Positions 1 through 64,000 are shown, counted from the stretch's first letter. The stretch: DNA of 64,000 bases from Caulifigura coniformis (GCF_007745175.1 NZ_CP036271.1:372001-436000); one strand, 5' to 3'. A program made the numbers and translations. The notes: a model not told the origin generated them from the letters alone.

Positions 1-2359
1 GAAACGCCTCTCCGCCGGCGAGCTGTCCGCTCGAATCGACCGGCAGGCCCTCCTGAAACTGAAAGGCCTGTCCGCTCTTCGCGAACCCTGCGACCCGGTC
101 TTCCTTCTTCGCCGCCTGCGCCCGGTACTTCGTACGAAAACCTCCGGCCACGTCGAAGCTCTCCAGGGCAAATCCCGGCGGATCGATGTCCTTGTGACAC
201 GCCGCGCACGACGCCTGGTCGCGGTGCTTCGCCAGCTGCTCGCGGATCGTCGTCGCTCCGCGCAGATCGGGCTCCACAGCAGGAACCGCCGGCGGCTTCG
301 CCGGAGGCTTCCCCAGGATTCGCGACATCACCCACGCACCGCGAACGACCGGCGACGTCGAGGTCCCGTTTGCCGTCACGGTCAGGATGCTGGCCTGCGT
401 CAGCAGTCCGCCGCGCAGGCAACCCTCCGGCAGCGTCACCTTTCGGAACTCGCATCCTTCCATCGGTTCGAGTCCGTAGTGCTTTGCGAGTCGCTCGTTG
501 ACGAACGTGAAGTCGGATGCCGCGACCGTGCGGGCCGGAAGGTTCGCCTTGAGCATCTCCCCGAAAAACAGCCGTGTCTCTTCGAGCGCCGAATCCGTCA
601 GCCAGTCGTCGAGGTAATAGTCGCCATACAGCGCGCCGTCCGGGTTGTTGTCGAGGATCTTCCGCAGGTCGAGCCAGTAGTCCAGGTACGACTCGACGAA
701 CCTCCGGCTGCGGGCGTCACCGATCAGCCTCTTCGTCTGGGCACGCAGCGTCGACGCGTTCCGCAGCTCGCCCCGTTCGGCCAGTTCGCGGAGCTCGTGG
801 TCCGGCTCCGTGTTCCACAGGAAGTACGACAGCCGCGACGCCAGCGCGAAGTCATCGAGTTTCCCCGGCTCCGCGTGGCACGTCGTGAACTCCGGTGAAC
901 ACAGGATCGCCGTGTAACCCGCGATCATCGCATCCTTGAACGACGCCCCTTCGCTCAACTGCCGCTCGATCACGGGGAGAAACCGCAGCTTCTCCTCCTC
1001 CGCAACTGGACGCCGATAAGCCCGCTCCGCGAACCGCGCCAGCAGCCGCCGCGAGTCCCCCGCCTCGTCCTTCGAAACAACCGTCACCGACTTGCCCGAC
1101 TTCGACACCGGCAGGTCGCCAAACAGCAGCTGATGACCGCGCGGTGGCCACGTCTCGTTGAGCGGCCCTTCCACTTCCAGCCAGCGATAACAAACGCCCG
1201 GCTGGCCATCCTGCTCCGCCAGCGGGTTCTGCCACCGCCCTTCGCCGGGCCGGGAACGAAACAGCCGCGAGGCGTCCGGACGGATCGTTTCGCCAGCCAG
1301 CAGGTCCACTTCCATCTCGTGAACGGCCGGCTCCGGCGTGATGTCGAAGTCGCCCAGCCGCCGCAGTTGCCGCGGCGGCATCTCGGAGTAGATCGTCACC
1401 GGCTCCGAGCGCCGGCCTTTCTCAACATGGTCGAGGTCCGGGACGAACCACTTCGGATACGTCTTCTTGGGATCCTTCAGGTTGGCGTTCGCGCCGTTCG
1501 GGCCGACCCAGACGGAATGCGCCATGAACCGCAGCTTGTAACGCCCCGAAACCGGGGCATCGAACCGGTTGAACTTCGGCTCGACCGGCTCGTAAGCACC
1601 GTGAACCAGTCCGACTCCCTCCAGTTCCCGAACCGCCGGGTCTTTCTCCCCGACCGTGGCCGGCGCGTCACCACGCCGGACGTCCGGCTGCCCTTCGAAT
1701 CCCAGCACGGGAAACGTCGCCCGTTCCGGGGCCGTATTGAACTGCGTGAAGTTGAACTTCCGGGCAAACGAACTCTGGTCCCGCGCGTAGTAACGCTTCA
1801 CCGTCGGTGCCGGCTTCTCCAGCGAACTGACGACGACCGCGTTCAGCGCGAGGTCGGCCGCTTCCAGGTACCGCGCCATCTGGACGTGCGACACATCCAA
1901 CGCATCTCCGATTCGGTTGTATCCATGAGCGATCGCATCCTCCGGCAGCACGGTCCGGATCTGCAGCCACGGTGCATCCAGCAGGTCGCGCAGCGTGTTC
2001 TCGTATTCCTGACGGTTCAGTCGTCGCCGCGTCGCCCGCCCTTGCGCCTTCGTCTGGGCCAGTTCGGCCGACGTGATCGCCTCGGCAACTCCGCGAATCA
2101 GTGCCTCCCGGTCCGCCGGCTTGAGCGGCTCCGCGTCCTTCGGCGGCATCTCGCCGTTCCGGACACGGTCATGAATCCGCACCCAAACCTCGGCGTTGCG
2201 CGGATCGCCCGGATTCAGCGGCAGGGCCGAAAGGTCGAGCTGCCCCGATTTGTCGTCGGCATTATGACACTCGACGCAGCTCGATTTGACGATCGACGGC
2301 ACGTCGGCCCAAACCGATGCACAGCTGGCGAAGACGAGGATCGCAAAAGCACAGCGCAT
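1..2359 (-). CDS. Planctomycete DUF1592/DUF1588-type c-type cytochrome, partial (3' end beyond left edge)
   Basis: An open frame runs from ATG at 2359 (minus strand) to the left edge without a stop, giving about 786 codons. A signal peptide (MRCAFAILVFASCASVWA) is followed at once by a first haem motif (SSCVECHN). A second CxxCH lies late in the protein (CAACHKDIDPPGF, near 190-225). The end still in the window reads PVDSSGQLAGG, typical of the DUF1588/DUF1585 end of the planctomycete DUF1587-DUF1592-DUF1595-DUF1588-DUF1585 family. These are exported di-haem proteins of unknown substrate, often paired with a DUF1552 partner that would lie off the left edge. The usual family length is about 800-900 residues, so only a short C-terminal piece should be missing. 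The family call is firm; the biochemical role is not known. Confidence 0.88.
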   Translation of the reverse strand, partial: MRCAFAILVFASCASVWADVPSIVKSSCVECHNADDKSGQLDLSALPLNPGDPRNAEVWVRIHDRVRNGEMPPKDAEPLKPADREALIRGVAEAITSAELAQTKAQGRATRRRLNRQEYENTLRDLLDAPWLQIRTVLPEDAIAHGYNRIGDALDVSHVQMARYLEAADLALNAVVVSSLEKPAPTVKRYYARDQSSFARKFNFTQFNTAPERATFPVLGFEGQPDVRRGDAPATVGEKDPAVRELEGVGLVHGAYEPVEPKFNRFDAPVSGRYKLRFMAHSVWVGPNGANANLKDPKKTYPKWFVPDLDHVEKGRRSEPVTIYSEMPPRQLRRLGDFDITPEPAVHEMEVDLLAGETIRPDASRLFRSRPGEGRWQNPLAEQDGQPGVCYRWLEVEGPLNETWPPRGHQLLFGDLPVSKSGKSVTVVSKDEAGDSRRLLARFAERAYRRPVAEEEKLRFLPVIERQLSEGASFKDAMIAGYTAILCSPEFTTCHAEPGKLDDFALASRLSYFLWNTEPDHELRELAERGELRNASTLRAQTKRLIGDARSRRFVESYLDYWLDLRKILDNNPDGALYGDYYLDDWLTDSALEETRLFFGEMLKANLPARTVAASDFTFVNERLAKHYGLEPMEGCEFRKVTLPEGCLRGGLLTQASILTVTANGTSTSPVVRGAWVMSRILGKPPAKPPAVPAVEPDLRGATTIREQLAKHRDQASCAACHKDIDPPGFALESFDVAGGFRTKYRAQAAKKEDRVAGFAKSGQAFQFQEGLPVDSSGQLAGGEAF

Positions 2360-2549
2360 GGATGGAGGGACTTCCAGCGGAATGCGGCGGCAGGTGGGAA
2401 GGCGAAACAGGCGGGGCCTCTCCGGTAGCTTACCCCGCCCCCGAGGCATGGGCCAGCACCGTCCGCGATCCTTCCCTCCCGGTCGTGGCCCTGTCCAGTC
2501 GGCTCTTCCCCCGTGCCGAGACGCTGGCCCCGCTGGTAATCTGGCGAGC

Positions 2550-2780
2550 ATGGCAAAACGTCTTGAACAGGTGAAGCCCTGGCAGGTGGCGCTCTTCATG
2601 GCGCTCAACGGCGTCGGCTTCCTGGTCTTCTGGGTGCTGGCAATCAGCCCGGAAGATGCGGCCGCCGGCGGCACGATCGCCCTCGTTGCCGTCGTCGCTG
2701 TTGGGATCCTGCTGACGTTCGTCGTACTGGCTGCCAGAAAGTCCCCCCCGCCGGGCGATCGGCCAACGGAACGAAGCTGA
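2550..2780 (+). CDS. Small membrane protein with two transmembrane segments
   Basis: This is a 76-residue frame from ATG 2550. An amphipathic N-terminus (MAKRLEQVKPW) leads into a first hydrophobic segment (about 11-31), then an acidic turn (SPEDAAAGG), a second segment (about 40-60) and a polar, Pro-rich tail. A longer frame upstream is open, but that part overlaps the divergent cytochrome gene and lacks hydrophobic character, so the internal ATG is preferred. I do not recognise a family. It sits divergently 190 bp from the cytochrome start and converges with the protease gene at 2796. It could be a real small inner-membrane protein or a fortuitous frame; the clean two-helix pattern favours the former. 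Confidence 0.55.
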   Translation: MAKRLEQVKPWQVALFMALNGVGFLVFWVLAISPEDAAAGGTIALVAVVAVGILLTFVVLAARKSPPPGDRPTERS

Positions 2781-2795
2781 CGCATCAACCGCCCG

Positions 2796-4466
2796 TCAAT
2801 TCACCGGCTTCTTCGACATCCGCAGCTTCACGGTCGCGGCTCCCGGAGCGGGGTCTCCCAGCTGGATCGTCGCCCCCCAATTCTCTCCTTTGATTTTCGT
2901 CACCGGCCGCTTCCGCTTTTTGTCCGCCCCCGGCGGTCCCTGGATCTCCACCACGTCCATCTTCCAGGAACCGAAACCGACCTTCAGCGGATACGTCTCC
3001 GTCAGGTCCGGCTGCGTGGAGTCCGCGGTCGTTTCCTTCCACTGCAGGTCCCATCGCTCCCCGTTCACGAGCACGTAAGGTCCCTTGCCGTCCGAGCGCC
3101 CGGGCTTTTTGGATTCGTGGTGCCTCAGCGCCAGCCCGGCCGGACCGACCAGGATGTCATCCCGCCCCTCGACCACGATCTCCACCTCAAACTCATCGAT
3201 GGTCGGCGCAAAAGGGTCAGCAGGATCGTAGAGCTGGGTCGGCACCAGGCGGGGTGCGTCTTTCAGCGAAACCTGCTCGTGACCGGCGGCGATCTGCTCG
3301 TCCTTGCGGCGGACGACGTAGTTGATCGGAACGCTCTCCACCACGGGCTCCACCGAGAACACGTCGATCACGTCGCCGGCCGAAAACGAGAGGGCCGATC
3401 CATCGTCCCAGCGGATGTCCGCGAGGTTCGAGAGTTCCCCCGTGAACTTCCTCCCGGAATTCAGCGCCACGATCGGCGTCGCAGCGCGGCCCTCAATCCG
3501 CCGCAGAGCGCTCAGTGCCAGCTCGCGTCCTCCCACCTTGATTCTCCGGTCATCCACCTCGGCCGAGCGCGTTTTCCCTCCCGCTCGCGAAACGAGTCGC
3601 AGCTTCGTGTTCGTCGATTTCGGGTCGACGAGTGCAGCCCGCGTCGTGGCAATCGACCCGTCGAACTTCGCCGTGACCGTCCGCTCGCGGGCGCCGGAGT
3701 CGATAATCCACTCGATCGCATCCGGAGCCGTCTCCCCCGAGAGGGAAACCGCTTCCGCGATCAGGTCGATCTCCGCGGTCCGTTCGGCGTAGCTCGTCTC
3801 GGGCACGTTCAGCAGGATCGCCGGCTTGCTCATCAGCGACTTCGCCCAGCGTGACGACACCGCAATTGCGATCCGCGCCACGGGATTGGCCGCCGCCACG
3901 ATCCCGATCACATCCCCCTTTGCGTTCAAAAGCGGTCCGCCGCTGTTTCCCGGGTTCACGGCCGCGTCGATCTGGATCGCCGCCAGCTCGCCCGCCTGCT
4001 GCCGCAGAGCGCTGATGCTTCCGCCCGTCACGCTGATCGAGGGATAGCGTTCGCCGCTCGCCGCCAGCAGCAGGCCGAACGGGTATCCGAAAACCGTGAC
4101 GCGTGCCGTCTCCTTCAGGTCCTTCGGGTCGGCGAGTTCCAGCGCTGTCAGCCTGGGAGGATCTCGCCACTGCAGGATCGCCACGTCCGACTCCCGGTCC
4201 GACGCCACGACCCGGGCCTCGCCCACCACCTCATTCGACTGCCCGGAGTTCAGGACGAGCCGGACCGTCTCCCCGGGACTCCGCGATTCCACAACGTGCG
4301 CGCACGTCACGAAAATCCCGCTCGTGTCCACGCAGAAGGCCGACCCGCTCCCTTCGATCCCGAGATCGACGAGAGCCGTCGCCTGCTTGCCGCGGGTCAC
4401 GATGTCGTGGCGGTCCGCCGCATCGGCCACACCACCGAACACAACCGCCAGCAGCGCCAGGGCCAA
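2796..4466 (-). CDS. Exported HtrA/DegP-like trypsin-fold serine protease with long C-terminal extension
   Basis: A trypsin-like (S1C) domain contains a visible catalytic triad: His in VTCAHVVE (about residue 57 from the start used), Asp in ESDVAIL (about 94) and Ser in NPGNSGGPL (about 175). It probably acts in the periplasm on unfolded proteins. About 340 residues follow the protease core with no PDZ signature I can read; they look like beta-rich accessory domains. The start is a problem. The in-frame signal-peptide-like stretch (ALALALLAVVFGGVADA) has no ATG. The coordinate given is the in-frame TTG at 4466; CTG at 4481 and a longer in-frame reading to 4709 are alternatives. A good AAGGAG + ATG (4503) lies upstream but one frame off. 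It is divergent from the PDZ-containing gene at 4567 and may share its promoter region. Confidence 0.85.
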   Translation of the reverse strand: MALALLAVVFGGVADAADRHDIVTRGKQATALVDLGIEGSGSAFCVDTSGIFVTCAHVVESRSPGETVRLVLNSGQSNEVVGEARVVASDRESDVAILQWRDPPRLTALELADPKDLKETARVTVFGYPFGLLLAASGERYPSISVTGGSISALRQQAGELAAIQIDAAVNPGNSGGPLLNAKGDVIGIVAAANPVARIAIAVSSRWAKSLMSKPAILLNVPETSYAERTAEIDLIAEAVSLSGETAPDAIEWIIDSGARERTVTAKFDGSIATTRAALVDPKSTNTKLRLVSRAGGKTRSAEVDDRRIKVGGRELALSALRRIEGRAATPIVALNSGRKFTGELSNLADIRWDDGSALSFSAGDVIDVFSVEPVVESVPINYVVRRKDEQIAAGHEQVSLKDAPRLVPTQLYDPADPFAPTIDEFEVEIVVEGRDDILVGPAGLALRHHESKKPGRSDGKGPYVLVNGERWDLQWKETTADSTQPDLTETYPLKVGFGSWKMDVVEIQGPPGADKKRKRPVTKIKGENWGATIQLGDPAPGAATVKLRMSKKPVN

Positions 4467-4566
4467 CGCCCGCGCTGACAGCGACCAGCATGCGAAGTAG
4501 CATCGACTCCTTGCGGGCCGCTGCGAAGAAAGTAAGGCCGGCAGTTGTTGTCCGGAGGCTGAACCG

Positions 4567-6057
4567 ATGCGAATCGACCGACAAGCGGCACGACAGGTTG
4601 CGACTCTCTTCGTTGCACTGGCCTGTTTCATCACGTCCATCTCCGGTCGCGCCGTTGCGGAAGATCCATTTCTGAAAGCCGCAACCACGGAGTTCCCCGA
4701 GTTTCGCAAGATCGTCGCCCCCGCGGACTACTCGGCCCGCCTCTCCGAGGCCGCGGATTCTCTCAAGTCGGCCAGGAAGGATGCTGCCGCCCCCTGGCCA
4801 ACGGCCGGCGTGACTGTCACGACGGTCTTCCCCGAATCGCAGGCCGCAATTGCCGGCGTGCAGGAAGGTGACATTGTAATCCGTTTTGATGACTGGACGG
4901 TCTGGAACGCCGAAAACTTCCCTCGCTCTCCCGAGCAGCCGCAGAAATGCGAGTACTTCTCCCCCACCTCACGACGGCGCAAATCATTCACCGCACAGCC
5001 CGGCCCGCTCGGCGTGAAGTGCAGCAACTTCTGGCGTCCCGAACTCGGCTACCTGCGCGGAAAGTCGTCCAATGCGAAATGGGATGCCGACGTCCATCTC
5101 GCGATCACCTCCGCCGCGCACGCACCCGACCTCGCGGAAACAGCCTGGAGTTACGCCATCGAGAAGGGCTACAGGCCCGATTCCTTCGCGGCGACGTCCG
5201 GCATCGTGATTTGCTTCGCTCAGGGCCGGTCCGATGCCGCGTGGGAATTCGCCTCCCTCGCCGGCCGCGCCGAGGCCACCGGCGATGCCGAGGTCCATCC
5301 GCTTCTTCTGTTCCGTGCGGCTGCCGCGAACTACCAGCTCCGCGAGATGCTCCGGCTGACCGAGCGCTATCCGCTCGTGTCGCCGATGAACTCCACCTAC
5401 GTCCAGCTGCTGATGGACCTGCACCTGCGTCGTCCCGCCGCCGAACGCGAATTGCCGCCTCCGCATGTCCTCGCGGAATCCATGCATCGCGACGACCTGC
5501 GATCGCGATTGATCCCGCAGCGGCAGACGACGGCCACGCATCGCATCGGCGGATTGAAGAGCGGTGAATCGCTGACGGTCAAAACGGAACCGGGGTTCTT
5601 TCAGGAAAACGCGATTTCCTCGACCGAACCGACTCCCAACGTCGACATCTCCTTTCGCTTCACCTGGCAACCCGCCCCCGGAGACGACAAGGGTTATCGC
5701 AAGCAGACCGTGTTCCAGCTCGTCGATGGCCGCGTCGACACCCGGGTCGAACTCGATCATCTCAACAAGAAAACGGCCCTCGTCGGCTTCAGCCTGGCCG
5801 AGGAGCTTTGCGAGCTGCAGTTCACGTCGCCCATGCCCAACCTCACCTACGCCGATCCCGCCATCGCCCGGGATCAGGAGCATTCCCTGCGTATCGTCCG
5901 CGTGGGCGGGCAGGCTGAGCTGTTTCTCGATGGCGGCCGATTGCTGTACGTCCCCGTCGATCCGACCGCCGGAGAACCCTGGCTGTTCTTCCGGACCATC
6001 GGCTCGACGCTCGTGATCCGCGACCTGAAGTTTGATGAACTGATCGAGAGGCCCTGA
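4567..6057 (+). CDS. Secreted protein with a PDZ-like segment, function unknown
   Basis: This 496-residue protein starts at ATG 4567 with GGAGG about 9 nt upstream. A clear signal peptide spans about residues 1-31 (basic MRIDRQAARQ, then a hydrophobic run, cleavage near GRAVAEDP). Residues about 80-115 (VTTVFPESQAAIAGVQEGD...) look like the ligand-loop half of a PDZ domain, as in HtrA-type proteases. The rest has no motif I can name: a middle alpha-helical, repeat-poor part and a beta-rich C-terminus. It is divergent from a trypsin-like protease, so a substrate-presenting or protease-associated role is a reasonable guess but only inference. It ends just before a strong terminator at 6067-6103. 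Confidence 0.82.
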   Translation: MRIDRQAARQVATLFVALACFITSISGRAVAEDPFLKAATTEFPEFRKIVAPADYSARLSEAADSLKSARKDAAAPWPTAGVTVTTVFPESQAAIAGVQEGDIVIRFDDWTVWNAENFPRSPEQPQKCEYFSPTSRRRKSFTAQPGPLGVKCSNFWRPELGYLRGKSSNAKWDADVHLAITSAAHAPDLAETAWSYAIEKGYRPDSFAATSGIVICFAQGRSDAAWEFASLAGRAEATGDAEVHPLLLFRAAAANYQLREMLRLTERYPLVSPMNSTYVQLLMDLHLRRPAAERELPPPHVLAESMHRDDLRSRLIPQRQTTATHRIGGLKSGESLTVKTEPGFFQENAISSTEPTPNVDISFRFTWQPAPGDDKGYRKQTVFQLVDGRVDTRVELDHLNKKTALVGFSLAEELCELQFTSPMPNLTYADPAIARDQEHSLRIVRVGGQAELFLDGGRLLYVPVDPTAGEPWLFFRTIGSTLVIRDLKFDELIERP

Positions 6058-6066
6058 ACCATCGCG

Positions 6067-6103
6067 CAAAAAAGCCCGGCTTTTTTGACGAAGCCGGGCT
6101 CTT
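6067..6103. terminator. Bidirectional rho-independent terminator
   Basis: A perfect 10-bp inverted repeat (AGCCCGGCTT at 6073-6082, AAGCCGGGCT at 6091-6100) is flanked by A-rich sequence on the left and has a T-run within the loop. It sits between the stop of the plus-strand PDZ-like gene (6057) and the stop of minus-strand rpoD (6134), so it can end transcription from both sides. The same stem sequence recurs at 23240-23275. Confidence 0.8.
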
Positions 6104-6133
6104 GATTTCATTCGTCTGCCTGACCGCCAGCGA

Positions 6134-7843
<1,710 letters not shown>

Positions 7844-9101
7844 CGTCTCAACTCCTTGCAAAATTCGGAAAGTGTGGCGGCCTGAAGCCGCCGCGATTGA
7901 TTTGGCCGCCGGCCCTCGATGAAGGCGGGGATCAATCGATGATTCGAGGTTGTCTGTTCTGGATGTCTGATTTCCGAAACACGCGTCCGGGCGCCGAACG
8001 GTCTTTCGAAGGATCACCGTTCTCGGGTGACTGAATTTCAGGCGACCGCCATCACGCCGCCGCCTGCTGAATGTTCTTCAAAACCAATGCTTCAAAACGA
8101 ATCGAAACTGGAAACGCGGATCATCCGCTTCGGAGCTCTCAACGTCCGCCGCAAGACATTCGCCGTCACTCGTGATTTGGCGAACTCCGTGCCCTGTCCC
8201 GCGGCGGTCACGCCGTCGAATACAGTCTGTTGAATCCCTTCGCTCGAACATCCTGTTCACGAAGGCGGGCGCTGACATCAGCGAGCCTTGAAACCTGCCG
8301 GGCCGTCACACGGCCAGCGGCGGTGCATCCCTCAGGACGCCGCCAGGTGGGAAGTCGCATCCGTTCAATCCCCCACGAACCGCGATTGTGCAATGTCAAC
8401 AAGGACACACCCGCCAAGGAAAGCACTTCTCCGCATGAAATCCTCAATGGCCACAGGCACCCAAACCAGACTCTCACAAATTCGTGAAAGTGCAACTTGC
8501 ATAACCTGTTGCTGAGACAAGGCTTTCAGCGGCTAAACATCCGCCATCCCCCGTTCGCGAAAGCCATCGTAACACGATTCAGGGGAGCGTCCACGAAGTT
8601 TTTCGGTGGTGTCGGGGAAATTCCTGCTGGTGACGTAACTGCTTGCCTATCTTATTCGTAGGCGCAGTCCTGAAGTTCGTCAAATCGCCTCCGACCACTC
8701 GCCCAAGACACCTGTTCGCCGCACCCCCTCGCAAGCGCATAGCGTCATTGCTTTCCCCCGCTGAAACAGCGACGCACCGCTCCGGAAACCCGCCTGTCTG
8801 TCACTCCACGCGTGGGTCACGCCTTGCGAGCGGCCTGCGGACCACCTCGTCAGAAAGATTCGGCCCGGCATGTTCCGGGCATGCAATCTGACGTGGGGGC
8901 ATCAACATCGGGTGGGCTCAACGGGTCGCCCGGGCGCCTGCCAGGCCCGGCACCGCGAAGAGGCCGCGCCCGACAATCGTTCGCCCGCTCGTCCTGTGTC
9001 AGATCCGGACGCCCGCTGGACTGGCCGACCGCGTGGTCAACCTGCCCTGCACACAGCCGAAGCGCCGCGAACGTCGCGGCGCTTCGGCCCTGTTGCACGA
9101 T
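7844..9101. other. Gene-poor interval upstream of rpoD (no convincing coding sequence)
   Basis: About 1.26 kb separates the rpoD start from the BON-domain gene. Several short open frames exist on both strands, but none has a recognisable start site, signal peptide or family motif, and their residue usage is arginine/proline-rich as expected for out-of-frame GC-rich DNA. The left part must hold the rpoD promoter and leader. The only clear structure is the strong hairpin at 9056-9088 next to the BON gene. Confidence 0.6.
9056..9088 (-). terminator. Strong hairpin downstream of the BON-domain gene
   Basis: A perfect 15-bp inverted repeat (GCCGAAGCGCCGCGA at 9056-9070, TCGCGGCGCTTCGGC at 9074-9088) encloses a 3-nt loop. 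It begins 13 bp past the stop of the minus-strand BON gene. There is no T-run on either side, so it may be a rho-independent-like terminator without a U-tract, or a 3'-end stabilising hairpin. Confidence 0.55.
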
Positions 9102-9377
9102 TCAGGCGTGAGAGGCGAAGGTCCGGCGGTTCCGGACTTCGAGCGCATCGATCACGCAGACTCCCTGGAACGCTTCGCGAGTCAGCCGGATGGCCAGGGA
9201 TTTCGACTGCCAGTTGGGAACACTTCCCGTCAACGCCACGGCGCCGTTGGCGACGCGCACATTGAGGTGGGCGAACCGCCGCGGAGCCCGGGTCTTCAGC
9301 GCATGCCGCACTTCGTCGGCGATCAGGAACGGGGATCGTGGGGACGGGTCTTCAGGGGTGGAACGCAAAGCGACCAT
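9102..9377 (-). CDS. Single BON-domain protein
   Basis: A 91-residue protein starts at ATG 9377. Residues about 20-82 (ADEVRHALKTRAPRRF..., VANGAVALTGSVPNWQ, then a C-terminal helix and VCVIDALEVRN) fit one BON domain, a lipid-binding fold usual in periplasmic OsmY-like and secretin-linked proteins. No signal peptide or transmembrane segment is visible, which is unusual for the family; the short N-terminal part is polar and Pro-rich. Single BON proteins without an export signal are known in Planctomycetes, and their role is unclear. A strong hairpin follows the stop. The gene stands alone, with gene-poor DNA on both sides. Confidence 0.7.
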   Translation of the reverse strand: MVALRSTPEDPSPRSPFLIADEVRHALKTRAPRRFAHLNVRVANGAVALTGSVPNWQSKSLAIRLTREAFQGVCVIDALEVRNRRTFASHA

Positions 9378-9791
9378 GGCAGGACTCGGAGAAAGAATGC
9401 GACGGGGCGTCGCAGGTCAGGAGACATTGAGACCGCTGAGAGCCAGCGATCGAAAAGAAAGAACCGTTGTTAACGACAACACTGCCAGTCACTGCCGGCC
9501 GCTACGCGTTTCTGCGAGGGCACAAGGCGGTGCTGGATTCGAACGACGCCGATTGGAGAGAGGCGTTTCATCGATCGAGACCGGGTCAAAACAACAGGCA
9601 CACAACGGATGTGCACCCCACCAATGACACGCCGCAAATCCCGGGGTTCGCAGCGGGTTCCCGTCCCCCGGCACATTTTTGGAACCGGGTTCCAACTCTG
9701 AAGTCGGATGCGTTCCAGGAACCTTACGCCGCTGCACAGCCGTCCCCGGCCAGAGGCACGCCTCAGCGGTAATACGGTCCCCGGGGCCGCC
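9378..9791. other. Intergenic interval with a 17-bp palindrome, no gene seen
   Basis: Open frames in this 414-bp stretch are short and lack start signals. The one clear element is a palindrome, TTGGAACC-G-GGTTCCAA at 9679-9695. It sits upstream of the minus-strand BON gene and downstream of the di-heme cytochrome gene, so an operator or a terminator stem are both possible. Confidence 0.45.
9679..9695. promoter_or_regulatory. 17-bp perfect palindrome, possible operator
   Basis: Arms TTGGAACC (9679-9686) and GGTTCCAA (9688-9695) are separated by one G. It is AT-flanked on the left (CATTTTT) within otherwise GC-rich sequence. The symmetry suits a dimeric DNA-binding protein; no regulator gene lies next to it. 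Confidence 0.3.
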
Positions 9792-11222
9792 TCACGGCCC
9801 CTTCGCCAGCGCGGCCTCCTGGGCCGGCGCCCGCAGCGATTCGAGGAACGTGATGATCGCCTGCTGGTCCTCGGCCGTGGCCGATTTGAACATCACCGCC
9901 GACCGCTCCGCCTCGCCGCCATGCATCAGAACGGCGTCCCGCAGCGTCGCGGCCCGGCCGTCATGCATGTAGGGGTAGGAATCGCGGACACCCCAGAGGG
10001 GCGGAGTTTTCCATTCCTGCTGCGGATTGGTGGGCGTTTCCATCACTCGTTCCGGGCTGACCAGAGTGACGTTGTAATAGGGAGTGACAATAGTCGTCGT
10101 ACTGCGACTAATGAACCGATCGGGCATGGCCGTTTGCGCATCGCTGAAGGCGTCCCCCATGTCATGCAGCAGCATGTCGCTGTAGACCCCGCTGACCCAG
10201 CCCAGGTCCGGCACGTGGCAATCGGCACAGCCGACTTTCTTGAACAGCTTGGATCCGCGATGCGCTTCCGCGCGGCGGTAGTCGCTTTCCTCGACCGCCT
10301 CGGGGCGAGGCAAACTGCGGATGAACGACGTCAGTGCCGTGCATTGTTCGTCCGTCAGGTCGTACTGCTGCTGACGCTTCCGCGGCTTGCGGCCGGTGGC
10401 AGGAGCCGTCGCCGCGACAGGATTCGCGGGTTCGTCGAAGCCGGCAACCTTCAGACCCATTTCGATTGCACAGGCCGAGCGCACGAACGAATCCAGCGTC
10501 GGGAGTTGGGCGCGCCAGCCGTACCAGCCCGGGCCATTTCCCGTGGCCGGAATCCGGCCGGTGATCCAGGGGGTTTTCTCGGCCTGCTCTCTTGCGATCC
10601 GCGCCCGGATGGCGTCTCCCCCTTCCTTGCGGAACTTTTCGATGAGCCCGAGGCCCCAGAGCGGAGTTGTATTGCGCTGGGAAAGCTCGAGAGTGACGTC
10701 GCCGAACTCCCGCCGAACTGGCTGGATCGCCTCGAGCGCGCTGGCGCCGCCGAACGGCTCGAGGACGTGATTGCGAAACGCATCGAACGTGGCCACTTCT
10801 TCCGGCGTTCCGACAGCGAACTGGTGCAGCACCTGGATGCCGGACTGCTCGCTGAAGGCGGGGTGAATCTTCCGGGCGGCGGCGACAGCTTTCGGAACGT
10901 TGGCCAGCGGCACAGGGCGGGTGACGACTCCCAGCGTGATGACGTTGGCTTCGAGATCGCCGGAACCGCCGACGCCTCCCTGTTTGTGGCAGGCGACGCA
11001 GGACACGGCGTTGAACACCGGGCCGAGGCCGTTGCCCTGTTTCTCGAGGCCGTGATCGAGGCGGGCGTCCGTGGGGCGTGCGAAGTTCAGGCTGAAGAGT
11101 TCGCGACCTTCATCGACTCTGGGGAACGAATCGTCCGACGGGGGCCGCGGGATCGAGCCGCCGAAGCTGGATGCTGCGAGACTGAGCGACCCGAGGACGA
11201 GAAAAGCCATTCGCCTGAGCAT
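9792..11222 (-). CDS. Di-heme cytochrome, DUF1111 / thiol-oxidoreductase-like
   Basis: This 476-residue exported cytochrome starts at ATG 11222, preceded by GGAGG with 5-nt spacing. The signal peptide is MLRRMAFLVLGSLSLAASSFG. Two haem-attachment motifs are visible: CVACH (about 75-79) and CADCH (about 332-336). Further features typical of the family are FNAVSCVACHKQGGVGGSG near the first haem, TPLWGLGLIEKF in the middle, and TPPLWGVRDSYPYMHDGRA before a C-terminal helix ending ITFLESL. The family is annotated as di-haem oxidoreductase or putative thiol oxidoreductase and resembles bacterial MauG/CCP-like peroxidases in general layout; the true substrate is unknown. It sits alone on the minus strand, 569 bp left of the membrane protein at 11471. 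Confidence 0.9.
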   Translation of the reverse strand: MLRRMAFLVLGSLSLAASSFGGSIPRPPSDDSFPRVDEGRELFSLNFARPTDARLDHGLEKQGNGLGPVFNAVSCVACHKQGGVGGSGDLEANVITLGVVTRPVPLANVPKAVAAARKIHPAFSEQSGIQVLHQFAVGTPEEVATFDAFRNHVLEPFGGASALEAIQPVRREFGDVTLELSQRNTTPLWGLGLIEKFRKEGGDAIRARIAREQAEKTPWITGRIPATGNGPGWYGWRAQLPTLDSFVRSACAIEMGLKVAGFDEPANPVAATAPATGRKPRKRQQQYDLTDEQCTALTSFIRSLPRPEAVEESDYRRAEAHRGSKLFKKVGCADCHVPDLGWVSGVYSDMLLHDMGDAFSDAQTAMPDRFISRSTTTIVTPYYNVTLVSPERVMETPTNPQQEWKTPPLWGVRDSYPYMHDGRAATLRDAVLMHGGEAERSAVMFKSATAEDQQAIITFLESLRAPAQEAALAKGP

Positions 11223-11470
11223 GGTAGCCTCCATTGAGTCGGCGTGGTCGAGTGCGTGGCCCAGACGCGGCGGGTGCAGAGTCGACCGTCCGTCGCACCC
11301 GTTGTGAACATGGTACAGGGGCTGGTGACGTTCACAAGACATTGCTGCCCAGCGGGGATCAGTCGGTTCAAGTGATCCCTCTCCATTCGGCATATGGGGG
11401 CACACTCCCGGAACGCGGAGTCCGTGTCGAGAAGAGAGGCCCTCTCAGTCGCTACTCCGAAGCCGCGGGT

Positions 11471-12457
11471 CTACGTCACGTTTCGTGATGCCATCTTGTC
11501 TTGCCACTCCATGGCCGCTCGCTGCTGACGTGCAAGCCGCTCGGCCGCCTGAATCCGATCGATGCGCCAGGCAATCAGAAGAAAGCCCGCGAACCAGCCA
11601 ATCGCTTCCACAATCAGCAAGGCGGAAAGTTCAAGCGATTCACGGCCGCGGTGCAGGAACAGCAGCGTGAGCGGCACGCCCGACCACACCAGGAGGGCGA
11701 GGAACCACCGATCCCGGCGCCAGTCGAACGACATGCGTGGCGCGATCATCCCCTTTTTCGGGATCTGGAAACGAATCAACAACCACGAGAGGACGGCCGC
11801 GAGTGGCGCCGCCAGGCGGCGATGAGCTTCGAGGTGATCCAGCGCGAACACTGCGATGAGCACGGCGCACGCCAGCAGGAAACCGAAATAGAGATCGAAT
11901 CGGGCCCGGCTCAATCGTACTTCGTTGGCTTTCAATGGTCTCACGACATCCGCCGCAGGTTTCGTCAGCGGGACCGCGAGCGCTCCGCAAAATCTCTCCC
12001 AGCCCGTCTGCCGATCTTCCGGAATGCGATCCCGGACGAGGCGGATCAGCCACAGCCGATCTTCCCGCTCGAATGTTTCAAGGGAAATCCGCAGCGTCTG
12101 GTCGCGGGTCTTGAGTGTGATCTTCCCCTGCGCATTGCAGACCCACTTCGCTTCGAGGACGGCATCCAGATGCATTGTCATCCGGCGGAACAGCCCTCGG
12201 CAGACGATGCGGAACCGGTCGACGTCCCAGACTTCACGGCGGCATGCTGCAATCAGATAGCCCGACATCGAAGCCATCACCAGCCAGAAGCTGCTGAAGC
12301 CGACCGCCAGGATCACACGGTTGCCCGGCGGCGTTGTCGGGTCCAGCATCATGCCGACCGCCGAGACGATGGCCATGCCGACGAACATCGCGAGCGTCCA
12401 GATCCCGGTGATCAGCAGCTGACGGCTGGGCCTGATGGTTCGTGAATCGCTGGACAA
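11471..12457 (-). CDS. Membrane protein with four transmembrane segments and a PH-like middle region
   Basis: A 328-residue frame has two N-terminal hydrophobic segments (about 14-37 and 48-68). A soluble part of about 110 residues follows (REVWDVDRFRIVCRGLFRR..., TLKTRDQTLRISLETFERE); its strand pattern recalls bacterial PH-type domains. Hydrophobic segments follow near 190-205, 215-230, 250-270 and 278-295, then a basic, helical tail (RIQAAERLARQQRAAMEWQ). The only in-frame start near the N-terminus is TTG 12457, with no clear ribosome-binding site. An ATG 12 nt upstream (12469) is in another frame, so the start is uncertain. It is divergent from the PLP-dehydratase gene. Function is unknown. 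Confidence 0.75.
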   Translation of the reverse strand: MSSDSRTIRPSRQLLITGIWTLAMFVGMAIVSAVGMMLDPTTPPGNRVILAVGFSSFWLVMASMSGYLIAACRREVWDVDRFRIVCRGLFRRMTMHLDAVLEAKWVCNAQGKITLKTRDQTLRISLETFEREDRLWLIRLVRDRIPEDRQTGWERFCGALAVPLTKPAADVVRPLKANEVRLSRARFDLYFGFLLACAVLIAVFALDHLEAHRRLAAPLAAVLSWLLIRFQIPKKGMIAPRMSFDWRRDRWFLALLVWSGVPLTLLFLHRGRESLELSALLIVEAIGWFAGFLLIAWRIDRIQAAERLARQQRAAMEWQDKMASRNVT

Positions 12458-12672
12458 GTTGGTTGCCGCCCATTTTCGGAAGTGGTGTCCTTTCCCAAAC
12501 GCCTCTCGCCCTCCGGGCGATCAAAGTTTCACGGCGACTCGAAGCCGGCTGGCCGGAGAGGGTGAGCCCTCCTGTGGGAACCTCCTCGGCCGGCGCGGTG
12601 TCGACTACGAAATTATCCACCGAGGCGACATGATGATCGGCCCCGGCCCCGCTCACATTCAGGCGACGAAAA

Positions 12673-13701
12673 TTGACCGTTCCTCTTGCGACCATCGATG
12701 ACGTCCGGCGTGCCGAGGCCTCCATCCGGCCCTACTTCTCGTCCGCGCCCCTGATCCGGTCCTATCCGCTCGAACGCGAACTCTCCCTCCCGGCCAGCCG
12801 CCGCGTCTGGCTGAAAGACTACGGCTGGACCCCCACAGGCTCCTTCAAGCTGATGGGCGCGCTCAACTGGATGGCGAGGAACCTTGAGCGGATCGGCGAC
12901 CGCCCCGTCGCGGCCCATTCCTCCGGAAACTTTGCCTCCGGAATCTCGTTCGCCGGCATGTGCTTCCAGCGACACGTGATCGTCGTCATGCCCGAGTCGG
13001 CGCCGCGCATCAAGTTCGAACGCACCAGGTCGTTCGGCGCGGAGATCCGCACTTACAACATCGAACGCGATCACCTCACCGGCGAACGCGAGCGCATGAC
13101 GCGCGACATCGCCGAAAAGGAAGGCGCCATCCAGGCCTCCCCCTACGACGATCCGCATGTCATCGCCGGCAACGGAGTCGGCGGGCTTGAGATCGTTCGC
13201 GAACTCCAGCGGGAGAATCGCAAGCTCTCCCATTTCTTCTGCCCCATCAGCGGCGGGGGCCTCATGTCGGGCCACGCACTGGCCATCGCCGACGGCTTCC
13301 CGGAAGCCACCATCATCGGCGTCGAACCCGATGGAGCCAACGATTTCCAGAAGTCCCTCACCGCCGGGCAGCGCGTGCGCCTCGACCGTCCCTCCAGCAT
13401 CTGCGACGGCCTGCTCTCATACGACGTCGGAGTCCACAACTGGCCTCTCCTCCAGCGCTTCGTCAAACAATCCGTCGCGCTTCCCGATGAATCCACGCGA
13501 CAGGCAATGCGCTGGATCTACGACCAGCACGGCCTCCGCACCGAACCCTCCGGCGCCATCGCCGTGGCCGCAGCCCTCAGCCGACAGGTCGACCTCTCCG
13601 GTGATGGAGACATCGTCCTGACGGTCAGTGGCCGCAATGCCGATGATGAGGCCTTCGCGAAGTGGATCGACCTTCCACCGGCCGCGCCGCAGATTGGTTG
13701 A
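12673..13701 (+). CDS. PLP-dependent serine/threonine dehydratase-like enzyme (fold type II)
   Basis: The 342-residue enzyme has the hallmarks of the tryptophan-synthase-beta / threonine-dehydratase fold. The PLP lysine is in GSFKLMGA (K59), the substrate loop is AHSSGNFASG (about 81-90), and a phosphate-binding glycine stretch, ISGGGLMSG, lies at about 192-200. It likely removes ammonia from L-threonine or L-serine to give the 2-oxo acid, in the cytoplasm. It lacks the C-terminal ACT-like regulatory domain of biosynthetic IlvA, so a catabolic dehydratase or a serine racemase is more likely. The start is TTG 12673; there is no in-frame ATG before the conserved lysine region. It is divergent from the membrane protein at 12457, with 215 bp between them for both promoters. 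Confidence 0.88.
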   Translation: MTVPLATIDDVRRAEASIRPYFSSAPLIRSYPLERELSLPASRRVWLKDYGWTPTGSFKLMGALNWMARNLERIGDRPVAAHSSGNFASGISFAGMCFQRHVIVVMPESAPRIKFERTRSFGAEIRTYNIERDHLTGERERMTRDIAEKEGAIQASPYDDPHVIAGNGVGGLEIVRELQRENRKLSHFFCPISGGGLMSGHALAIADGFPEATIIGVEPDGANDFQKSLTAGQRVRLDRPSSICDGLLSYDVGVHNWPLLQRFVKQSVALPDESTRQAMRWIYDQHGLRTEPSGAIAVAAALSRQVDLSGDGDIVLTVSGRNADDEAFAKWIDLPPAAPQIG

Positions 13702-13739
13702 ACTCTTCTCTGCGTCCTCCGCGACTCTGAGGTGCATCT

Positions 13740-15992
13740 TTATGCGATTCGGCCGGAGCTGCTCTTCCCGATGACCCGCAGCAGCGTCTCGAGGTCATCG
13801 CGCAACGTGCGGTAAGCCAGGAAGCAGAGCACGAAGCCGAACAGCCCCCCCGCCGCCGCGATCATCAGCGCCAGCTGCGCCTTGGAGCCGGTCACCACCA
13901 GCAGCGTGACCGCCAGCAGCGGCACCGCCGCCGCCAGCATCAGCCCCGCCTCGCACCATTGCTTCACCGATCGCAGGACGACCTCGTCTTCCGGCAGCGT
14001 CCGGTCTGAAAGACGTACCAGCGATGGGTAATAGACCTTCACCGCCACCCAGGTGAGCGCGAAGAACGGATAGACGGCCGAGACAAGACCACACATCGTC
14101 AGCGACACCAGGAAGTGGACCTGGTGCGAGAGCGTCATCGCAACTCCGCTGTGCCTGAGCACGATCGGATAGACAAACCCGGCCGTGAACCACAAGAGAA
14201 GGCAGATTCCTCCGGCATTCACTCCGCTCAGCAGCGCCCGGCGACGGATCACCGGCGTGGAAGGACCCCGTCCGGTCACGCCCGGAAACACCCCGCGGAC
14301 GCGATCAAGGGCCCACGCGATCCCGATCGGGAAGGCGACGGCGTTGACGCACGTCAGCGTGTTCCAGAACAGTTCGCGCACCCCCGCATGGGTGGCCGCG
14401 AGTGGCACGATGATCTCAGCTTCGTTGTAGAAGATGTTGAAGGCAGTGGCCGCCTGGTTTGGCAGCAGCACGCCCATCACGGCCGCCAGACGCGGAAACC
14501 GGCGAACAGCCCCGCGCCAGCCTTGATCGACGTCGTTCAACAGCCGCCACGCCGGTCGGTCGAGGCAGACTTCCAGATGCCGCGCCAGTTCGCCGCCCGA
14601 CTGGAACCTCCCGCCAACGTCCGCCTTCAGGCAGCGGCCGAGAACCTGCGCCAGCGCACGGGAGCCGGTGTCCGTGACCGAATGCGCCTCTTCAGGAGGC
14701 CCCCCTTTCCGGCGGGCGATCATCTGCTCCAGCGTGGCCGTCCAGTTGTCGACGACCGATTCATCGGTGAACGGCCGCTGTCCGCGGGACACTTCGTACA
14801 GCAGCACCCCGAGGGAATACAGGTCGCTTCGGCCGTCGAGCGAGTCGGGAGAGCGGTCGATCCCCGGATGCGCCGCCTCGAGCTGCTCGGGCGACATGTA
14901 GGCCAGGCTTCCGCCGAAGTAGGCGGCCGGTGTCGAGCCGAGCGAGGAGGCGCTGAAGCTGATGTTGAAGTCTGCGAGGCGGGGAGAGCCGTCCCCGGCC
15001 AGCAGCACGTTCGCCGGCTTGATGTCGCGATGCAGGACTCCTGCCCTGTGGGCGTACTCGAGTGCCCGGGCCAGCTGCATCCCGATCCGGCAGACGATGT
15101 CGCTCCACGGCACGCGTCGCGTCGCATCCGCCCACGTCGTCGCGAGCCGGTCGACTTCGCCCCGCTTCTCGAGAGCGTTCCGGACCGCATCGACCAGCAA
15201 GGCGCCCGTCCGCTCGTGCCCAGGCGTCGCCTTCACGAGCGGCACGACGTCCTGCAGCGTTCCTCCCGGGACATACTGCATATAAAGCAGCCGCAGGCCG
15301 ACTTCAGGCACGCTCCGCTGATCGAAGACCCGGACGATGTTGTCGTGGTCGAGCTGCGCAAGGGTCTGCGGCTCGCGGCTCTTGTCGGCCGACAGCTTGA
15401 GAGCGACCAGACGCTGCATTGATCGCTGCCGGGCGAGGAACACGCGGGCGAACGCGCCCGAGCCGAGCAGCGTCAGCAGGTCGAAGTCGTCGACCGCGTC
15501 CCCTGGAACGAATCGATCGAGAACGCGCCTCACGGCGTGCGCACCATTCCCCGACTGCGGCGACGTGTTCTCGAGTTTCCACAGCCGTTCCAGTTCCGCG
15601 GCGCACCGCGGGAACGCCTTGCGGTGCTCCTCCAGGTCGACCGATTCCCCGGCCTGTTTCCGAAGCCGGCATTCTTCAAAGAGCACGTCCGGAGTCACCA
15701 GGTCGGCCAGGCCCGGGAAGTCGCCCAGGTAGTCTTCGACGCGACGCGGCAGATGGTCGCGCGTCCAGCGATAATCGAGATCGACTTTGACCAGTTCGAG
15801 CAGCAGTTCCTGGATCAGGACGGGTGAGGCGTCGGGCGGGAGGAAGTCGTTGATCTCCGGCGCCGCCGATTCACCACTCGCCGCGAGATCCCACGCCTGA
15901 ATGAAACGATCGATCTGGGCCGACAGCAGCGACCACGAATGGGCCGCGGCGTCGAGCGAGAGCAGCGTCGGTTCGGTGGCGGAGTCGGACAT
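13740..15992 (-). CDS. Ser/Thr protein kinase with C-terminal multi-pass membrane domain (DFN variant)
   Basis: The 750-residue kinase starts at ATG 15992 (MSDSATEP). An N-terminal region of about 165 residues resembles the helical leader common in planctomycete kinases. The kinase domain spans about 168-480: glycine loop LLGSGAFARVF, catalytic Lys in VALKLS (about K199), HRDIKPANVL (about 321-330), then LADFNISF, where the usual DFG is DFN. The APE motif reads SPEQLEA. About six hydrophobic segments follow between about 520 and 745, placing the kinase at the cytoplasmic membrane. DFN retains the Mg-binding Asp, so activity is plausible. It is divergent from the inositol monophosphatase gene 219 bp away. 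Partners and substrates are not visible. Confidence 0.93.
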   Translation of the reverse strand: MSDSATEPTLLSLDAAAHSWSLLSAQIDRFIQAWDLAASGESAAPEINDFLPPDASPVLIQELLLELVKVDLDYRWTRDHLPRRVEDYLGDFPGLADLVTPDVLFEECRLRKQAGESVDLEEHRKAFPRCAAELERLWKLENTSPQSGNGAHAVRRVLDRFVPGDAVDDFDLLTLLGSGAFARVFLARQRSMQRLVALKLSADKSREPQTLAQLDHDNIVRVFDQRSVPEVGLRLLYMQYVPGGTLQDVVPLVKATPGHERTGALLVDAVRNALEKRGEVDRLATTWADATRRVPWSDIVCRIGMQLARALEYAHRAGVLHRDIKPANVLLAGDGSPRLADFNISFSASSLGSTPAAYFGGSLAYMSPEQLEAAHPGIDRSPDSLDGRSDLYSLGVLLYEVSRGQRPFTDESVVDNWTATLEQMIARRKGGPPEEAHSVTDTGSRALAQVLGRCLKADVGGRFQSGGELARHLEVCLDRPAWRLLNDVDQGWRGAVRRFPRLAAVMGVLLPNQAATAFNIFYNEAEIIVPLAATHAGVRELFWNTLTCVNAVAFPIGIAWALDRVRGVFPGVTGRGPSTPVIRRRALLSGVNAGGICLLLWFTAGFVYPIVLRHSGVAMTLSHQVHFLVSLTMCGLVSAVYPFFALTWVAVKVYYPSLVRLSDRTLPEDEVVLRSVKQWCEAGLMLAAAVPLLAVTLLVVTGSKAQLALMIAAAGGLFGFVLCFLAYRTLRDDLETLLRVIGKSSSGRIA

Positions 15993-16210
15993 TCGTGCAA
16001 TCTGGGGCGCGCCTGACCAGCCGAGCGGTCGCAAGCCCGGGCGACCTCACTTCTGACCCGCGCCATTCATCCATCAGGGAAGGGGACAGCAGCGCGAACT
16101 CGCCCGATTCCATCCGGACATTTTGGCGTTTTCTCCGCCAATGCCTATGCTTCACGATTCGCCGCGTGGTTTCACGCCCTCTTCCAGCCCGAAATCGAAC
16201 TGCTCGAGTC

Positions 16211-16990
16211 ATGCGTCAACTCGCCGTCGCCCGTCACGCCGCCCGCACGGCCTCGGAAGTCATCAACCGCTATTTCCGCGAAGGCGTCGAGATGCGGGAG
16301 AAAGGCCCAGGCGACCTCGTTTCTGCCGCCGATGTCGATGCCGAAAAGGCCATCGCCAGCGTCATCCACCAGGCCTTCCCCAATGATGCCATCCTCGGCG
16401 AGGAATCGCATTCGGCCCCGGCCGATTCCGAAAGGCTCTGGATCGTCGACCCCATCGACGGCACCACCAACTTCGCCCACCAGATTCCCCACTTCGCCGT
16501 GTCGATCGCTTACTACGAGCGCGGCGTCCCGATGTGCGGCCTGATTCACAACCCCGTCACCGGCGATTGGTATTCCGCCATCAAGGGGGAAGGGGCGCTC
16601 GTCAACGGCAAGAAGGCCCGCGTCAACCCCCACGCCACACTCAACGAAACCATCGTGGCCATGGGCTTCTTCCCCGGCATGACCCCCGAAACCAAGGCCA
16701 CCTTCGATGCGGCCCAGGAATTCGTCCGCGCCGGCGTCCATGGCGTCCGTCGCCTCGGCGCGGCGTCCCTCGATTTCTGCAACGTCGGCTGCGGCTTCTA
16801 CGGAGCCTATTTCGAGTACGCCCTCGCCCCCTGGGACTTCGCGGCCGGACGGCTGTTCGTCGAGGAAGCCGGAGGCAAGGTGACGACCGCCTCCGGCGAC
16901 CCCCTCCCCACGGGCCGCTCCAGTATCCTCGCCACCAACGGCATCCTGCACGACGCCGCACTGGAGATCGTCCGGGCTCAGCTCCGCTGA
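16211..16990 (+). CDS. Inositol monophosphatase family protein
   Basis: The 259-residue Mg-dependent phosphatase starts at ATG 16211 (MRQLAVARHA). Metal-binding motifs are present: GEES (about 63-66), the signature WIVDPIDGTTNF (about 77-88), and APWDFAAG near 208. It matches the full length of bacterial SuhB-like enzymes. Likely substrates are inositol-1-phosphate or related sugar phosphates; family members also act on 3'-phosphoadenosine 5'-phosphate and fructose-1,6-bisphosphate, so specificity is open. It is cytoplasmic. A longer frame reaching 15995 overlaps the divergent kinase and is not needed for the family length. Confidence 0.93.
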   Translation: MRQLAVARHAARTASEVINRYFREGVEMREKGPGDLVSAADVDAEKAIASVIHQAFPNDAILGEESHSAPADSERLWIVDPIDGTTNFAHQIPHFAVSIAYYERGVPMCGLIHNPVTGDWYSAIKGEGALVNGKKARVNPHATLNETIVAMGFFPGMTPETKATFDAAQEFVRAGVHGVRRLGAASLDFCNVGCGFYGAYFEYALAPWDFAAGRLFVEEAGGKVTTASGDPLPTGRSSILATNGILHDAALEIVRAQLR

Positions 16991-17122
16991 TCCTTCGTGA
17001 ATCAACCTTGCTTCGGCAGCCGTCGGCGCGCGAGAATCAGCCTGCTGTCGTCACGGGGTCGCGTGCGCGGCCCCTCTGCTGCCGCTCATGAAAGAGCATG
17101 TTTCACTTTCGAGGAGTGATGC

Positions 17123-17707
17123 ATGTCGAAGCAGTGGTACTACGAAGCGATGGGCGCGCCGGTCGGGCCCATTACCTCCACCGAACTCAAGGCCTGCGTC
17201 CTGGCCCGGCGGATCAGCCCCGAAACCCGCATCCGGCTCGGTGATGACGGCAAGTGGCAGACGGCCGACCGCGTGAAGGGCCTCTTCGACGCCCCCGTCA
17301 CGCCTCCGGCCCCTGCGAAGCCGGCCGCTCCCTCCAGAACGCCCACCGTCTCGGTCACGACGCCGACGGCCGCCGAAACCGGCACGGCCGAAATCTCGAC
17401 AATCCAGACCGCCGAACTCACGATCCCCGTCGCCGGCGTCACCCCCGCCCTCTCCGTCTCGACCGGAACCGCCTCACCCGCCGCCGACGACGACAGCGAT
17501 ACGGACTACGACTTCTTCAAGTTCGTCGGCTTCGAGAACGCCATCGGGCATGCGCTGAACGACGTCCTCAGGGAGTACTGCCGCGTCCATCACGTCACCA
17601 TGACGCAGGCGACCCGGCGCGCCCTCGCCGATTTCCTCGGACGCAAAGACCTCAACGGCGACCCGCCGGCAGCCGCCCCCGCGCCCGAATCCTTCGGAGT
17701 CGGCTGA
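17123..17707 (+). CDS. GYF_2-domain protein
   Basis: A 194-residue protein starts at ATG 17123, preceded by GAGGAG with 6-nt spacing. Residues about 4-55 (WYYEAMGAPVGPITSTELK, then GDDGKWQTADRVKGLF) form a GYF_2 domain, a Pro-rich-peptide-binding fold very common in Planctomycetes. A low-complexity Pro/Ala/Thr linker (about 58-125) follows. The C-terminal part (about 130-185: DYDFFKFVGFENAIGHALND, VTMTQATRRALADFLG) is helical and unidentified. No export signal or membrane segment is seen. It likely acts as an adaptor in the cytoplasm. Its stop is 8 bp from the stop of the convergent gene at 17716. Confidence 0.85.
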   Translation: MSKQWYYEAMGAPVGPITSTELKACVLARRISPETRIRLGDDGKWQTADRVKGLFDAPVTPPAPAKPAAPSRTPTVSVTTPTAAETGTAEISTIQTAELTIPVAGVTPALSVSTGTASPAADDDSDTDYDFFKFVGFENAIGHALNDVLREYCRVHHVTMTQATRRALADFLGRKDLNGDPPAAAPAPESFGVG

Positions 17708-17715
17708 AGCGCCGA

Positions 17716-18474
17716 TCACTTCTTCGCAGCGTCGTCCGCGTCGGCGAGTGACCGCATGCGGAGCGAGTGAACGCGCAGCTTCTTCGGACCGTAACGCGTG
17801 TCGTACACCCCGAGCAGAACCCGCCCCGGTTCGTAGTTCAGCATCCCGACATGGTCGGCGACGGTCTTCTTGCCGACTTCCAGAGTCAGTTCCTTGTTCG
17901 AGACCACGAGCCGGAAAGGCTGCGTGCGCAGCCACTCGAAATGCTCGAGGTCTTCGGTGCCGTCGGGAATCGCCGCGCCGCCGCGAAGCTCCGTGAGAAA
18001 CCACGGGCTCCCGCTCTCCTTCAGTGTCGCGTTGCTGAGGACGTATCCCCGGCCATCACTCCAGCCGACGGCCATGAACCAGCCGCCGAACTCGGTGTGT
18101 TCCATGACACCTTCGAGCTCGAAGTCGCCCGCTTCCGGAAGCTGAACGGCCGCGCTCGCCCCCGTGACGATCTGCAACGCGCCATCGACGAGCCCGAATT
18201 CACCGTCGTCCGCGAAGTCCCCCAGGACGAACGGATGACCCGGCTTCGGCCCGGTGAACTTCAGATCGGGGAAGTTCTGGATCAGCCCTTTTTCCGGAAG
18301 GGGCCTGCGCCCACGGACCTTCGCCACCGGATTGACGAGCACGGCCCATTTGCTGGAGAGCGCGAACTCCTTCTCGGCTCCTGGTTTGGCCTTGGCCTTG
18401 TCCGCCCCCAGGAGCAGAGGCGTCAACAGGAGGCCGGTGACAAGAATCCGCACGCACTGCCTGGATGTGCCCAT
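17716..18474 (-). CDS. Secreted protein, laminin-G/DUF1080-like beta-sandwich, function unknown
   Basis: A 252-residue protein starts at ATG 18474. The signal peptide is MGTSRQCVRILVTGLLLTPLLLGA. The mature part has an alternating beta pattern with features seen in DUF1080-like concanavalin folds: DFELEGVMEHTEFGGWFMAV, GRGYVLSN, QPFRLVVSNKELTLEVGKK, then GRVLLGVYDTRYGPKKLRVHSL at the end. DUF1080 proteins are often called 3-keto-disaccharide hydrolases, but I see no catalytic residues that settle this, and binding alone is equally possible. It is convergent with the GYF_2 gene. Confidence 0.8.
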   Translation of the reverse strand: MGTSRQCVRILVTGLLLTPLLLGADKAKAKPGAEKEFALSSKWAVLVNPVAKVRGRRPLPEKGLIQNFPDLKFTGPKPGHPFVLGDFADDGEFGLVDGALQIVTGASAAVQLPEAGDFELEGVMEHTEFGGWFMAVGWSDGRGYVLSNATLKESGSPWFLTELRGGAAIPDGTEDLEHFEWLRTQPFRLVVSNKELTLEVGKKTVADHVGMLNYEPGRVLLGVYDTRYGPKKLRVHSLRMRSLADADDAAKK

Positions 18475-19099
18475 GAAGAATCACCCTGGTGGAAGCGAAG
18501 AAATAGCCGCGAGCTTCAGCCATTGAAACTACCGAGCCATCCGACCCGTCGCAAATCCCGGCCGGTGTTTCTGGTCATTCAGGATCGTCGAACTGAGGGA
18601 AAACACTCTCCCCACTGGCCCGGATTTCAGGCCGGCGGAGTCGGTTGTGCCGGCTGTCCGGCGTTGTCGAAAAACCTCGCAAGGGGCGTTTGACCCGCGT
18701 GGGGGGCGACCTATGTTTGAGCGTCAACGGCCGGAACGGTTCGCGGGTCACCCGCAGCCGACAACGACCGGGCTCGCTCCCTTCCACGCGAAGGAGCGGG
18801 GCCCTCGCGGCCCGACATCACCGCAATTGAACTACGGCGAGGCAAGGAAAGCTGGGAGCTTTGAGGGGACCTTGCCTCGCCGTTTTCTTCTTTTTGCCCG
18901 CCGCCACGCCGCGTCGGGCGTCAGGCTGGGCAAGCCTTTCTGAAACCGCCGGTTTTGACGGCAGCTCTCCTTCATCTTCCGCCGATATTCCCGACTGACG
19001 GCGGTGCGCCCGCGATCGGCCTTCTGCCGCGCGGACGCCCCTCCTGCGGCGGGCCCTCGCCGCGTGTCAAAGACGCAATGCGGGAGGTATCGAACGCGA
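18475..19099. other. Non-coding interval with an orphan plus-strand terminator
   Basis: This 625-bp region separates the minus-strand secreted protein from the secretin gene. No open frame shows family motifs. A textbook terminator on the plus strand lies at 18834-18897, with no plus-strand protein gene upstream for over 1.1 kb. The interval therefore probably holds a small RNA gene or a long regulated leader for the secretin gene. Confidence 0.5.
18834..18897 (+). terminator. Rho-independent terminator with nested hairpin
   Basis: A perfect 14-bp outer stem (ACGGCGAGGCAAGG at 18834-18847, CCTTGCCTCGCCGT at 18870-18883) encloses a second small stem (AAAGCT / AGCTTT, 18848-18862). A T-rich run follows (TTTTCTTCTTTTT, 18883-18895), so it works left to right. 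No T-run is present in the other direction. Confidence 0.75.
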
Positions 19100-21058
19100 A
19101 TGAACGGACGGCCGTTCCGGATCGCAGCGGCAGGACTGGGCGCGGCGCTCATAGCGAGCATCGTTGCCGGACTCTCGCATTTCCGGATCGAGTCCCGACT
19201 TCTCGCGCGGTCGATCAGAATCCCCGTCTCATCCGCCACCGTTGTACTCGCGGCCAGTTCGCCGTCCGCCTCGCCGACTCACGCACAGACTTCTCCCGCT
19301 CTCCCGCCCGCTCCTCTGCCGGCGATCCCTCTTCCGCCGGACGTTGAGACCAACGCGCTCGACCTCCTTGCCCAGACGCTGCCGCAACGCGACCCCGTCT
19401 CGCGCGGCATGTCGCGGCCCGGGATGGCCGTCGTGTCGAATCTCCGCCGAAAGAAGGAGTTCGTCGAACTCCCTCCGCCCCCCGAGTTCCTCGATGAGCC
19501 GGCCGCCGACCTCGCCGTCGCTCCCCCCTTGCCCGTCCGGTCGATCGAGCCGGCCGCCGATTCCCGCCTTCTCGCGGAAATCGCCAGTCTGAAAAGTGAA
19601 CTCGAGCGACTGGGCCAGCAGCAACGGCTCGAACGCGAAGTCGAGCGCGACCGGCATGCTCGGGAACTCGCGGACGTCGCGACGGAGCATCGCCTGGCCG
19701 AACTGAAAGCTTCCATCGAAGAGCTGAAGGCGAAACAGTCCGAAGCGCGCACCGCGATGCTACAGGAGGAGCCGGCCCCGCCAGTCTTCGAACGCACCGT
19801 CCCGCAGCCGCCGCCCGAAGTGGCCCTTCCCGTCGCGGAAGCCCCCGCAGTCGATCCCACGGTCCGGATCGTCGAATCCACAACGGCGAACCATTTCGAC
19901 TTCCATTTCGACGCCGCCAGCCTCCAGGTCGCCCTCGCCCGCATCGGCGAGCACGGCGCAATGAACCTTGTCATCAGCCCGGAGATCGCCGGAATGGTGA
20001 CGGCCTCCTGGAAGAACATCACCGCCCGCGAAGCGCTCGACGCCGTCTGTCTGGCCCACGGGCTCACGGTTCAGGCGAATGGCGGGTTCCTGCTCGTTTC
20101 GAGGCCGAAGGAACCGCCCGCCCGGGTGGAACCGGCGAAGAAAACCGTCGCACAGATGTTCCGGCCGCTCTACATCTCGGGCCGCGACCTCCGTCCGCTG
20201 ATCGAGCCGTTGCTGACGCCGAACGTCGGCCGCGTCTCCGTCACCCTGCCGCAATCGACCGGCGAGGCCCGGCGGATACCGGGAGGTGCCGATTCGCTGT
20301 CGCAGCCCGATGCGGTGATGGTCGTCGACTATCCCGAGGTCATCGAACTCGTGGCGCGGACCATCTCGGAACTCGACGTTCCCGCGCCGCATGTGGAACT
20401 GGAAGCCACGATTCTCGACGTGCAGCTTTCGGGACGGGTGAAGGACGGCGTGGGATCGCTCATCGCGAACGGCGAGTTCAGCCATCGCCCCGGCTTCGTG
20501 AGTCTGGATGACCCGCAGATGTCGATGCCCTGCGACTCCTGCTGCCAGACCTGCGACATGCCCTGCAGCGAAGTGGTCCGGAAGCTCAAACTCTGGACCG
20601 ACGTGAAGCTGGTCTCGAATGCCCGCCTGCTGGTCCTCAACAAGCAGCCTGCGGAACTCCAGGTCGGCTCGGAAAGCCTGGCCATTCTGCCCCGGGGCGG
20701 AACCATGTCGACCTCCGCGGTCGATGGAGGAATGCGGCTCTTTGTGCGGCCGTTCGTGTCGGCCGACCATCTGGTGCGGCTGGAAGTTGCCCCCGAGGCG
20801 ATCACGTCCCGCTCGCAGCCGATGAACACGCGCCGCGAGACATTCGCTTCCGTGGCAACGAACGTGGCCGTTCCGAACGGGGGATCGCTCGTGATCGCCG
20901 GGCTGAACGTCGACCAGTCAGTCGCCCCCAGCGCCATCTTCCAGGGCTTCGGTCGGCCGAAGAAGAAGCACAAGGACGAAGCCGACCGGGCTGTGAGACG
21001 CGAAATCGTGATCATGATCACGCCGCGGGTGGTGCAGGGATGCGGGCCGCTTCATTGA
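19100..21058 (+). CDS. Secretin-like type II/III secretion system outer-membrane protein
   Basis: The 652-residue protein starts at ATG 19100 with GGAGG upstream. The N-terminus has a hydrophobic anchor (about 8-26), then a Pro-rich region and a charged coiled coil (about 150-215, LKSELERLGQQQRLE). An STN/N0-like domain follows (about 275-340: FDAASLQVALARIGEHGAMN, SWKNITAREALDAVCLAHGL), then an N1-type fold ending DVPAPHVELEATILDVQLSG. A cysteine-rich insert with CDSCCQTCDMPC lies near 477-490. The C-terminal secretin domain (about 500-645) shows ELQVGSE, RETFASVATNVAVPNGGSLV and REIVIMITPRVV. It should form a gated outer-membrane ring. Nearby genes for a FliF/YscJ ring protein and an AAA+ regulator hint at an envelope complex. 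No inner-membrane ATPase or pseudopilin is seen here. Confidence 0.87.
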   Translation: MNGRPFRIAAAGLGAALIASIVAGLSHFRIESRLLARSIRIPVSSATVVLAASSPSASPTHAQTSPALPPAPLPAIPLPPDVETNALDLLAQTLPQRDPVSRGMSRPGMAVVSNLRRKKEFVELPPPPEFLDEPAADLAVAPPLPVRSIEPAADSRLLAEIASLKSELERLGQQQRLEREVERDRHARELADVATEHRLAELKASIEELKAKQSEARTAMLQEEPAPPVFERTVPQPPPEVALPVAEAPAVDPTVRIVESTTANHFDFHFDAASLQVALARIGEHGAMNLVISPEIAGMVTASWKNITAREALDAVCLAHGLTVQANGGFLLVSRPKEPPARVEPAKKTVAQMFRPLYISGRDLRPLIEPLLTPNVGRVSVTLPQSTGEARRIPGGADSLSQPDAVMVVDYPEVIELVARTISELDVPAPHVELEATILDVQLSGRVKDGVGSLIANGEFSHRPGFVSLDDPQMSMPCDSCCQTCDMPCSEVVRKLKLWTDVKLVSNARLLVLNKQPAELQVGSESLAILPRGGTMSTSAVDGGMRLFVRPFVSADHLVRLEVAPEAITSRSQPMNTRRETFASVATNVAVPNGGSLVIAGLNVDQSVAPSAIFQGFGRPKKKHKDEADRAVRREIVIMITPRVVQGCGPLH

Positions 21059-21124
21059 ACCCTGAAACATGACGGTGCACAGGAGATGGATAGACTGGAG
21101 AACGATAGTCTTCAGGGATTCATC

Positions 21125-21358
21125 ATGTACGACCGTATCGTCTCTGTTCCCGGTATTCTCGGCGGCAAGCCAATCGTCCGGGGAACGCGCATGAGCGTCG
21201 AGTTCATCCTTGAGATGCTCGCGTCGGGCGCCACTCGTGAACAGATTGTGGAGACTTATCCCCTCTTGACGATTGAAGACGTCGAGCAGGGGATTCTGTT
21301 CGCCGCGGCCTTGTTGCGGAACGAAGACGTCTATGTCCACGTCGACGACGTGTCGTGA
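21125..21358 (+). CDS. DUF433 protein (antitoxin-like)
   Basis: A 77-residue protein starts at ATG 21125 (MYDRIVSVPGILGGKPIVRG). The pattern GILGGKPIVRGTRMSVEFIL, then an LASGATREQIVETYPLLT helix-turn-helix segment and EDVEQGILFAA, is diagnostic of DUF433. Members of this family usually act as the antitoxin half of a pair with a DUF5615 PIN-like nuclease encoded just downstream. No such partner frame follows here: the next gene begins 485 bp on, and the DNA between contains stops in all frames. It is thus an orphan or a leftover. It lies 66 bp after the secretin stop and could be cotranscribed with it. Confidence 0.82.
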   Translation: MYDRIVSVPGILGGKPIVRGTRMSVEFILEMLASGATREQIVETYPLLTIEDVEQGILFAAALLRNEDVYVHVDDVS

Positions 21359-21843
21359 CGCTCTTCGCATCTGGCGTCTCGTGACCTCGTCGCTCAGGAC
21401 GCAGACTTCGGGCTCGCGTATGGCCCCGTCGCGATTCGTGTCCGAACCTTGATGTGGTGCCCCGGCGGGCAGCCATCGCGCAGCGTCGGGTTCTCCGGCG
21501 ACCGACTTCGCGCAGTTTCTGCCGGTCCACGGCCGCAAACGCCCCGTATCGGCCTTCAGAAGCCCAAACTTGAAAGTCTTTCAAAGCCCGATAGTCAAAC
21601 CTGCAAAAACCGCTTGACACTTTTCGCGACCGGCAGATATCAACCGGTCCTTCGCTGTCTCACCTCTCAAAGTCTTCCCCCCCACGCCACTTCCAACTTT
21701 CGCAATCCCGCGGGGCACATTCGTACCCACGCAAGGATCGCCGTCTGCCTTCGTCTGACTTCCGTTCTGGAATCATTCGTCTCCGGATCGCGTTCTGCGC
21801 TCACAGTGCGATTGAGCCCCATCCCACCGGGAGGAGCTTCTCC
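21359..21843. other. Intergenic region with palindrome and promoter-like sequence
   Basis: No supported gene is visible in this 485-bp stretch. It contains a short palindrome (TTGAAAG-T-CTTTCAA, 21570-21584) and a sigma-70-like promoter to its right (21614-21643). Both are placed to drive the AAA+ regulator gene at 21844. Confidence 0.5.
21570..21643 (+). promoter_or_regulatory. Putative sigma-70 promoter with upstream palindrome
   Basis: TTGACA (21614-21619) is followed after 18 bp by TATCAA (21638-21643), a good -35 and a fair -10. The 15-bp palindrome TTGAAAG-T-CTTTCAA (21570-21584) lies just upstream of the -35 and could bind a dimeric regulator. The spacing leaves a leader of about 195 nt before the ATG at 21844. 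Confidence 0.45.
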
Positions 21844-23220
21844 ATGAGCGACATTGCATCCTCCGCGACAATTCGCCTGACCGGCCGCGTCGCGGTCTGG
21901 TCCCGCGATGAGCGGGCCCGCCAGCGTCTGGTGCTGGCCATCCAGCAGAACGGCTATGAGGCCGTCGAGTTTGCCACCATCGAAACCCTGCGAACGGGCA
22001 TCGCTTCGAGCCCGTTCTCGGCCTGCGTGATTGACGAGCCGGATCATCCGGACGTCGTCCGTGCCACGGAACAGGCCGCCCGCCAGGGTGGTCACCCGAC
22101 GCAGTTCGTCGTGCTGCCTTCACTGGGAGCACGCGGCATGCCGTTCGGCGGGCCGGTCTGCGACGTGCTCGAGCCGCCCCAGACGGCTGAACGCCTCGGC
22201 CGGGCGCTGTTCGCCGCCGTCGGTCGCTCGCGGCTGCTCGCCGAAAACCTGAACCTCAAGCGGCGCCTTGAAAGCCGCATGTTCGAAGACCTCGTCGGCC
22301 ACAGCGAAGCGATGGATACGCTCCGCCGGAAGGTCGGTGAAGCCAGCGAGCATGAACGCCCGGTCCTGATTCATGGTGAGGCCGGAGCCGGCACGTCGAT
22401 CGTGTCGCGAGCCATTCACCTCGCCCGCTGCGGCGGTCGCCGACCGTTCCTCAAGATCTCGTGCTCGGTGCTGTCGGCCGCGGTCGTCCAGGCCGAACTG
22501 TTCGGCGACGGACGCAACGCGGGCCGGTTCGCCTCGGCCACCGGCGGCACCCTGCTGCTCGAAGACGTGGAAGCCCTGGCCCTGCCGGTGCAGGAACAGC
22601 TGGTGAAGGTGCTGGAAGAGAAGCAGTATCGTCCGACCGGTTCGGACACGCCGCTTCCGCTCCAGGTGCGGATCCTGGCTTCGACGCACTGCGACCTGCA
22701 GCAGCTCGCCGCGGCCGGCAAGTTCCATCCGGGACTGGTCCGCCATCTGCGAGTCGATGCGATCCACGTCCCGCCGCTCCGCGACCGTATGGAAGACCTG
22801 TCGACGCTGGCCGAGCAGTTCCTGACGGAATGTGCCGTCCGCGAAGGACAGCCGGTTCGCAAGCTGAGCCCCGAGGCTCTCGAGCGGATGCGTCAGTACA
22901 ACTGGCCGGAAAACTGTCGCGAACTGCAGAACGTCATCAGCCGCTGCTGCTCACTGAGCACGGCAACCATCATCACGGCCGAGATGATCGAGCCCTGGCT
23001 CGAGAAGTCGGCTGACGATGAAGCGACCGATCCGGGCATGACGCTGGCTTCGATGGAACGCAAGCTGATCGAAGCGACGTTCAACCGCTTCGCCGGCAAC
23101 CGCGAACTGACGGCCAAGGCCCTGAAGATTGGTCTCCGCACTCTCTCCGGCAAGCTCCGCGAGTACGGCTACCCGCCGCGTGGAGGCCCGGGTTCGAACC
23201 GCGAAGCCCGCGCCGCCTGA
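21844..23220 (+). CDS. Degenerate sigma-54-activator-like AAA+ protein with receiver-like N-terminus and Fis-type HTH
   Basis: The 458-residue protein has GGGAGGAG before ATG 21844. Residues about 15-130 look like a receiver-type fold, but no clear phospho-acceptor Asp surroundings are seen. An AAA+ domain resembling NtrC-type activators follows (about 150-385): DLVGHSEAMDTLRRKV, VLIHGEAGAGTS (about 174-185), AELFGDGRNAGRF, GGTLLLEDVEAL, PPLRDRMEDL and NWPENCRELQNVI. Key parts are altered: the Walker A Lys is Thr, and the GAFTGA loop that contacts sigma-54 is absent after ELFG. The C-terminal helix-turn-helix (about 415-445, NRELTAKALKIGLRTLSGKL) is intact. It probably binds DNA but is unlikely to remodel sigma-54 polymerase in the usual way. 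It ends at a strong terminator. Confidence 0.88.
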   Translation: MSDIASSATIRLTGRVAVWSRDERARQRLVLAIQQNGYEAVEFATIETLRTGIASSPFSACVIDEPDHPDVVRATEQAARQGGHPTQFVVLPSLGARGMPFGGPVCDVLEPPQTAERLGRALFAAVGRSRLLAENLNLKRRLESRMFEDLVGHSEAMDTLRRKVGEASEHERPVLIHGEAGAGTSIVSRAIHLARCGGRRPFLKISCSVLSAAVVQAELFGDGRNAGRFASATGGTLLLEDVEALALPVQEQLVKVLEEKQYRPTGSDTPLPLQVRILASTHCDLQQLAAAGKFHPGLVRHLRVDAIHVPPLRDRMEDLSTLAEQFLTECAVREGQPVRKLSPEALERMRQYNWPENCRELQNVISRCCSLSTATIITAEMIEPWLEKSADDEATDPGMTLASMERKLIEATFNRFAGNRELTAKALKIGLRTLSGKLREYGYPPRGGPGSNREARAA

Positions 23221-23239
23221 TCGCGGCAGAGTCCCCCAC

Positions 23240-23275
23240 GAAGCCCGGCTTTTGGCAAAAGGCCGGGCTTCTTTT
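23240..23275 (+). terminator. Rho-independent terminator after the AAA+ gene
   Basis: Arms GAAGCCCGGC (23240-23249) and GCCGGGCTTC (23262-23271) are followed by TTTT. The loop contains TTTTGG and CAAAAGG, which extend the stem. The stem sequence is nearly the same as at 6073-6100. Confidence 0.8.
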
Positions 23276-23369
23276 CAACCTGCTGCCAGCGTCGATCCCA
23301 ACGAATCCCCCGCGGCAGCCCCCGAACCCTCCGTACCGAGTTCCCCTTCCCCACCAGGAGCCGTCTGCC

Positions 23370-23789
23370 ATGCCCACGCGACTCCTTCTCCTGGCGATCT
23401 TCTGCCTGCCTGGCAGCAGCTGCGCGAGAAGTTCCCGCGCGATCGTCGACGGAGATCCCTTCCTCGCCCCGACCAGCACCCAGGTCGCCTTCGACGAGCG
23501 GACCGCGGCCCCGGTTGACCCACCCACCCAGTCAGCTCCCCAGGTCAGGGAGACCGCCTCGGTCGTCGACAACAGCCTGATCGGAGTCGACGTCGATGTC
23601 GCGTCGGGCCAGACATCCATGTCGCCGCCGGAGAAAAAAGAATGGTGGCACACCGCATCGGCCGCGGAGGCCTCCGGGGAGATGCAGACCGTGATGAAGG
23701 ATGACATCAAGGTCCCCGATGCGGCATCCGTCAATGGCCGCGTCGGCCACTTCAGCGTCGACTACGGAGTCGGAACGCGAATCAAATAG
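23370..23789 (+). CDS. Small secreted protein or lipoprotein, function unknown
   Basis: A 139-residue protein starts at ATG 23370 with AGGAG 9 nt upstream. The N-terminus MPTRLLLLAIFCLPGSSCAR is a signal sequence with a Cys at the expected place for lipidation, though GSSC is a weak lipobox. The mature part is acidic and disordered-looking (many Val, Asp, Thr, Ser), with no known domain. It sits between the AAA+ regulator and the FliF-like gene, 72 bp before the latter, suggesting a shared transcript and a role in the same envelope structure. That link is inference from position only. Confidence 0.65.
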   Translation: MPTRLLLLAIFCLPGSSCARSSRAIVDGDPFLAPTSTQVAFDERTAAPVDPPTQSAPQVRETASVVDNSLIGVDVDVASGQTSMSPPEKKEWWHTASAAEASGEMQTVMKDDIKVPDAASVNGRVGHFSVDYGVGTRIK

Positions 23790-23861
23790 ACCACCGATCC
23801 GTTCGCTTCCCTTCCTGAAACTCGACAGCTGAGCGAATCGCTCATTTCCCCCGAAGAAGTC

Positions 23862-25205
23862 ATGGACGACTCGATCGACACCACGTCTTCAATTGCCGAC
23901 CGATTCCGCGCCCTGCCGGAAACGCAGCGACGCCTGCTGCCGGTCGTCGTCGTGGCCATCGTTCTCGCCGCCGGTTGGCTCCTTTCGCAGCGCAGCGGTG
24001 CGACCGCCGTGCTCCCGCTCCCGCACGGTCTCACCCCCGCGGCTGCAGTCGCCCACCTCGCCGAACGAGGCGTCCCGGATGCGAAAACGAGCGGCCCCGG
24101 CAAGATCACCGTTCCCGCCGCCAGAACGGCGGACGCCCGGCGCTTCCTCGACGAACTCTCCGCCGTCTCAACCTCCTGGGCCGACGAATGGGAAAAATCG
24201 AATTCCCAGCTCGGCCAGTTCTCCGGACATCGTGAACGCGACGCCGCCAGGGAAATCGCCCGCGCCCGCATGATCGGTCGGCTCCTCCGCCAGATGCCCG
24301 GCATCGCCCAGGCCGATGTCGTCTGGGATGAAGAAGACTCCGCCGGCTGGCGTGCTCCGCAGAAAACCCGCTGCACCGTCTATCTCCGCCCGCAGACCGG
24401 CTACGAAATCACCGCCGACGTCGCGCGTTCCGTCCGGCAGGCTGTCGCCGGAAGCAAGAAACACCTCGCCGCCGAAGACATCGTCGTCATGGATCTCGAT
24501 CGCATGACGACCTTCGACGCCGTTCCGTCCGGCATCGACGAAACCACCCGCAGCCTCGCCGAGCGCGAAGTGATCGAGCTGCGCCAGGAAGTCGAAACCG
24601 CGCTGCGCGACTGCGCCGGCGTGCGGGTCAACGTGTCCGTCAACTGGCTCGACCATCGAGCCGAAGACACCGAAGTGGAACTGCTCTCGGTCAGTCGCCG
24701 CGAGACCGCCCGGCGTCCGATCCAGCTCGCGTCGTCGAATGGTTTCCTGGAAGAACTGTCTCGCGATGAAGAAGTCCCGGGCCCGTTCGAACCGAGCATC
24801 CAGATCACCGTGACCGCCCCCGAAGATGCCGCGGCCGAATGGGCTCTGCAGCATTCCCCGAATGCCGCCCACGATCCCGAGGTCAAACCGGCCAGCTTCC
24901 AGCGCCCCCTGAAAGCCAAGGCCGCCGACACCATCCGCCAGAGCGTCTGCTCCGTGCTCTCGAAATTCGACCGCCGCAACCTGGCTAAAGGCGTCTCGGT
25001 CCACCTCACCGCCGCAACCGGCGTCGCGGAAACACTCGAAACTGTTCCCGACGAGCGAGTCATCGACCCCCTCTGGTTCCTGGCGATCGCGATCATCGGC
25101 TGTGCCGCCGGCGCCTGGGTCCTCTCCAGCGCCTTCGCCAGCGATGACCGCTCCCCGATGGCCCACGCCGGCCATCACTTCGACGAACCCGCCGCGCCGG
25201 TCTAA
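23862..25205 (+). CDS. FliF/YscJ-family MS-ring-like protein
   Basis: The 447-residue protein starts at ATG 23862. A first transmembrane helix (about 26-45, LLPVVVVAIVLAAGWLL) is followed by a ring-building motif region. The stretch PHGLTPAAAVAHLAERGVPD with KITVPAARTADARRFLDEL matches the YscJ-like domain, and VYLRPQTGYEITADVARSVR with KKHLAAEDIVVMDLDRM matches the second ring-building motif of FliF. A second transmembrane helix lies near 395-420. Flagellar FliF is about 550 residues and ends in a FliG-binding tail; here almost nothing follows the second helix, so FliG docking is unlikely. No other flagellar gene is near. It is either a divergent flagellar MS-ring or, more interestingly, the inner ring of a separate secretion-like complex with the secretin upstream. 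Confidence 0.85.
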   Translation: MDDSIDTTSSIADRFRALPETQRRLLPVVVVAIVLAAGWLLSQRSGATAVLPLPHGLTPAAAVAHLAERGVPDAKTSGPGKITVPAARTADARRFLDELSAVSTSWADEWEKSNSQLGQFSGHRERDAAREIARARMIGRLLRQMPGIAQADVVWDEEDSAGWRAPQKTRCTVYLRPQTGYEITADVARSVRQAVAGSKKHLAAEDIVVMDLDRMTTFDAVPSGIDETTRSLAEREVIELRQEVETALRDCAGVRVNVSVNWLDHRAEDTEVELLSVSRRETARRPIQLASSNGFLEELSRDEEVPGPFEPSIQITVTAPEDAAAEWALQHSPNAAHDPEVKPASFQRPLKAKAADTIRQSVCSVLSKFDRRNLAKGVSVHLTAATGVAETLETVPDERVIDPLWFLAIAIIGCAAGAWVLSSAFASDDRSPMAHAGHHFDEPAAPV

Positions 25206-25292
25206 GCAATGCCAGCGACTCACAGGTAATGACAACCGACCGCGATGGCGCGTGGACATTCGCTGTCGCTGAGGCCTTCCCCCCGGGACGAG

Positions 25293-25388
25293 ACCTGTGA
25301 CGACCTGTGACGAGACCTGTGACAGCGAAAACCGTCTGAAACATTGGAGTTCTGGACCTGTGACATGTGTGACATGTCTGACGAGCTG
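25293..25388. repeat. Cluster of short direct repeats (ACCTGTGAC)
   Basis: Exact 9-mers start at 25293, 25303, 25315 and 25356. They are followed by the variants ATGTGTGAC and ATGTCTGAC. The spacing (10, 12, 41 bp) is irregular, so this is not a CRISPR array. It lies just past the FliF-like gene stop and could be a protein-binding cluster or simple slippage-derived sequence. Confidence 0.6.
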
Positions 25389-25562
25389 TGGAGTGTTTTT
25401 TCACTTCAACTCGTGGGGCTGCCCCCCTCTGTTTGCGTTGCAAAAGAACGAGCTCTCTAACGTGACGCGAGGGGTTGCGCATCTGGAAGAGCCTTCGCCT
25501 GCCTGAAGGGGCCTTGGGCCGGAACCTTCGGTTGGGAAGGTGGTTGCGTCGCATGCCGCCGC

Positions 25563-25660
25563 CGGGCGAGTCCCTTTTTCACACCAGGTCGTCGGTCGTC
25601 ACCGCAGATCATGTTGCGGCAACGACGAACTGGCCCATCTTGAAAAAAGTGACCAGCCTT
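25563..25660. repeat. Imperfect direct repeat, copy A
   Basis: This block shares with 25954-26066 the ordered segments CTTTTTCA, GTCGT..CGTCACCGC, GCGGCAACGACG, GGCCATC and AAGTGACCAGCC. By eye, identity is about 80% over the aligned part. It has no coding signal of its own. Confidence 0.6.
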
Positions 25661-25953
25661 GCGCGCAACTCTCAAGCTTGTGCAGGGATCGGGCACACTG
25701 CGGAGGTGTTTGACGCCGAGGGGAGCAAGGAGGGCGCGTTGTGTGGGTGGTCCTGTACTCCTCGCCCTCTTTTCCTGCGGAAGTTCAGTGGAAGGATCGG
25801 GAGAGCGTGGGTGGCGCGGACTGGGAGCCGGCCGGGCCGGGTTGTGTGACGACAGGTTGACGGTGGTTGTGATCATGCGGACCTCCACCATGACGGGGGC
25901 GGTTGCGCGGGGGGGCCGGGTCCTCGGTACTCGGGAGTCGGGAGGGGATTGGG

Positions 25954-26066
25954 GCGGGGCGATTCACTTTTTCAAAGTCGGTCGTCTCTCGTCACCGCGG
26001 GTCATTCTGCGGCAACGACGCACGCCAACGACGAATGGGGCCATCCTGAGAAAGTGACCAGCCCTG
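25954..26066. repeat. Imperfect direct repeat, copy B
   Basis: This is the second copy of the block at 25563-25660, in the same orientation, with a short insertion that doubles the CAACGACG motif. Both copies lie in a gene-free zone, which suggests an intergenic repeat family. Confidence 0.6.
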
Positions 26067-26192
26067 CATGCCTCAGCGAGTTTCTGGCATCGAGCCGGGA
26101 CGTTTGCCGGGATCCCTGGTTCCGCAGGCGATGAACGGACCAATGCGAATCGAGAACCGTCCAATCGCCTGCACAGGAGCCATGAAAATGGC

Positions 26193-27329
26193 CTAACTCC
26201 GCTGCCGCCCGCTCACAACGTAGTACTTCCTCGATTCGCGAACATCGATGTCGACAAAGAACTGACGCATCCGCGCTTCGAACCATTCCGGCTTCCGCGT
26301 GACCATCGCCACCCGGCCTCCCGGCTTCAGGCCGCGGCGGGCCGCCTGCACGAAAATCTCCGCGATCCGGAACTGCGAGTGATACGGCGGATTCCCGACC
26401 GCCAGGTCGAATTCTCCGGCCGTCGGAATCTCCCCCGTGGCTGTGACGGCTGCCGTCACGCGTTCAAGAGCGTTCCGCTTCGCCCCTTCGAGCGTGCATT
26501 CGATCGCGCGCGTGTTGGCGTCGATCCCGTGCAGGGAAATGCCAGGCCGGCGAAGCGCCAACGCCAGTCCCACCGCCCCGGATCCGCAGCCGATATCGAG
26601 AACCCGTTCCCCCGCGTTCACATCGACGGCTTCCAGGAGCGCGCGGGCGCCCAGGTCGAGCTCGCGGTGGCTGAACACACCCGGCCGCGTCACGACCTTC
26701 ACCAGGTTGCCCGCGTCGCGAAACGCATACTCGGCCTCGAAGTTCCGAAGCCGCTTCGGAGCCGCATCCCGCGTTGCGAGGTACACCACCCCGTGATGAT
26801 GCGCATCACGGCGCACTTTCTTGAAGATCTTCCGCAGCTCATCGTGGACCCATCGATCGTCCGGATTGTCAACGCCGCAGGCCAGCCAGCCTCCATCCAC
26901 GAGCCGTTGGGCCGCCTGCTGCATCAGCTCGCGTACGAACTCCCCTTCGCCCCGATGGCTCGACGGAATCACCACGCCGTCGAACGGCCCCTCCGGAAGA
27001 TCGGTTTGAGCGACGATCTCCAGGGGTTGCGTGATCTCGCTGTTGAGATCGCACCATTCGCGCGTCTCCTGCGCCGCATACGTATCGACGAACCAGCAGG
27101 TGACCGCCGCGACGGCCGGCAGCGCCGCAAGCTCCGCCGCAAGTTGTCCGCGTCCCAGCGACGTGCATAGGATGCGCCCCGCGGGATGGACCGGAAACCG
27201 CTCGATCAGCAGCCTCTCCGACGAATGCGGCTTGGGCGGGCTGGGAGAGAGATCGTCCTCGTCGTCTTCAGGCGGCTTTTTGCGAGACACGTATGCAGTG
27301 GTCCGGAAAAGAAATGCGAAACGGGGCAT
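26193..27329 (-). CDS. Class I SAM-dependent methyltransferase, RsmC/RlmG-like
   Basis: This is a 378-residue protein using ATG 27329 (MPRFAFLFRTTAYVSRKK). The N-terminal half is a degenerate methyltransferase-like domain, as in RsmC and RlmG. The C-terminal half is the active fold: GVFSHRELDLGARALLE, then VLDIGCGSGAVGLALA (SAM-binding motif I), GIDANTRA, and the guanine-N2 methyltransferase catalytic motif AVGNPPYHSQF. The likely reaction is N2-methylation of a guanosine in 16S or 23S rRNA, in the cytoplasm. The exact target (G1207 or G1835 type) cannot be told by eye. A longer in-frame reading exists upstream but overlaps the divergent hydrolase gene and is not needed. Confidence 0.88.
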   Translation of the reverse strand: MPRFAFLFRTTAYVSRKKPPEDDEDDLSPSPPKPHSSERLLIERFPVHPAGRILCTSLGRGQLAAELAALPAVAAVTCWFVDTYAAQETREWCDLNSEITQPLEIVAQTDLPEGPFDGVVIPSSHRGEGEFVRELMQQAAQRLVDGGWLACGVDNPDDRWVHDELRKIFKKVRRDAHHHGVVYLATRDAAPKRLRNFEAEYAFRDAGNLVKVVTRPGVFSHRELDLGARALLEAVDVNAGERVLDIGCGSGAVGLALALRRPGISLHGIDANTRAIECTLEGAKRNALERVTAAVTATGEIPTAGEFDLAVGNPPYHSQFRIAEIFVQAARRGLKPGGRVAMVTRKPEWFEARMRQFFVDIDVRESRKYYVVSGRQRS

Positions 27330-27349
27330 CGTCCGCAGATTGGCGAGCA

Positions 27350-29440
27350 ATGGCAAGCCCCATCGAACTGGGGGCACACCTCGCTCCTTCCCCCAGGCAA
27401 CGATCCGTGCAATGCCCGGCCGCCGGCGCGAAGAAGGTTCGCGCAACGGAAAGGAAGGGCACTGCCAGGTCCTCACCGGGGCATCGGCCACAGGGGAGGC
27501 TCACGGGCCGCATCACGGTGCTCCTGGCCGTTCTCTCCATCGGCTTCCTCTCCTCTGCGGCTCTCGCCGAGAAGCCCAACGAGATTGACCGCCGCACGCT
27601 CGATCAGGGCCTCGCCGAACTCGGAAGCAACCTTGAGGGCCTCCCCGAAACCGCGAAGGCCAAAACCGATGCCGCCATCTGCTTCAAGGCTCTTGGCTGG
27701 ATGCTGCGCCACGAGGAATGGGCCCGCAAGACCGCCGTCCGCGATGCGCTCAACATCATCAGGATCGGCAATGAACGCATCAAACGCCTGCAGGCGGGCG
27801 AACCAGCCGTCCCGCTCAAACCGGGCAAGCATGTGCTGGCCTATCAGTCGGCCGTCGATGAATCACTGCAACCCTACGCCGTGAGCCTTCCCGAAGGCTG
27901 GCGGCCCGGCGAGTCGAAACGCTGGCCGCTCCACCTCGTCCTGCATGGCCGCTCGAACGACATGAACGAGGTCTCTTTCTTCGCTTCGCACGACGGCAAA
28001 CCGCCCGTCAAGGATTCGAACTGGATCCAGCTCGACGTGTATGGACGCGGAAACAACGCTTACCGCTGGGTCGGCGAAACGGACGTCTTCGAAGCCCTCG
28101 CCGATGTCAAAAAACGGTTCCTCATCGATGAACGTCGGATCGCCTTGTGGGGCTTCTCCATGGGCGGAGCCGGAGCGTGGCATCTCGGCCTTCAGCATCC
28201 CGACCTCTGGAGTTCCGTCGGCGCCGGGGCCGGCTTTGTTGATTTCTACGACTACCAGGGAATCTCCGAGGGCCTGCCGGAAATCCAGCACACGATGCTG
28301 AAGATCTATGACAGCAAGGATTACGCCCTGAATCTCTACAACGTCCCGGTCATCACTTACGGCGGAGAATTCGACAAGCAGCTGGCCGCAAGCCTCGCGA
28401 TGCTGGACGCCGCGCGATCGGTTGAAGTCCCCCTCTCCCTGCTCATCGGCCCGGGAATGGGCCACAAGTTCGATGACGCCAGCCTCAAGACGTTCATGGC
28501 GTTCCTGACCGCTCACAATGAGAAGGGGAGGCCCGAGTTCCCCGGTCGTCGAGCTCTCAAGTTCCACACCTACACGCTCAAGTTCAACAAGTGCGACTGG
28601 CTTCGGATCGAAGAACAGCACGAGCCCTATGTCGATTCCGAGATCAACTCCACCTATGCCGATGGCATGCTGCAGGTCGAAACGCACAACGTTCGGGCCC
28701 TTGCGGTCGCCCGCGGCGTCGCTGATTTCGTGTCGATCGAAGTCCTGCCCAAAGTGGCCCTCGCGGAGGCGGCCGGCGGACAGCTGCCGGATGTCTACTT
28801 CGTCCAGGAGAAAAATGGACAGAAGGAGAACAACGGATGGAGGATGTTGTCCTACGACGAATCGCTGGCGTTCATTGACAATGAGCACGCTCACAAACGC
28901 CACGGCCTGCAGGGCCCCATCGACGACGCCTTCACACAGCCCTTCCTGATCGTCCGCGGCTCGGGAACTCCCTGGAACGCCAACATCGACCGATGGGCGC
29001 ACAGCGAGCGGAATCGCGTGGCGACGGAATGGGACCAGTGGTTCCGCGGACAGCTGCGCGTCGTGGACGACTCGGCTCTCGACGAGAAAGACATCTCCTC
29101 GCGAAACCTGGTCCTGTTCGGCGATCCCGGCAGCAATGCGGTGATCGCAAAGGTCATCGACAATCTGCCGCTGAAGTGGACGAAAGAAACCATCACGATC
29201 GGCGGCAAGATGTATCCGGCCGGCGACCACGTTCCCGTGCTCATCTTCCCGAACCCACTCAATCCGTCGAAGTACGTCGTCCTGAACTCTGGCCCGACCG
29301 TGAAAGCGGATGAGTATCGGAAGTCGAATGCGTGGTTCTTTCCCCGGCTCGGCGACGCCGCCGTGCTGAAGGTCGACGCCTCCGGTGCGACGCCCGTCTG
29401 GTCGACGATCATGAACAGCGACTGGGAGATCGAGAAATGA
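27350..29440 (+). CDS. Secreted alpha/beta-hydrolase (esterase/peptidase-like) protein
   Basis: This is a large exported protein of about 640-700 residues. The signal core (TVLLAVLSIGFLSSAALA) ends about 80 residues after the ATG used. GTG at 27407 or 27518 would give shorter leaders, so the start is uncertain. An N-terminal helical region precedes an alpha/beta-hydrolase domain: WPLHLVLHGRSNDMNE (oxyanion region), then the nucleophile elbow GFSMGGAGAWHLG (Ser near residue 270) and a late GHKFDD that may hold the catalytic His. This layout matches planctomycete prolyl-oligopeptidase-like esterases. About 300 beta-rich residues follow. The stop overlaps the next start (ATGA at 29437), so it is translationally coupled to the DUF6807 gene. 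Confidence 0.85.
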   Translation: MASPIELGAHLAPSPRQRSVQCPAAGAKKVRATERKGTARSSPGHRPQGRLTGRITVLLAVLSIGFLSSAALAEKPNEIDRRTLDQGLAELGSNLEGLPETAKAKTDAAICFKALGWMLRHEEWARKTAVRDALNIIRIGNERIKRLQAGEPAVPLKPGKHVLAYQSAVDESLQPYAVSLPEGWRPGESKRWPLHLVLHGRSNDMNEVSFFASHDGKPPVKDSNWIQLDVYGRGNNAYRWVGETDVFEALADVKKRFLIDERRIALWGFSMGGAGAWHLGLQHPDLWSSVGAGAGFVDFYDYQGISEGLPEIQHTMLKIYDSKDYALNLYNVPVITYGGEFDKQLAASLAMLDAARSVEVPLSLLIGPGMGHKFDDASLKTFMAFLTAHNEKGRPEFPGRRALKFHTYTLKFNKCDWLRIEEQHEPYVDSEINSTYADGMLQVETHNVRALAVARGVADFVSIEVLPKVALAEAAGGQLPDVYFVQEKNGQKENNGWRMLSYDESLAFIDNEHAHKRHGLQGPIDDAFTQPFLIVRGSGTPWNANIDRWAHSERNRVATEWDQWFRGQLRVVDDSALDEKDISSRNLVLFGDPGSNAVIAKVIDNLPLKWTKETITIGGKMYPAGDHVPVLIFPNPLNPSKYVVLNSGPTVKADEYRKSNAWFFPRLGDAAVLKVDASGATPVWSTIMNSDWEIEK

Positions 29441-30660
29441 GCACCCGGATGGCCGCGCTCGCGGCGGCGATGTTCTGCCTGTCGACTTCGATCGCGCCGG
29501 CCGCGGAGCCCGCGCCGCTGAAGGTCACCGTCACCAACGGACCCGTGCAACGCGAACTGCCGATTGTCCGCTTCGAGCTTCCTGCGGAATGGGCCCGGCA
29601 GACCTTCGATGTCGTCGAGCTGCGCGGTGACGCCGCCACCTGTCCTGTGCAGCCCGACACAGATGCCGGGGCCAACGTCGTCTGCTGGCGCGCGAACAAA
29701 CCGGTCGGCCCTCATGAAACCGTGACGTTCGAACTCCGGCCGAACCCCCACGTCGAGTCACGCGACGTGGTCTCCGCCCGCATCGATGCGCAGGGGGTCA
29801 CTCTCGCCGGCGGCAAACACAACATTGTGCAGTACAACGTCCGCACCGTGGATCCCCCCGAAGGGGTCCCGGCCGTCTACCGCCGCAGCGGACACCTCCA
29901 TCCGGTCTGGACCCCCTCCGGCCGGATCGTGACCGCCGAGTTCCCGGCCGACCACATCCACCAGCACGCCATGTTCTCGGCGTGGGTGAACACCGAGTTC
30001 GACGGCCGGAAAACCGACTTCTGGAACCAGGGTGGAAAGACCGGAACCGTCGTCCATCGCGACCTGAAGGAAACCGACGTCGGCCCCGTCTTCGCACAGT
30101 TCACCACCCTGCTCGAGCACCAGGCGCTGACGGACGGAACCTCTCCCCGGCCGGCCATCCTCGAAACGATGCGCGTTCGCGGCTACGCATCGCCGCGACC
30201 CGAACTCAACGTGTTCGATGTCGAGCTCGAGCAGCGGGCCGCCAGCGAAATCCCGCTCAAGGTTCTGAAGTACCACTACGGCGGTTTCGCGGTCCGTGGA
30301 GCTTCGGAGTGGTTCCAGCAGCCCGAGAGCAACATGCTCACGAGCGAAGGAAAGAACCAGAAGGACGGCAACGAGACCCGTCCGAAGTGGGTCAACATGC
30401 ACGGCCTGATCGATGGCCAGCGGTGCGGCATTACCGTCATTCCGCATCCCGGCAGCGACCGCTCCCCGCAGCCGGTCCGCCTCCATCCCTCGAAGCCCTA
30501 TTTCGTCTTCTCGCCGCCGATTCTCGGGGAGTTCGAGATCACGCAGGAGCAGCCTTACCGCGCGCAGTATCGCATCGTCGTGCATGATGGTCCGGCCGAT
30601 CCCAAGCTGTTCGACCGGATGGCCGCGGAGTACGGTGACCCCCTCACGGCCAGCCGCTGA
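29437..30660 (+). CDS. DUF6807 (PmoA-like) family secreted protein
   Basis: The 407-residue protein starts at ATG 29437, overlapping the upstream stop by 4 nt. The signal peptide is MSTRMAALAAAMFCLSTSIAPAAE. The core region (TAEFPADHIHQHAMFSAWVN, TDFWNQGGKTGTVVHRD, then a long beta-rich part with GLIDGQRCGITVIPHPGSD) is characteristic of DUF6807, a family misleadingly called methane oxygenase PmoA. It has nothing in common with methane monooxygenase and is abundant in planctomycete sugar-degradation loci. The actual reaction is unknown. Coupling to an esterase-like gene suggests joint action on an external polymer. Confidence 0.85.
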   Translation: MSTRMAALAAAMFCLSTSIAPAAEPAPLKVTVTNGPVQRELPIVRFELPAEWARQTFDVVELRGDAATCPVQPDTDAGANVVCWRANKPVGPHETVTFELRPNPHVESRDVVSARIDAQGVTLAGGKHNIVQYNVRTVDPPEGVPAVYRRSGHLHPVWTPSGRIVTAEFPADHIHQHAMFSAWVNTEFDGRKTDFWNQGGKTGTVVHRDLKETDVGPVFAQFTTLLEHQALTDGTSPRPAILETMRVRGYASPRPELNVFDVELEQRAASEIPLKVLKYHYGGFAVRGASEWFQQPESNMLTSEGKNQKDGNETRPKWVNMHGLIDGQRCGITVIPHPGSDRSPQPVRLHPSKPYFVFSPPILGEFEITQEQPYRAQYRIVVHDGPADPKLFDRMAAEYGDPLTASR

Positions 30661-30734
30661 CAGGGAACCGCGACGCGCGGCCGTTCACGCAAGACACAGT
30701 TTTTCGACGACGTAGTTTCCAGAACCGGGACGGA

Positions 30735-32612
30735 ATGATGGCGGCCGAGCGACGACGCACAGCGACGATTTCTTCCACTTCGGCGAAGCTCTGCTGCTGG
30801 CTGGTGGCGCTGATCGGAACTGCGGCGATCCCCGCCGACGGGCAGGACGCGAAGACGCCCGCTGCGGCCGGGCGAATCCCGCTCGACGAGTTTCGTCCCA
30901 GGTCCCAACTGAGGACGCCGCAGCATCCGCTCACCCGCGCGAAGTTTCCCTGCATCAACGTCCACTTCCATCCGGAGAAGCTGACACCCGCGGAGCTCGA
31001 TCAGCAGGTCAAGGTGATGGATGACGCGAACATCGCCGTCAGCGTCAGCCTCGATGGCCGCGTCGGCACGAAGTTCAGCGAACACCTCGCCTGGCTCAAT
31101 GAACGGCATCCCAACCGCTTCGTCTCCTTCGTCCGGATGGACTACATCGGCGACGGCGATGCGAAAGATCCGAAAACGTGGGATGTTCACAAGCCGGGTT
31201 TCGGCGCGCGAATGGCCGACCGTCTCTCCGAAGCCGCCCGGCAGGGCGCCGCCGGACTCAAACTCCTCAAGAGCCTCGGCCTCACCCTTCGCGACCTCGA
31301 CGGAAAACTCATCTCCCCTGACGACCCGCGTTTCGACCCCGTCTGGGAACGGGCGGCCGAACTCGACATTCCCGTCATCTGGCATTGCGCCGATCCGCGC
31401 GCGTTTTTCGATCCCGTCGACGAACACAATGAACGCTACGAAGAACTGTCGCGCCATCCCGACTGGAGCTTCCACGGCGGCGACTTCCCGAAGTTCGATG
31501 ACCTCGTGGCAGCCCGCATGCGCGTCGTCGCGAAACATCCCAAAACGACCTTCATCCTCGCCCATTTCGCCGACCTCCCCGACGATCTGAAAACCCTCGG
31601 CTCGTACCTCGACCAGTACCCCAACGCCTATGTCGAGTTTGCGGGCCGGATCGCGGAACTCGGCCGGCAGCCCTACACCGCACGGGAGTTCTTCCTCAGG
31701 TACCAGGACCGCATTCTCTTCGGCACGGACGGCGTCCCGCCGATGACCGAACTCGTCCCGCACTTCCAGATGCTCGAAACGCGCGACGAGTATTTCCCGT
31801 ATGAAGACAATCCCTTTCCGCCCCAGGGCTTCTGGAACATCTACGGCCTCGATCTGCCCAACGATGTGCTCCAGCAGGTTTACTATGAGAACGCGGCCCG
31901 CGTGATCCCCGCCGTCAGGAAGGCGCTGGCGGCCTTCGCGAAAGGCAGGACCGACCTCGAAAAGATGTTCGCGACCGTGCGCGGTCCGGCCCGCTGGGAA
32001 GCGACGATGAAACGCTTCGACCAGGAGAACGCCACTGATGCACCGAAGCCGGGAGGCGTCGCCTTCGTTGGAAGTTCCAGCATGGTCCGCTGGAACCTCG
32101 ACAAGAGCTTTCCGGGCAAGGGATATGTCAATCGCGGGTTCGGCGGTTCACAGGCCTCGGAAGCCGTTCATTTCGCCCGCCGCATCCTCGAGCCCCTCAA
32201 GCCGAAGGTCGTCGTCTTCTATGAAGGGGATAACGACATCGCCCGCGGGAAATCGCCCGAGCAGGTGGCTGCCGACTTCCGGGAGTTCGTCGGGTTCATC
32301 CACAAGGAACTGCCTGACACCCGGGTCGTGATCCTGTCGGTGAAATACAGCCCGTCCCGGGCGAAATCGACCTTCCAGCACAAGGCGGTCAACGCGCTGA
32401 TCGAAGCCTACTGCCATGAAGACCCCCAGTGCCGGTATGTCGACGTCGCCACGCCTCTCCTTGGAGCAGACGGCAGCCCCGATCCGAAATACTTCGTGAA
32501 AGACATGCTCCATCTCAGCGACGAAGGTTACGCCGCCTGGGCGAAGCTCGTCGGTCCGGCGATCGAAGAGGCGCTCGCCGATCACGCCCGGCAGGCAGTC
32601 GCGAATCCATGA
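30735..32612 (+). CDS. Amidohydrolase (TIM-barrel) fused to an SGNH/GDSL hydrolase
   Basis: The 625-residue exported protein starts at ATG 30735. Its N-terminus (AKLCCWLVALIGTAAIPADG) is a signal peptide. Domain one (about 60-400) is an amidohydrolase_2-type barrel: CINVHFHPEKL (HxH metal site), IPVIWHCADPRAFFDP, TTFILAHFADL, and the late Asp in RILFGTDGVPP. Domain two (about 440-615) is an SGNH esterase: block I VGSSSMVRWN, Gly block NRGFGGSQASE, Asn block YEGDNDIARG, and Asp-His in DMLHLSDEGY. Both active-site sets look intact. Fusion suggests two steps on one acylated substrate, for instance decarboxylation or hydrolysis plus ester removal. Its stop overlaps the corA start. Confidence 0.87.
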   Translation: MMAAERRRTATISSTSAKLCCWLVALIGTAAIPADGQDAKTPAAAGRIPLDEFRPRSQLRTPQHPLTRAKFPCINVHFHPEKLTPAELDQQVKVMDDANIAVSVSLDGRVGTKFSEHLAWLNERHPNRFVSFVRMDYIGDGDAKDPKTWDVHKPGFGARMADRLSEAARQGAAGLKLLKSLGLTLRDLDGKLISPDDPRFDPVWERAAELDIPVIWHCADPRAFFDPVDEHNERYEELSRHPDWSFHGGDFPKFDDLVAARMRVVAKHPKTTFILAHFADLPDDLKTLGSYLDQYPNAYVEFAGRIAELGRQPYTAREFFLRYQDRILFGTDGVPPMTELVPHFQMLETRDEYFPYEDNPFPPQGFWNIYGLDLPNDVLQQVYYENAARVIPAVRKALAAFAKGRTDLEKMFATVRGPARWEATMKRFDQENATDAPKPGGVAFVGSSSMVRWNLDKSFPGKGYVNRGFGGSQASEAVHFARRILEPLKPKVVVFYEGDNDIARGKSPEQVAADFREFVGFIHKELPDTRVVILSVKYSPSRAKSTFQHKAVNALIEAYCHEDPQCRYVDVATPLLGADGSPDPKYFVKDMLHLSDEGYAAWAKLVGPAIEEALADHARQAVANP

Positions 32613-33730
32613 AACTTCCAGCGCGACCGACGCTCGTTCATCCTTTCCCCCATACCGCGCCCGGTGCTGCGCCCGGCACCATCGCCGTTCCGCCCAACGG
32701 CTATCCGCCGAAAATCGAGTTCTACGGCTGCAGCGACGGCCAGTGCGAAGCGCTCGTCATCGACAACGTCGAGACCCTTCCGGCGCTCATCGAGAAGCAT
32801 GCCCGCTGCTGGATCAACGTGGATGGACTGGGTGACGAACAGATTCTCAGGCGGCTCGCCGAACTGTTCCAGATTCACCCCCTCGCGCTCGAAGACATCG
32901 TCCACGTCCACCAGCGCGCGAAGGTCGAGGAGTATCCCGAGCACCTCTTCATCGTCCTCCGCATGGCCTGGCTCGGCGAGGAGCTGTACACCGAGCAGCT
33001 CAGCATGGTCATCCGCAACAATGTGGTCCTCACGTTCCAGGAGCGCCCTGGCGACTGCCTCGACCCTGTCAGGACACGCCTTCTCGATCGCCGCAGCAAC
33101 CTCAGGAAACTGTCGCTCGACCATGTCGCCCACGCCATCCTGGATGCGATCGTCGACGGTTATTACCCCGTCATCGAACGCTTCGGCGAATGGATCGAGG
33201 AATCGGAACGCCGCATTCCGCTCGCACGGGGGGCCTCCGTCATTTCCGACATCCACGACCTCCGCCAGGAACTCCTCTTCCTCCGCCGCTGCGTCTGGCC
33301 GCTGCGCGAGACGATGAACGTCCTCCTCCGCGACCAGTTCTCCTTCTTCACCCACGATACCCGGCTGCATCTGCGGGATACCTACGACCACACCGTCCAG
33401 CTGATGGACGTCGTCGACACCTACCGCGAGCTCTGCGCCGATCTCCGCGATTTCTACTACGCGGTGATGAGCCAGCGAACGAACGAAGTGATGAAGGTGC
33501 TCACGATCGTGGCGACCATCTTCATGCCGCTCAGCTTCATCGCGGGTGTTTACGGCATGAACTTCGACACGGCCTACCCGTCGAACATGCCCGAGCTGCA
33601 CTGGCCCTATGGATACATCTTCTCGCTTGCGCTGATGGCGCTGACGGCCGCAGGTCTGCTCTGGTTCTGCGCCCGCCGCCGCTGGCTGACTCTCGACGAA
33701 GTGAAACCCGAAGCCGACGAAGAGGGCTGA
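32609..33730 (+). CDS. corA: Magnesium/cobalt transporter CorA
   Basis: The 373-residue protein starts at ATG 32609, overlapping the previous stop (ATGA). The cytoplasmic N-terminal domain shows INVDGLGDEQILRRLAELF, HPLALEDIVHVHQRAKVEEY and FQERPGDC. A long helix region leads to TIFMPLSFIAGVYGMNFD, the first membrane helix and the GMN selectivity motif of CorA (about 300-320). A second membrane helix follows (about 335-355). It forms a homopentameric channel for Mg2+ (and Co2+) uptake across the cytoplasmic membrane. Coupling to a secreted hydrolase is an odd partnership, not a known operon. Confidence 0.95.
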   Translation: MKLPARPTLVHPFPHTAPGAAPGTIAVPPNGYPPKIEFYGCSDGQCEALVIDNVETLPALIEKHARCWINVDGLGDEQILRRLAELFQIHPLALEDIVHVHQRAKVEEYPEHLFIVLRMAWLGEELYTEQLSMVIRNNVVLTFQERPGDCLDPVRTRLLDRRSNLRKLSLDHVAHAILDAIVDGYYPVIERFGEWIEESERRIPLARGASVISDIHDLRQELLFLRRCVWPLRETMNVLLRDQFSFFTHDTRLHLRDTYDHTVQLMDVVDTYRELCADLRDFYYAVMSQRTNEVMKVLTIVATIFMPLSFIAGVYGMNFDTAYPSNMPELHWPYGYIFSLALMALTAAGLLWFCARRRWLTLDEVKPEADEEG

Positions 33731-33760
33731 TTCCCCGAGGCAAAGACTCGCCCCATCGAA

Positions 33761-33789
33761 GGGTGGCACTGGCGGAACCAGTACCACCC
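33761..33789. terminator. Hairpin between convergent corA and the TPR/MA-like gene
   Basis: Arms GGGTGGCACTGG (33761-33772) and CCAGTACCACCC (33778-33789) pair with one mismatch around a CGGAA-type loop. The position between two convergent stops suits a two-way terminator. No strong T-run is present. Confidence 0.45.
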
Positions 33790-33817
33790 ACGCCGGATGC
33801 GAGCAGCGGGAGACGGC

Positions 33818-36619
33818 TTACTTCGCCGAATCGAGCAGTTTCCTGGCGTCCTGGTCGTCCGGCTTCAGTTCGAGCGCCGTCTTCAAATGCCGGCGGGCCC
33901 GTTCCTGGTTGCCTGATTTCAGGTAGGCCAGCCCCAGCCCGCGGTGCGTCGCCGCGTCGCGAACATCAATCTGCATCGCCTCCCGACCCCAACGGATCGC
34001 CTCCTCCCATGTCTCCTCCTCGATCGCATGGTGCAGCAGCCAGGTCCGGGAGGTGAGATCGTCGAAATCCCGCTCGGCCACCTTCTGAAACAACTCCGGC
34101 AGCCGCTCGGTCTGGTCCAGCCTGAACAGCGAGATCGCCAGCAGGTAGGTGAAGCTGAGTTCGCGGGGATACTTCGCGAGCCCCGCCCCGAAAACGGCCG
34201 CCGACGTCTTGTAGTCCTTGTCGTCAAATGCCAGCCGCCCCAGGATCGAAACCACCGCCGGGTGTGGATCCTCGGGATCGAACGCCGTCTCCAGCCTCCG
34301 ACGCGCCGATCGCTCCTTCCGATCGCGCATGTCCAGCCGCGCCAGGATCGCCAGCGCCAAGGGATGCTTCGGCGACGCTTCGAGAATCTTGTCGGCCATC
34401 TTCCCCGCCTCGGCGCCTCGCGACGGAGGAGCATCATTCAGCAGTGCCCACGCCACCGCGGCCTGGTGATCCAGGTTGTCGGGGGCCGCTGTCAGTGTCG
34501 CCTGCGCGCTCGCCAGCGCCGGACTGCGGGGGACCTTCCCGTCGTTCAATTCCTCGATCACCCGATCCAGAAATGGAGTGAAGCCTTTCTCGAAATCCGC
34601 CAGCGAAACTCCGAACACCTCACGGATGGCCGCTGGCGTCTTGAGACCTTTCCGGTAGGCGTCAACCAGTCGGAACAGCGAGTCGCTTCCGAACGTCTCC
34701 TCCATGTACCGCGCATACAGCCGGCTCATGCAGTAGGCGTGCTGCCAGTCGTCGCCGTTCTTCGGCCGCTGGAATCCGTTGTTGACGGTCTCGAGCGTGA
34801 AGAGCGTTCCCGCTTCGCGGCGATCGATCAGCAGACGCCGCCACGTTTCCGGGAAAACGTTGCCTTCAGTGCGGACGGCGAGCGCTTCGGTGTACCAGTG
34901 CGGGATGCCGAAGTTCGTCTGCTGCAGTGTCAGCACATGGCAGAACTCGTGCTTCGCCACGCGGGCCCAGTTGTAGGGCTCGCGCGTCGTAGGCGACGAC
35001 AGCGCGACGATCATGCCGGTCGACGCCCCGATGGTCTGGATCCACGGCATCCCCGTCATCCGGGCGCTGAACCACGAATGCCCCGATTCCCCCTTGGCCG
35101 CACTGAAGATCTCGAAGGCCGTCCGTTCCGGCGGCTCGAATCCGAACTCTTTCGTCAACGGCTCGTACAGGCTTTCCAGTTCCTCGGAGAGATAGCTCGC
35201 GAAGACCTTGTCCGTTGCGTCATAGCGCAGGATGAAGTGATCCGTCGATTGCGTTTCATACCGCTCGAGAACATCGAGCACCTTCCGCATGTTGCTGACG
35301 CGGACATGAAACCGGTCGGCCCGGAAGGCGTCATCGAGAATTTTGCGGGCGCTGGCGAGGTCTCCCGTTCGCATCTGCAGGAGACCCAGCGCCGTCCGCG
35401 GAGCCGACAGCTGCGGCGCCACGTCGATCGCGCGGGCATAGCAACTCGTGGCCGGGTCATACCGCCGCGCCTGCTCGAGCACGGTTCCCAGTTCCGTCAG
35501 GAACTGGCCAGGAGCCGGATTGCGTTCCACGAGTGACTTGAGGATCTGCACATACTCACGGCCGGCGATTTCCGCGGGGGCCGTGGCAGGGGACGAAAGA
35601 ACTGCCAGCGACAGACCGTCATCAGGAATTCCGTTCAGCAGGAGATCGCAACCGGCTTTCAGAGCCAGTCCTTCCTGCAACTGCGGATTCACGTCGAGGG
35701 CCCGGGTGATCCAGGGCAACGCGGCCGCGGGGGCTTCCGCGCCGAGTTCGACATTCGCCAGCAGCAGCAGCGCATCGATGTGGCGGGCATTCGTGGCGAG
35801 GGCCTGCTCCGCCAGCGTCCGGGCCTTCTCGGGATTGCGTTCATCCAGTTCGGCGCGGGCCATGCCGACCAGCAGGTCGGCCGAGTGGGGGTTGATGTCG
35901 AGGCCGCGCCGGAACTCCTGACGCGCCTGCCCGTTGTTGTGTTTTTCCAGCAGCAGGCTGCCGGAAAGGAAGTACGACTGCCACGCATTCGGATCGGCCT
36001 TCACCGCATCGGGCGTCAGGTCGTTCACGATGAAGGAGAACACCTGCCCGACGCCGCGGGCCCGGGCGTATCCGGCAGATCCTTCGGCGATCAGCAGCAG
36101 CGACTCCGCATCTTTGGGCTGGCGACGGTTGTAGTACTGCACGAACCACCGGAAATCCTCGGCCGCCGGTTCGAGCTTTCCCTGCTCGATCTTGATGCGG
36201 GCCCGCACGAGCCGGGCGAGAAGCTGTTCGCCATTCTTCACGAGGGCCGCGTCGGCCTGCTTGAGAGCGTCGACGTAGCGTCCGCGCGCCAGGTGCAGCG
36301 CCGCCAGATGCGCCCGGAGCGGCGCGGAATCGGGAAGCTGGTCGACCGCCGCTGCGAGCCGCTTCTCCGCTTCGTCGAAGTTCCCCGTTTCGAGCAGCGA
36401 GCGCGACAGGCCGATGACCGCTTCCGCGCGCTCGTCATCGCGGGCCGCATCGGCAAGCCGCGTCCAGGCGGCCACGGCCACGGCCGCGTCGTAGCGGCCG
36501 TGGCTGAGTTCATTCCGTGCGGCCTTGAGATCGTCGGCAACGTCGGCCCGCAGAGGGGCCGCAGGCAGCAGGAAGGCGGTGAGTAAGAAAGCCCGAAGTG
36601 CGACGCGGCCGAGATTCAT
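33818..36619 (-). CDS. TPR-repeat protein with MA-like metalloprotease domain
   Basis: The 933-residue exported protein starts at ATG 36619 with signal peptide [25 protein letters not shown]. Tetratricopeptide-type helical pairs fill about residues 25-430 (for example [34 protein letters not shown]-like repeats). A gluzincin-type domain follows (about 460-700), with [12 protein letters not shown] (HExxH) near 553 and a downstream Glu in WYTEALAV, as in peptidase MA-like enzymes. More TPR-type repeats close the protein (about 720-930), ending in an arm with [20 protein letters not shown]. It probably acts in the periplasm as a scaffolded protease. Confidence 0.87.
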
Positions 36620-36696
36620 CGCGTTTCCCGCTGGAGTGCCGTACGAGTCATCCGCTGATATTCTCACGAAGTCACGCAATTCTTTGGAGTGTCAAC

Positions 36697-37440
36697 ATGC
36701 TGCGCCGCGAGTTTCTTTCGCTTCTGGTTCTGGCTGCCGCTTCCTCGACCAGCTTTGCACAAAACCAGCCCGCGCGTCCCCGCGCTGCGGCTGCTCCGAA
36801 TCCGGCGTATGCACAGATCACGGACGACCCTGCGCTGCCGCGCGTGCTCCTGATCGGCGATTCGATCTCGATCGGATATACGCTGCCGTTGCGCGAGGCG
36901 CTGAAAGGAAAAGCCAACCTGCATCGTCCGGCGACGAACTGCGGACCTTCGAACCGCGGTGTGGCCAACCTCGAAAGCTGGCTCAAGGCCGGCGGGTCGG
37001 ACAAGTGGGATGTCATCCAGTTCAACCACGGCCTGCACGATATCCGTCATTTCAGCGACCCGGAAAACAAGAAGCCCGTTGGAGCGGACGAGGGGCATCG
37101 CCAGGTGCTGGAAGAGGAGTACGAAAAGAACCTCCGCACGATCGTGGCCCGGCTGAAGAAGACTGGCGCGAAGCTGATCTGGCGGAACACCACGCCGGTT
37201 CCGGAAGGCTCGAACGGCCGCGTGACGGGTGACGAGGTCCGCTACAACGAGATCGCGAAGAAGGTCATGGACGAGAACCAGATCCCGATCGACGACATGT
37301 ACACCTTCTGCCTGCCGCGGCTGAAGGAGATCCAGAAGCCGAAGGACGTTCATTTCACCGAGGCCGGCTCGAAAGTGCTCGCAGAAGAAACGGCCAAAAT
37401 GATCGTGGCCGCACTGCCGAAACCGGCCGCGAAGAAATAA
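36697..37440 (+). CDS. Secreted SGNH/GDSL hydrolase
   Basis: A 247-residue protein starts at ATG 36697 with GGAG about 7 nt upstream. The N-terminus ([22 protein letters not shown]) is a signal peptide. All SGNH blocks are visible: [14 protein letters not shown] (Ser), [15 protein letters not shown] (Gly), [13 protein letters not shown] (Asn), and [16 protein letters not shown] (Asp-His). It is a single-domain esterase, probably removing acyl groups from carbohydrates outside the cytoplasm. It is divergent from the TPR/MA-like gene, with a 77-bp shared upstream region. Confidence 0.9.
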
Positions 37441-37586
37441 GTGACCACCGGCCGTGACCTCCTTCGCCTCTTCGACTCCTGTTCAGGCCAGCAGCAGTCG
37501 AAGAGCGCCGGGAAGCCGGCGGGAGCTGCTCCTCGCTGATGGACGGCGTGGACAAATTCGAGCGTTGGCCCCGAGAGTGTGATCGC

Positions 37587-38924
37587 ATGCGATTTGTGAC
37601 TTCGCTGCTGTGTGGTCTGGTGATTTTCGCCCCGTCTGCTTCGGCCGACGAGTTCTCCGAGAAAAAATCGAAGAACTGGCATCAGTGGCGCGGGCCGCTC
37701 GCCACCGGCGTCGCGCCCGAGGCCGATCCACCGACCGAATGGAGCGCGACGAAGAACGTCAAATGGGTCGCCCGGATTCCAGGCTTCGGCAAATCGTCGC
37801 CGATTGTCTGGGACGACCGGGTCTTCCTGACGAGCGCGATCGACACGGGCGAAGTCGTTCCGGGCGCGACGAAGCCGGAGGACCAGCCCGAGCGGCGTTT
37901 CGATATCAAGTTCCCGCACACGAAGTACCGCTTCGTCGTGGACTGCCTCGATCGGAACACGGGGAAGTTTCTCTGGCAGCAGACCGCCGTCGAGGAATTG
38001 CCGCACGAAGGGCATCATGGCGACAACTCGCATGCGTCGGCGTCGGCGACGACGGACGGGAAGCGGCTGTACGTCTCCTTCGGCTCACGCGGGATGTACT
38101 GCTACGACCTGGATGGGAAGAAGTTGTGGGAACACAAGCTCCCGAACGTCGAAACGCGGCTCAGCTTCGGTGAAGGCAGCTCGCCCGTCGTTCACGGCGA
38201 CACGGTCATTCTCGTTCGCGACAACGAAACGGCCTCCACGATTCTCGCGCTCGATGCCGCCACCGGCGAAACGCGCTGGCAAAAGCCGCGCGACGAAACG
38301 AGCGCCTGGGCGACCCCGCTGATCGTCGAAGCCGCCGGGAAAACGCAGGTCGTCACGAATTCGAGCAACCGGGTCCGCAGCTACGATCTGAAGACGGGCG
38401 ACGTGATCTGGGAATGTGGCGGGCAGGTGTCGAACGTCACTCCGTCTCCCGTTCCCGTCGGCAACGACGTGATCTGCATGAGCGGCTACCGCGGCTCGGT
38501 CGCGATGCGGCTGCCGCTCGATGCGACCGGCGACATCACCGGCACGTCGAAAATCGTCTGGAAGTACGACCAGGATACGCCCTACGTGCCGTCGCCGCTG
38601 CTTGTCGATGGCCGGCTGTTTTTCAACAAGCTCAACAACGCGATCCTCACCGTGCTTGATTCCGAAACGGGCAAGGTCGTCCGAGGTCCCGAGCGGATGC
38701 AGGGGCTGAAGAGCCTGTATGCCTCGCCGGTCTCCGCCGCCGGTCGCGTCTACTTCACCAGCCGGGAAGGGACGACCGTCGTCTACAAGCTGGGAGACGA
38801 CCTCGAAGTGCTCTCGACGAACACGGTCGAAGACCTGGTCGACGCCTCTGCCGCTCCCGTGGGAAAGCAGTTGTTCCTGCGGGGCAAGGACGTGCTCTAC
38901 TGCTTTGAGAACGGCGGATCGTGA
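37587..38924 (+). CDS. Exported PQQ-like beta-propeller repeat protein
   Basis: A 445-residue protein starts at ATG 37587 (MRFVTSLLCGLVIFAPSASA signal peptide). The mature part consists of repeated beta-propeller blades with Trp/Gly motifs: NWHQWRGPLATGVAPE near the start, then WRDETSAWATPLIVEAAG-like and LDRNTGKFLWQQT, LDAATGETRWQKP, YDLKTGDVIWECGG repeats. This fits the PQQ_2 / BamB-like propeller family that is greatly expanded in Planctomycetes. No catalytic quinoprotein residues were identified, so it is more likely a binding protein than a dehydrogenase. Its stop overlaps the next gene (GTGA). Confidence 0.88.
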   Translation: MRFVTSLLCGLVIFAPSASADEFSEKKSKNWHQWRGPLATGVAPEADPPTEWSATKNVKWVARIPGFGKSSPIVWDDRVFLTSAIDTGEVVPGATKPEDQPERRFDIKFPHTKYRFVVDCLDRNTGKFLWQQTAVEELPHEGHHGDNSHASASATTDGKRLYVSFGSRGMYCYDLDGKKLWEHKLPNVETRLSFGEGSSPVVHGDTVILVRDNETASTILALDAATGETRWQKPRDETSAWATPLIVEAAGKTQVVTNSSNRVRSYDLKTGDVIWECGGQVSNVTPSPVPVGNDVICMSGYRGSVAMRLPLDATGDITGTSKIVWKYDQDTPYVPSPLLVDGRLFFNKLNNAILTVLDSETGKVVRGPERMQGLKSLYASPVSAAGRVYFTSREGTTVVYKLGDDLEVLSTNTVEDLVDASAAPVGKQLFLRGKDVLYCFENGGS

Positions 38925-40234
38925 GGTGGCTTTTCCTGCTTGCCGGGCTATGGATCGCCGCGGTGACGACGGCGTGGTGGGTCGCTGTCCCGTTTGAAGC
39001 GGAGTACGTGCTGCCACAACACGTGTTCAGCCCGCTTCCGATCAACGCTGACGAGGCGCTGGCAACGACGTTTTTACCGAAGAGCGAAAGGTCGCCGCGC
39101 TCACGCTCGATTGGCCCCTGCCAGGTTCTTGACGTTCGAACTGGAAAGGTGCGCCGCTCGTTTCTCGACTCCGACTGGACCATTCTCGCGATCGATGTCG
39201 AGTCGCGCGAGAAAATGGCAGTTCGTCGTGACGAGGAAATCCGAATCGTCAGCACGACCGATGGCTCGGACTTCAGCTCGATCACGGGCATCCCGGAAAG
39301 TGCGACGTTCACCTTTGGAGCCGCTGGCCGGCTGTTTCTTGTTCGAGCGGAAAAGGCACTGCTCGCGTATGACGCCGCGACCGGCGAACTGAAATGGAGC
39401 AGGGAGAACGTCAGCGCCGCTTCCGTTCGGATCGGGCCGAACGTTGTCGCTGTGATGAAGTCAGGAGCGAACTCCCCCCAGCGAACCGGAACGACGCTCT
39501 CTCTGGGCTTGTCGCACTGCGAGATTCTGCTGGCTGAGACTGGCGAGCCACATCCGAAGCTCACCGGCGCTTATGCCAATCCGATCATCGGGACCTCTGA
39601 TGGGAGTCTGATCGCGGTTCGCATGGGCGGCCTCAAGTGGGCCGTCATCGATGTCGCCTCCGGCGAAACACTCTGGATGCTTCCGCAAGGCTATTACTCG
39701 TTGATGCGGTTCAACGAGGATGGCAGCGAACTACAGATCCCCTGGCGGACTCCCAAAGACGCGGTTGGAATCGCACGCTGGAATTCACGTGATGGGGCTG
39801 ACATCGCCCCCTTCCCCAAGGAAGCGGCGAATGCGGACCTGAAGATTTCGGCAGACGGTCGCTTTGCATGTGAGCTCAGGCAGCACAACTGGCTGCCGAA
39901 GTCTGTCTCGCAGTTCTTCCGGAAGCGTCAATGGTGGAAGCTCGGAGACCTGACGGGATCGGTCGTCGCCCCGGTCGTGTACGATCTCGAACAGCACACG
40001 ACTCTCGGCCGGCTCCCCGTTGATACGGTGCCCTCCTCGGTCCAACCTTTCGGCCCCGGGTTCCTGTGTCACGACAAGAACGGCAAGGGGAGTTCCTATT
40101 TCTCGTCGTCGCCGGGGCGCAATTGGAGCTGGCTGTTCGGGTGGGCACTCGGGCCGATCGCGCTGGTCTGGGGAGGGAAGCGACTGGCAGTGCGAATGCG
40201 AAAGCCGGCCGTGCAGACTGCTCCTCCGGACTGA
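38921..40234 (+). CDS. Membrane-anchored beta-propeller-like protein, partner of the PQQ-like gene
   Basis: A 437-residue frame starts at GTG 38921, overlapping the upstream stop by 4 nt. An N-terminal helix (MRWLFLLAGLWIAAVTTAWW) and a C-terminal helix (LFGWALGPIALVWGGKRLAV) bound an external part. That part contains propeller-type strands: CQVLDVRTGKVRRSF, LLAYDAATGELKWSREN, AVIDVASGETLWMLPQG. It resembles the WD40/PQQ-like family of the preceding gene but is more divergent. The shared overlap indicates coupled translation and probable physical partnership. Function is unknown. Confidence 0.8.
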   Translation: MRWLFLLAGLWIAAVTTAWWVAVPFEAEYVLPQHVFSPLPINADEALATTFLPKSERSPRSRSIGPCQVLDVRTGKVRRSFLDSDWTILAIDVESREKMAVRRDEEIRIVSTTDGSDFSSITGIPESATFTFGAAGRLFLVRAEKALLAYDAATGELKWSRENVSAASVRIGPNVVAVMKSGANSPQRTGTTLSLGLSHCEILLAETGEPHPKLTGAYANPIIGTSDGSLIAVRMGGLKWAVIDVASGETLWMLPQGYYSLMRFNEDGSELQIPWRTPKDAVGIARWNSRDGADIAPFPKEAANADLKISADGRFACELRQHNWLPKSVSQFFRKRQWWKLGDLTGSVVAPVVYDLEQHTTLGRLPVDTVPSSVQPFGPGFLCHDKNGKGSSYFSSSPGRNWSWLFGWALGPIALVWGGKRLAVRMRKPAVQTAPPD

Positions 40235-40246
40235 GTCACGTCACAT

Positions 40247-41656
40247 TCACGACGCTCGCCGGGTGAGCGGCGTTGGATTGTCGACCAGCCCCGGCTTGCG
40301 TTGCTCGGTTCCATCCTTGTCGCCGTGGCCGATTTCATGGCGGGCTTTCTCGATCATCGGCAGCAGCCGGGCGATGATCTCGGGGTTCTGGTCCGCGACG
40401 TTTGTCGATTCGCCCGGATCCTGGTCGAGGTTGTAAAGCTCGGGCCTGTCGAGTTCGACGCTGGTCTGCTTCGGCCCGTCTTTCGCGACACGAAGCTTCC
40501 ACGCTCCGCTGCGAACTGCCTGGACGTAGCCTTCGAAGTAGTAGAGATAGCCGGATTCATCGTAGGGCGATCGGGCGGACGGATCGTTGAGCAGCGGGCG
40601 CTGGTCGTAGCCGTCGATCTTCCGTTCCGGCAGCGGCGCGCCGATCGTCGCCGCGAAAGTCGGCAGGATGTCCATCATGGTGACGATCTTGTCGCCAACC
40701 TGTCCGGCCTTGATCCGTCCTGGCGCCCAGAGAATTCCGGGAACGCGATGTCCCCCTTCAAAGCTGGTCGCCTTGCCGGCCTTCAGGGGTGCGTTGCTGG
40801 CGCCATGCCGGAAAACCCCGCCGTTGTCGGAGGTGAACAGCACGATCGTGTGCCGATCCAGCCCCATGTCGACGAGGGCGCGCGTGATGATCCCCGTGCT
40901 CCAGTCGACCTCTTCGATGCAGTCGCCATACACGCCGTTCGCGCTCTTTCCTTTGAACTTCTCGCTGGCGTAGTGGGGCCAGTGCGGGAACGCATGGGGC
41001 AGGTAGAGGAAGAACGGCCGATCGACATTCTTTTCCATGAAGGAGACCGCTTCGTTTGTGTAGCGCCGCGTGAGATGGGTCTGGTCGGGTTCCTGCTCGA
41101 TCACGGTTTCGTCGCGCATCAGCGGCGTCGGCAGCCTGGTGTTGTCCATCTTGCCGTCGGCGCGAAGTTGTCCCATGTCGTTGGAGAACGGGATGCCGAA
41201 GTAGTGATCGAAGCCCTGCTTCGTCGGGAGGAACGCAGGCTGGTCGCCCAGGTGCCACTTTCCGATACACATCGTCGCGTAGCCTTTCGACTTCGCGACT
41301 TCAGCGATGGTCGTCTCGTCCGGGTGCAGGCCGCGGGCGTTACCGGGGAACAGCACCCAGTAGCCCACGCCGTTGGTGTGCATCGAGACGCGCCGCGGAT
41401 AACAGCCGGTCATCAGACTCGTACGGCTGGGCGTGCAGACGCCGCTGGTGGAGTAGAAGCTCGTGAGCTTCATTCCTTCGGCCGCGAGGCGGTCGATGTT
41501 GGGCGTCTTCTGTTTTGTCGAGCCGTAGCAGCCGACATCGCCGTAGCCGAGGTCGTCGCAGTTGATGATGATCAGGTTGGGCAGACGCTCCTGAGCGACG
41601 GCGGCCGAGGAAAATGTGACGGCGAACACGACGAGGCAGGCGAGCAGTGAGCGCAT
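40247..41656 (-). CDS. Secreted type I sulfatase (arylsulfatase-like)
   Basis: The 469-residue exported enzyme starts at ATG 41656 (MRSLLACLVVFAVTFSSAAVA signal peptide). The N-terminal motif NLIIINCDDLGYGDVGCYG holds the metal-binding Asp pair. GVCTPSRTSLMTG contains the CxPSR signature, whose Cys is converted to formylglycine. Later metal and substrate sites read MCIGKWHLGDQ and FTSDNGG. It hydrolyses sulfate esters, probably of an algal or marine polysaccharide, outside the cytoplasm. It requires a formylglycine-generating enzyme, not seen here. The stop is 12 bp from the convergent gene at 40234. Confidence 0.95.
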   Translation of the reverse strand: MRSLLACLVVFAVTFSSAAVAQERLPNLIIINCDDLGYGDVGCYGSTKQKTPNIDRLAAEGMKLTSFYSTSGVCTPSRTSLMTGCYPRRVSMHTNGVGYWVLFPGNARGLHPDETTIAEVAKSKGYATMCIGKWHLGDQPAFLPTKQGFDHYFGIPFSNDMGQLRADGKMDNTRLPTPLMRDETVIEQEPDQTHLTRRYTNEAVSFMEKNVDRPFFLYLPHAFPHWPHYASEKFKGKSANGVYGDCIEEVDWSTGIITRALVDMGLDRHTIVLFTSDNGGVFRHGASNAPLKAGKATSFEGGHRVPGILWAPGRIKAGQVGDKIVTMMDILPTFAATIGAPLPERKIDGYDQRPLLNDPSARSPYDESGYLYYFEGYVQAVRSGAWKLRVAKDGPKQTSVELDRPELYNLDQDPGESTNVADQNPEIIARLLPMIEKARHEIGHGDKDGTEQRKPGLVDNPTPLTRRAS

Positions 41657-41714
41657 GGAGTTGTCGGGGCAGGGGGGAATGGAGTGGAAGCCGGGGCGCG
41701 GAGTTGGACAGCCG

Positions 41715-42806
41715 TCAGGGGGTGGAGCCGGTGACCTCGTTCAGTAGTTTGAAGAACCCTTTCTTGCGGGGGCTGCTGATGCCCCAGTTGACGGGAACGC
41801 TCTGGTAGCCTTCGTCGAAGCCTTCGCCGTCCATCCGGAAATCGAAGTAGCCCCATCCGGCATATTCGCTCAGGGCGGCGACGAAGTTGTTTGTCGGCCG
41901 CTCGAAGTCGAAGTGATCGTCTTCATTGAACAGGATCGGCATCGGTCGATATCCGGGGACCGCTCGGGTCTCCCGGACCATCTCTGAAATGCGGGCGGGA
42001 TTCGAGACGCCGTTGCCATGCAGAAGGAGAAAGTCGGAGCTGCGGACGACATTCTCCCCGGGGACCGTTCCGCCGCCGTAGCTGGTTCCGACCAGCAGCC
42101 GCCGGCCGTTGCGCTCACGTTTCATCACCCGGTCGATCAGTTCGTGCACCCGGTCCGGCTTGAGGATCGCATGGTCGTATTTCTTCACGTTGCACTCGTT
42201 GTTCACTTCCACGAGGACGTTGGTCACTCCTGCGTCCAGCAGCCAGTCCACCGTCCTGTCGACGGCGCGGATGACGGCCTGTTCATCTTTCAACCGTTCA
42301 TCCTGCCCGAAATAGAAGATGCCCAGGATGACCACCATGCCGAGGTCATCCGCCTTGTCGATGACGGCTCTCACGCGGGCCATGTCATCGGGGCGGAGAT
42401 CGCCGTTTTCATCGATGGCGGAATTGTGCCACGGCTGCAGTTTGGAATACCCCTGCGGACTCCCACCCTGCAGGTTGAGAGTGATGCCCAGCAACCCCTG
42501 CTGGCGCCACTCGGGCATGGCGGCCAGGAACTCGCGGAGATTGCGGTCCGGGTCCCAGCGGCCGGTATCTGGATAGGCCCAGTTCTTCTGGGTCTCGGGG
42601 TTTCGGTCGTTGAAGGTCGCCTGGACCATCCGGCTGTTCAGAAGCAGCCCTTCGACCTTCTTTCCCTTCCAGGCCCGACCTTCGTAGGTCGGTCGGCCGT
42701 TGAGATGGAACGCGTCGCCGACGATCGTCACCGACGTCTTCCGGTCCATCTGGGCGTCGGCCCCGGCCGGAACAAGGATAGCCAGAGCAACCAGCCAGAA
42801 CTTCAT
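41715..42806 (-). CDS. Secreted TIM-barrel glycosidase-like protein
   Basis: A 363-residue protein starts at ATG 42806, preceded by GGAG. The signal peptide is MKFWLVALAILVPAGADAQ. Alternating strand and helix sequence and the order of conserved residues (TLNLQGGSPQGYS, VVILGIFYFGQDE, VLVEVNNECNVKKYD, then FLLLHGNGVSN and PILFNEDDHFDF) fit a clan GH-A-like barrel. NNE would carry the acid/base Glu, and NED or a nearby Glu the nucleophile. The family number cannot be given by eye. It lies 58 bp upstream of the sulfatase on the same strand, so the two may be cotranscribed and act on one sulfated glycan. Confidence 0.8.
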   Translation of the reverse strand: MKFWLVALAILVPAGADAQMDRKTSVTIVGDAFHLNGRPTYEGRAWKGKKVEGLLLNSRMVQATFNDRNPETQKNWAYPDTGRWDPDRNLREFLAAMPEWRQQGLLGITLNLQGGSPQGYSKLQPWHNSAIDENGDLRPDDMARVRAVIDKADDLGMVVILGIFYFGQDERLKDEQAVIRAVDRTVDWLLDAGVTNVLVEVNNECNVKKYDHAILKPDRVHELIDRVMKRERNGRRLLVGTSYGGGTVPGENVVRSSDFLLLHGNGVSNPARISEMVRETRAVPGYRPMPILFNEDDHFDFERPTNNFVAALSEYAGWGYFDFRMDGEGFDEGYQSVPVNWGISSPRKKGFFKLLNEVTGSTP

Positions 42807-42872
42807 GGTGAGGCTCCATGGAGAACGGAAAAAGAGATCGACGTTCACTCGCGCGGGGACGCCGCCCGAGGC

Positions 42873-43610
42873 CTACAAGCCGGCACCGAAATCGTCTGAC
42901 TTTGGGGAAGGAGGCGGCTCCTGCGACGCGGCCGGTGGTGTGGACTGGTCCGGAGGCGATTGAGTTGGCGCAGCTTGAGTCGCTTCGCCGCGGTTGCGAT
43001 CGCGGTCACGGTCGCGGTTCCGACGGCGTTTCTTCTTCGGCTGATCCCCTGTGGCGGGGACAGAGGCGTTTGCGGCCGGTGATTCGACGCCAGGCACCTG
43101 CTCGTTCGTCGTCTCGGCGGAGGGGTGAGCCGGTTTCGGCGGACCCTGCTTCCCGGGAGGCGACCCATGGCGCGGTGGCTTCGGGCCCGGACCTCCTTTC
43201 CCACGCGGGCGTTCCTGCGGACGGCCTTTCTCGCGCGGAGGCTGTTGCCCGCCGGGACGCGGAGCGTGGCCCGGTTTTTCTCCTTGCGCCTGCGGCGGTC
43301 CCTGACGTGGGGGACGTGGTGGGCGGGGAGGTCTTGGCGCCGGCGCGGACGGAGTGGTCGCGTCGCCAGAGGCCGAGGCCGGTTCGAACTCGTCCGGTGG
43401 AAGCTCGTCTTCCTCGTAGAACCGGGGGACCGGGCGTGGCTCCGGGCGCACAACCCGCTTCCCTTCGACCAGCGTCATGAACTTCGGCGGGTCCTGACAG
43501 CGGCAGAGGACCGTCGTTTCAGTCTGCCCGACCATGCGCTCGCGGCCGCATGCCGCGCAGCGCCACTGGCGTCGGATTTCGGGCGAGAGATGGAGGCCGG
43601 GACCGCGCAT
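42873..43610 (-). CDS. Zinc-ribbon protein with Pro/Arg-rich disordered tail
   Basis: A 245-residue protein starts at ATG 43610 (MRGPGLHLSPEIRRQWRC). A compact metal-binding ribbon is formed by CAAC and CRC about 20 residues apart (WRCAACGRERMV, then VLCRCQDPP). The rest (about 60-245) is low complexity: acidic first, then long Pro/Gly/Arg/Lys stretches (PRPPRPPRPPRQGP and a KKKRRRNRDRDRDRNRGE block). No export signal is present. Such tails often bind RNA or DNA. Its position after a kinase gene on the same strand could imply shared transcription, with a 156-bp gap. I do not recognise a named family. Confidence 0.7.
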   Translation of the reverse strand: MRGPGLHLSPEIRRQWRCAACGRERMVGQTETTVLCRCQDPPKFMTLVEGKRVVRPEPRPVPRFYEEDELPPDEFEPASASGDATTPSAPAPRPPRPPRPPRQGPPQAQGEKPGHAPRPGGQQPPREKGRPQERPRGKGGPGPKPPRHGSPPGKQGPPKPAHPSAETTNEQVPGVESPAANASVPATGDQPKKKRRRNRDRDRDRNRGEATQAAPTQSPPDQSTPPAASQEPPPSPKSDDFGAGL

Positions 43611-43766
43611 TGTTCTGGAGGGGCCTGGATGCTGGTGGAGGAAAGAACCGCCGCGTTGGAGGACTCCTATTATTCGTGCCGGGCGACCCGGGCCGGAAGC
43701 GTCCCGGCGTGAAAAGTCTCCGATTTCGGGAGGCAGGCCGTTCCAGGGTCGCACACTGCGGCCTTT

Positions 43767-44594
43767 TCAGGCCGGAGCGTTCAGCGAATCAAGCGTCTGC
43801 GCGAACTCCAGCGCGCTGCGATAACGCTTCGCCGGCTCTTTCTCCATCGCCTTCAGGCAGGCGGACTCAAGGGCCGGAGGAAGATCAGGCAAGTGCCTCC
43901 GGAGCGGAGTCGGCGGATCGGCGACGATGCTGCCGAGGAGCGTCGCAAGGTTGCCGCTGAAGGGGACGGAGTTGGTCAGCAGTTCGTAGAGCAGCACTCC
44001 GAGGGCGTAGATGTCGCAGGCGGGCCCGATGTCCGCGGGATCCGCCGTGATCTGTTCGGGCGCCATGTATCCCGGCGTTCCGGCCACGGCCCCCGTCGGA
44101 GTCAGCAATGAGTCGGTCGCGTTGATGCTCCGCGCCATGCCGAAGTCCATGACGATCGGCTCACCGTCGGGCGCCAGCATGATGTTTCCGGGCTTCAGGT
44201 CGCGATGAATGATTCCGGCGTCATGCGCGACCTGGACGATGCGCGCCAGCGCGCTGACGAGCGCCAGGCTGTCCGGGATGGAATAGCGGCGGCCGCCGTC
44301 GAGCGTCTCGGCCAGCGTCCGGCCGGTGATGTAAGCCATCACCAGGTAATACCGGTCCCGGTCCTGTTGGACGTCGAAAATGCGGGCGATGCCGGGATGG
44401 TCGATCTGGGCGGCCGCGAGGGCTTCGCGATACAGTCGCCGCACGTACGTCGGCTCCAGCAGGAGCATCGGCGTCGGAACCTTGAGCGCCAGCTGTTTCC
44501 CGGCCGGGTCCTCAGCGAGGTAGACGACGCCCATGCCTCCTTCGCCGAGCTGGCGGAGGACGCGATAGGGGCCGATGGCAGGCGGATGCGACAT
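43767..44594 (-). CDS. Soluble Ser/Thr protein kinase
   Basis: A compact 275-residue kinase starts at ATG 44594 (MSHPPAIGPYRVLRQLG). The domain fills the protein: glycine loop GEGGMGVVY (about 16-25), catalytic Lys in LALKVP, HRDLKPGNIML (about 130), VMDFGMARS (intact DFG) and GYMAPEQ. There is no transmembrane segment or sensor domain, unlike the kinase at 13740, so it likely acts in the cytoplasm. It lies 42 bp downstream of the FHA-GAF-histidine-kinase gene on the same strand. FHA domains bind phosphothreonine, so this kinase may phosphorylate a ligand of that FHA. Confidence 0.94.
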   Translation of the reverse strand: MSHPPAIGPYRVLRQLGEGGMGVVYLAEDPAGKQLALKVPTPMLLLEPTYVRRLYREALAAAQIDHPGIARIFDVQQDRDRYYLVMAYITGRTLAETLDGGRRYSIPDSLALVSALARIVQVAHDAGIIHRDLKPGNIMLAPDGEPIVMDFGMARSINATDSLLTPTGAVAGTPGYMAPEQITADPADIGPACDIYALGVLLYELLTNSVPFSGNLATLLGSIVADPPTPLRRHLPDLPPALESACLKAMEKEPAKRYRSALEFAQTLDSLNAPA

Positions 44595-44636
44595 GCGCGG
44601 CGTTTCGTTGCAAGTCCGACGTTCAACCCAAGCCCG

Positions 44637-46355
44637 CTAATGGATCGTTGGCGCGGCCTGCTCGGGACGGGAATGGCCGTTCATCTTCGGCCACGCCATG
44701 CGGAAAACGCTTCCGCCATTCGGGCCGGGACGCACCGTCAGATCTCCGCCATGCTCGAGCATGATCTTGCGGCTCACGGCGAGGCCCAGTCCCGTGCCGT
44801 GCGACCCTTTGTTCGATTCGAACGCCCTGAAAATCCGGTCCCGATCTTCGGGGGCAACGCCAGGCCCGTTGTCGGCGACTTCCAGGATCAGCTGCTCGGC
44901 CTCGCGGTCAAACTGCGTGGTGACGCAGACTCTCGGCGATTCGACGCCGTCGACCGCTTCCAGTGCATTGACCACCAGGTTCAGCGCCGCGCGGTGGATC
45001 GCCTCGCTGTCGAAATCACTCACGGGAACGTCTGGAGAGAAATTGCGAATCAGCGCCACTCCCGTTTCCTCCGCCTGCTTCTGCATCAGATCGCAGACAT
45101 CGGCGACCTGCGTATTCAGCTGGTCCGGCGCAAGAACAGGGTCCCGTTCCTTGCTGTAGGTCAGCATGTCCATCACGAGGCGGTAGATCCGGTCCTGGTT
45201 GCGTTCGACGATCTGCCAGCCCTTCTGGATCATCGTCGTATTCGTGTCCTTCAGCCCCAGGTCGATCAGGTAGCTTCCGCCGCGGATCCCCTGCAGGATG
45301 TTCTTGATGTGATGGCTGAGAACGGCCGTGGTGTGGCCGATCGCCGCGAGTCGTTCCGATTCGATCAGCGCCTGGCGGTAGCGAAAACTTTCCACGGCCG
45401 AAGCCGCCTGGCGGGCGACAGCTGCCAGCAGCGCGAGGTGATCGTCGTCGAAACGTGCCGCCCCGCTCCGGGCCGACCACTCGGGCCCCGACGTCGTGAT
45501 GTCGACGTACAGCACGCCGAGCAGTTCGAAGCGGCCGAACATCGGCGCGCACAGCGCCTCGCGGATTCCGCTCTGCAGGATGCTCTCTGCCGAGTTGAAC
45601 CGGTCGTCGTGACGGGCGTCCGACGTGCGGACCGCGACGCCATTCTGAATCACGTACTGGACAATGCTGCGCGAAACAGGGAATCGTTCTGAGGCGGGCA
45701 GGCCGGGACGACGGACGACGACGCGCGGTTCGATGCGATCGGTTTTCGCGTCCGCGACCAGCATGCATGCGCGATCGGCGCCGACCGCCGGGAGAGTGAT
45801 CTCGAGCAGCTTCTGAAGCAGTTCCTCGAGCCGCGGACACGGCCGGGCGATCTCCTCGCCGATCTGGTAGAGGATGCGCAGGTTGGCCGCAGCGCGGCGG
45901 GAGACGGTCCAGTCGGCCAGCGCCCGTCCAAGCATGGCGTCAGGCTCGTGCCCCATCGAGCCGACAATGCGGGTGGCGTCAGGCTGGTCCCCGTTGTCGA
46001 CGAACTCGACGTTCTGGGGGCGCGGCGGAGGTTCGCCGTTGGCCGAGAGCACGAGGATCGTCCGGCCCAGCTGAATATGATCGCCCGGTTTCAGCTTCCG
46101 GGTTTCCGCTCCCTGCCCGTTGACGAACGTGCCGTTCGAACTCCCCAGGTCGCGGATCGTCCAGGCCTCGCCGTCACGAATGAGGTGGGCATGATCGCGG
46201 GAAACTTCCGAATCCGTCAGGCAGATGACGTTCCGGGTCCCCCGGCCGATGCCGACGACCGCATCCGCCAGTTCAAATCGCGATCCCTGGTCGGGCCCCT
46301 GCACGACGAGCAGCGACATCTCCGAAGGGGAACCTGGGGAACTCCGACCGCTCAT
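44637..46355 (-). CDS. FHA-GAF-histidine kinase
   Basis: The 572-residue protein starts at ATG 46355; an internal ATG at 46319 (MSLLVVQGPD) is also possible. Domain order is FHA (about 14-105: GIGRGTRNVICLTDSEVSRD, then LGSSNGTFVNGQ), then GAF (about 160-330), then a dimerisation helix with LSHHIKNILQGIRGGS (candidate phosphorylated His), then an ATPase with NLVVNALEAVDG, DNGPGVAPEDRDRIF and HGTGLGLAVSRKI. No receiver domain or response regulator is adjacent. It seems to be cytoplasmic. It heads a unit with the Ser/Thr kinase gene, combining phospho-Thr recognition and His phosphorylation. Confidence 0.93.
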   Translation of the reverse strand: MSGRSSPGSPSEMSLLVVQGPDQGSRFELADAVVGIGRGTRNVICLTDSEVSRDHAHLIRDGEAWTIRDLGSSNGTFVNGQGAETRKLKPGDHIQLGRTILVLSANGEPPPRPQNVEFVDNGDQPDATRIVGSMGHEPDAMLGRALADWTVSRRAAANLRILYQIGEEIARPCPRLEELLQKLLEITLPAVGADRACMLVADAKTDRIEPRVVVRRPGLPASERFPVSRSIVQYVIQNGVAVRTSDARHDDRFNSAESILQSGIREALCAPMFGRFELLGVLYVDITTSGPEWSARSGAARFDDDHLALLAAVARQAASAVESFRYRQALIESERLAAIGHTTAVLSHHIKNILQGIRGGSYLIDLGLKDTNTTMIQKGWQIVERNQDRIYRLVMDMLTYSKERDPVLAPDQLNTQVADVCDLMQKQAEETGVALIRNFSPDVPVSDFDSEAIHRAALNLVVNALEAVDGVESPRVCVTTQFDREAEQLILEVADNGPGVAPEDRDRIFRAFESNKGSHGTGLGLAVSRKIMLEHGGDLTVRPGPNGGSVFRMAWPKMNGHSRPEQAAPTIH

Positions 46356-46792
46356 GAAACAACGTGGAGGCTGTGAAACGAGGCTTCGACTGTTGGCACG
46401 ATCAGCAGCCGTTCAACGTACCGGCTGCGTGGATCGGCGTCACGTCGCGGATGCGGAGTTCCCGTGTTTGACGCGCCTCGAAGTGCGGCGGCGGGGGAAT
46501 GTTCCGCAGGATCGGTTGTGATGCGGTTCTCCGGAGGGCATTACCCGCGGCACTTGTGATGTCCGGGTCTGGAATCTTCGGAGGGTCGGGCCGGTTGTGA
46601 TGGTGTTGCGGATCTCCTTGCGCGGCGGACGCACCGTCGCTCGGGCCAGAAACCGGCCGTCAGACTTTGCCACGGTTTCCCGATCGCCTCGCCATCCGGT
46701 GAAACCGGGATACACGGGGGCAGTCGCTGCACGCAGCGCGCGCAAAACGAGGTACGATGACTCGGCCCCACCTCCGGGAGCGATCACCACCA
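46356..46792. other. Intergenic region between divergent FHA kinase and glgA
   Basis: This 437-bp region separates two divergent genes and should contain both promoters. No gene is supported. The short word TTGTGATG recurs three times (near 46514, 46553 and 46594), which may be chance. No hairpin with a T-run is evident. Confidence 0.4.
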
Positions 46793-48265
46793 ATGCGAAT
46801 CGTTTTTGCCAGCTCTGAAGCCGTTCCCTTCTCGAAAACCGGGGGGCTCGCCGACGTCGCAGCCGGGCTCACCAAGGCGCTCGCGGCGGCCGGTCATCAT
46901 GTCACGCTGATCACGCCGCACTATCCCCGCCTGTTTCCGCCCGAACTCCCGCGCCTGCCGACCAAGGCGACCGTGCAGGTCCCTCTCGGCGCCAATCGCG
47001 TCACCGGACACCTGCTCCGCAGTGAGTTTCCGGACTCGAACGTCGACGTCGTCCTGATCGACCAGCAGGAGTTCTTCAACCGCGGCAGCCTGTATGTCGA
47101 GGGGGGACGCGACTACCCGGACAATGCCGAGCGGTTCCTCTTTTTCAGCCGCGCGGTGATGGAGGCGATTCATCGCCTCAATCTCGCCCCCGATGTCATT
47201 CATGCCAACGACTGGCAGACCGGCCTCGTGACGGCGCTCGTCGCGCAGGAATACCGACGACTCCCCGGCTGCGAACAGACGGCCAATATTTTCACGATCC
47301 ACAACATGGCGTTCCAGGGACGGTTCCATCGGGATCTGATGGCGCTGACTGGAATCGACTGGCGTCATTTCAACTATCACGAGATGGAGTCGTATGGCGA
47401 TCTCAACCTCCTGAAGACAGGCATCGTGTTTTCCGATGTCGTGACGACCGTCAGTCCGACCTACGCGAACGAGATCACTCGGGCCGAGTTTGGATACGGG
47501 CTCGAGAACACGCTGGGAGTGAAGTTCGACCGTCTCGTCGGAGTGTTGAACGGAGTCGATACGACGGAGTGGAATCCGAAGATCGATCCGTTCCTCGACA
47601 CCTGCTATACGGCCTCGACGGTGGAAGCGGGGAAGGCAGCCTGCAAGGCGGCCCTTCAGAAAGAATTGGGACTGAACGCCGATCCCGACGCCCTGCTGTT
47701 TGGAATGGTCTCGCGGATGGCGGACCAGAAGGGGTTCGACCTCATCGCGGCCCGCATCGAGGACATCCTGAAGGCGAACGTGCAGTTCGCGTTTCTCGGG
47801 ACGGGCGAACGACGCTACGAAGATCTCGTGACTCGGCTGGCCCAGGAGAATCCGGGCCGCATTTCCGCGTCGCTGGTGTTCAGCGAAGGGCTGGCCCATC
47901 GCATCGAAGCCGGGGCCGACGCCTACCTGATGCCGAGCCGGTTCGAGCCCTGCGGACTGAACCAGCAGTACAGCCTCCTGTATGGAACGGTCCCCATCGT
48001 CCATCGCACCGGAGGTCTGGCCGATACCGTCGTCGACGCGCGGCCCGAGACTGTCGCCAACGGCACGGCCAACGGATTCGTCTTCGACAGCTATGACCCC
48101 AACAGCTTCCTCACCTCCGTCTGGCAATGCGTCGGCTGCTTCCAGCACGACAAGGCCCAGTGGAGGCAGCTGATCCAGAACGGAATGCGCGAAGACCGCT
48201 CCTGGAAACGGAGCGCGGCCGAGTACGCGGCCATCTACGAACGGGCGATCGGCTGGCTGAAGTAG
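46793..48265 (+). CDS. glgA: Glycogen synthase (ADP-glucose-dependent)
   Basis: The 490-residue protein starts at ATG 46793 (MRIVFASSEAVPFSKTGGLA). The KTGGLADV motif near residue 15 binds ADP-glucose. Family motifs continue with VIHANDWQTGLVTAL, IFTIHNMAFQG and VVTTVSPTYANEI, and the C-terminal GT-B half holds VSRMADQKGFDL and PSRFEPCGLNQQYSLLYGT. It transfers glucose from ADP-glucose to the non-reducing end of alpha-1,4-glucan in the cytoplasm. The length fits bacterial GlgA (about 475-500). Other glycogen genes are not next to it. Confidence 0.96.
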   Translation: MRIVFASSEAVPFSKTGGLADVAAGLTKALAAAGHHVTLITPHYPRLFPPELPRLPTKATVQVPLGANRVTGHLLRSEFPDSNVDVVLIDQQEFFNRGSLYVEGGRDYPDNAERFLFFSRAVMEAIHRLNLAPDVIHANDWQTGLVTALVAQEYRRLPGCEQTANIFTIHNMAFQGRFHRDLMALTGIDWRHFNYHEMESYGDLNLLKTGIVFSDVVTTVSPTYANEITRAEFGYGLENTLGVKFDRLVGVLNGVDTTEWNPKIDPFLDTCYTASTVEAGKAACKAALQKELGLNADPDALLFGMVSRMADQKGFDLIAARIEDILKANVQFAFLGTGERRYEDLVTRLAQENPGRISASLVFSEGLAHRIEAGADAYLMPSRFEPCGLNQQYSLLYGTVPIVHRTGGLADTVVDARPETVANGTANGFVFDSYDPNSFLTSVWQCVGCFQHDKAQWRQLIQNGMREDRSWKRSAAEYAAIYERAIGWLK

Positions 48266-48576
48266 ACCCTGGAGGCCCACGCCGAGACGGCCTTGCCGGA
48301 CCGTGCGTCCCTCATTTCGACGCTCCCCGCCACGCTCTCACGCGCGGGGGCCGGAAGCCTGCGGCCCGGCGAGAACTATTGCCAGATCTGCCGATTGGCT
48401 ACTTCCGGACAGCCGAATTGGTCAAACGCAATTGACGCTGGAAACGCTTCTCAAATAGAGCGACCGGACGGGTGTGCTTGCGTCGTTGAAGTGGTTGGCT
48501 GTCGGAAGTTTCCACGTGGCTGGTGGAGGCGTCTCCATCGGCGGAAGGTTCGTCTGCTCCGAAATGCGGGTAGTTC
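48266..48576. other. Intergenic region before the FkbM gene, nothing definite seen
   Basis: This 311-bp stretch between glgA and the FkbM methyltransferase holds no supported gene or terminator. A TTGACG at 48432-48437 could be part of a promoter, but no good -10 follows. Confidence 0.4.
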
Positions 48577-49530
48577 ATGCCGATTCTTCGCAGTTTGCGC
48601 AATGCGATTCGTGGTCGGACCCAGCGTTTCGTCGTCCGGCGCCGATACGGCGTCGATCATCCCAGCGTGGTGACGCTGCCCGGCTCACCCCATCCCATTC
48701 ACATTGACCCGGCCGACAGCCGAGCCTGGAAGATCCTCGTCATGGCGCCGCTGTTCGGTCGTCTCGCGCGGAACCAGACCTTCTGGCGGCAAGGCTGCAG
48801 CCGTCTGACCCCCAGTCTCGCGCTCGACATCGGCCTGAACTTTGGCGAGTGCCTCTTCGCGGCCGACTATGACATCCGCACGGAACTGCATGCCTATGAA
48901 GCCAACCCACGGCTGCGGGAGTATGTGACCCGATCCCTGGCCGCGCATCCCGCGCGAAACCAGATGCGGCTGCATTTCGGACTGGTCTCCGACAGGCCCG
49001 GACCGGCCGCAACGTTCTATATCGACCAGCGCTGGAGCGGTGGATCGTCGGCCATAGCCGGATTGAAGCCCGAAGAAAGAGATCGCTATCAGCCGGTCCA
49101 GGTTCCTGTTCTGTCGGTCGATTCGACGCTGGCGAACAGTGCTGCGAATCGACCGGGCGGGACGCTGGTCTTCAAGATCGATGTGGAGGGCTACGAGTTT
49201 CGGGTGCTGGAGGGAATGCAGACGACCCTGAGCGCTCCGAGGTGGTCGCTTGGGCTGATTGAATTCGATACCGCTCTGCTGAAGAAGGCGGGAGAATCGC
49301 TGGAGGGCTATTTCGCATTCCTGCAGGAGCGTTTTGAGGTCTACGCCTTCGTACGCGACTGCCGGGCGATACGCGCCCGCACCTGGAACGAACTGCGAGC
49401 TCTCTTCCGGAAGCCCGAGTTTCACACCGACCTGCTTCTAGCGTCAGGAGAGGCCGATGAAGCGCTGGTCGGATTCCTGAACGAATGGACCACGGACAAC
49501 CGGGCACGGCAGATCCGGCGGGCCGCTTAA
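48577..49530 (+). CDS. FkbM-family SAM-dependent methyltransferase
   Basis: A 317-residue protein starts at ATG 48577 (MPILRSLRNAIRGRTQ). The fold is that of FkbM: ALDIGLNFGECLFAA (SAM motif I), ELHAYEANPRLREYV, then the diagnostic FKIDVEGYEFRVLEGMQ. It would O-methylate a sugar or small metabolite; the acceptor cannot be named. The last nine codons (ARQIRRAA plus stop) are part of the 188-bp repeat also found at 51501. The gene's TAA shares its TTAA with a minus-strand stop, showing that it once converged directly with the protein now encoded at 51524. Confidence 0.88.
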   Translation: MPILRSLRNAIRGRTQRFVVRRRYGVDHPSVVTLPGSPHPIHIDPADSRAWKILVMAPLFGRLARNQTFWRQGCSRLTPSLALDIGLNFGECLFAADYDIRTELHAYEANPRLREYVTRSLAAHPARNQMRLHFGLVSDRPGPAATFYIDQRWSGGSSAIAGLKPEERDRYQPVQVPVLSVDSTLANSAANRPGGTLVFKIDVEGYEFRVLEGMQTTLSAPRWSLGLIEFDTALLKKAGESLEGYFAFLQERFEVYAFVRDCRAIRARTWNELRALFRKPEFHTDLLLASGEADEALVGFLNEWTTDNRARQIRRAA

Positions 49531-49691
49531 GAACATCGCTCTGCCTTTCGAGAAATCTCGCTGGCCAGGTTGTCCAGAATCATGCGGAGGGAGCCGTCAT
49601 GGTCCGGCGAGATGTCCGGCGTCGGCAGTTGAAAGTGGCGTGCCAGCGCGAAATAGGCGTCTGAGTAGTCGATGCCGTCGAGCAGGCAGCC
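49504..49691. repeat. 188-bp direct repeat, left copy
   Basis: It matches 51501-51688 at 180 of 188 positions as aligned by eye, with no gaps. It contains the end of the FkbM gene and the end of the minus-strand gene duplicated at 51524. The two copies bound about 1.8 kb of additional DNA. Confidence 0.9.
49527..49691 (-). pseudogene. Truncated copy of the 201-residue membrane protein gene
   Basis: Only the last 54 or so codons remain (CLLDGIDYSDAYFALARHFQ and onward to SRKAERCS). They match the C-terminus of the intact gene at 51524-52129 with a few substitutions. Sequence upstream of 49691 (49692-49760) is open but unrelated to the parent gene. Without the N-terminal membrane helices this is almost surely a remnant left by the rearrangement that made the 188-bp repeat. 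Confidence 0.8.
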
Positions 49692-50166
49692 TGGTAGAGG
49701 GTGGCAAGTTCCCCTCAAGTGGGGAACCTGCCGTTGTCTACGACGGCAGGAAATGGTCACGTCGAGCTAAGACGATGACTGAATCGTCACATCGATCGTC
49801 CCGTTGCGACTCGGCAGCTTCTAGACTCGTGGGACCTTGTGGGTTTTCTTAAGGGCGATGCTGAATCCGATCGAGACCGTTCGGCCGGTTGCGGGATCGG
49901 CCCGGCCGTCGTGATTACCAGAACCAACTCGGCCGAGTTGGCCTATCCGTCGTCCGCTTCGGGGCGGTTTCGGCGGCCGTGGAACGCCAAATACTTGCCC
50001 CCTCCCACTCGGGGGCCCTTCGAAGCGACTGCCTGAATCAGCTGTTTCGCTGCTCGACAATAATTCTAGATCGCCGGCTCAGCCAGATGTTATGTTGCCC
50101 GCCGAACGGCAAGCCCTCTTCGCTGAACCGAGCTGCCGTACATCAACGCCGGCAGGATGACTCCCG
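49692..50166. other. Left part of inserted segment, two adjacent hairpins, no gene
   Basis: The inserted DNA begins right after the left repeat. Two neighbouring inverted repeats occur at 49708-49727 and 49727-49750. The rest, to the start at 50167, shows no supported gene. Base composition looks less GC-rich than the surrounding core by eye. Confidence 0.5.
49708..49750. repeat. Pair of adjacent inverted repeats at the insert edge
   Basis: GTTCCCC (49708-49714) pairs with GGGGAAC (49721-49727), and directly after it CCTGCCGT (49727-49734) pairs with ACGGCAGG (49743-49750). They lie 17 bp inside the left boundary of the inserted segment and may mark an element end or a terminator. Confidence 0.5.
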
Positions 50167-50991
50167 ATGCAAACCTCATCTCGAAATGCAGTGTGGATCG
50201 GCATCCTTCTGCTCTGCATCATGCCCAAGGGGCAGGCCGCAGCGGCGGGACTTATCCGCCAATTGCCACCCGATGGCGCCTGGAGCCTTTTCACGACTGT
50301 GACGTCGAGCGAGCCGGAATTGCAGGTCCCGAAGGACTCGAAGTTTCAGTTCGATTCGGCCCTTACCGGCAGGTCGGAAGTCTGGGGCTCTCTGAAACTG
50401 AGTTCCGTTGGACGAAAGACTGTCGATGGACGGAACTGCCGGTGGATCGAGATTGAAGTGAAGTCCCCCTCGCCTGGCTCTCACCCGGAAATCGTCGTCA
50501 AGATGCTCATTCCAGAAAAAGTTCTGGTCGAGGACACTGACCCCCTGGCCCAGGTCATCCGGTTGTACGTGCAATACGACCTTCTGAACGAAGGACAACC
50601 GACACTCATCGAGGACGAGAAGCGGAAGCGATACGAACTCGACCGCGTCCGACTTTGGCTTCTTCCGCCCGCAGGGACGACAACGCGGCTCAACGAACAG
50701 ACGATTTCCACGAAGGCTGGAACCTTTTCCTGTCAGGGGGACTGCGGGGAACATCGTTTCCAGTCAACAGGCATCGTCGAGAATAGCGCCGGATCCTGGT
50801 CAGGCACCTTTCAGCGTTACCGTCACGAAAACGCTCCGTTCGGTGTCGTGTCGTTGTCGCTGATCGGGAATGCAATCGAGGAGATCGCAACGCCGCAAGC
50901 AAAAGTCAGAATGAAGACCGATGTGACACAGAGGGCGGTACTGACTGAAACCGGCATCGGAGCCAAGAGTCGATTCTCTCGCGTTGAGTGA
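50167..50991 (+). CDS. Secreted protein of unknown function in the inserted segment
   Basis: A 274-residue protein starts at ATG 50167. The signal peptide is MQTSSRNAVWIGILLLCIMP, followed by KGQAAAAG. The mature part is beta-rich with no motif I recognise (SSVGRKTVDGRNCRWIEIEV, PEIVVKMLIPEKVLVED, RLNEQTISTKAGTFSCQGDC). Two Cys in FSCQGDCGEH may form a disulphide. Similar layout (signal peptide, then modest beta domain) is common among planctomycete outer-surface proteins. Being inside the rearranged segment, it may be recently acquired. Confidence 0.72.
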   Translation: MQTSSRNAVWIGILLLCIMPKGQAAAAGLIRQLPPDGAWSLFTTVTSSEPELQVPKDSKFQFDSALTGRSEVWGSLKLSSVGRKTVDGRNCRWIEIEVKSPSPGSHPEIVVKMLIPEKVLVEDTDPLAQVIRLYVQYDLLNEGQPTLIEDEKRKRYELDRVRLWLLPPAGTTTRLNEQTISTKAGTFSCQGDCGEHRFQSTGIVENSAGSWSGTFQRYRHENAPFGVVSLSLIGNAIEEIATPQAKVRMKTDVTQRAVLTETGIGAKSRFSRVE

Positions 50992-51171
50992 ATCATTCCC
51001 TTTCGCCGACACAGGTCATGCTTGATTCCCCGGCCGCTACGGAGCGTCCGGCCAGACGTCTCGTTTGTGGCGCAGCAGCATCTGGATCATCCGATCGACT
51101 GCGGAGGGCATCTTGATCCGCATGACGATGTCGTGCTGATGACTTGCCAGCCGGCTGGTAAGCTGGTGGGC

Positions 51172-51384
51172 ATGAGCACGGGGAACCTTGGCGTTGCGGT
51201 GACACTGGCCTGGCTGGCCGGCGTTGGACTGGCTTACTGGGCTGGCGGGACACTCTTCGCACTCATTGTCGCGAGCGTTCCTGTCTTTATCGCATCCCAG
51301 TTGCTGCCATCCAGAAATCAGAAGCCATCCAAACCGAAAGCTGTCAAGCCGTCGAAGTCTCCGACCTATCCATGGTCCGATTAA
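51172..51384 (+). CDS. Small membrane protein (about 70 residues) in the inserted segment
   Basis: The frame from ATG 51172 (MSTGNLGVAVTLAWLAGVGL) gives two hydrophobic stretches (about 5-22 and 24-42) followed by a strongly basic, Pro/Lys/Ser-rich tail (SRNQKPSKPKAVKPSKSP). An upstream extension to 51022 is open but polar and not convincing. No family is recognised. A short membrane protein is plausible. Confidence 0.5.
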   Translation: MSTGNLGVAVTLAWLAGVGLAYWAGGTLFALIVASVPVFIASQLLPSRNQKPSKPKAVKPSKSPTYPWSD

Positions 51385-51500
51385 ACTGACCCACTACCCT
51401 GCAGTCGAGCTCGATCGGGCAGGGCGGGTGGACTTTTTGATACGAATCGATCGTGAAGGGGGGCGACGTCGATCCCGACCATCCGGGCGGCAGGTCGAAT

Positions 51501-51688
51501 GCACGGCAGATCCGGTGGGCCGCTTAAGAACAGCGCTCTGCCTTTCGAGAAATCTCGCTGGCCAGGTTGTCCAGAATCATGCGGAGGGAGCCGTCATGGT
51601 CCGGCGAGATGTCCAGCTTCGGCAGTTGAAAGCGGCGTGCCAGCGCGAAGTAGACGTCTAAGTAGTCGATGCCGTCGAGCAGGCAGCC
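51501..51688. repeat. 188-bp direct repeat, right copy
   Basis: This is the partner of 49504-49691. Here the first 27 bp are a useless copy of the FkbM tail, and the rest is the true C-terminal coding part of the gene at 51524. Eight substitutions distinguish the copies, so the event is not brand new. Confidence 0.9.
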
Positions 51689-52129
51689 CAGAGGTTCATT
51701 CAGCAGAACTCGATCGCATAGCGGATCGATCCCCCGCAGACATGCCCGCACCGGGCCGACGAGATCGAGCGTTTCGGGCGAGGTGATCTGCGATCGCCGG
51801 ATGAACTCGTCGTCGGTCATCGATGATCGTTGTCTCAACTCCGCCCGAAAGGCGCGAGAGGCGCTGCTCAGTTCATCAATCGCGAGCTCGATTGGCCGGC
51901 CAAGAACCTGAGAGATCAGGCAAATGACGACTGGAAGCTGGATCGTCGCCACGACGGCAAAGGCGATGCAAAGGACTTCACAGTCGGGAGTCGCAACCCT
52001 CCACAGGACGACGGACGCGGGAAACAGCAGGGCTTCCAGGGTCCAGAGCGCCTGATAGCGTCGCCGCTGGATTTCCAGGTCGGGCCATTGATGCTTCGCG
52101 ACGCGATCGATCGTCCACTCGTCGATCAT
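51524..52129 (-). CDS. Membrane protein of 201 residues, function unknown
   Basis: The protein starts at ATG 52129 (MIDEWTIDRVAKHQWPDLEI). Two hydrophobic helices at about 30-45 and 52-72 (ALLFPASVVLWRVA, LCIAFAVVATIQLPVVICLI) precede a soluble helical region ending SLRMILDNLASEISRKAERCS. The family is unknown to me. Its last 54 or so codons are duplicated at 49527-49691. It is read toward the insert, and 80 bp upstream lies tRNA-Gly, also on the minus strand. Confidence 0.75.
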   Translation of the reverse strand: MIDEWTIDRVAKHQWPDLEIQRRRYQALWTLEALLFPASVVLWRVATPDCEVLCIAFAVVATIQLPVVICLISQVLGRPIELAIDELSSASRAFRAELRQRSSMTDDEFIRRSQITSPETLDLVGPVRACLRGIDPLCDRVLLNEPLGCLLDGIDYLDVYFALARRFQLPKLDISPDHDGSLRMILDNLASEISRKAERCS

Positions 52130-52208
52130 CTCGAGCGTCTCCAGCAGAGACGGAATCCGCGAGGCCCTGTGCCGGTCGAGACGACCAGGAAGAATACGTC
52201 AACAAGAG

Positions 52209-52280
52209 CGGGCGAAGGGACTCGAACCCTCGACATTTAGCTTGGGAAGCTAACACTCTACCAACTGAGTTACGCCCGCG
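52209..52280 (-). tRNA. tRNA-Gly (CCC)
   Basis: The minus strand folds as a cloverleaf. Acceptor arms are GCGGGCG and CGCCCGC, the D arm is ACTC..GAGT, the anticodon stem is TTAGC/GCTAA with loop TTCCCAA (anticodon CCC), and the T arm is GAGGG-TTCGAGT-CCCTT. Length is 72 nt without an encoded CCA. The TTCGAGT loop is canonical. It reads CCC and wobble-related Gly codons, and stands alone upstream of yidC on the opposite strand. Confidence 0.95.
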
Positions 52281-52555
52281 AGCGTGGTTCGATAGTCTAT
52301 CATCCGCCTTCCGGGTGAAAAGGGGACGCCTTGCGCTGTTCCCGCATTGTTCTCCGATCGCCGACTGTGGGGGCTGGCGCCCCGGAGTCGACCGCCTGCC
52401 TTCCGTTCGCCGCCTGGCCCGCCGGCAAGACCCGGTCCTCGCGAAACAGACCAGGAAGAACCGAGACCGGGAAAACTGACCCCGCCAGACAATTCGAGTG
52501 ATACCCCCACGCGGCTGATGCGTTTGGGCTCTGCTCCGCGTGCCGAGATCTGTTC

Positions 52556-54604
52556 ATGGATAACCGCCGTACACTGACGTTTTTCCTCCTGTTCGTTGCG
52601 GCCTGGCTGTGGGTCGGGCCGAGGCTCTTCCCCAATCTCTTCCCCAAGCCTCCCGTCCGTCCGGCCCAGCAACAGGCGGCGGCCGACCGCAAGCCCAACG
52701 AGATTCCGGCCGTCGTTCCGGGCCAGGCCGATCCCGCCCAGCCTGCCGCCCCTGCCGAGGTGGTCCGGCATCCACATCGCAAAATCGTGCTCGGCCCTCC
52801 CGCGGAACAGCAGAATCCGGAGACCTATCTCCGTGTCGCGCTGACGACCCAGGGGGCCGCGATCGAATCGGCCGAACTGCTCGACCCGCGGTACACCACC
52901 CTCGACCGCAAGCAGCCGCTCAAGGTTGTCGGGAATCCGTATCCGGGAGTCGCCGCCCGGGGAGAATCCGCGCGACAGACGCTCGAGACCACGCTGGCCG
53001 ACATTGACGTCCAGCTGAAGCCGCACAACCTCACCCTGGACGAAGCCGACTGGGAAGTCGTCCCCGGCTCGGAAAGCGAGACGGGAGTCACGTTCCGCTA
53101 CCGCGCGCCGGATGGAAAGCTCGAAGTCCGGAAGAGCTACGCCATCCAGAAGGCGCCCATGGATCGGGCCGACTTCGATCCGAAGGGCTACCTCGTGAAG
53201 GTCGACCTCACCGTCGAGAACCTGACCGACCAGCTGGTGAAGACGCGGTACGAAATGCTCGGACCGGCCGGCCTGCCGCTCGAAGACCCTGAGAATGCGC
53301 GCACCTTCGTCGAACTGAAGGCCGGCGTGATTGAAGACCCCCGGTATCCGGGCGACGTCACTGCCACGTCCCCGCTTCTCGCGGCGGCCGTCGTCAAGGA
53401 ACTCGACAATGCGGCTGCAAAGAATGACGTCTCGGGACTGACGATCTGGAGCAAGCCGTTCCGCTATGTCGGAGCCGACGTTCAGTACTTCGCGGCACTC
53501 CTGGTTCCGCGTGAGCGTCAGGGAGTCGACAACGACAAGGACGGCAAGGCTGACATCTATTTCAATGACGCCCGCCCGGTCATTCTCCATCGAAACGCTC
53601 ATCCGGAACTGAGCGCGGTGACGCTCGAGTTCACGTCGACCGAACTGGAGATCCCGGCGAAGTCGTCGACCACCCACAAGTTCGACCTCTACCTCGGGCC
53701 CAAGCGGGCCGACCTCATGGATGCGCTCGATGCGCGTCCGGTCATGAACTACGGCTGGTGGCACCGCGTCAGCGCCGCGCTGATCTGGGTGCTCACGTTC
53801 TTCCATCACACGCTGCATCTCCCCTACTGGGCCTGCATCGTGCTGCTGACCTGCTGCGTCCGCGGGCTGATGTTCCCGATCTCGATGAAGCAGACGGCCA
53901 GCGCCGCCAAGATGAAGGAGATTCAGCCCGAGCTCACCGAGCTGCGGAAGAAGTACGCCAAGGAGCCGGAAAAGTTCGCGCTGGCCCAGCGGGAACTGTT
54001 CCGGAAGCATAACCACAACCCGTTCGCGGGCTGCCTGCCGGTGTTCCTGCAGCTGCCGATCTTCATCGGCCTGTACAACGCCCTCTACTACGCCATCGAT
54101 CTGCGGCTGGCCCGCTTCCTGTGGGTCGATAACCTCGCCGCTCCCGATGCGCTGTTCCGCTTCCCCGGACCGCTCCCGCTCCTCGGCTGGCACGAGTTCA
54201 ACCTGCTGCCGATTCTCACGTGCGGCCTCTTCCTCGTTCAGCAGCGCATGTTCCTGCCGCCGGCGGAAACGGACGAGCAGCGGATGACGAACAAGATGAT
54301 GAACTTCATGACCATCTTCATGGGGTTCATGTTCTACAAGTCGCCGGCCGGACTCTGCCTGTACTTCATGGCTTCCAGCCTGTGGGGCATCGCCGAACGG
54401 AAGCTGCTCGACCGCATGAAGCCGCAGATCGAAGCCCGGAACGCCGCGAAGCAGAAGGCGCGTGATGAACGGAAGAAGGCGAAAGGCGAGCAGCCGGGTC
54501 AGTCGTGGCTCGAACGCCTCGCCGTCGCCGCCGACGAAGCGCGAAAGCAGTCGGCGAATCAGAAGCTGGCGGATTCGAAGAAGGAATCGCGGTCGCGGAA
54601 GTAG
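52556..54604 (+). CDS. yidC: Membrane protein insertase YidC
   Basis: The 682-residue protein starts at ATG 52556. An N-terminal helix (MDNRRTLTFFLLFVAAWLWV) anchors a large periplasmic domain (about 60-400) typical of Gram-negative YidC. The conserved Oxa1/YidC core (about 415-620) has several membrane segments (LIWVLTFFHHTLHLPYW, PFAGCLPVFLQLPIFIGLYN), and MKEIQPELTELRKKYAKE shows the cytoplasmic loop. The basic, Lys/Arg-rich tail may bind ribosomes. It inserts proteins into the cytoplasmic membrane with or without SecYEG. The usual neighbours rpmH, rnpA and yidD are absent upstream. It is followed 28 bp later by a small membrane-protein gene. Confidence 0.97.
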   Translation: MDNRRTLTFFLLFVAAWLWVGPRLFPNLFPKPPVRPAQQQAAADRKPNEIPAVVPGQADPAQPAAPAEVVRHPHRKIVLGPPAEQQNPETYLRVALTTQGAAIESAELLDPRYTTLDRKQPLKVVGNPYPGVAARGESARQTLETTLADIDVQLKPHNLTLDEADWEVVPGSESETGVTFRYRAPDGKLEVRKSYAIQKAPMDRADFDPKGYLVKVDLTVENLTDQLVKTRYEMLGPAGLPLEDPENARTFVELKAGVIEDPRYPGDVTATSPLLAAAVVKELDNAAAKNDVSGLTIWSKPFRYVGADVQYFAALLVPRERQGVDNDKDGKADIYFNDARPVILHRNAHPELSAVTLEFTSTELEIPAKSSTTHKFDLYLGPKRADLMDALDARPVMNYGWWHRVSAALIWVLTFFHHTLHLPYWACIVLLTCCVRGLMFPISMKQTASAAKMKEIQPELTELRKKYAKEPEKFALAQRELFRKHNHNPFAGCLPVFLQLPIFIGLYNALYYAIDLRLARFLWVDNLAAPDALFRFPGPLPLLGWHEFNLLPILTCGLFLVQQRMFLPPAETDEQRMTNKMMNFMTIFMGFMFYKSPAGLCLYFMASSLWGIAERKLLDRMKPQIEARNAAKQKARDERKKAKGEQPGQSWLERLAVAADEARKQSANQKLADSKKESRSRK

Positions 54605-54632
54605 GAACGACCATTAGTGAGGAAGCGGTACG

Positions 54633-54878
54633 ATGAAGCGACCGTTCTTCACAAAGCAACCATTTGCTCCCGTTCACCTGATGGTGGTGATTGGCGGCGG
54701 AGCGTTCGGAGCGATTCTCGCGTTGGCGCTTTACCAGAATTGGCCAAATCACCCTCACCGTTGGGTGTTACTCGTTTGCGCTATCGGCCAGTGCATTGTA
54801 GTCGGCGCCGGTCTCATCGTGCTTCCGCTCCTCCGGCGAGAACAAAACAATTCCGACGATCAGCGTGACGTGAAGTAA
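54633..54878 (+). CDS. Small membrane protein after yidC
   Basis: An 81-residue protein starts at ATG 54633 (MKRPFFTKQPFAPVHLMVVI). It has two hydrophobic helices (about 17-36 and 44-66) and a polar C-terminus ending DDQRDVK. It is positioned 28 bp after yidC, so probably cotranscribed. No family is recognised; a role in membrane assembly would be guesswork. Codon usage looks a little less GC-rich than yidC by eye. Confidence 0.6.
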   Translation: MKRPFFTKQPFAPVHLMVVIGGGAFGAILALALYQNWPNHPHRWVLLVCAIGQCIVVGAGLIVLPLLRREQNNSDDQRDVK

Positions 54879-54940
54879 TACGATGGGACGGGAAGACTGT
54901 CCGAATCCCAGATTCAGGGCCTGTGATTTGAGGCGTTCGA

Positions 54941-55783
54941 ATGTCGACGACTGCGGCTGGTCAGTACAAGATCGTTCCCGATCAGGGTGAGCTCGACTCC
55001 ATCGAGCGCGACCTCACCTTCTACAACAGCACCGTCAAAGACCCGAAGGTGCTGACGAAGATGCAGGTCGGGGCGTTCAACCGCGACGGCTTCGTGCGGC
55101 CGGTCCCGATCTATTCTCCCGCCGAAATCGCCGGAATCCGGGCCTACTTCGACGACCTCCTGCAGCGCGTCATCGCGGCCGGAGGCGACAGCTACTCAAT
55201 CAGTTCGGCCCACCTGAAGTACGGGAAGGTCTGGGACATCCTCACCGAACCGCGGATCGTCGCGGTCGTGAAGGACATCCTCGGCGAGAACGTCGTCGGC
55301 TGGGGCTCGCACTTCTTCTGCAAGATGCCCCACGACGGCAAGACCGTCGCCTGGCACCAGGACTCGAGCTACTGGCCCCTCACGCCCACGAAGGCTCTCA
55401 CCGTCTGGCTGGCTATCGACGACGCCGACGTCGAGAACGCGGCCATGCGGTTCATCCGCGGCTCGCACCACTTCGGCCACATGACGTTCCGCAACAGCAA
55501 TCCCGCGGAACACAACGTCCTGAACCAGACGATCGAGAATCCTGAAGAGTACGGCGACCCGGTCGATAACTGCCTCAGGGCGGGCGAGTGTTCACTTCAT
55601 TCCGACCTCCTCCTGCATGGCAGCGAAGCCAACAACTCGGATCGCCGGCGATGCGCGCTGACGCTGCGCTACGCGGCCGCCGATGTCGTGGCTCACCTCG
55701 GCTGGAACGGCAAAGGCGTGCTGGTTGCCGGGAAAGATCCGACCGGCCTGTGGGCCAACAACCCTCGCCCGAAAGACGACTGA
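54941..55783 (+). CDS. Phytanoyl-CoA dioxygenase (PhyH) family protein
   Basis: A 280-residue Fe(II)/2-oxoglutarate oxygenase starts at ATG 54941. The iron-binding His and Asp appear in VAWHQDSSYWPLTP (HxD), and the second His in SDLLLHGSEANNSDRRRCAL, with the 2-oxoglutarate Arg nearby. The fold is PhyH-like throughout (FNRDGFVRPVPIYSP, AAMRFIRGSHHFGHM). It hydroxylates an unknown small molecule. The stop lies only 5 bp from the convergent beta-helix gene, so the two share their 3' region. Confidence 0.9.
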   Translation: MSTTAAGQYKIVPDQGELDSIERDLTFYNSTVKDPKVLTKMQVGAFNRDGFVRPVPIYSPAEIAGIRAYFDDLLQRVIAAGGDSYSISSAHLKYGKVWDILTEPRIVAVVKDILGENVVGWGSHFFCKMPHDGKTVAWHQDSSYWPLTPTKALTVWLAIDDADVENAAMRFIRGSHHFGHMTFRNSNPAEHNVLNQTIENPEEYGDPVDNCLRAGECSLHSDLLLHGSEANNSDRRRCALTLRYAAADVVAHLGWNGKGVLVAGKDPTGLWANNPRPKDD

Positions 55784-55788
55784 AGCAG

Positions 55789-57216
55789 TCAGTTCACTTT
55801 CGCGGAGCGGGGATCGATCAGCATGCGGCCTTCGGTCAGGTTGTCGCTCACCCGGTTGCCCAGCCCGCCGCTCACCGAGATGGCCGTCGTGTCCCCATCT
55901 TTCGAGCGGCCATCACGGATGATGCAGCCGTCGATCCGGCTGGTCGACGTCTCCTTGAGCACGATGCCCGCTCCGTCGCAGTCGGTGATGACGCAATCGG
56001 AAATGTTGATCCGGGCGCAGTTCTCGACGACCAGTCCCGCCGCCTGCCCGTGGGCCCCGTTGATATGGGCCGATTGCAGAATGCAGTCGGCGCATTCCTG
56101 GAGGATCACGCCCCCTTTCGCGGTCCCCGGCTTCCCTTTGATGGTCCTTGGATTGCGATCGAACGAATTGCCCGTCGCGACGACCCCTACGCAGTTCTCG
56201 AGCAGCAGGTCCCGGTCGTAACCCAACCAGAACGTGTTCGCGGAGAGCGTGACCCCCCGCGTATCCTTCAGGTGCACATTGGTCATCACGTCGCTGAGGA
56301 CGTTGCCCGTGATCGTGATATAGCCCTCGCGCTCGGCCGCCCCGCTCTTGCCGATGATGCGGATGTTGGCCGAATCGGGGCTCTCGGAGTTGTGCTGGAT
56401 CGTGCACCCGGTAATCGCGACTTCGGCGATGCCGCTCCGGCCGCCGGTCGAATCGATCAGGACATTGGCTGTCGGCGGACCGTCCTTCCCGTGGTTGCTC
56501 TCGATATCACACGTCCCGATGTGGATGTTGCGCACATCGCCGCCGCGGCAGACAATGCCTCCCCCCTGGTTGTAGCTGATGTGACAGCCGACGATGTTGG
56601 ACTGGTGCAGGTTGACGTTGTCGTAGAACACGCCCACGCCGGAGTTCTCATAAAAATGGCAGGCGTCGATCAGCACATTACGGTTCCGGTTGACGAGGTG
56701 AACCGCGTGCAGCGCCTTGCGGACCACCACGCGCGACAGTGTCAGCTGCATCACGCCATCGGCCTCGATGCCGACCGCTTCCGGATGCTCTCCGACGATC
56801 TCGATGCCCACCACCTGCGGAGCCCGCTGGCGGTCCCACACGTCCGGTGTGAAGTCCTTCGGCGCCGCGCTCCCCTTGTGCGTGCCGACGAACCGGAACG
56901 CCGGGCCCGGGCCGGCCATCACGAACCGGGCCGTCCCGTCGCCCGTGATGGAGGTGAAGCCGACCTTGTCGAGGTCGATGACGACCGTCTTCGACAGTCG
57001 GAACACGCCCTTCGGGAAGGCGAGTGAACCGAGCCCGCTGTCGATCGCCTTCTGCAGCGAGTCCGATTCATCGACCATTCCATCGCCGACGATGCCGAGT
57101 CGCGAGAGTCGACCTTCTCCGCCGCGGCGCCCTTCCTGGGCCGCGAGACGGTCATTCGGGAAGGCCCAGCCCAGAAGAACGAGGCCGGACAACAGCACTG
57201 CAGCAGATCGGATCAT
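55789..57216 (-). CDS. Secreted right-handed parallel beta-helix protein
   Basis: A 475-residue protein starts at ATG 57216 (MIRSAAVLLSGLVLLGWAFP signal peptide). The opening GDGMVDESDSLQKAIDSGLG, with FPKGVFRLSKTV, is the pectate-lyase-3-like start. About twelve coils with regular Asn/Val/Gly patterning follow (NVLIDACHFYENSGVGVFYD, GGIVCRGGDVRNIHIGTCDI, RINISDCVITDCDGAG), typical of beta-helix carbohydrate-binding or -degrading proteins. No clear catalytic Asp triad was identified, so it may bind rather than cut a polysaccharide. Confidence 0.88.
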   Translation of the reverse strand: MIRSAAVLLSGLVLLGWAFPNDRLAAQEGRRGGEGRLSRLGIVGDGMVDESDSLQKAIDSGLGSLAFPKGVFRLSKTVVIDLDKVGFTSITGDGTARFVMAGPGPAFRFVGTHKGSAAPKDFTPDVWDRQRAPQVVGIEIVGEHPEAVGIEADGVMQLTLSRVVVRKALHAVHLVNRNRNVLIDACHFYENSGVGVFYDNVNLHQSNIVGCHISYNQGGGIVCRGGDVRNIHIGTCDIESNHGKDGPPTANVLIDSTGGRSGIAEVAITGCTIQHNSESPDSANIRIIGKSGAAEREGYITITGNVLSDVMTNVHLKDTRGVTLSANTFWLGYDRDLLLENCVGVVATGNSFDRNPRTIKGKPGTAKGGVILQECADCILQSAHINGAHGQAAGLVVENCARINISDCVITDCDGAGIVLKETSTSRIDGCIIRDGRSKDGDTTAISVSGGLGNRVSDNLTEGRMLIDPRSAKVN

Positions 57217-57365
57217 GAGCTCGATTCCTGGGACTTCGTCGTCACGGGATGCGTCGAGCGCGGATCATAAGGCGGCTGGGCCACCTGGTCAGCACATGAG
57301 TCGCTGATGCAGCACGAAGTCCGCACGGTTCCCGGCGCGGCTGATCCTTCTCCTGAGGCCAGCCT

Positions 57366-57710
57366 TCACACGCCAGCCCGCTCGACCGCTGGTCGTGTCG
57401 GGAGGATGTCCGTCCGCCCCGCGGCGAGCTCGTCCGCCAGAAATGTCGACAGGGCCGAAATCGTCGGATAGTCGATCAGGGGGTTGTCACGGAATCGGCA
57501 CCCCAGCCATTGCTCGAGTTCTCCCACCAGCGCCACAAACTCCATCGAATCGAGGCCGACATCGATCAATGGCTCGTCCAGGTCGATCCCCTGCGGCGAA
57601 ACCTCAAGCCTCGTGGCGATCCGGGCGGTCAGCCAGTCCTGGATCTCCATGGCCGAACGGGCAATGACTTCGCTTCCTGCGGATGTCTCGGGAGCTTGCA
57701 GTGCCTGCAC
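57366..57710 (-). CDS. Acyl carrier protein
   Basis: A 114-residue protein starts at GTG 57710 with GAGG 7 nt upstream. The ACP fold is plain (DWLTARIATRLEVSPQGIDL, then DVGLDSMEFVALVGELEQW). The Ser of GLDSM takes the 4'-phosphopantetheine arm. N- and C-terminal extensions beyond the usual 80 residues are polar. It is divergent from the sulfotransferase and FAAL genes, 164 bp away, and is their likely acyl acceptor. It is too long and too unusual in location to be the housekeeping fatty-acid-synthesis AcpP. Confidence 0.88.
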   Translation of the reverse strand: MQALQAPETSAGSEVIARSAMEIQDWLTARIATRLEVSPQGIDLDEPLIDVGLDSMEFVALVGELEQWLGCRFRDNPLIDYPTISALSTFLADELAAGRTDILPTRPAVERAGV

Positions 57711-57873
57711 GTCAATACCTCAAGGTGCCAATCGAGTTGTGCCGAATGTCCTGTTCATCCTACCCCTCGATGTCACCAATGCGACGGGTCTTCCGGGCAA
57801 AAGTTCCGACAGGGAATTGCGGCCCGCGCCATGCTGTCGACAATAGGGATTCCACTGGCAGCACTAAACTTGC

Positions 57874-59058
57874 ATGTCACAACAAGGGCCTGTTTCCGAA
57901 TCGTCACACCAGTCGCTGCCAGTCTGGTGCGGCCTGACGCTGCGCAATTGGCTGGCACTGCTGCGACTGAAACCGACGATTGACCGCGCCTCCTGGAAAC
58001 GCGTCGTCGGGATCTCGGCAGCGAGCACCGCCAACTCGGTCTTCTCCGCAGTCGAGAATCTGCTGTACAGCCGCCGCACACGCCGCGCCACTGTCGCCCC
58101 TCCCGTGTTTGTCCTGGGCCACTGGCGCAGCGGAACGACCTTTCTCCACCAGCTGCTCACGCGCGATCCCCGGTTTGCCGCCCCCACCTTGTTCGAGTGT
58201 TCGTTTCCGTCCCATTTCCTCGCGACGGAGTCCTGGCTCGCTCGGCTGACCTCGTGGATGCAGCCCCGAACCCGCCCCATGGATGCGGTCGAAAACAGCT
58301 GGGATGCACCGGCCGAAGAAGAAATCGCCCTCCTCCTGCTGACCCTCGCCTCGCCCTACCTCGTCTCGGCCTTTCCCGACCGTCCGGAGGCCGTGGCCCG
58401 GTTCAACAGCCTGGCAGGTGGATTGTCGAAAGAAGAACTGCAGCAGTGGAAGGATGACTACGTCCGCTTTCTGCGAAAGCTCTCCCTTAGGCACGGAAAG
58501 CCGCTGGTCCTCAAGTCGCCAGCCAATACGTCGCGGCTTCCACTTCTGCTCGAGCTCTTTCCGGAAGCACGGTTCATTCACATCGTGCGCAATCCCTACG
58601 CAGTCTTCAGTTCCACAATGCACCTGCACCGCGTGCTGTCGCGGGAGAACGGTCTGACGTCCAGGCCGCCGGTCGATCTGGAAGAGCGGGTGCTGTCGTC
58701 TTACCTCGCGATGTACCACTCGTATCACCTGTATCGAATGAAGATCCCTGCGCACCAGCGATACGAGCTGAAGTTCGAAGACCTCGAGGGCGATCCGGTC
58801 GGAGAGCTGCAGGCGATGTACGCTCACTTCGGATGGAGCGGCGCAGATCGCATTCCGGAATGGCTCGCCCGTGATCTCGAGCGCCAGCCAGGGTTCAGGA
58901 AGAACAGCTTCCGGCTGCCGGAAGGCCTTCGCAGACGCGTGGCTCAACAGTGGGAGCCGGTGTTTCATAGGTACGGGTATCCCTTCGAGAGCCCGTCGCA
59001 GACTTCGAGCGAGCCCGCCTTTGACCAGACGTCCCCTTCGCGGTCCGGTTCCGAATGA
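57874..59058 (+). CDS. PAPS-dependent sulfotransferase family protein
   Basis: A 394-residue protein starts at ATG 57874. The 5'-phosphosulfate loop is VLGHWRSGTTFLHQLL (about 77-92), and the 3'-phosphate site is in FIHIVRNPYAVFSSTMHLHR (Arg-Asn-Pro-Tyr, then Ser). This is the Sulfotransf_3-like group. It would move sulfate from PAPS to a hydroxyl or amine of an unknown acceptor in the cytoplasm. It overlaps the following FAAL gene by 38 bp, so the two are tightly coupled, and the acceptor may be a FAAL/ACP-made lipid. Confidence 0.88.
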   Translation: MSQQGPVSESSHQSLPVWCGLTLRNWLALLRLKPTIDRASWKRVVGISAASTANSVFSAVENLLYSRRTRRATVAPPVFVLGHWRSGTTFLHQLLTRDPRFAAPTLFECSFPSHFLATESWLARLTSWMQPRTRPMDAVENSWDAPAEEEIALLLLTLASPYLVSAFPDRPEAVARFNSLAGGLSKEELQQWKDDYVRFLRKLSLRHGKPLVLKSPANTSRLPLLLELFPEARFIHIVRNPYAVFSSTMHLHRVLSRENGLTSRPPVDLEERVLSSYLAMYHSYHLYRMKIPAHQRYELKFEDLEGDPVGELQAMYAHFGWSGADRIPEWLARDLERQPGFRKNSFRLPEGLRRRVAQQWEPVFHRYGYPFESPSQTSSEPAFDQTSPSRSGSE

Positions 59059-60778
59059 CCAGGCCATCCATTTTGCCGACGTGCTGCGAAACACGGTGGC
59101 CGACCGCCCCGATGATGTCGCGTTTCAGTTCCTGCCCACCGGAGAAGACGAAGAGCGTTCCCTGACGTGGGGCGCGCTCGAACGACGGGCGGCCAGCATC
59201 GCCGCATCGATCGCCGAGGTCACCTCTCCGGGCGATCGGGTGCTCCTCGTGTTCGCGCCCGGGCTGGAGTTCATCGAAGGCTTCCTCGCCTGCCAGCTGG
59301 CGGACGTCATTGCCGTTCCCACCTATCCCCCCAGGCCGGAACGCGCCTGGCAGGGGCAGCGACTCGTTTCGTCCATTGCCGGCAGTTGCCGGCCCGCGCT
59401 CGTCGTCACCGGCGGGGCCTTCGCCGGCACGATCCGGCAGTTGCTGGAAGGGTTGCCCGAACTGGCAGCGACGAAATGGCTCAACACGGATCTCGTCGCC
59501 GACTCCCGACGCCCCGCCCGCGCGCCCAGGGCCGCACGTTCGGACGTCGCTCTGCTCCAGTACACCTCCGGCTCCACCGGCGAGCCCAAAGGCGTCATGG
59601 TCACGCATGGCAACCTCGTCCATAACGAAGAGATGATGCGCCGCGGCTTCGGACATACCGAGGTCACGGAGTATGCGGCCGGAGTCTGCTGGCTCCCCCC
59701 TTATCACGACATGGGCCTGATGGGCCACATCCTGCACGCGGTTTACATCGGATTCCCCTGCGCGGTGATCCCTCCGCTCGGAATCCTCCAGTGGCCCGTG
59801 AGGTGGTTGAAAACCCTGTCGAAGTACCGGGCCGATGCGAGCGGCGGCCCGAACTTCATCTACGAGCTCTGCTCCCATCGCATCAGCGAAGACCTCCGCG
59901 CCGGGCTCGATCTCTCCCGGTGGAACATCGCCGGCGTCGGAGCCGAACCGGTCCGTGCGAAAACACTCGACGACTTCATCGCGGCCTACGAGCCTTACGG
60001 GTTCCGGCGGAACGCGATGTATCCCTGCTACGGCCTGGCCGAAGGAACATTGTTCGTTACCGGCGGCGATCCACACACCGAACCCGTCATTCGCCTTTCG
60101 CCCAGGCAACTGGGACAGGGGGATTCCATCGATCTCGCCACCGGCGAAGAACCCCAGCGACTCGTCGGTTGTGGTCACGCCTGGATGGATCAGTCCGTGT
60201 TGATCGTTGACCCCGAGACGAGGCTCCCCTGTCCGGGGCGAGTGGGGGAAGTCTGGGTGTCAGGGGCGTCGGTCGCCGCCGGCTACTGGGAGCAGCCCGA
60301 GGCGACCTCCGAAACCTTCGGCCAGCAGCTCGCCGCCGACCCCGAATCGAGGCGGTTCCTGAGAACCGGCGACCTCGGATTTCAGGACGACGGCAACCTG
60401 TTCGTCGTCGGTCGGCTGAAGGACCTGATCATCATCCGCGGCAAGAACTTCCATCCGCAGGACCTCGAAATCACCGTTCAGGGAACGCACTCCGCCTTTC
60501 GGGCCGATTGCGGGGCCGCTTTCGGCGTCGATGTCGGGGGGGAAGAACGTCTCGTCGTGGTGCAGGAGATCGACCGCCAGACCCGATCGCTCAATCTTGA
60601 GGATCTCAGGGCGCAGGTCCGCAAGGCGATCCTGCAAAGCTTCGATCTGCGTCCGCACGAAATTGTGTTTTTGCGCAACGGGACGCTCCCGAAGACCACC
60701 AGTGGAAAGGTTCAGCGACGCGAGACGAAACGCCGCTACCTGACGGGCGAGCTGACCTTGTGGACGAGCACCCGGTAG
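59021..60778 (+). CDS. Fatty-acyl-AMP ligase (FAAL-type adenylating enzyme)
   Basis: The 585-residue enzyme starts at TTG 59021 (MTRRPLRGPVPNDQ). A longer frame upstream lies inside the sulfotransferase gene. Adenylation motifs are clear: LQYTSGSTGEPKGVMVTHGN (A3), the N-terminal IAVPTYPPRP seen in FAAL proteins, FLRTGDLGFQDDGNLFVVGR (A7/A8), and the C-terminal LPKTTSGKVQRRETKRRY with catalytic Lys. It activates a long-chain fatty acid as acyl-AMP and passes it to a carrier protein rather than CoA. The ACP nearby is the obvious partner. No ketosynthase follows in the window. Confidence 0.92.
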   Translation: MTRRPLRGPVPNDQAIHFADVLRNTVADRPDDVAFQFLPTGEDEERSLTWGALERRAASIAASIAEVTSPGDRVLLVFAPGLEFIEGFLACQLADVIAVPTYPPRPERAWQGQRLVSSIAGSCRPALVVTGGAFAGTIRQLLEGLPELAATKWLNTDLVADSRRPARAPRAARSDVALLQYTSGSTGEPKGVMVTHGNLVHNEEMMRRGFGHTEVTEYAAGVCWLPPYHDMGLMGHILHAVYIGFPCAVIPPLGILQWPVRWLKTLSKYRADASGGPNFIYELCSHRISEDLRAGLDLSRWNIAGVGAEPVRAKTLDDFIAAYEPYGFRRNAMYPCYGLAEGTLFVTGGDPHTEPVIRLSPRQLGQGDSIDLATGEEPQRLVGCGHAWMDQSVLIVDPETRLPCPGRVGEVWVSGASVAAGYWEQPEATSETFGQQLAADPESRRFLRTGDLGFQDDGNLFVVGRLKDLIIIRGKNFHPQDLEITVQGTHSAFRADCGAAFGVDVGGEERLVVVQEIDRQTRSLNLEDLRAQVRKAILQSFDLRPHEIVFLRNGTLPKTTSGKVQRRETKRRYLTGELTLWTSTR

Positions 60779-60870
60779 TGCGAGAAGGTTGCGGGCATGA
60801 GGGATCTGCGGCAGTTTTTCCGGTTCGCCGGGCCACTGGAAAACACGCCGTCGAAGTCAAGTTGCGGTAC

Positions 60871-60880
60871 ACAATTGTGA
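60871..60880. promoter_or_regulatory. 10-bp palindrome CACAATTGTG, possible operator
   Basis: The perfect palindrome lies in an AT-rich patch between the FAAL stop and the DUF1501 start at 60963, where a promoter for the latter is expected. It is short enough to be chance. Confidence 0.25.
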
Positions 60881-60962
60881 ATTATCGGCATAGACTGAGG
60901 CGAGCCTTCGGCGACTACCGTTGAGTGTTCCGCCGACGTTTGCATTCGCGAGTGCTCCGCTG

Positions 60963-62459
60963 ATGCTTCGTGTGCTGGGAAGTTCCAATCCCTGGCGTGA
61001 GTCGATCAGCCGCCGTGAGGTGATGCAGATCGGCGGGCTCGGTGCGCTCGGATTAAGCCTCCCAGGCATGCTGAAAGCCGAGGAGTCCGCTGTCGGACAG
61101 CCCGTTCCACGGGCCAAACGGATCCTCCTGCTGTACCTCCAGGGGGCCGCCTCGCAGTTCGAGACCTGGGATCCCAAGCCCCAGGCGCCGGCCGAGGTCC
61201 GCGGCAAGTGGGGCGCGATCCCCACCTCGGTGCCGGGCGTTCAGATCTGCGAGATGCTGCCTCGCGTCGCGAAGTTTGTCGACCGGATGGCCATCGTGCG
61301 GTCGATGACCCACGAGCACAACAACCACTCCAATCTCTACACCCTCTCGGGCTACCCGGCGATCGATTTCACGTCGGAAACGAACCCCTTCGACAGCCGC
61401 CACTATCCCTTCTTTGGCAGCGTGCTCGACTATCTCGAGGAGCAGCGGAATCCCGGACACGTTCCGGAAATGCCGCGGAACATCGGCCTCCCCTATCAAT
61501 TCAGCGCCCACGGCCAACTGGCGCGGCGGGCCGGGCCGTACGCCGCCTTCCTCGGCAACGGCTACAACCCTGTCTGGACCGAGTTCGACGGCGAAGCCAC
61601 GAAAGAGATTGGCCGAACCTCCTTCTTCGCCGGGCTGAAGAAAGAAATGGTCAAGGATCCCTATCTCGGGATCACACCGGACAGCCGGATCCGCCTCTCG
61701 AAGTCGGCCCAGCTCGCAAAGGAAATGACGATCGACCGGCTCGACCGCCGGCGGTCCCTCGTCGAACAGCTGGATGACGAAGCCAGGCGGGTCGACGAAA
61801 ACCAGGCGACCCGCGGTCTCGATCGCTTCGAGTCGATGGCCTACAACCTGATGACATCCGCCAAGCTCCGCGACGCGCTCGACTTCGCCCAGGAGCCGAT
61901 GTCAAAACGCGAGCAGTACGGCATGACGCTGTTCGGCCAGGCGGCGCTCGCCGCTCGCCGGCTTCTCGAGGCCGATTGCCCGCTCGTCTCGGTCTTCTGG
62001 GACGAATACAAGATCGTCAACACCGCCTGGGATACCCACTTCGAACACTTCGAGCGACTGGGAGATGAACTGCTCCCCGGATTCGATGCCGCGGTGAGTG
62101 CCCTGTTCGGCGACCTCATCGAACGCGGGCTCCTCGACGAGACCCTCGTCATGTGCCTGACGGAACACGGCCGAACGCCCAAGATCAACAACCTCGATCG
62201 CGGCGGCGGCCGCGACCACTATTCGAAGTCCTACAGCGTGATGCTCGCCGGAGGCGGAATCCGCCCGGGGATGGTGCTCGGGGCGTCTGATTCGATCGGG
62301 GCGTTTGTCAAAGAGCGTCCCGTCAGCCCGGAGGACATCCTGGCGACGATGTATTACCTGAAAGGCATCGATCCACAGTCGGCATCCGTCCCCAACCAGC
62401 TGGGCCGGCCGATGCGGCTCACCGAGCGAGGAGAGATCATTCACGAAATACTTGCGTAA
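60963..62459 (+). CDS. DUF1501 (secreted, Tat-exported) protein
   Basis: A 498-residue protein starts at ATG 60963. The twin-arginine-type leader (SISRREVMQIGGLGALGLSL) predicts folded export. The rest is DUF1501: AKRILLLYLQGAASQFETWD, a middle DHGE-like phosphatase-fold region, and LTEHGRTPKINN near 415. The family belongs to the alkaline-phosphatase/sulfatase clan by fold and often partners with DUF1549/DUF1553 cytochromes in Planctomycetes, but its reaction is unknown. Here it is alone on the plus strand after the FAAL gene, with no cytochrome neighbour. Confidence 0.9.
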   Translation: MLRVLGSSNPWRESISRREVMQIGGLGALGLSLPGMLKAEESAVGQPVPRAKRILLLYLQGAASQFETWDPKPQAPAEVRGKWGAIPTSVPGVQICEMLPRVAKFVDRMAIVRSMTHEHNNHSNLYTLSGYPAIDFTSETNPFDSRHYPFFGSVLDYLEEQRNPGHVPEMPRNIGLPYQFSAHGQLARRAGPYAAFLGNGYNPVWTEFDGEATKEIGRTSFFAGLKKEMVKDPYLGITPDSRIRLSKSAQLAKEMTIDRLDRRRSLVEQLDDEARRVDENQATRGLDRFESMAYNLMTSAKLRDALDFAQEPMSKREQYGMTLFGQAALAARRLLEADCPLVSVFWDEYKIVNTAWDTHFEHFERLGDELLPGFDAAVSALFGDLIERGLLDETLVMCLTEHGRTPKINNLDRGGGRDHYSKSYSVMLAGGGIRPGMVLGASDSIGAFVKERPVSPEDILATMYYLKGIDPQSASVPNQLGRPMRLTERGEIIHEILA

Positions 62460-62695
62460 CAGTTTTGTAACGGCCGATTCCGCCCGGGGTTGAAGTTTCA
62501 GGTGATTGCGGTCGGGGCGGAAACTTACAGGCAGGACACAAACAACTGGCGATCGGAGTACTTCGATGGACCCTGTCGCCTGACCTTGCCGGACATTTTT
62601 GACTGACGGGGATTGCTTACTGCTGAAGACACTGATTTCCCGCCGCGTCCGCGGTGGAGCGTTCATACTGCCAGATTCGACTCGGGGGAGTTGTC

Positions 62696-63727
62696 ATGCG
62701 TGCAGGAAGACGACGCTATGGATTTACGCTGATCGAGCTACTCGTTGTGATCGCGATCATCGCGATCCTCATTGCCCTGCTGCTGCCCGCTGTGCAGCAG
62801 GCGCGGGAAGCCGCCCGAAGGACGCAGTGCAAGAACAACCTGAAGCAGATCGGGTTGGCGCTGCATAACTATGAGTCGACGTTCAGCCTTCTTCCTCCTC
62901 TGGCGTTCGGGAATGGCGGCGATGTCGGCCATCCACTCGACCCGCCGGCGTCAGGCTCCTGGGCCTGGTCGATGGCGATTCTGCCGATGATCGAGCAGGC
63001 GCCTTTGGCCAACCAGCTCAACTACGGCCCGATCACTCCGAAGCAGGCGGCCACGAATACAGCCACCCGTCCGCTGTTGTTGGGTTCGCTGGCCGCGTTT
63101 GTCTGCCCTTCCGATCCGGGAAGTCAGCTGAATCAGAATCGTCCTTTCAAGACGTTGGTCGCGGGGGTGAATCCGTTGGTGATCGCGAAGTCGAATTACC
63201 CGGCCAACAGTGGCAGCGAGAGTGGGAACTGCAGCGATAACGCCACAACCGGCAGGCCGAATCCCTGCGGCGTGTTTGTCGAAGCGAAGTCGGGGGTCTA
63301 CCCCCCATCGGTGGCGTTTCGCGAAATTGTCGACGGAATGAGCAATACGATCTTCGTCGGTGAACGTGGAAGCGGCCGGCTGCCTTCAGCGGGGCCGAAC
63401 GACAACGGTGGCTGGGCGGCTGTCTGGGCGTTCATGTTCAAAGAGTCGCAGAACGACGCTGTGGCGATGCGCGCCATCCGCGGGCTTGGGTTTTACCGCC
63501 TGTCTGATGGTGAATCGACCACCGGCGCAAAGGTGCCTGAGGAAGCTTTCAGCAGCGCGCATGCAGGAGGCATGCACTTCCTGCTGGGCGATGGAACAGT
63601 GCGATTCATCAGCCTCAACATCGACTGGCAGCCGATCGGTGGAGCCACTGCAACTCCCGTCCGGCTTCCGGGCACGTTCAATCGTCTTTGCGACAGGAAT
63701 GACGGCAATCCCGTCGGAGAGTTCTAA
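62696..63727 (+). CDS. DUF1559 pilin-like protein
   Basis: A 343-residue protein starts at ATG 62696 with GGGGGAG upstream. The prepilin signal is clear: [20 protein letters not shown], cleaved before the Phe, then a long hydrophobic helix. [20 protein letters not shown] marks the DUF1559 start, and the end [20 protein letters not shown] is the H-X9-DG signature of the family. These proteins are hugely expanded in Planctomycetes and are thought to form surface fibres or pseudopilins. The small lipoprotein gene that often follows one of them is present at 63834. Confidence 0.95.
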
Positions 63728-63739
63728 GGCGGACTCCAC

Positions 63740-63768
63740 GCTCCCACGGCTTTGAGGCTCGTGGGAGC
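63740..63768 (+). terminator. Hairpin after the DUF1559 gene
   Basis: GCTCCCACG (63740-63748) and CGTGGGAGC (63760-63768) pair perfectly around an 11-nt loop, just past the stop. No T-run follows, so it may be only a 3'-end hairpin. Confidence 0.5.
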
Positions 63769-63833
63769 CAGTTCGTGGATACCGGGATTCTCGAAACAGT
63801 CGGATTGTCGCGCGTTCTTTGTGGAGAACGGAG

Positions 63834-64000
63834 ATGGTTTGCAAAGTGAGCAAGCGGGCTGCGATCACGCTCTCGATATCGCTTGGCTGCATTGGCATGG
63901 CAGGTTGTGGCGCCGATGTCGATGGCGGCCCCGGGAGCTACGCCGCCGCGGAAAAGATGTCCCAGTCCGCACAGGAGTTCCTGAAGTCGAAGGGGGCGAC
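63834..64000 (+). CDS. Small lipoprotein, partial (3' end beyond right edge)
   Basis: The frame from ATG 63834 runs off the window with 55 codons seen. Leader MVCKVSKRAAITLSISLGCI is followed by GMAGC, a good lipobox, so the Cys is probably lipidated. The mature start (GADVDGGPGSYAAAEKMSQS) is polar and helical. Short lipoproteins of this kind regularly follow DUF1559 genes in Planctomycetes, and GGAGAACGGAG provides a ribosome-binding site. No function can be given from the part seen. Confidence 0.75.
   Translation, partial: MVCKVSKRAAITLSISLGCIGMAGCGADVDGGPGSYAAAEKMSQSAQEFLKSKGA

Follow-up and report, generated by a model that had tools for sequence, protein, structure and literature searches.

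An adjacent AAA+ regulator and FliF-like ring protein of Caulifigura coniformis as probable parts of a scattered, flagellum-derived export apparatus

Introduction

Chlamydia pneumoniae, a non-flagellated bacterium of the PVC superphylum, carries a partial flagellar export set consisting of FlhA, FliF and FliI, and the interaction of FliF with FlhA has been demonstrated (PMC2830194). In Lysobacter enzymogenes, likewise a non-flagellated host, flagellar export genes have acquired a new role (the FT3SS; PMC7277350), and in Myxococcus a needleless type III secretion system (T3SS*), which has a basal body and an export gate but no secretin, needle or translocon (PMC12075869; the ‘Myxo’ group of PMC3459982), is functional in prey lysis (PMC12075869). 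The nanotube proposal and the work on a hat-like inner-membrane complex, which is not made by FliF, consider the export core separately from the ATPase and the remaining flagellar parts (PMC9380563). How small a functional gate can be, and whether it needs an ATPase, have so far been argued from engineered mutants, for example of Salmonella, whose gate exports without the ATPase when the proton motive force or the substrate level is raised (PMC4230889). A survey of type III secretion system evolution lists Planctomycetes with flagella only (PMC3459982), and our searches of the open-access literature turned up no description of a reduced gate from planctomycetes.

Here we analyze a window of 64,000 nucleotides (bases 372,001-436,000) of the single-contig genome of Caulifigura coniformis Pan44T (6,761,146 bp; G000). 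C. coniformis Pan44T is a stalked, budding planctomycete whose flagella are recorded as ‘not observed’, as are, in the same table, those of a comparison strain of 7,744,989 bp (PMC7717036), CP036275, Maioricimonas rarisocia Mal4; Planctoellipticum variicoloris SH412T has motile daughter cells. A preliminary description of the window read a block of five genes as a candidate undescribed envelope machine built around a secretin and a FliF-like ring. We find that this five-gene envelope machine is absent and that two of its genes point to a better-supported, still unusual system.

Genes of the block

The five genes lie on one strand and encode the domains ascribed to them (Table 1), and the Cys-rich insert reported for the secretin, CDSCCQTCDMPC, is seen in its translation. 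The AAA+ protein is degenerate, as described: its Walker A motif reads GEAGAGTS, without the Lys, and the GAFTGA loop is missing. The structural model of the FliF-like protein (mean pLDDT 73) comprises a transmembrane (TM) helix at residues 20-46, three ring-building domains and a second TM helix at residues 403-429, and the structures that it matches best are flagellar MS rings. The C-terminus lies about 20 residues past the second TM helix, bearing out the claim that the protein is without a FliG-binding tail, and no FliG remnant was found 3' of the gene. The window FliF is excluded as the sole MS ring of the genome by the canonical flagellar genes at 5.18-5.30 Mb, which include an operon with a canonical FliF (at 5,291,114), FlgB, FlgC, FliE, FliG, FliI, FliQ, FliR and FlhB, and a second cluster at 5,181-5,201 kb with FlgD, hook and rod genes, FliM, FliN, FliP and FlhA.

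Table 1. Features of the window (positions counted from its first base) and of the scattered second gene set (positions in the G000 genome)
Feature	Position	Strand	Reference	Evidence or remark
Secretin	19004/19101-21058	+	window	PF00263 45.2 bits, above cut-off; Secretin_N under cut-off
DUF433 protein	21086-21358	+	window	70 bits
Promoter-like element (putative), TTGACA-N16-gATATCA	21614..21642	+	window	5' of AAA+ gene
NtrC-like AAA+ protein	21844-23220	+	window	Sigma54_activat 109 bits; HTH_8 34.3 bits
Small lipoprotein-like protein	23370-23789	+	window	lipobox-like GSSC; between AAA+ and FliF-like genes
FliF/YscJ-family protein	23862-25205	+	window	PF01514 40.8 bits, cut-off 24.4
FliA/WhiG-type sigma factor	698,309-699,118		G000	adjoins FlhA2
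FlhA2	699,353-701,353		G000	full-length
FlhB	2,551,528-2,552,235		G000	membrane half only
FliO-FliP-FliQ-FliR	4,568,111-4,570,316		G000	
FlgE/F/G-like protein	about 4,854,794-4,856,179		G000	

The secretin

An order-wide search covered 170 genomes, among them G005, a member of the same genus. The machine proposed in the preliminary description, with the secretin as outer ring and the FliF-like protein as inner ring, draws on the adjacency of the genes on the same strand and on the secretin and YscJ/FliF folds, both of which are genuine. Synteny and distribution nevertheless speak against it: the AAA+/FliF pair is kept in relatives and the secretin, DUF433 and small-protein genes are not, so that the block does not hold together even inside the genus, where no secretin, DUF433 or small protein occurs around the pair of G005 and the secretin homologue of that genome (43% identity) is encoded on a different contig, with unrelated neighbors. 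Secretin homologues are present in 99 of the 170 genomes, yet G060, G087 and G154, all of which bear the pair, are not among these. Against the NCBIfam type III secretin model the window secretin reaches 32.6 bits (cut-off 238), whereas true planctomycete SctC passes, as does SctJ from relatives at its own NCBIfam type III cut-off (real SctJ is found in G161 and G001); for the window FliF-like protein there is no NCBIfam match for the SctJ lipoprotein inner ring, and no protein qualified as a SctN ATPase of the second gene set described below. The neighboring secretin is evidently a bystander, and the five-gene machine, already largely refuted by synteny, is very improbable. The small protein matches no family and is absent between the pair in G005 and at the other pair loci, which makes its membership in the system doubtful.

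The regulator and the operon of origin

The Walker A Lys and the GAFTGA loop are missing from the window AAA+ protein and from every aligned orthologue, including those encoded inside full flagellar operons, and the C-terminal Fis-type helix-turn-helix is nearly invariant. Because the full-operon orthologues are equally degenerate, the dead AAA+ protein is an ancestral planctomycete flagellar regulator and not a novelty of the block; the window protein is the orthologue of the regulator encoded by the first gene of planctomycete flagellar operons. Some 15 relatives have a TTGACA/gATATCA element at a similar distance 5' of either the AAA+ gene or the flagellar operon, and this conserved element is putatively promoter-like. 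Apart from this element of the AAA+ gene, an EM search for a shared regulator motif upstream of all the scattered operons found none that was convincing, and its shuffle control was weak.

The nearest relatives of the window FliF are divergent FliF proteins of ~540 aa that are present in many genera. In G023, G080, G086 and G089 this divergent FliF is encoded in full operons that start with or include the AAA+ orthologue, in the order regulator, flgB, flgC, fliE, fliF, fliG, fliH, fliI, fliJ, fliK, flgD, and the order regulator-flgB-flgC-fliE-fliF-fliG-fliH-fliI carries both orthologues at four loci (L048, L051, L057 and L054). Other genera encode FliF-FliG-FliH-FliI or AAA+-FliF-FliH-FliI, with flgB, flgC and fliE not adjacent, forming a graded series, and in five genera (G000/G005, G060, G087, G088 and G153-G155) the operon is reduced to adjacent AAA+ and FliF genes. 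Since this adjacency recurs in other genera, the arrangement in the window is not due to chance, and the window pair is, judged by homology and gene order, what is left of a second flagellar operon of planctomycetes after such reduction.

In G005, G060, G087 and G088 the C-terminal domain of FliG is fused to FliF; in C. coniformis it is missing. A minimal rotary motor acting through this fused domain was considered, a reading that loses weight because the tails have not retained the charged residues of the torque helix and because the window FliF is without a tail.

The scattered second set

The preliminary description had found no export gate or ATPase. Beside the FliF-like gene within the window this is correct; genome-wide it does not hold for the gate, as searches of the genome returned, besides the canonical FliF, FliO-P-Q-R, an additional FlhA and a shortened FlhB elsewhere (Table 1), and no second FliI. 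Second copies of FliP, FliQ, FliR, FlhA and FlhB are thus all found, scattered, in C. coniformis, and FliO, FliP, FliQ, FliR and the FlhB membrane half are confirmed by Pfam. FlhA, FlhB and FliP number two each in G000, G005, G060 and G088 and exactly one each in G087 and G154. Every second-set FlhB examined is cut at the same place and is missing the NPTH autocleavage (switch) domain. In G088 FliO-P-Q-R-FlhB lie back to back with AAA+/FliF, a layout that links the pair physically to the export gate. In G005 an FlhF gene separates FlhA2 from the sigma factor; in C. coniformis FlhF is missing beside FlhA2.

Genome-wide absence searches covered FliI, FliM/N and rod/hook proteins, and the absence claims rest on G087 (98% complete) and G154 (99%), the assemblies of G153, G155 and G060 being 66-78% complete. 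FliI is represented by the canonical copy only in C. coniformis and by nothing above cut-off in G087, G153, G154 and G155; the sub-cut-off matches resemble paired ATP synthase subunits and other ATPases. Similarly, C. coniformis has the canonical FliM/FliN pair only, and none was found in G087, G153, G154 or G155. Beyond the canonical set, no extra rod or hook protein was found except a single FlgE/F/G-like protein, which occurs once per genome checked (save for one 71% complete draft) and is the sole rod/hook-type protein of G087 and G154. This protein has an N-terminal membrane anchor in most copies and is also present in fully flagellated genera; with an anchor of its own, it may not need the gate for its export. 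In two of the five genera (G087; G153-G155) the reduced set is the only flagellar-type system found.

Ancestry and selection

In the FlhA and FliP trees, the second-set proteins group with those of the complete G023 flagellum (100/100 support) and separately from the canonical copies of the same genomes. Motif alignment shows the proton-pathway aspartate of FlhA, equivalent to Salmonella D208, to be kept in all sequences, with the adjacent Lys replaced by Arg in five. For the species pair G153 and G155, in neither of which another flagellar system was found, dN/dS is 0.09 for FliF, 0.014 for the AAA+ protein and 0.037 for FliP, low values which indicate that all three are under purifying selection. 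A lone pseudogene is ruled out by these ratios and by the recurrence of the pair in five genera.

Between C. coniformis and G005 the ratios are higher (FliF 0.48, FlhB 0.67, FlhA2 0.26, AAA+ protein 0.15, sigma factor 0.06; dS near 1), and this lineage may thus be undergoing decay. The absence of FlhF beside FlhA2 and the fast evolution of FliF and FlhB fit such decay in the C. coniformis lineage.

Discussion

We consider it probable that the AAA+ and FliF-like proteins serve as regulator and inner ring in a second type III export apparatus, one that derives from a flagellum, is encoded by scattered genes and no longer builds a flagellum. The preliminary description was justified in suspecting an undescribed system insofar as this pair points to a non-flagellar one; its secretin-containing envelope machine is not supported. 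The comparisons above establish which genes make up the set, that they share an ancestry and recur, and that they are under selection in one species pair; as the genes are spread over about 4 Mb, the notion of one machine draws on their co-occurrence and common descent. The more specific proposal, that FliF, FliOPQR, the FlhB membrane half and FlhA form an ATPase-free and switch-free gate for non-motility transport, independent of a true flagellum though at times present together with one, and conserved in several planctomycete genera, is tentative, and we rate it at somewhat below an even chance. Under this proposal, FliPQR, the FlhB membrane half and an FlhA ring would assemble within an inner-membrane FliF ring, and export would be driven by the proton motive force via the conserved FlhA aspartate, with no ATPase, C-ring or substrate switch. 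Since the gate comes with no genes for a rod, a hook or an outer-membrane ring of its own, putative cargo would be moved into the periplasm. The dead AAA+ protein would act as a DNA-binding regulator without sigma-54 contact, rather than as a sigma-54 activator.

The main rival to a working apparatus is that the second set represents a flagellum that is being lost, whose genes linger by chance or for reasons of regulation and whose products form no complex. The graded loss between genera and the scatter of the genes would fit such a relic, as would the rapid evolution of FliF and FlhB, the lack of a FliG tail in C. coniformis and the record that flagella were not observed in the species. However, the same subset (FliF, FliOPQR, FlhB membrane half, FlhA and sigma factor) is retained with intact frames in five genera, and random decay would not be expected to spare the same parts; moreover, FlhB is cut at an identical position in each genus, and dN/dS is only 0.01-0.09 in the species pair that has no other flagellar system. 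We thus regard a relic as unlikely. It is less likely still that the second set is an accessory to the canonical flagellum, lending it spare or stage-specific gate and ring parts, or regulation: a full canonical flagellum does coexist with the set in four genomes, but G087 and G153-G155 carry the set without any other flagellar system, and the second and canonical sets are only distantly related.

If the export reading is correct, evolution appears to have made and kept an ATPase-free gate, which in some genera is the sole flagellar-type system, and these planctomycetes would offer a natural test both of proton-driven, ATPase-free export and of the non-motility roles claimed for the flagellar export core. 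A practical consequence is that counts of FliF, FlhA or FliP genes overestimate flagella in planctomycetes.

Comparison with known systems

With the flagellum the second set shares homologous FliF, FliO, FliP, FliQ, FliR, FlhA and the FlhB membrane half, a FliA-type sigma factor and, in some relatives, FlhF, and it descends from a planctomycete flagellar operon; it differs in having no FliI of its own, no FliM/N, no rod/hook set and no FlhB cytoplasmic switch domain, and in the scatter of its genes. The FlhA/FliF/FliI trio of C. pneumoniae resembles it as a partial export set in the same superphylum, but there the ATPase is kept and only three flagellar orthologues are reported, whereas the second set has retained FliOPQR and FlhB but not the ATPase (PMC2830194). 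Like the second set, the Myxococcus T3SS* combines a basal body and gate without a secretin, but it is a member of the NF-T3SS lineage, is encoded in a single cluster and retains both its sorting platform and its ATPase (PMC12075869). The reassignment of flagellar export genes in L. enzymogenes is a further parallel, in which, by contrast, FliI is present and required and FlhB is needed to export the test substrate (PMC7277350). Finally, the nanotube proposal and the hat-like complex likewise set the export core apart from the ATPase, but there the proteins also serve the flagellum of the cell (PMC9380563), whereas in these planctomycetes a dedicated second gene set encodes them.

Regulator and rod/hook-type protein

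The ATPase-inactive NtrC-like AAA+ regulator has solitary orthologues in many genomes, including Planctomicrobium, Thalassoglobus, Fuerstiella and Schlesneria, and no flagellar gene was recognised in their flanks (up to 8 kb examined). In the window, a perfect inverted repeat, GACCGG-N10-CCGGTC, overlaps the promoter-like element of the regulator gene and is possibly an autoregulatory site; it is not conserved among relatives. An imperfect short tandem repeat of about three copies, GACGAGACCTGT, lies directly downstream of the FliF-like gene.

Most members of the FlgE/F/G-like family (about 400-540 aa) have an N-terminal membrane anchor and a conserved motif resembling EIWFDELKxLP. The family is single-copy in nearly all planctomycete genomes checked, with or without flagella, and no further flagellar gene was recognised adjoining its genes.

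Features by fetched locus (L) or window position and by genome (G)
Feature	Position	Genome
Inverted repeat	window 21628-21649	
Tandem repeat	window 25287-25325	
Solitary AAA+ regulator orthologues	L188-L195, L197-L199, L201 and others	
FlgE/F/G-like family	L170:9295-10680, L172, L173, L176, L177, L179, L180	
FliF-FliG fusion-like ORF	L055:5777-8110	G139
FliF-FliG fusion-like ORF	L270:8277-10961	G134
FliF-FliG fusion-like ORF	L274:9695-12289	G144
Non-flagellar type III locus	L265:8048-19288	G161
Non-flagellar type III locus	L266:5998-9208	G161
Non-flagellar type III locus	L267:4463-10510	G001
Non-flagellar type III locus	L268	G160

Relation to known type III systems

Three genomes carry long ORFs, followed by FliH and FliI, that by similarity alone look like natural FliF-FliG fusions. 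In profile comparison, SctJ, SctN, SctV, SctR and SctU of G161 and SctC and SctJ of G001 scored above the NCBIfam equivalog cut-offs. Genuine non-flagellar type III systems thus scored occur in planctomycetes; a 2012 survey reported none for Planctomycetes (PMC3459982).
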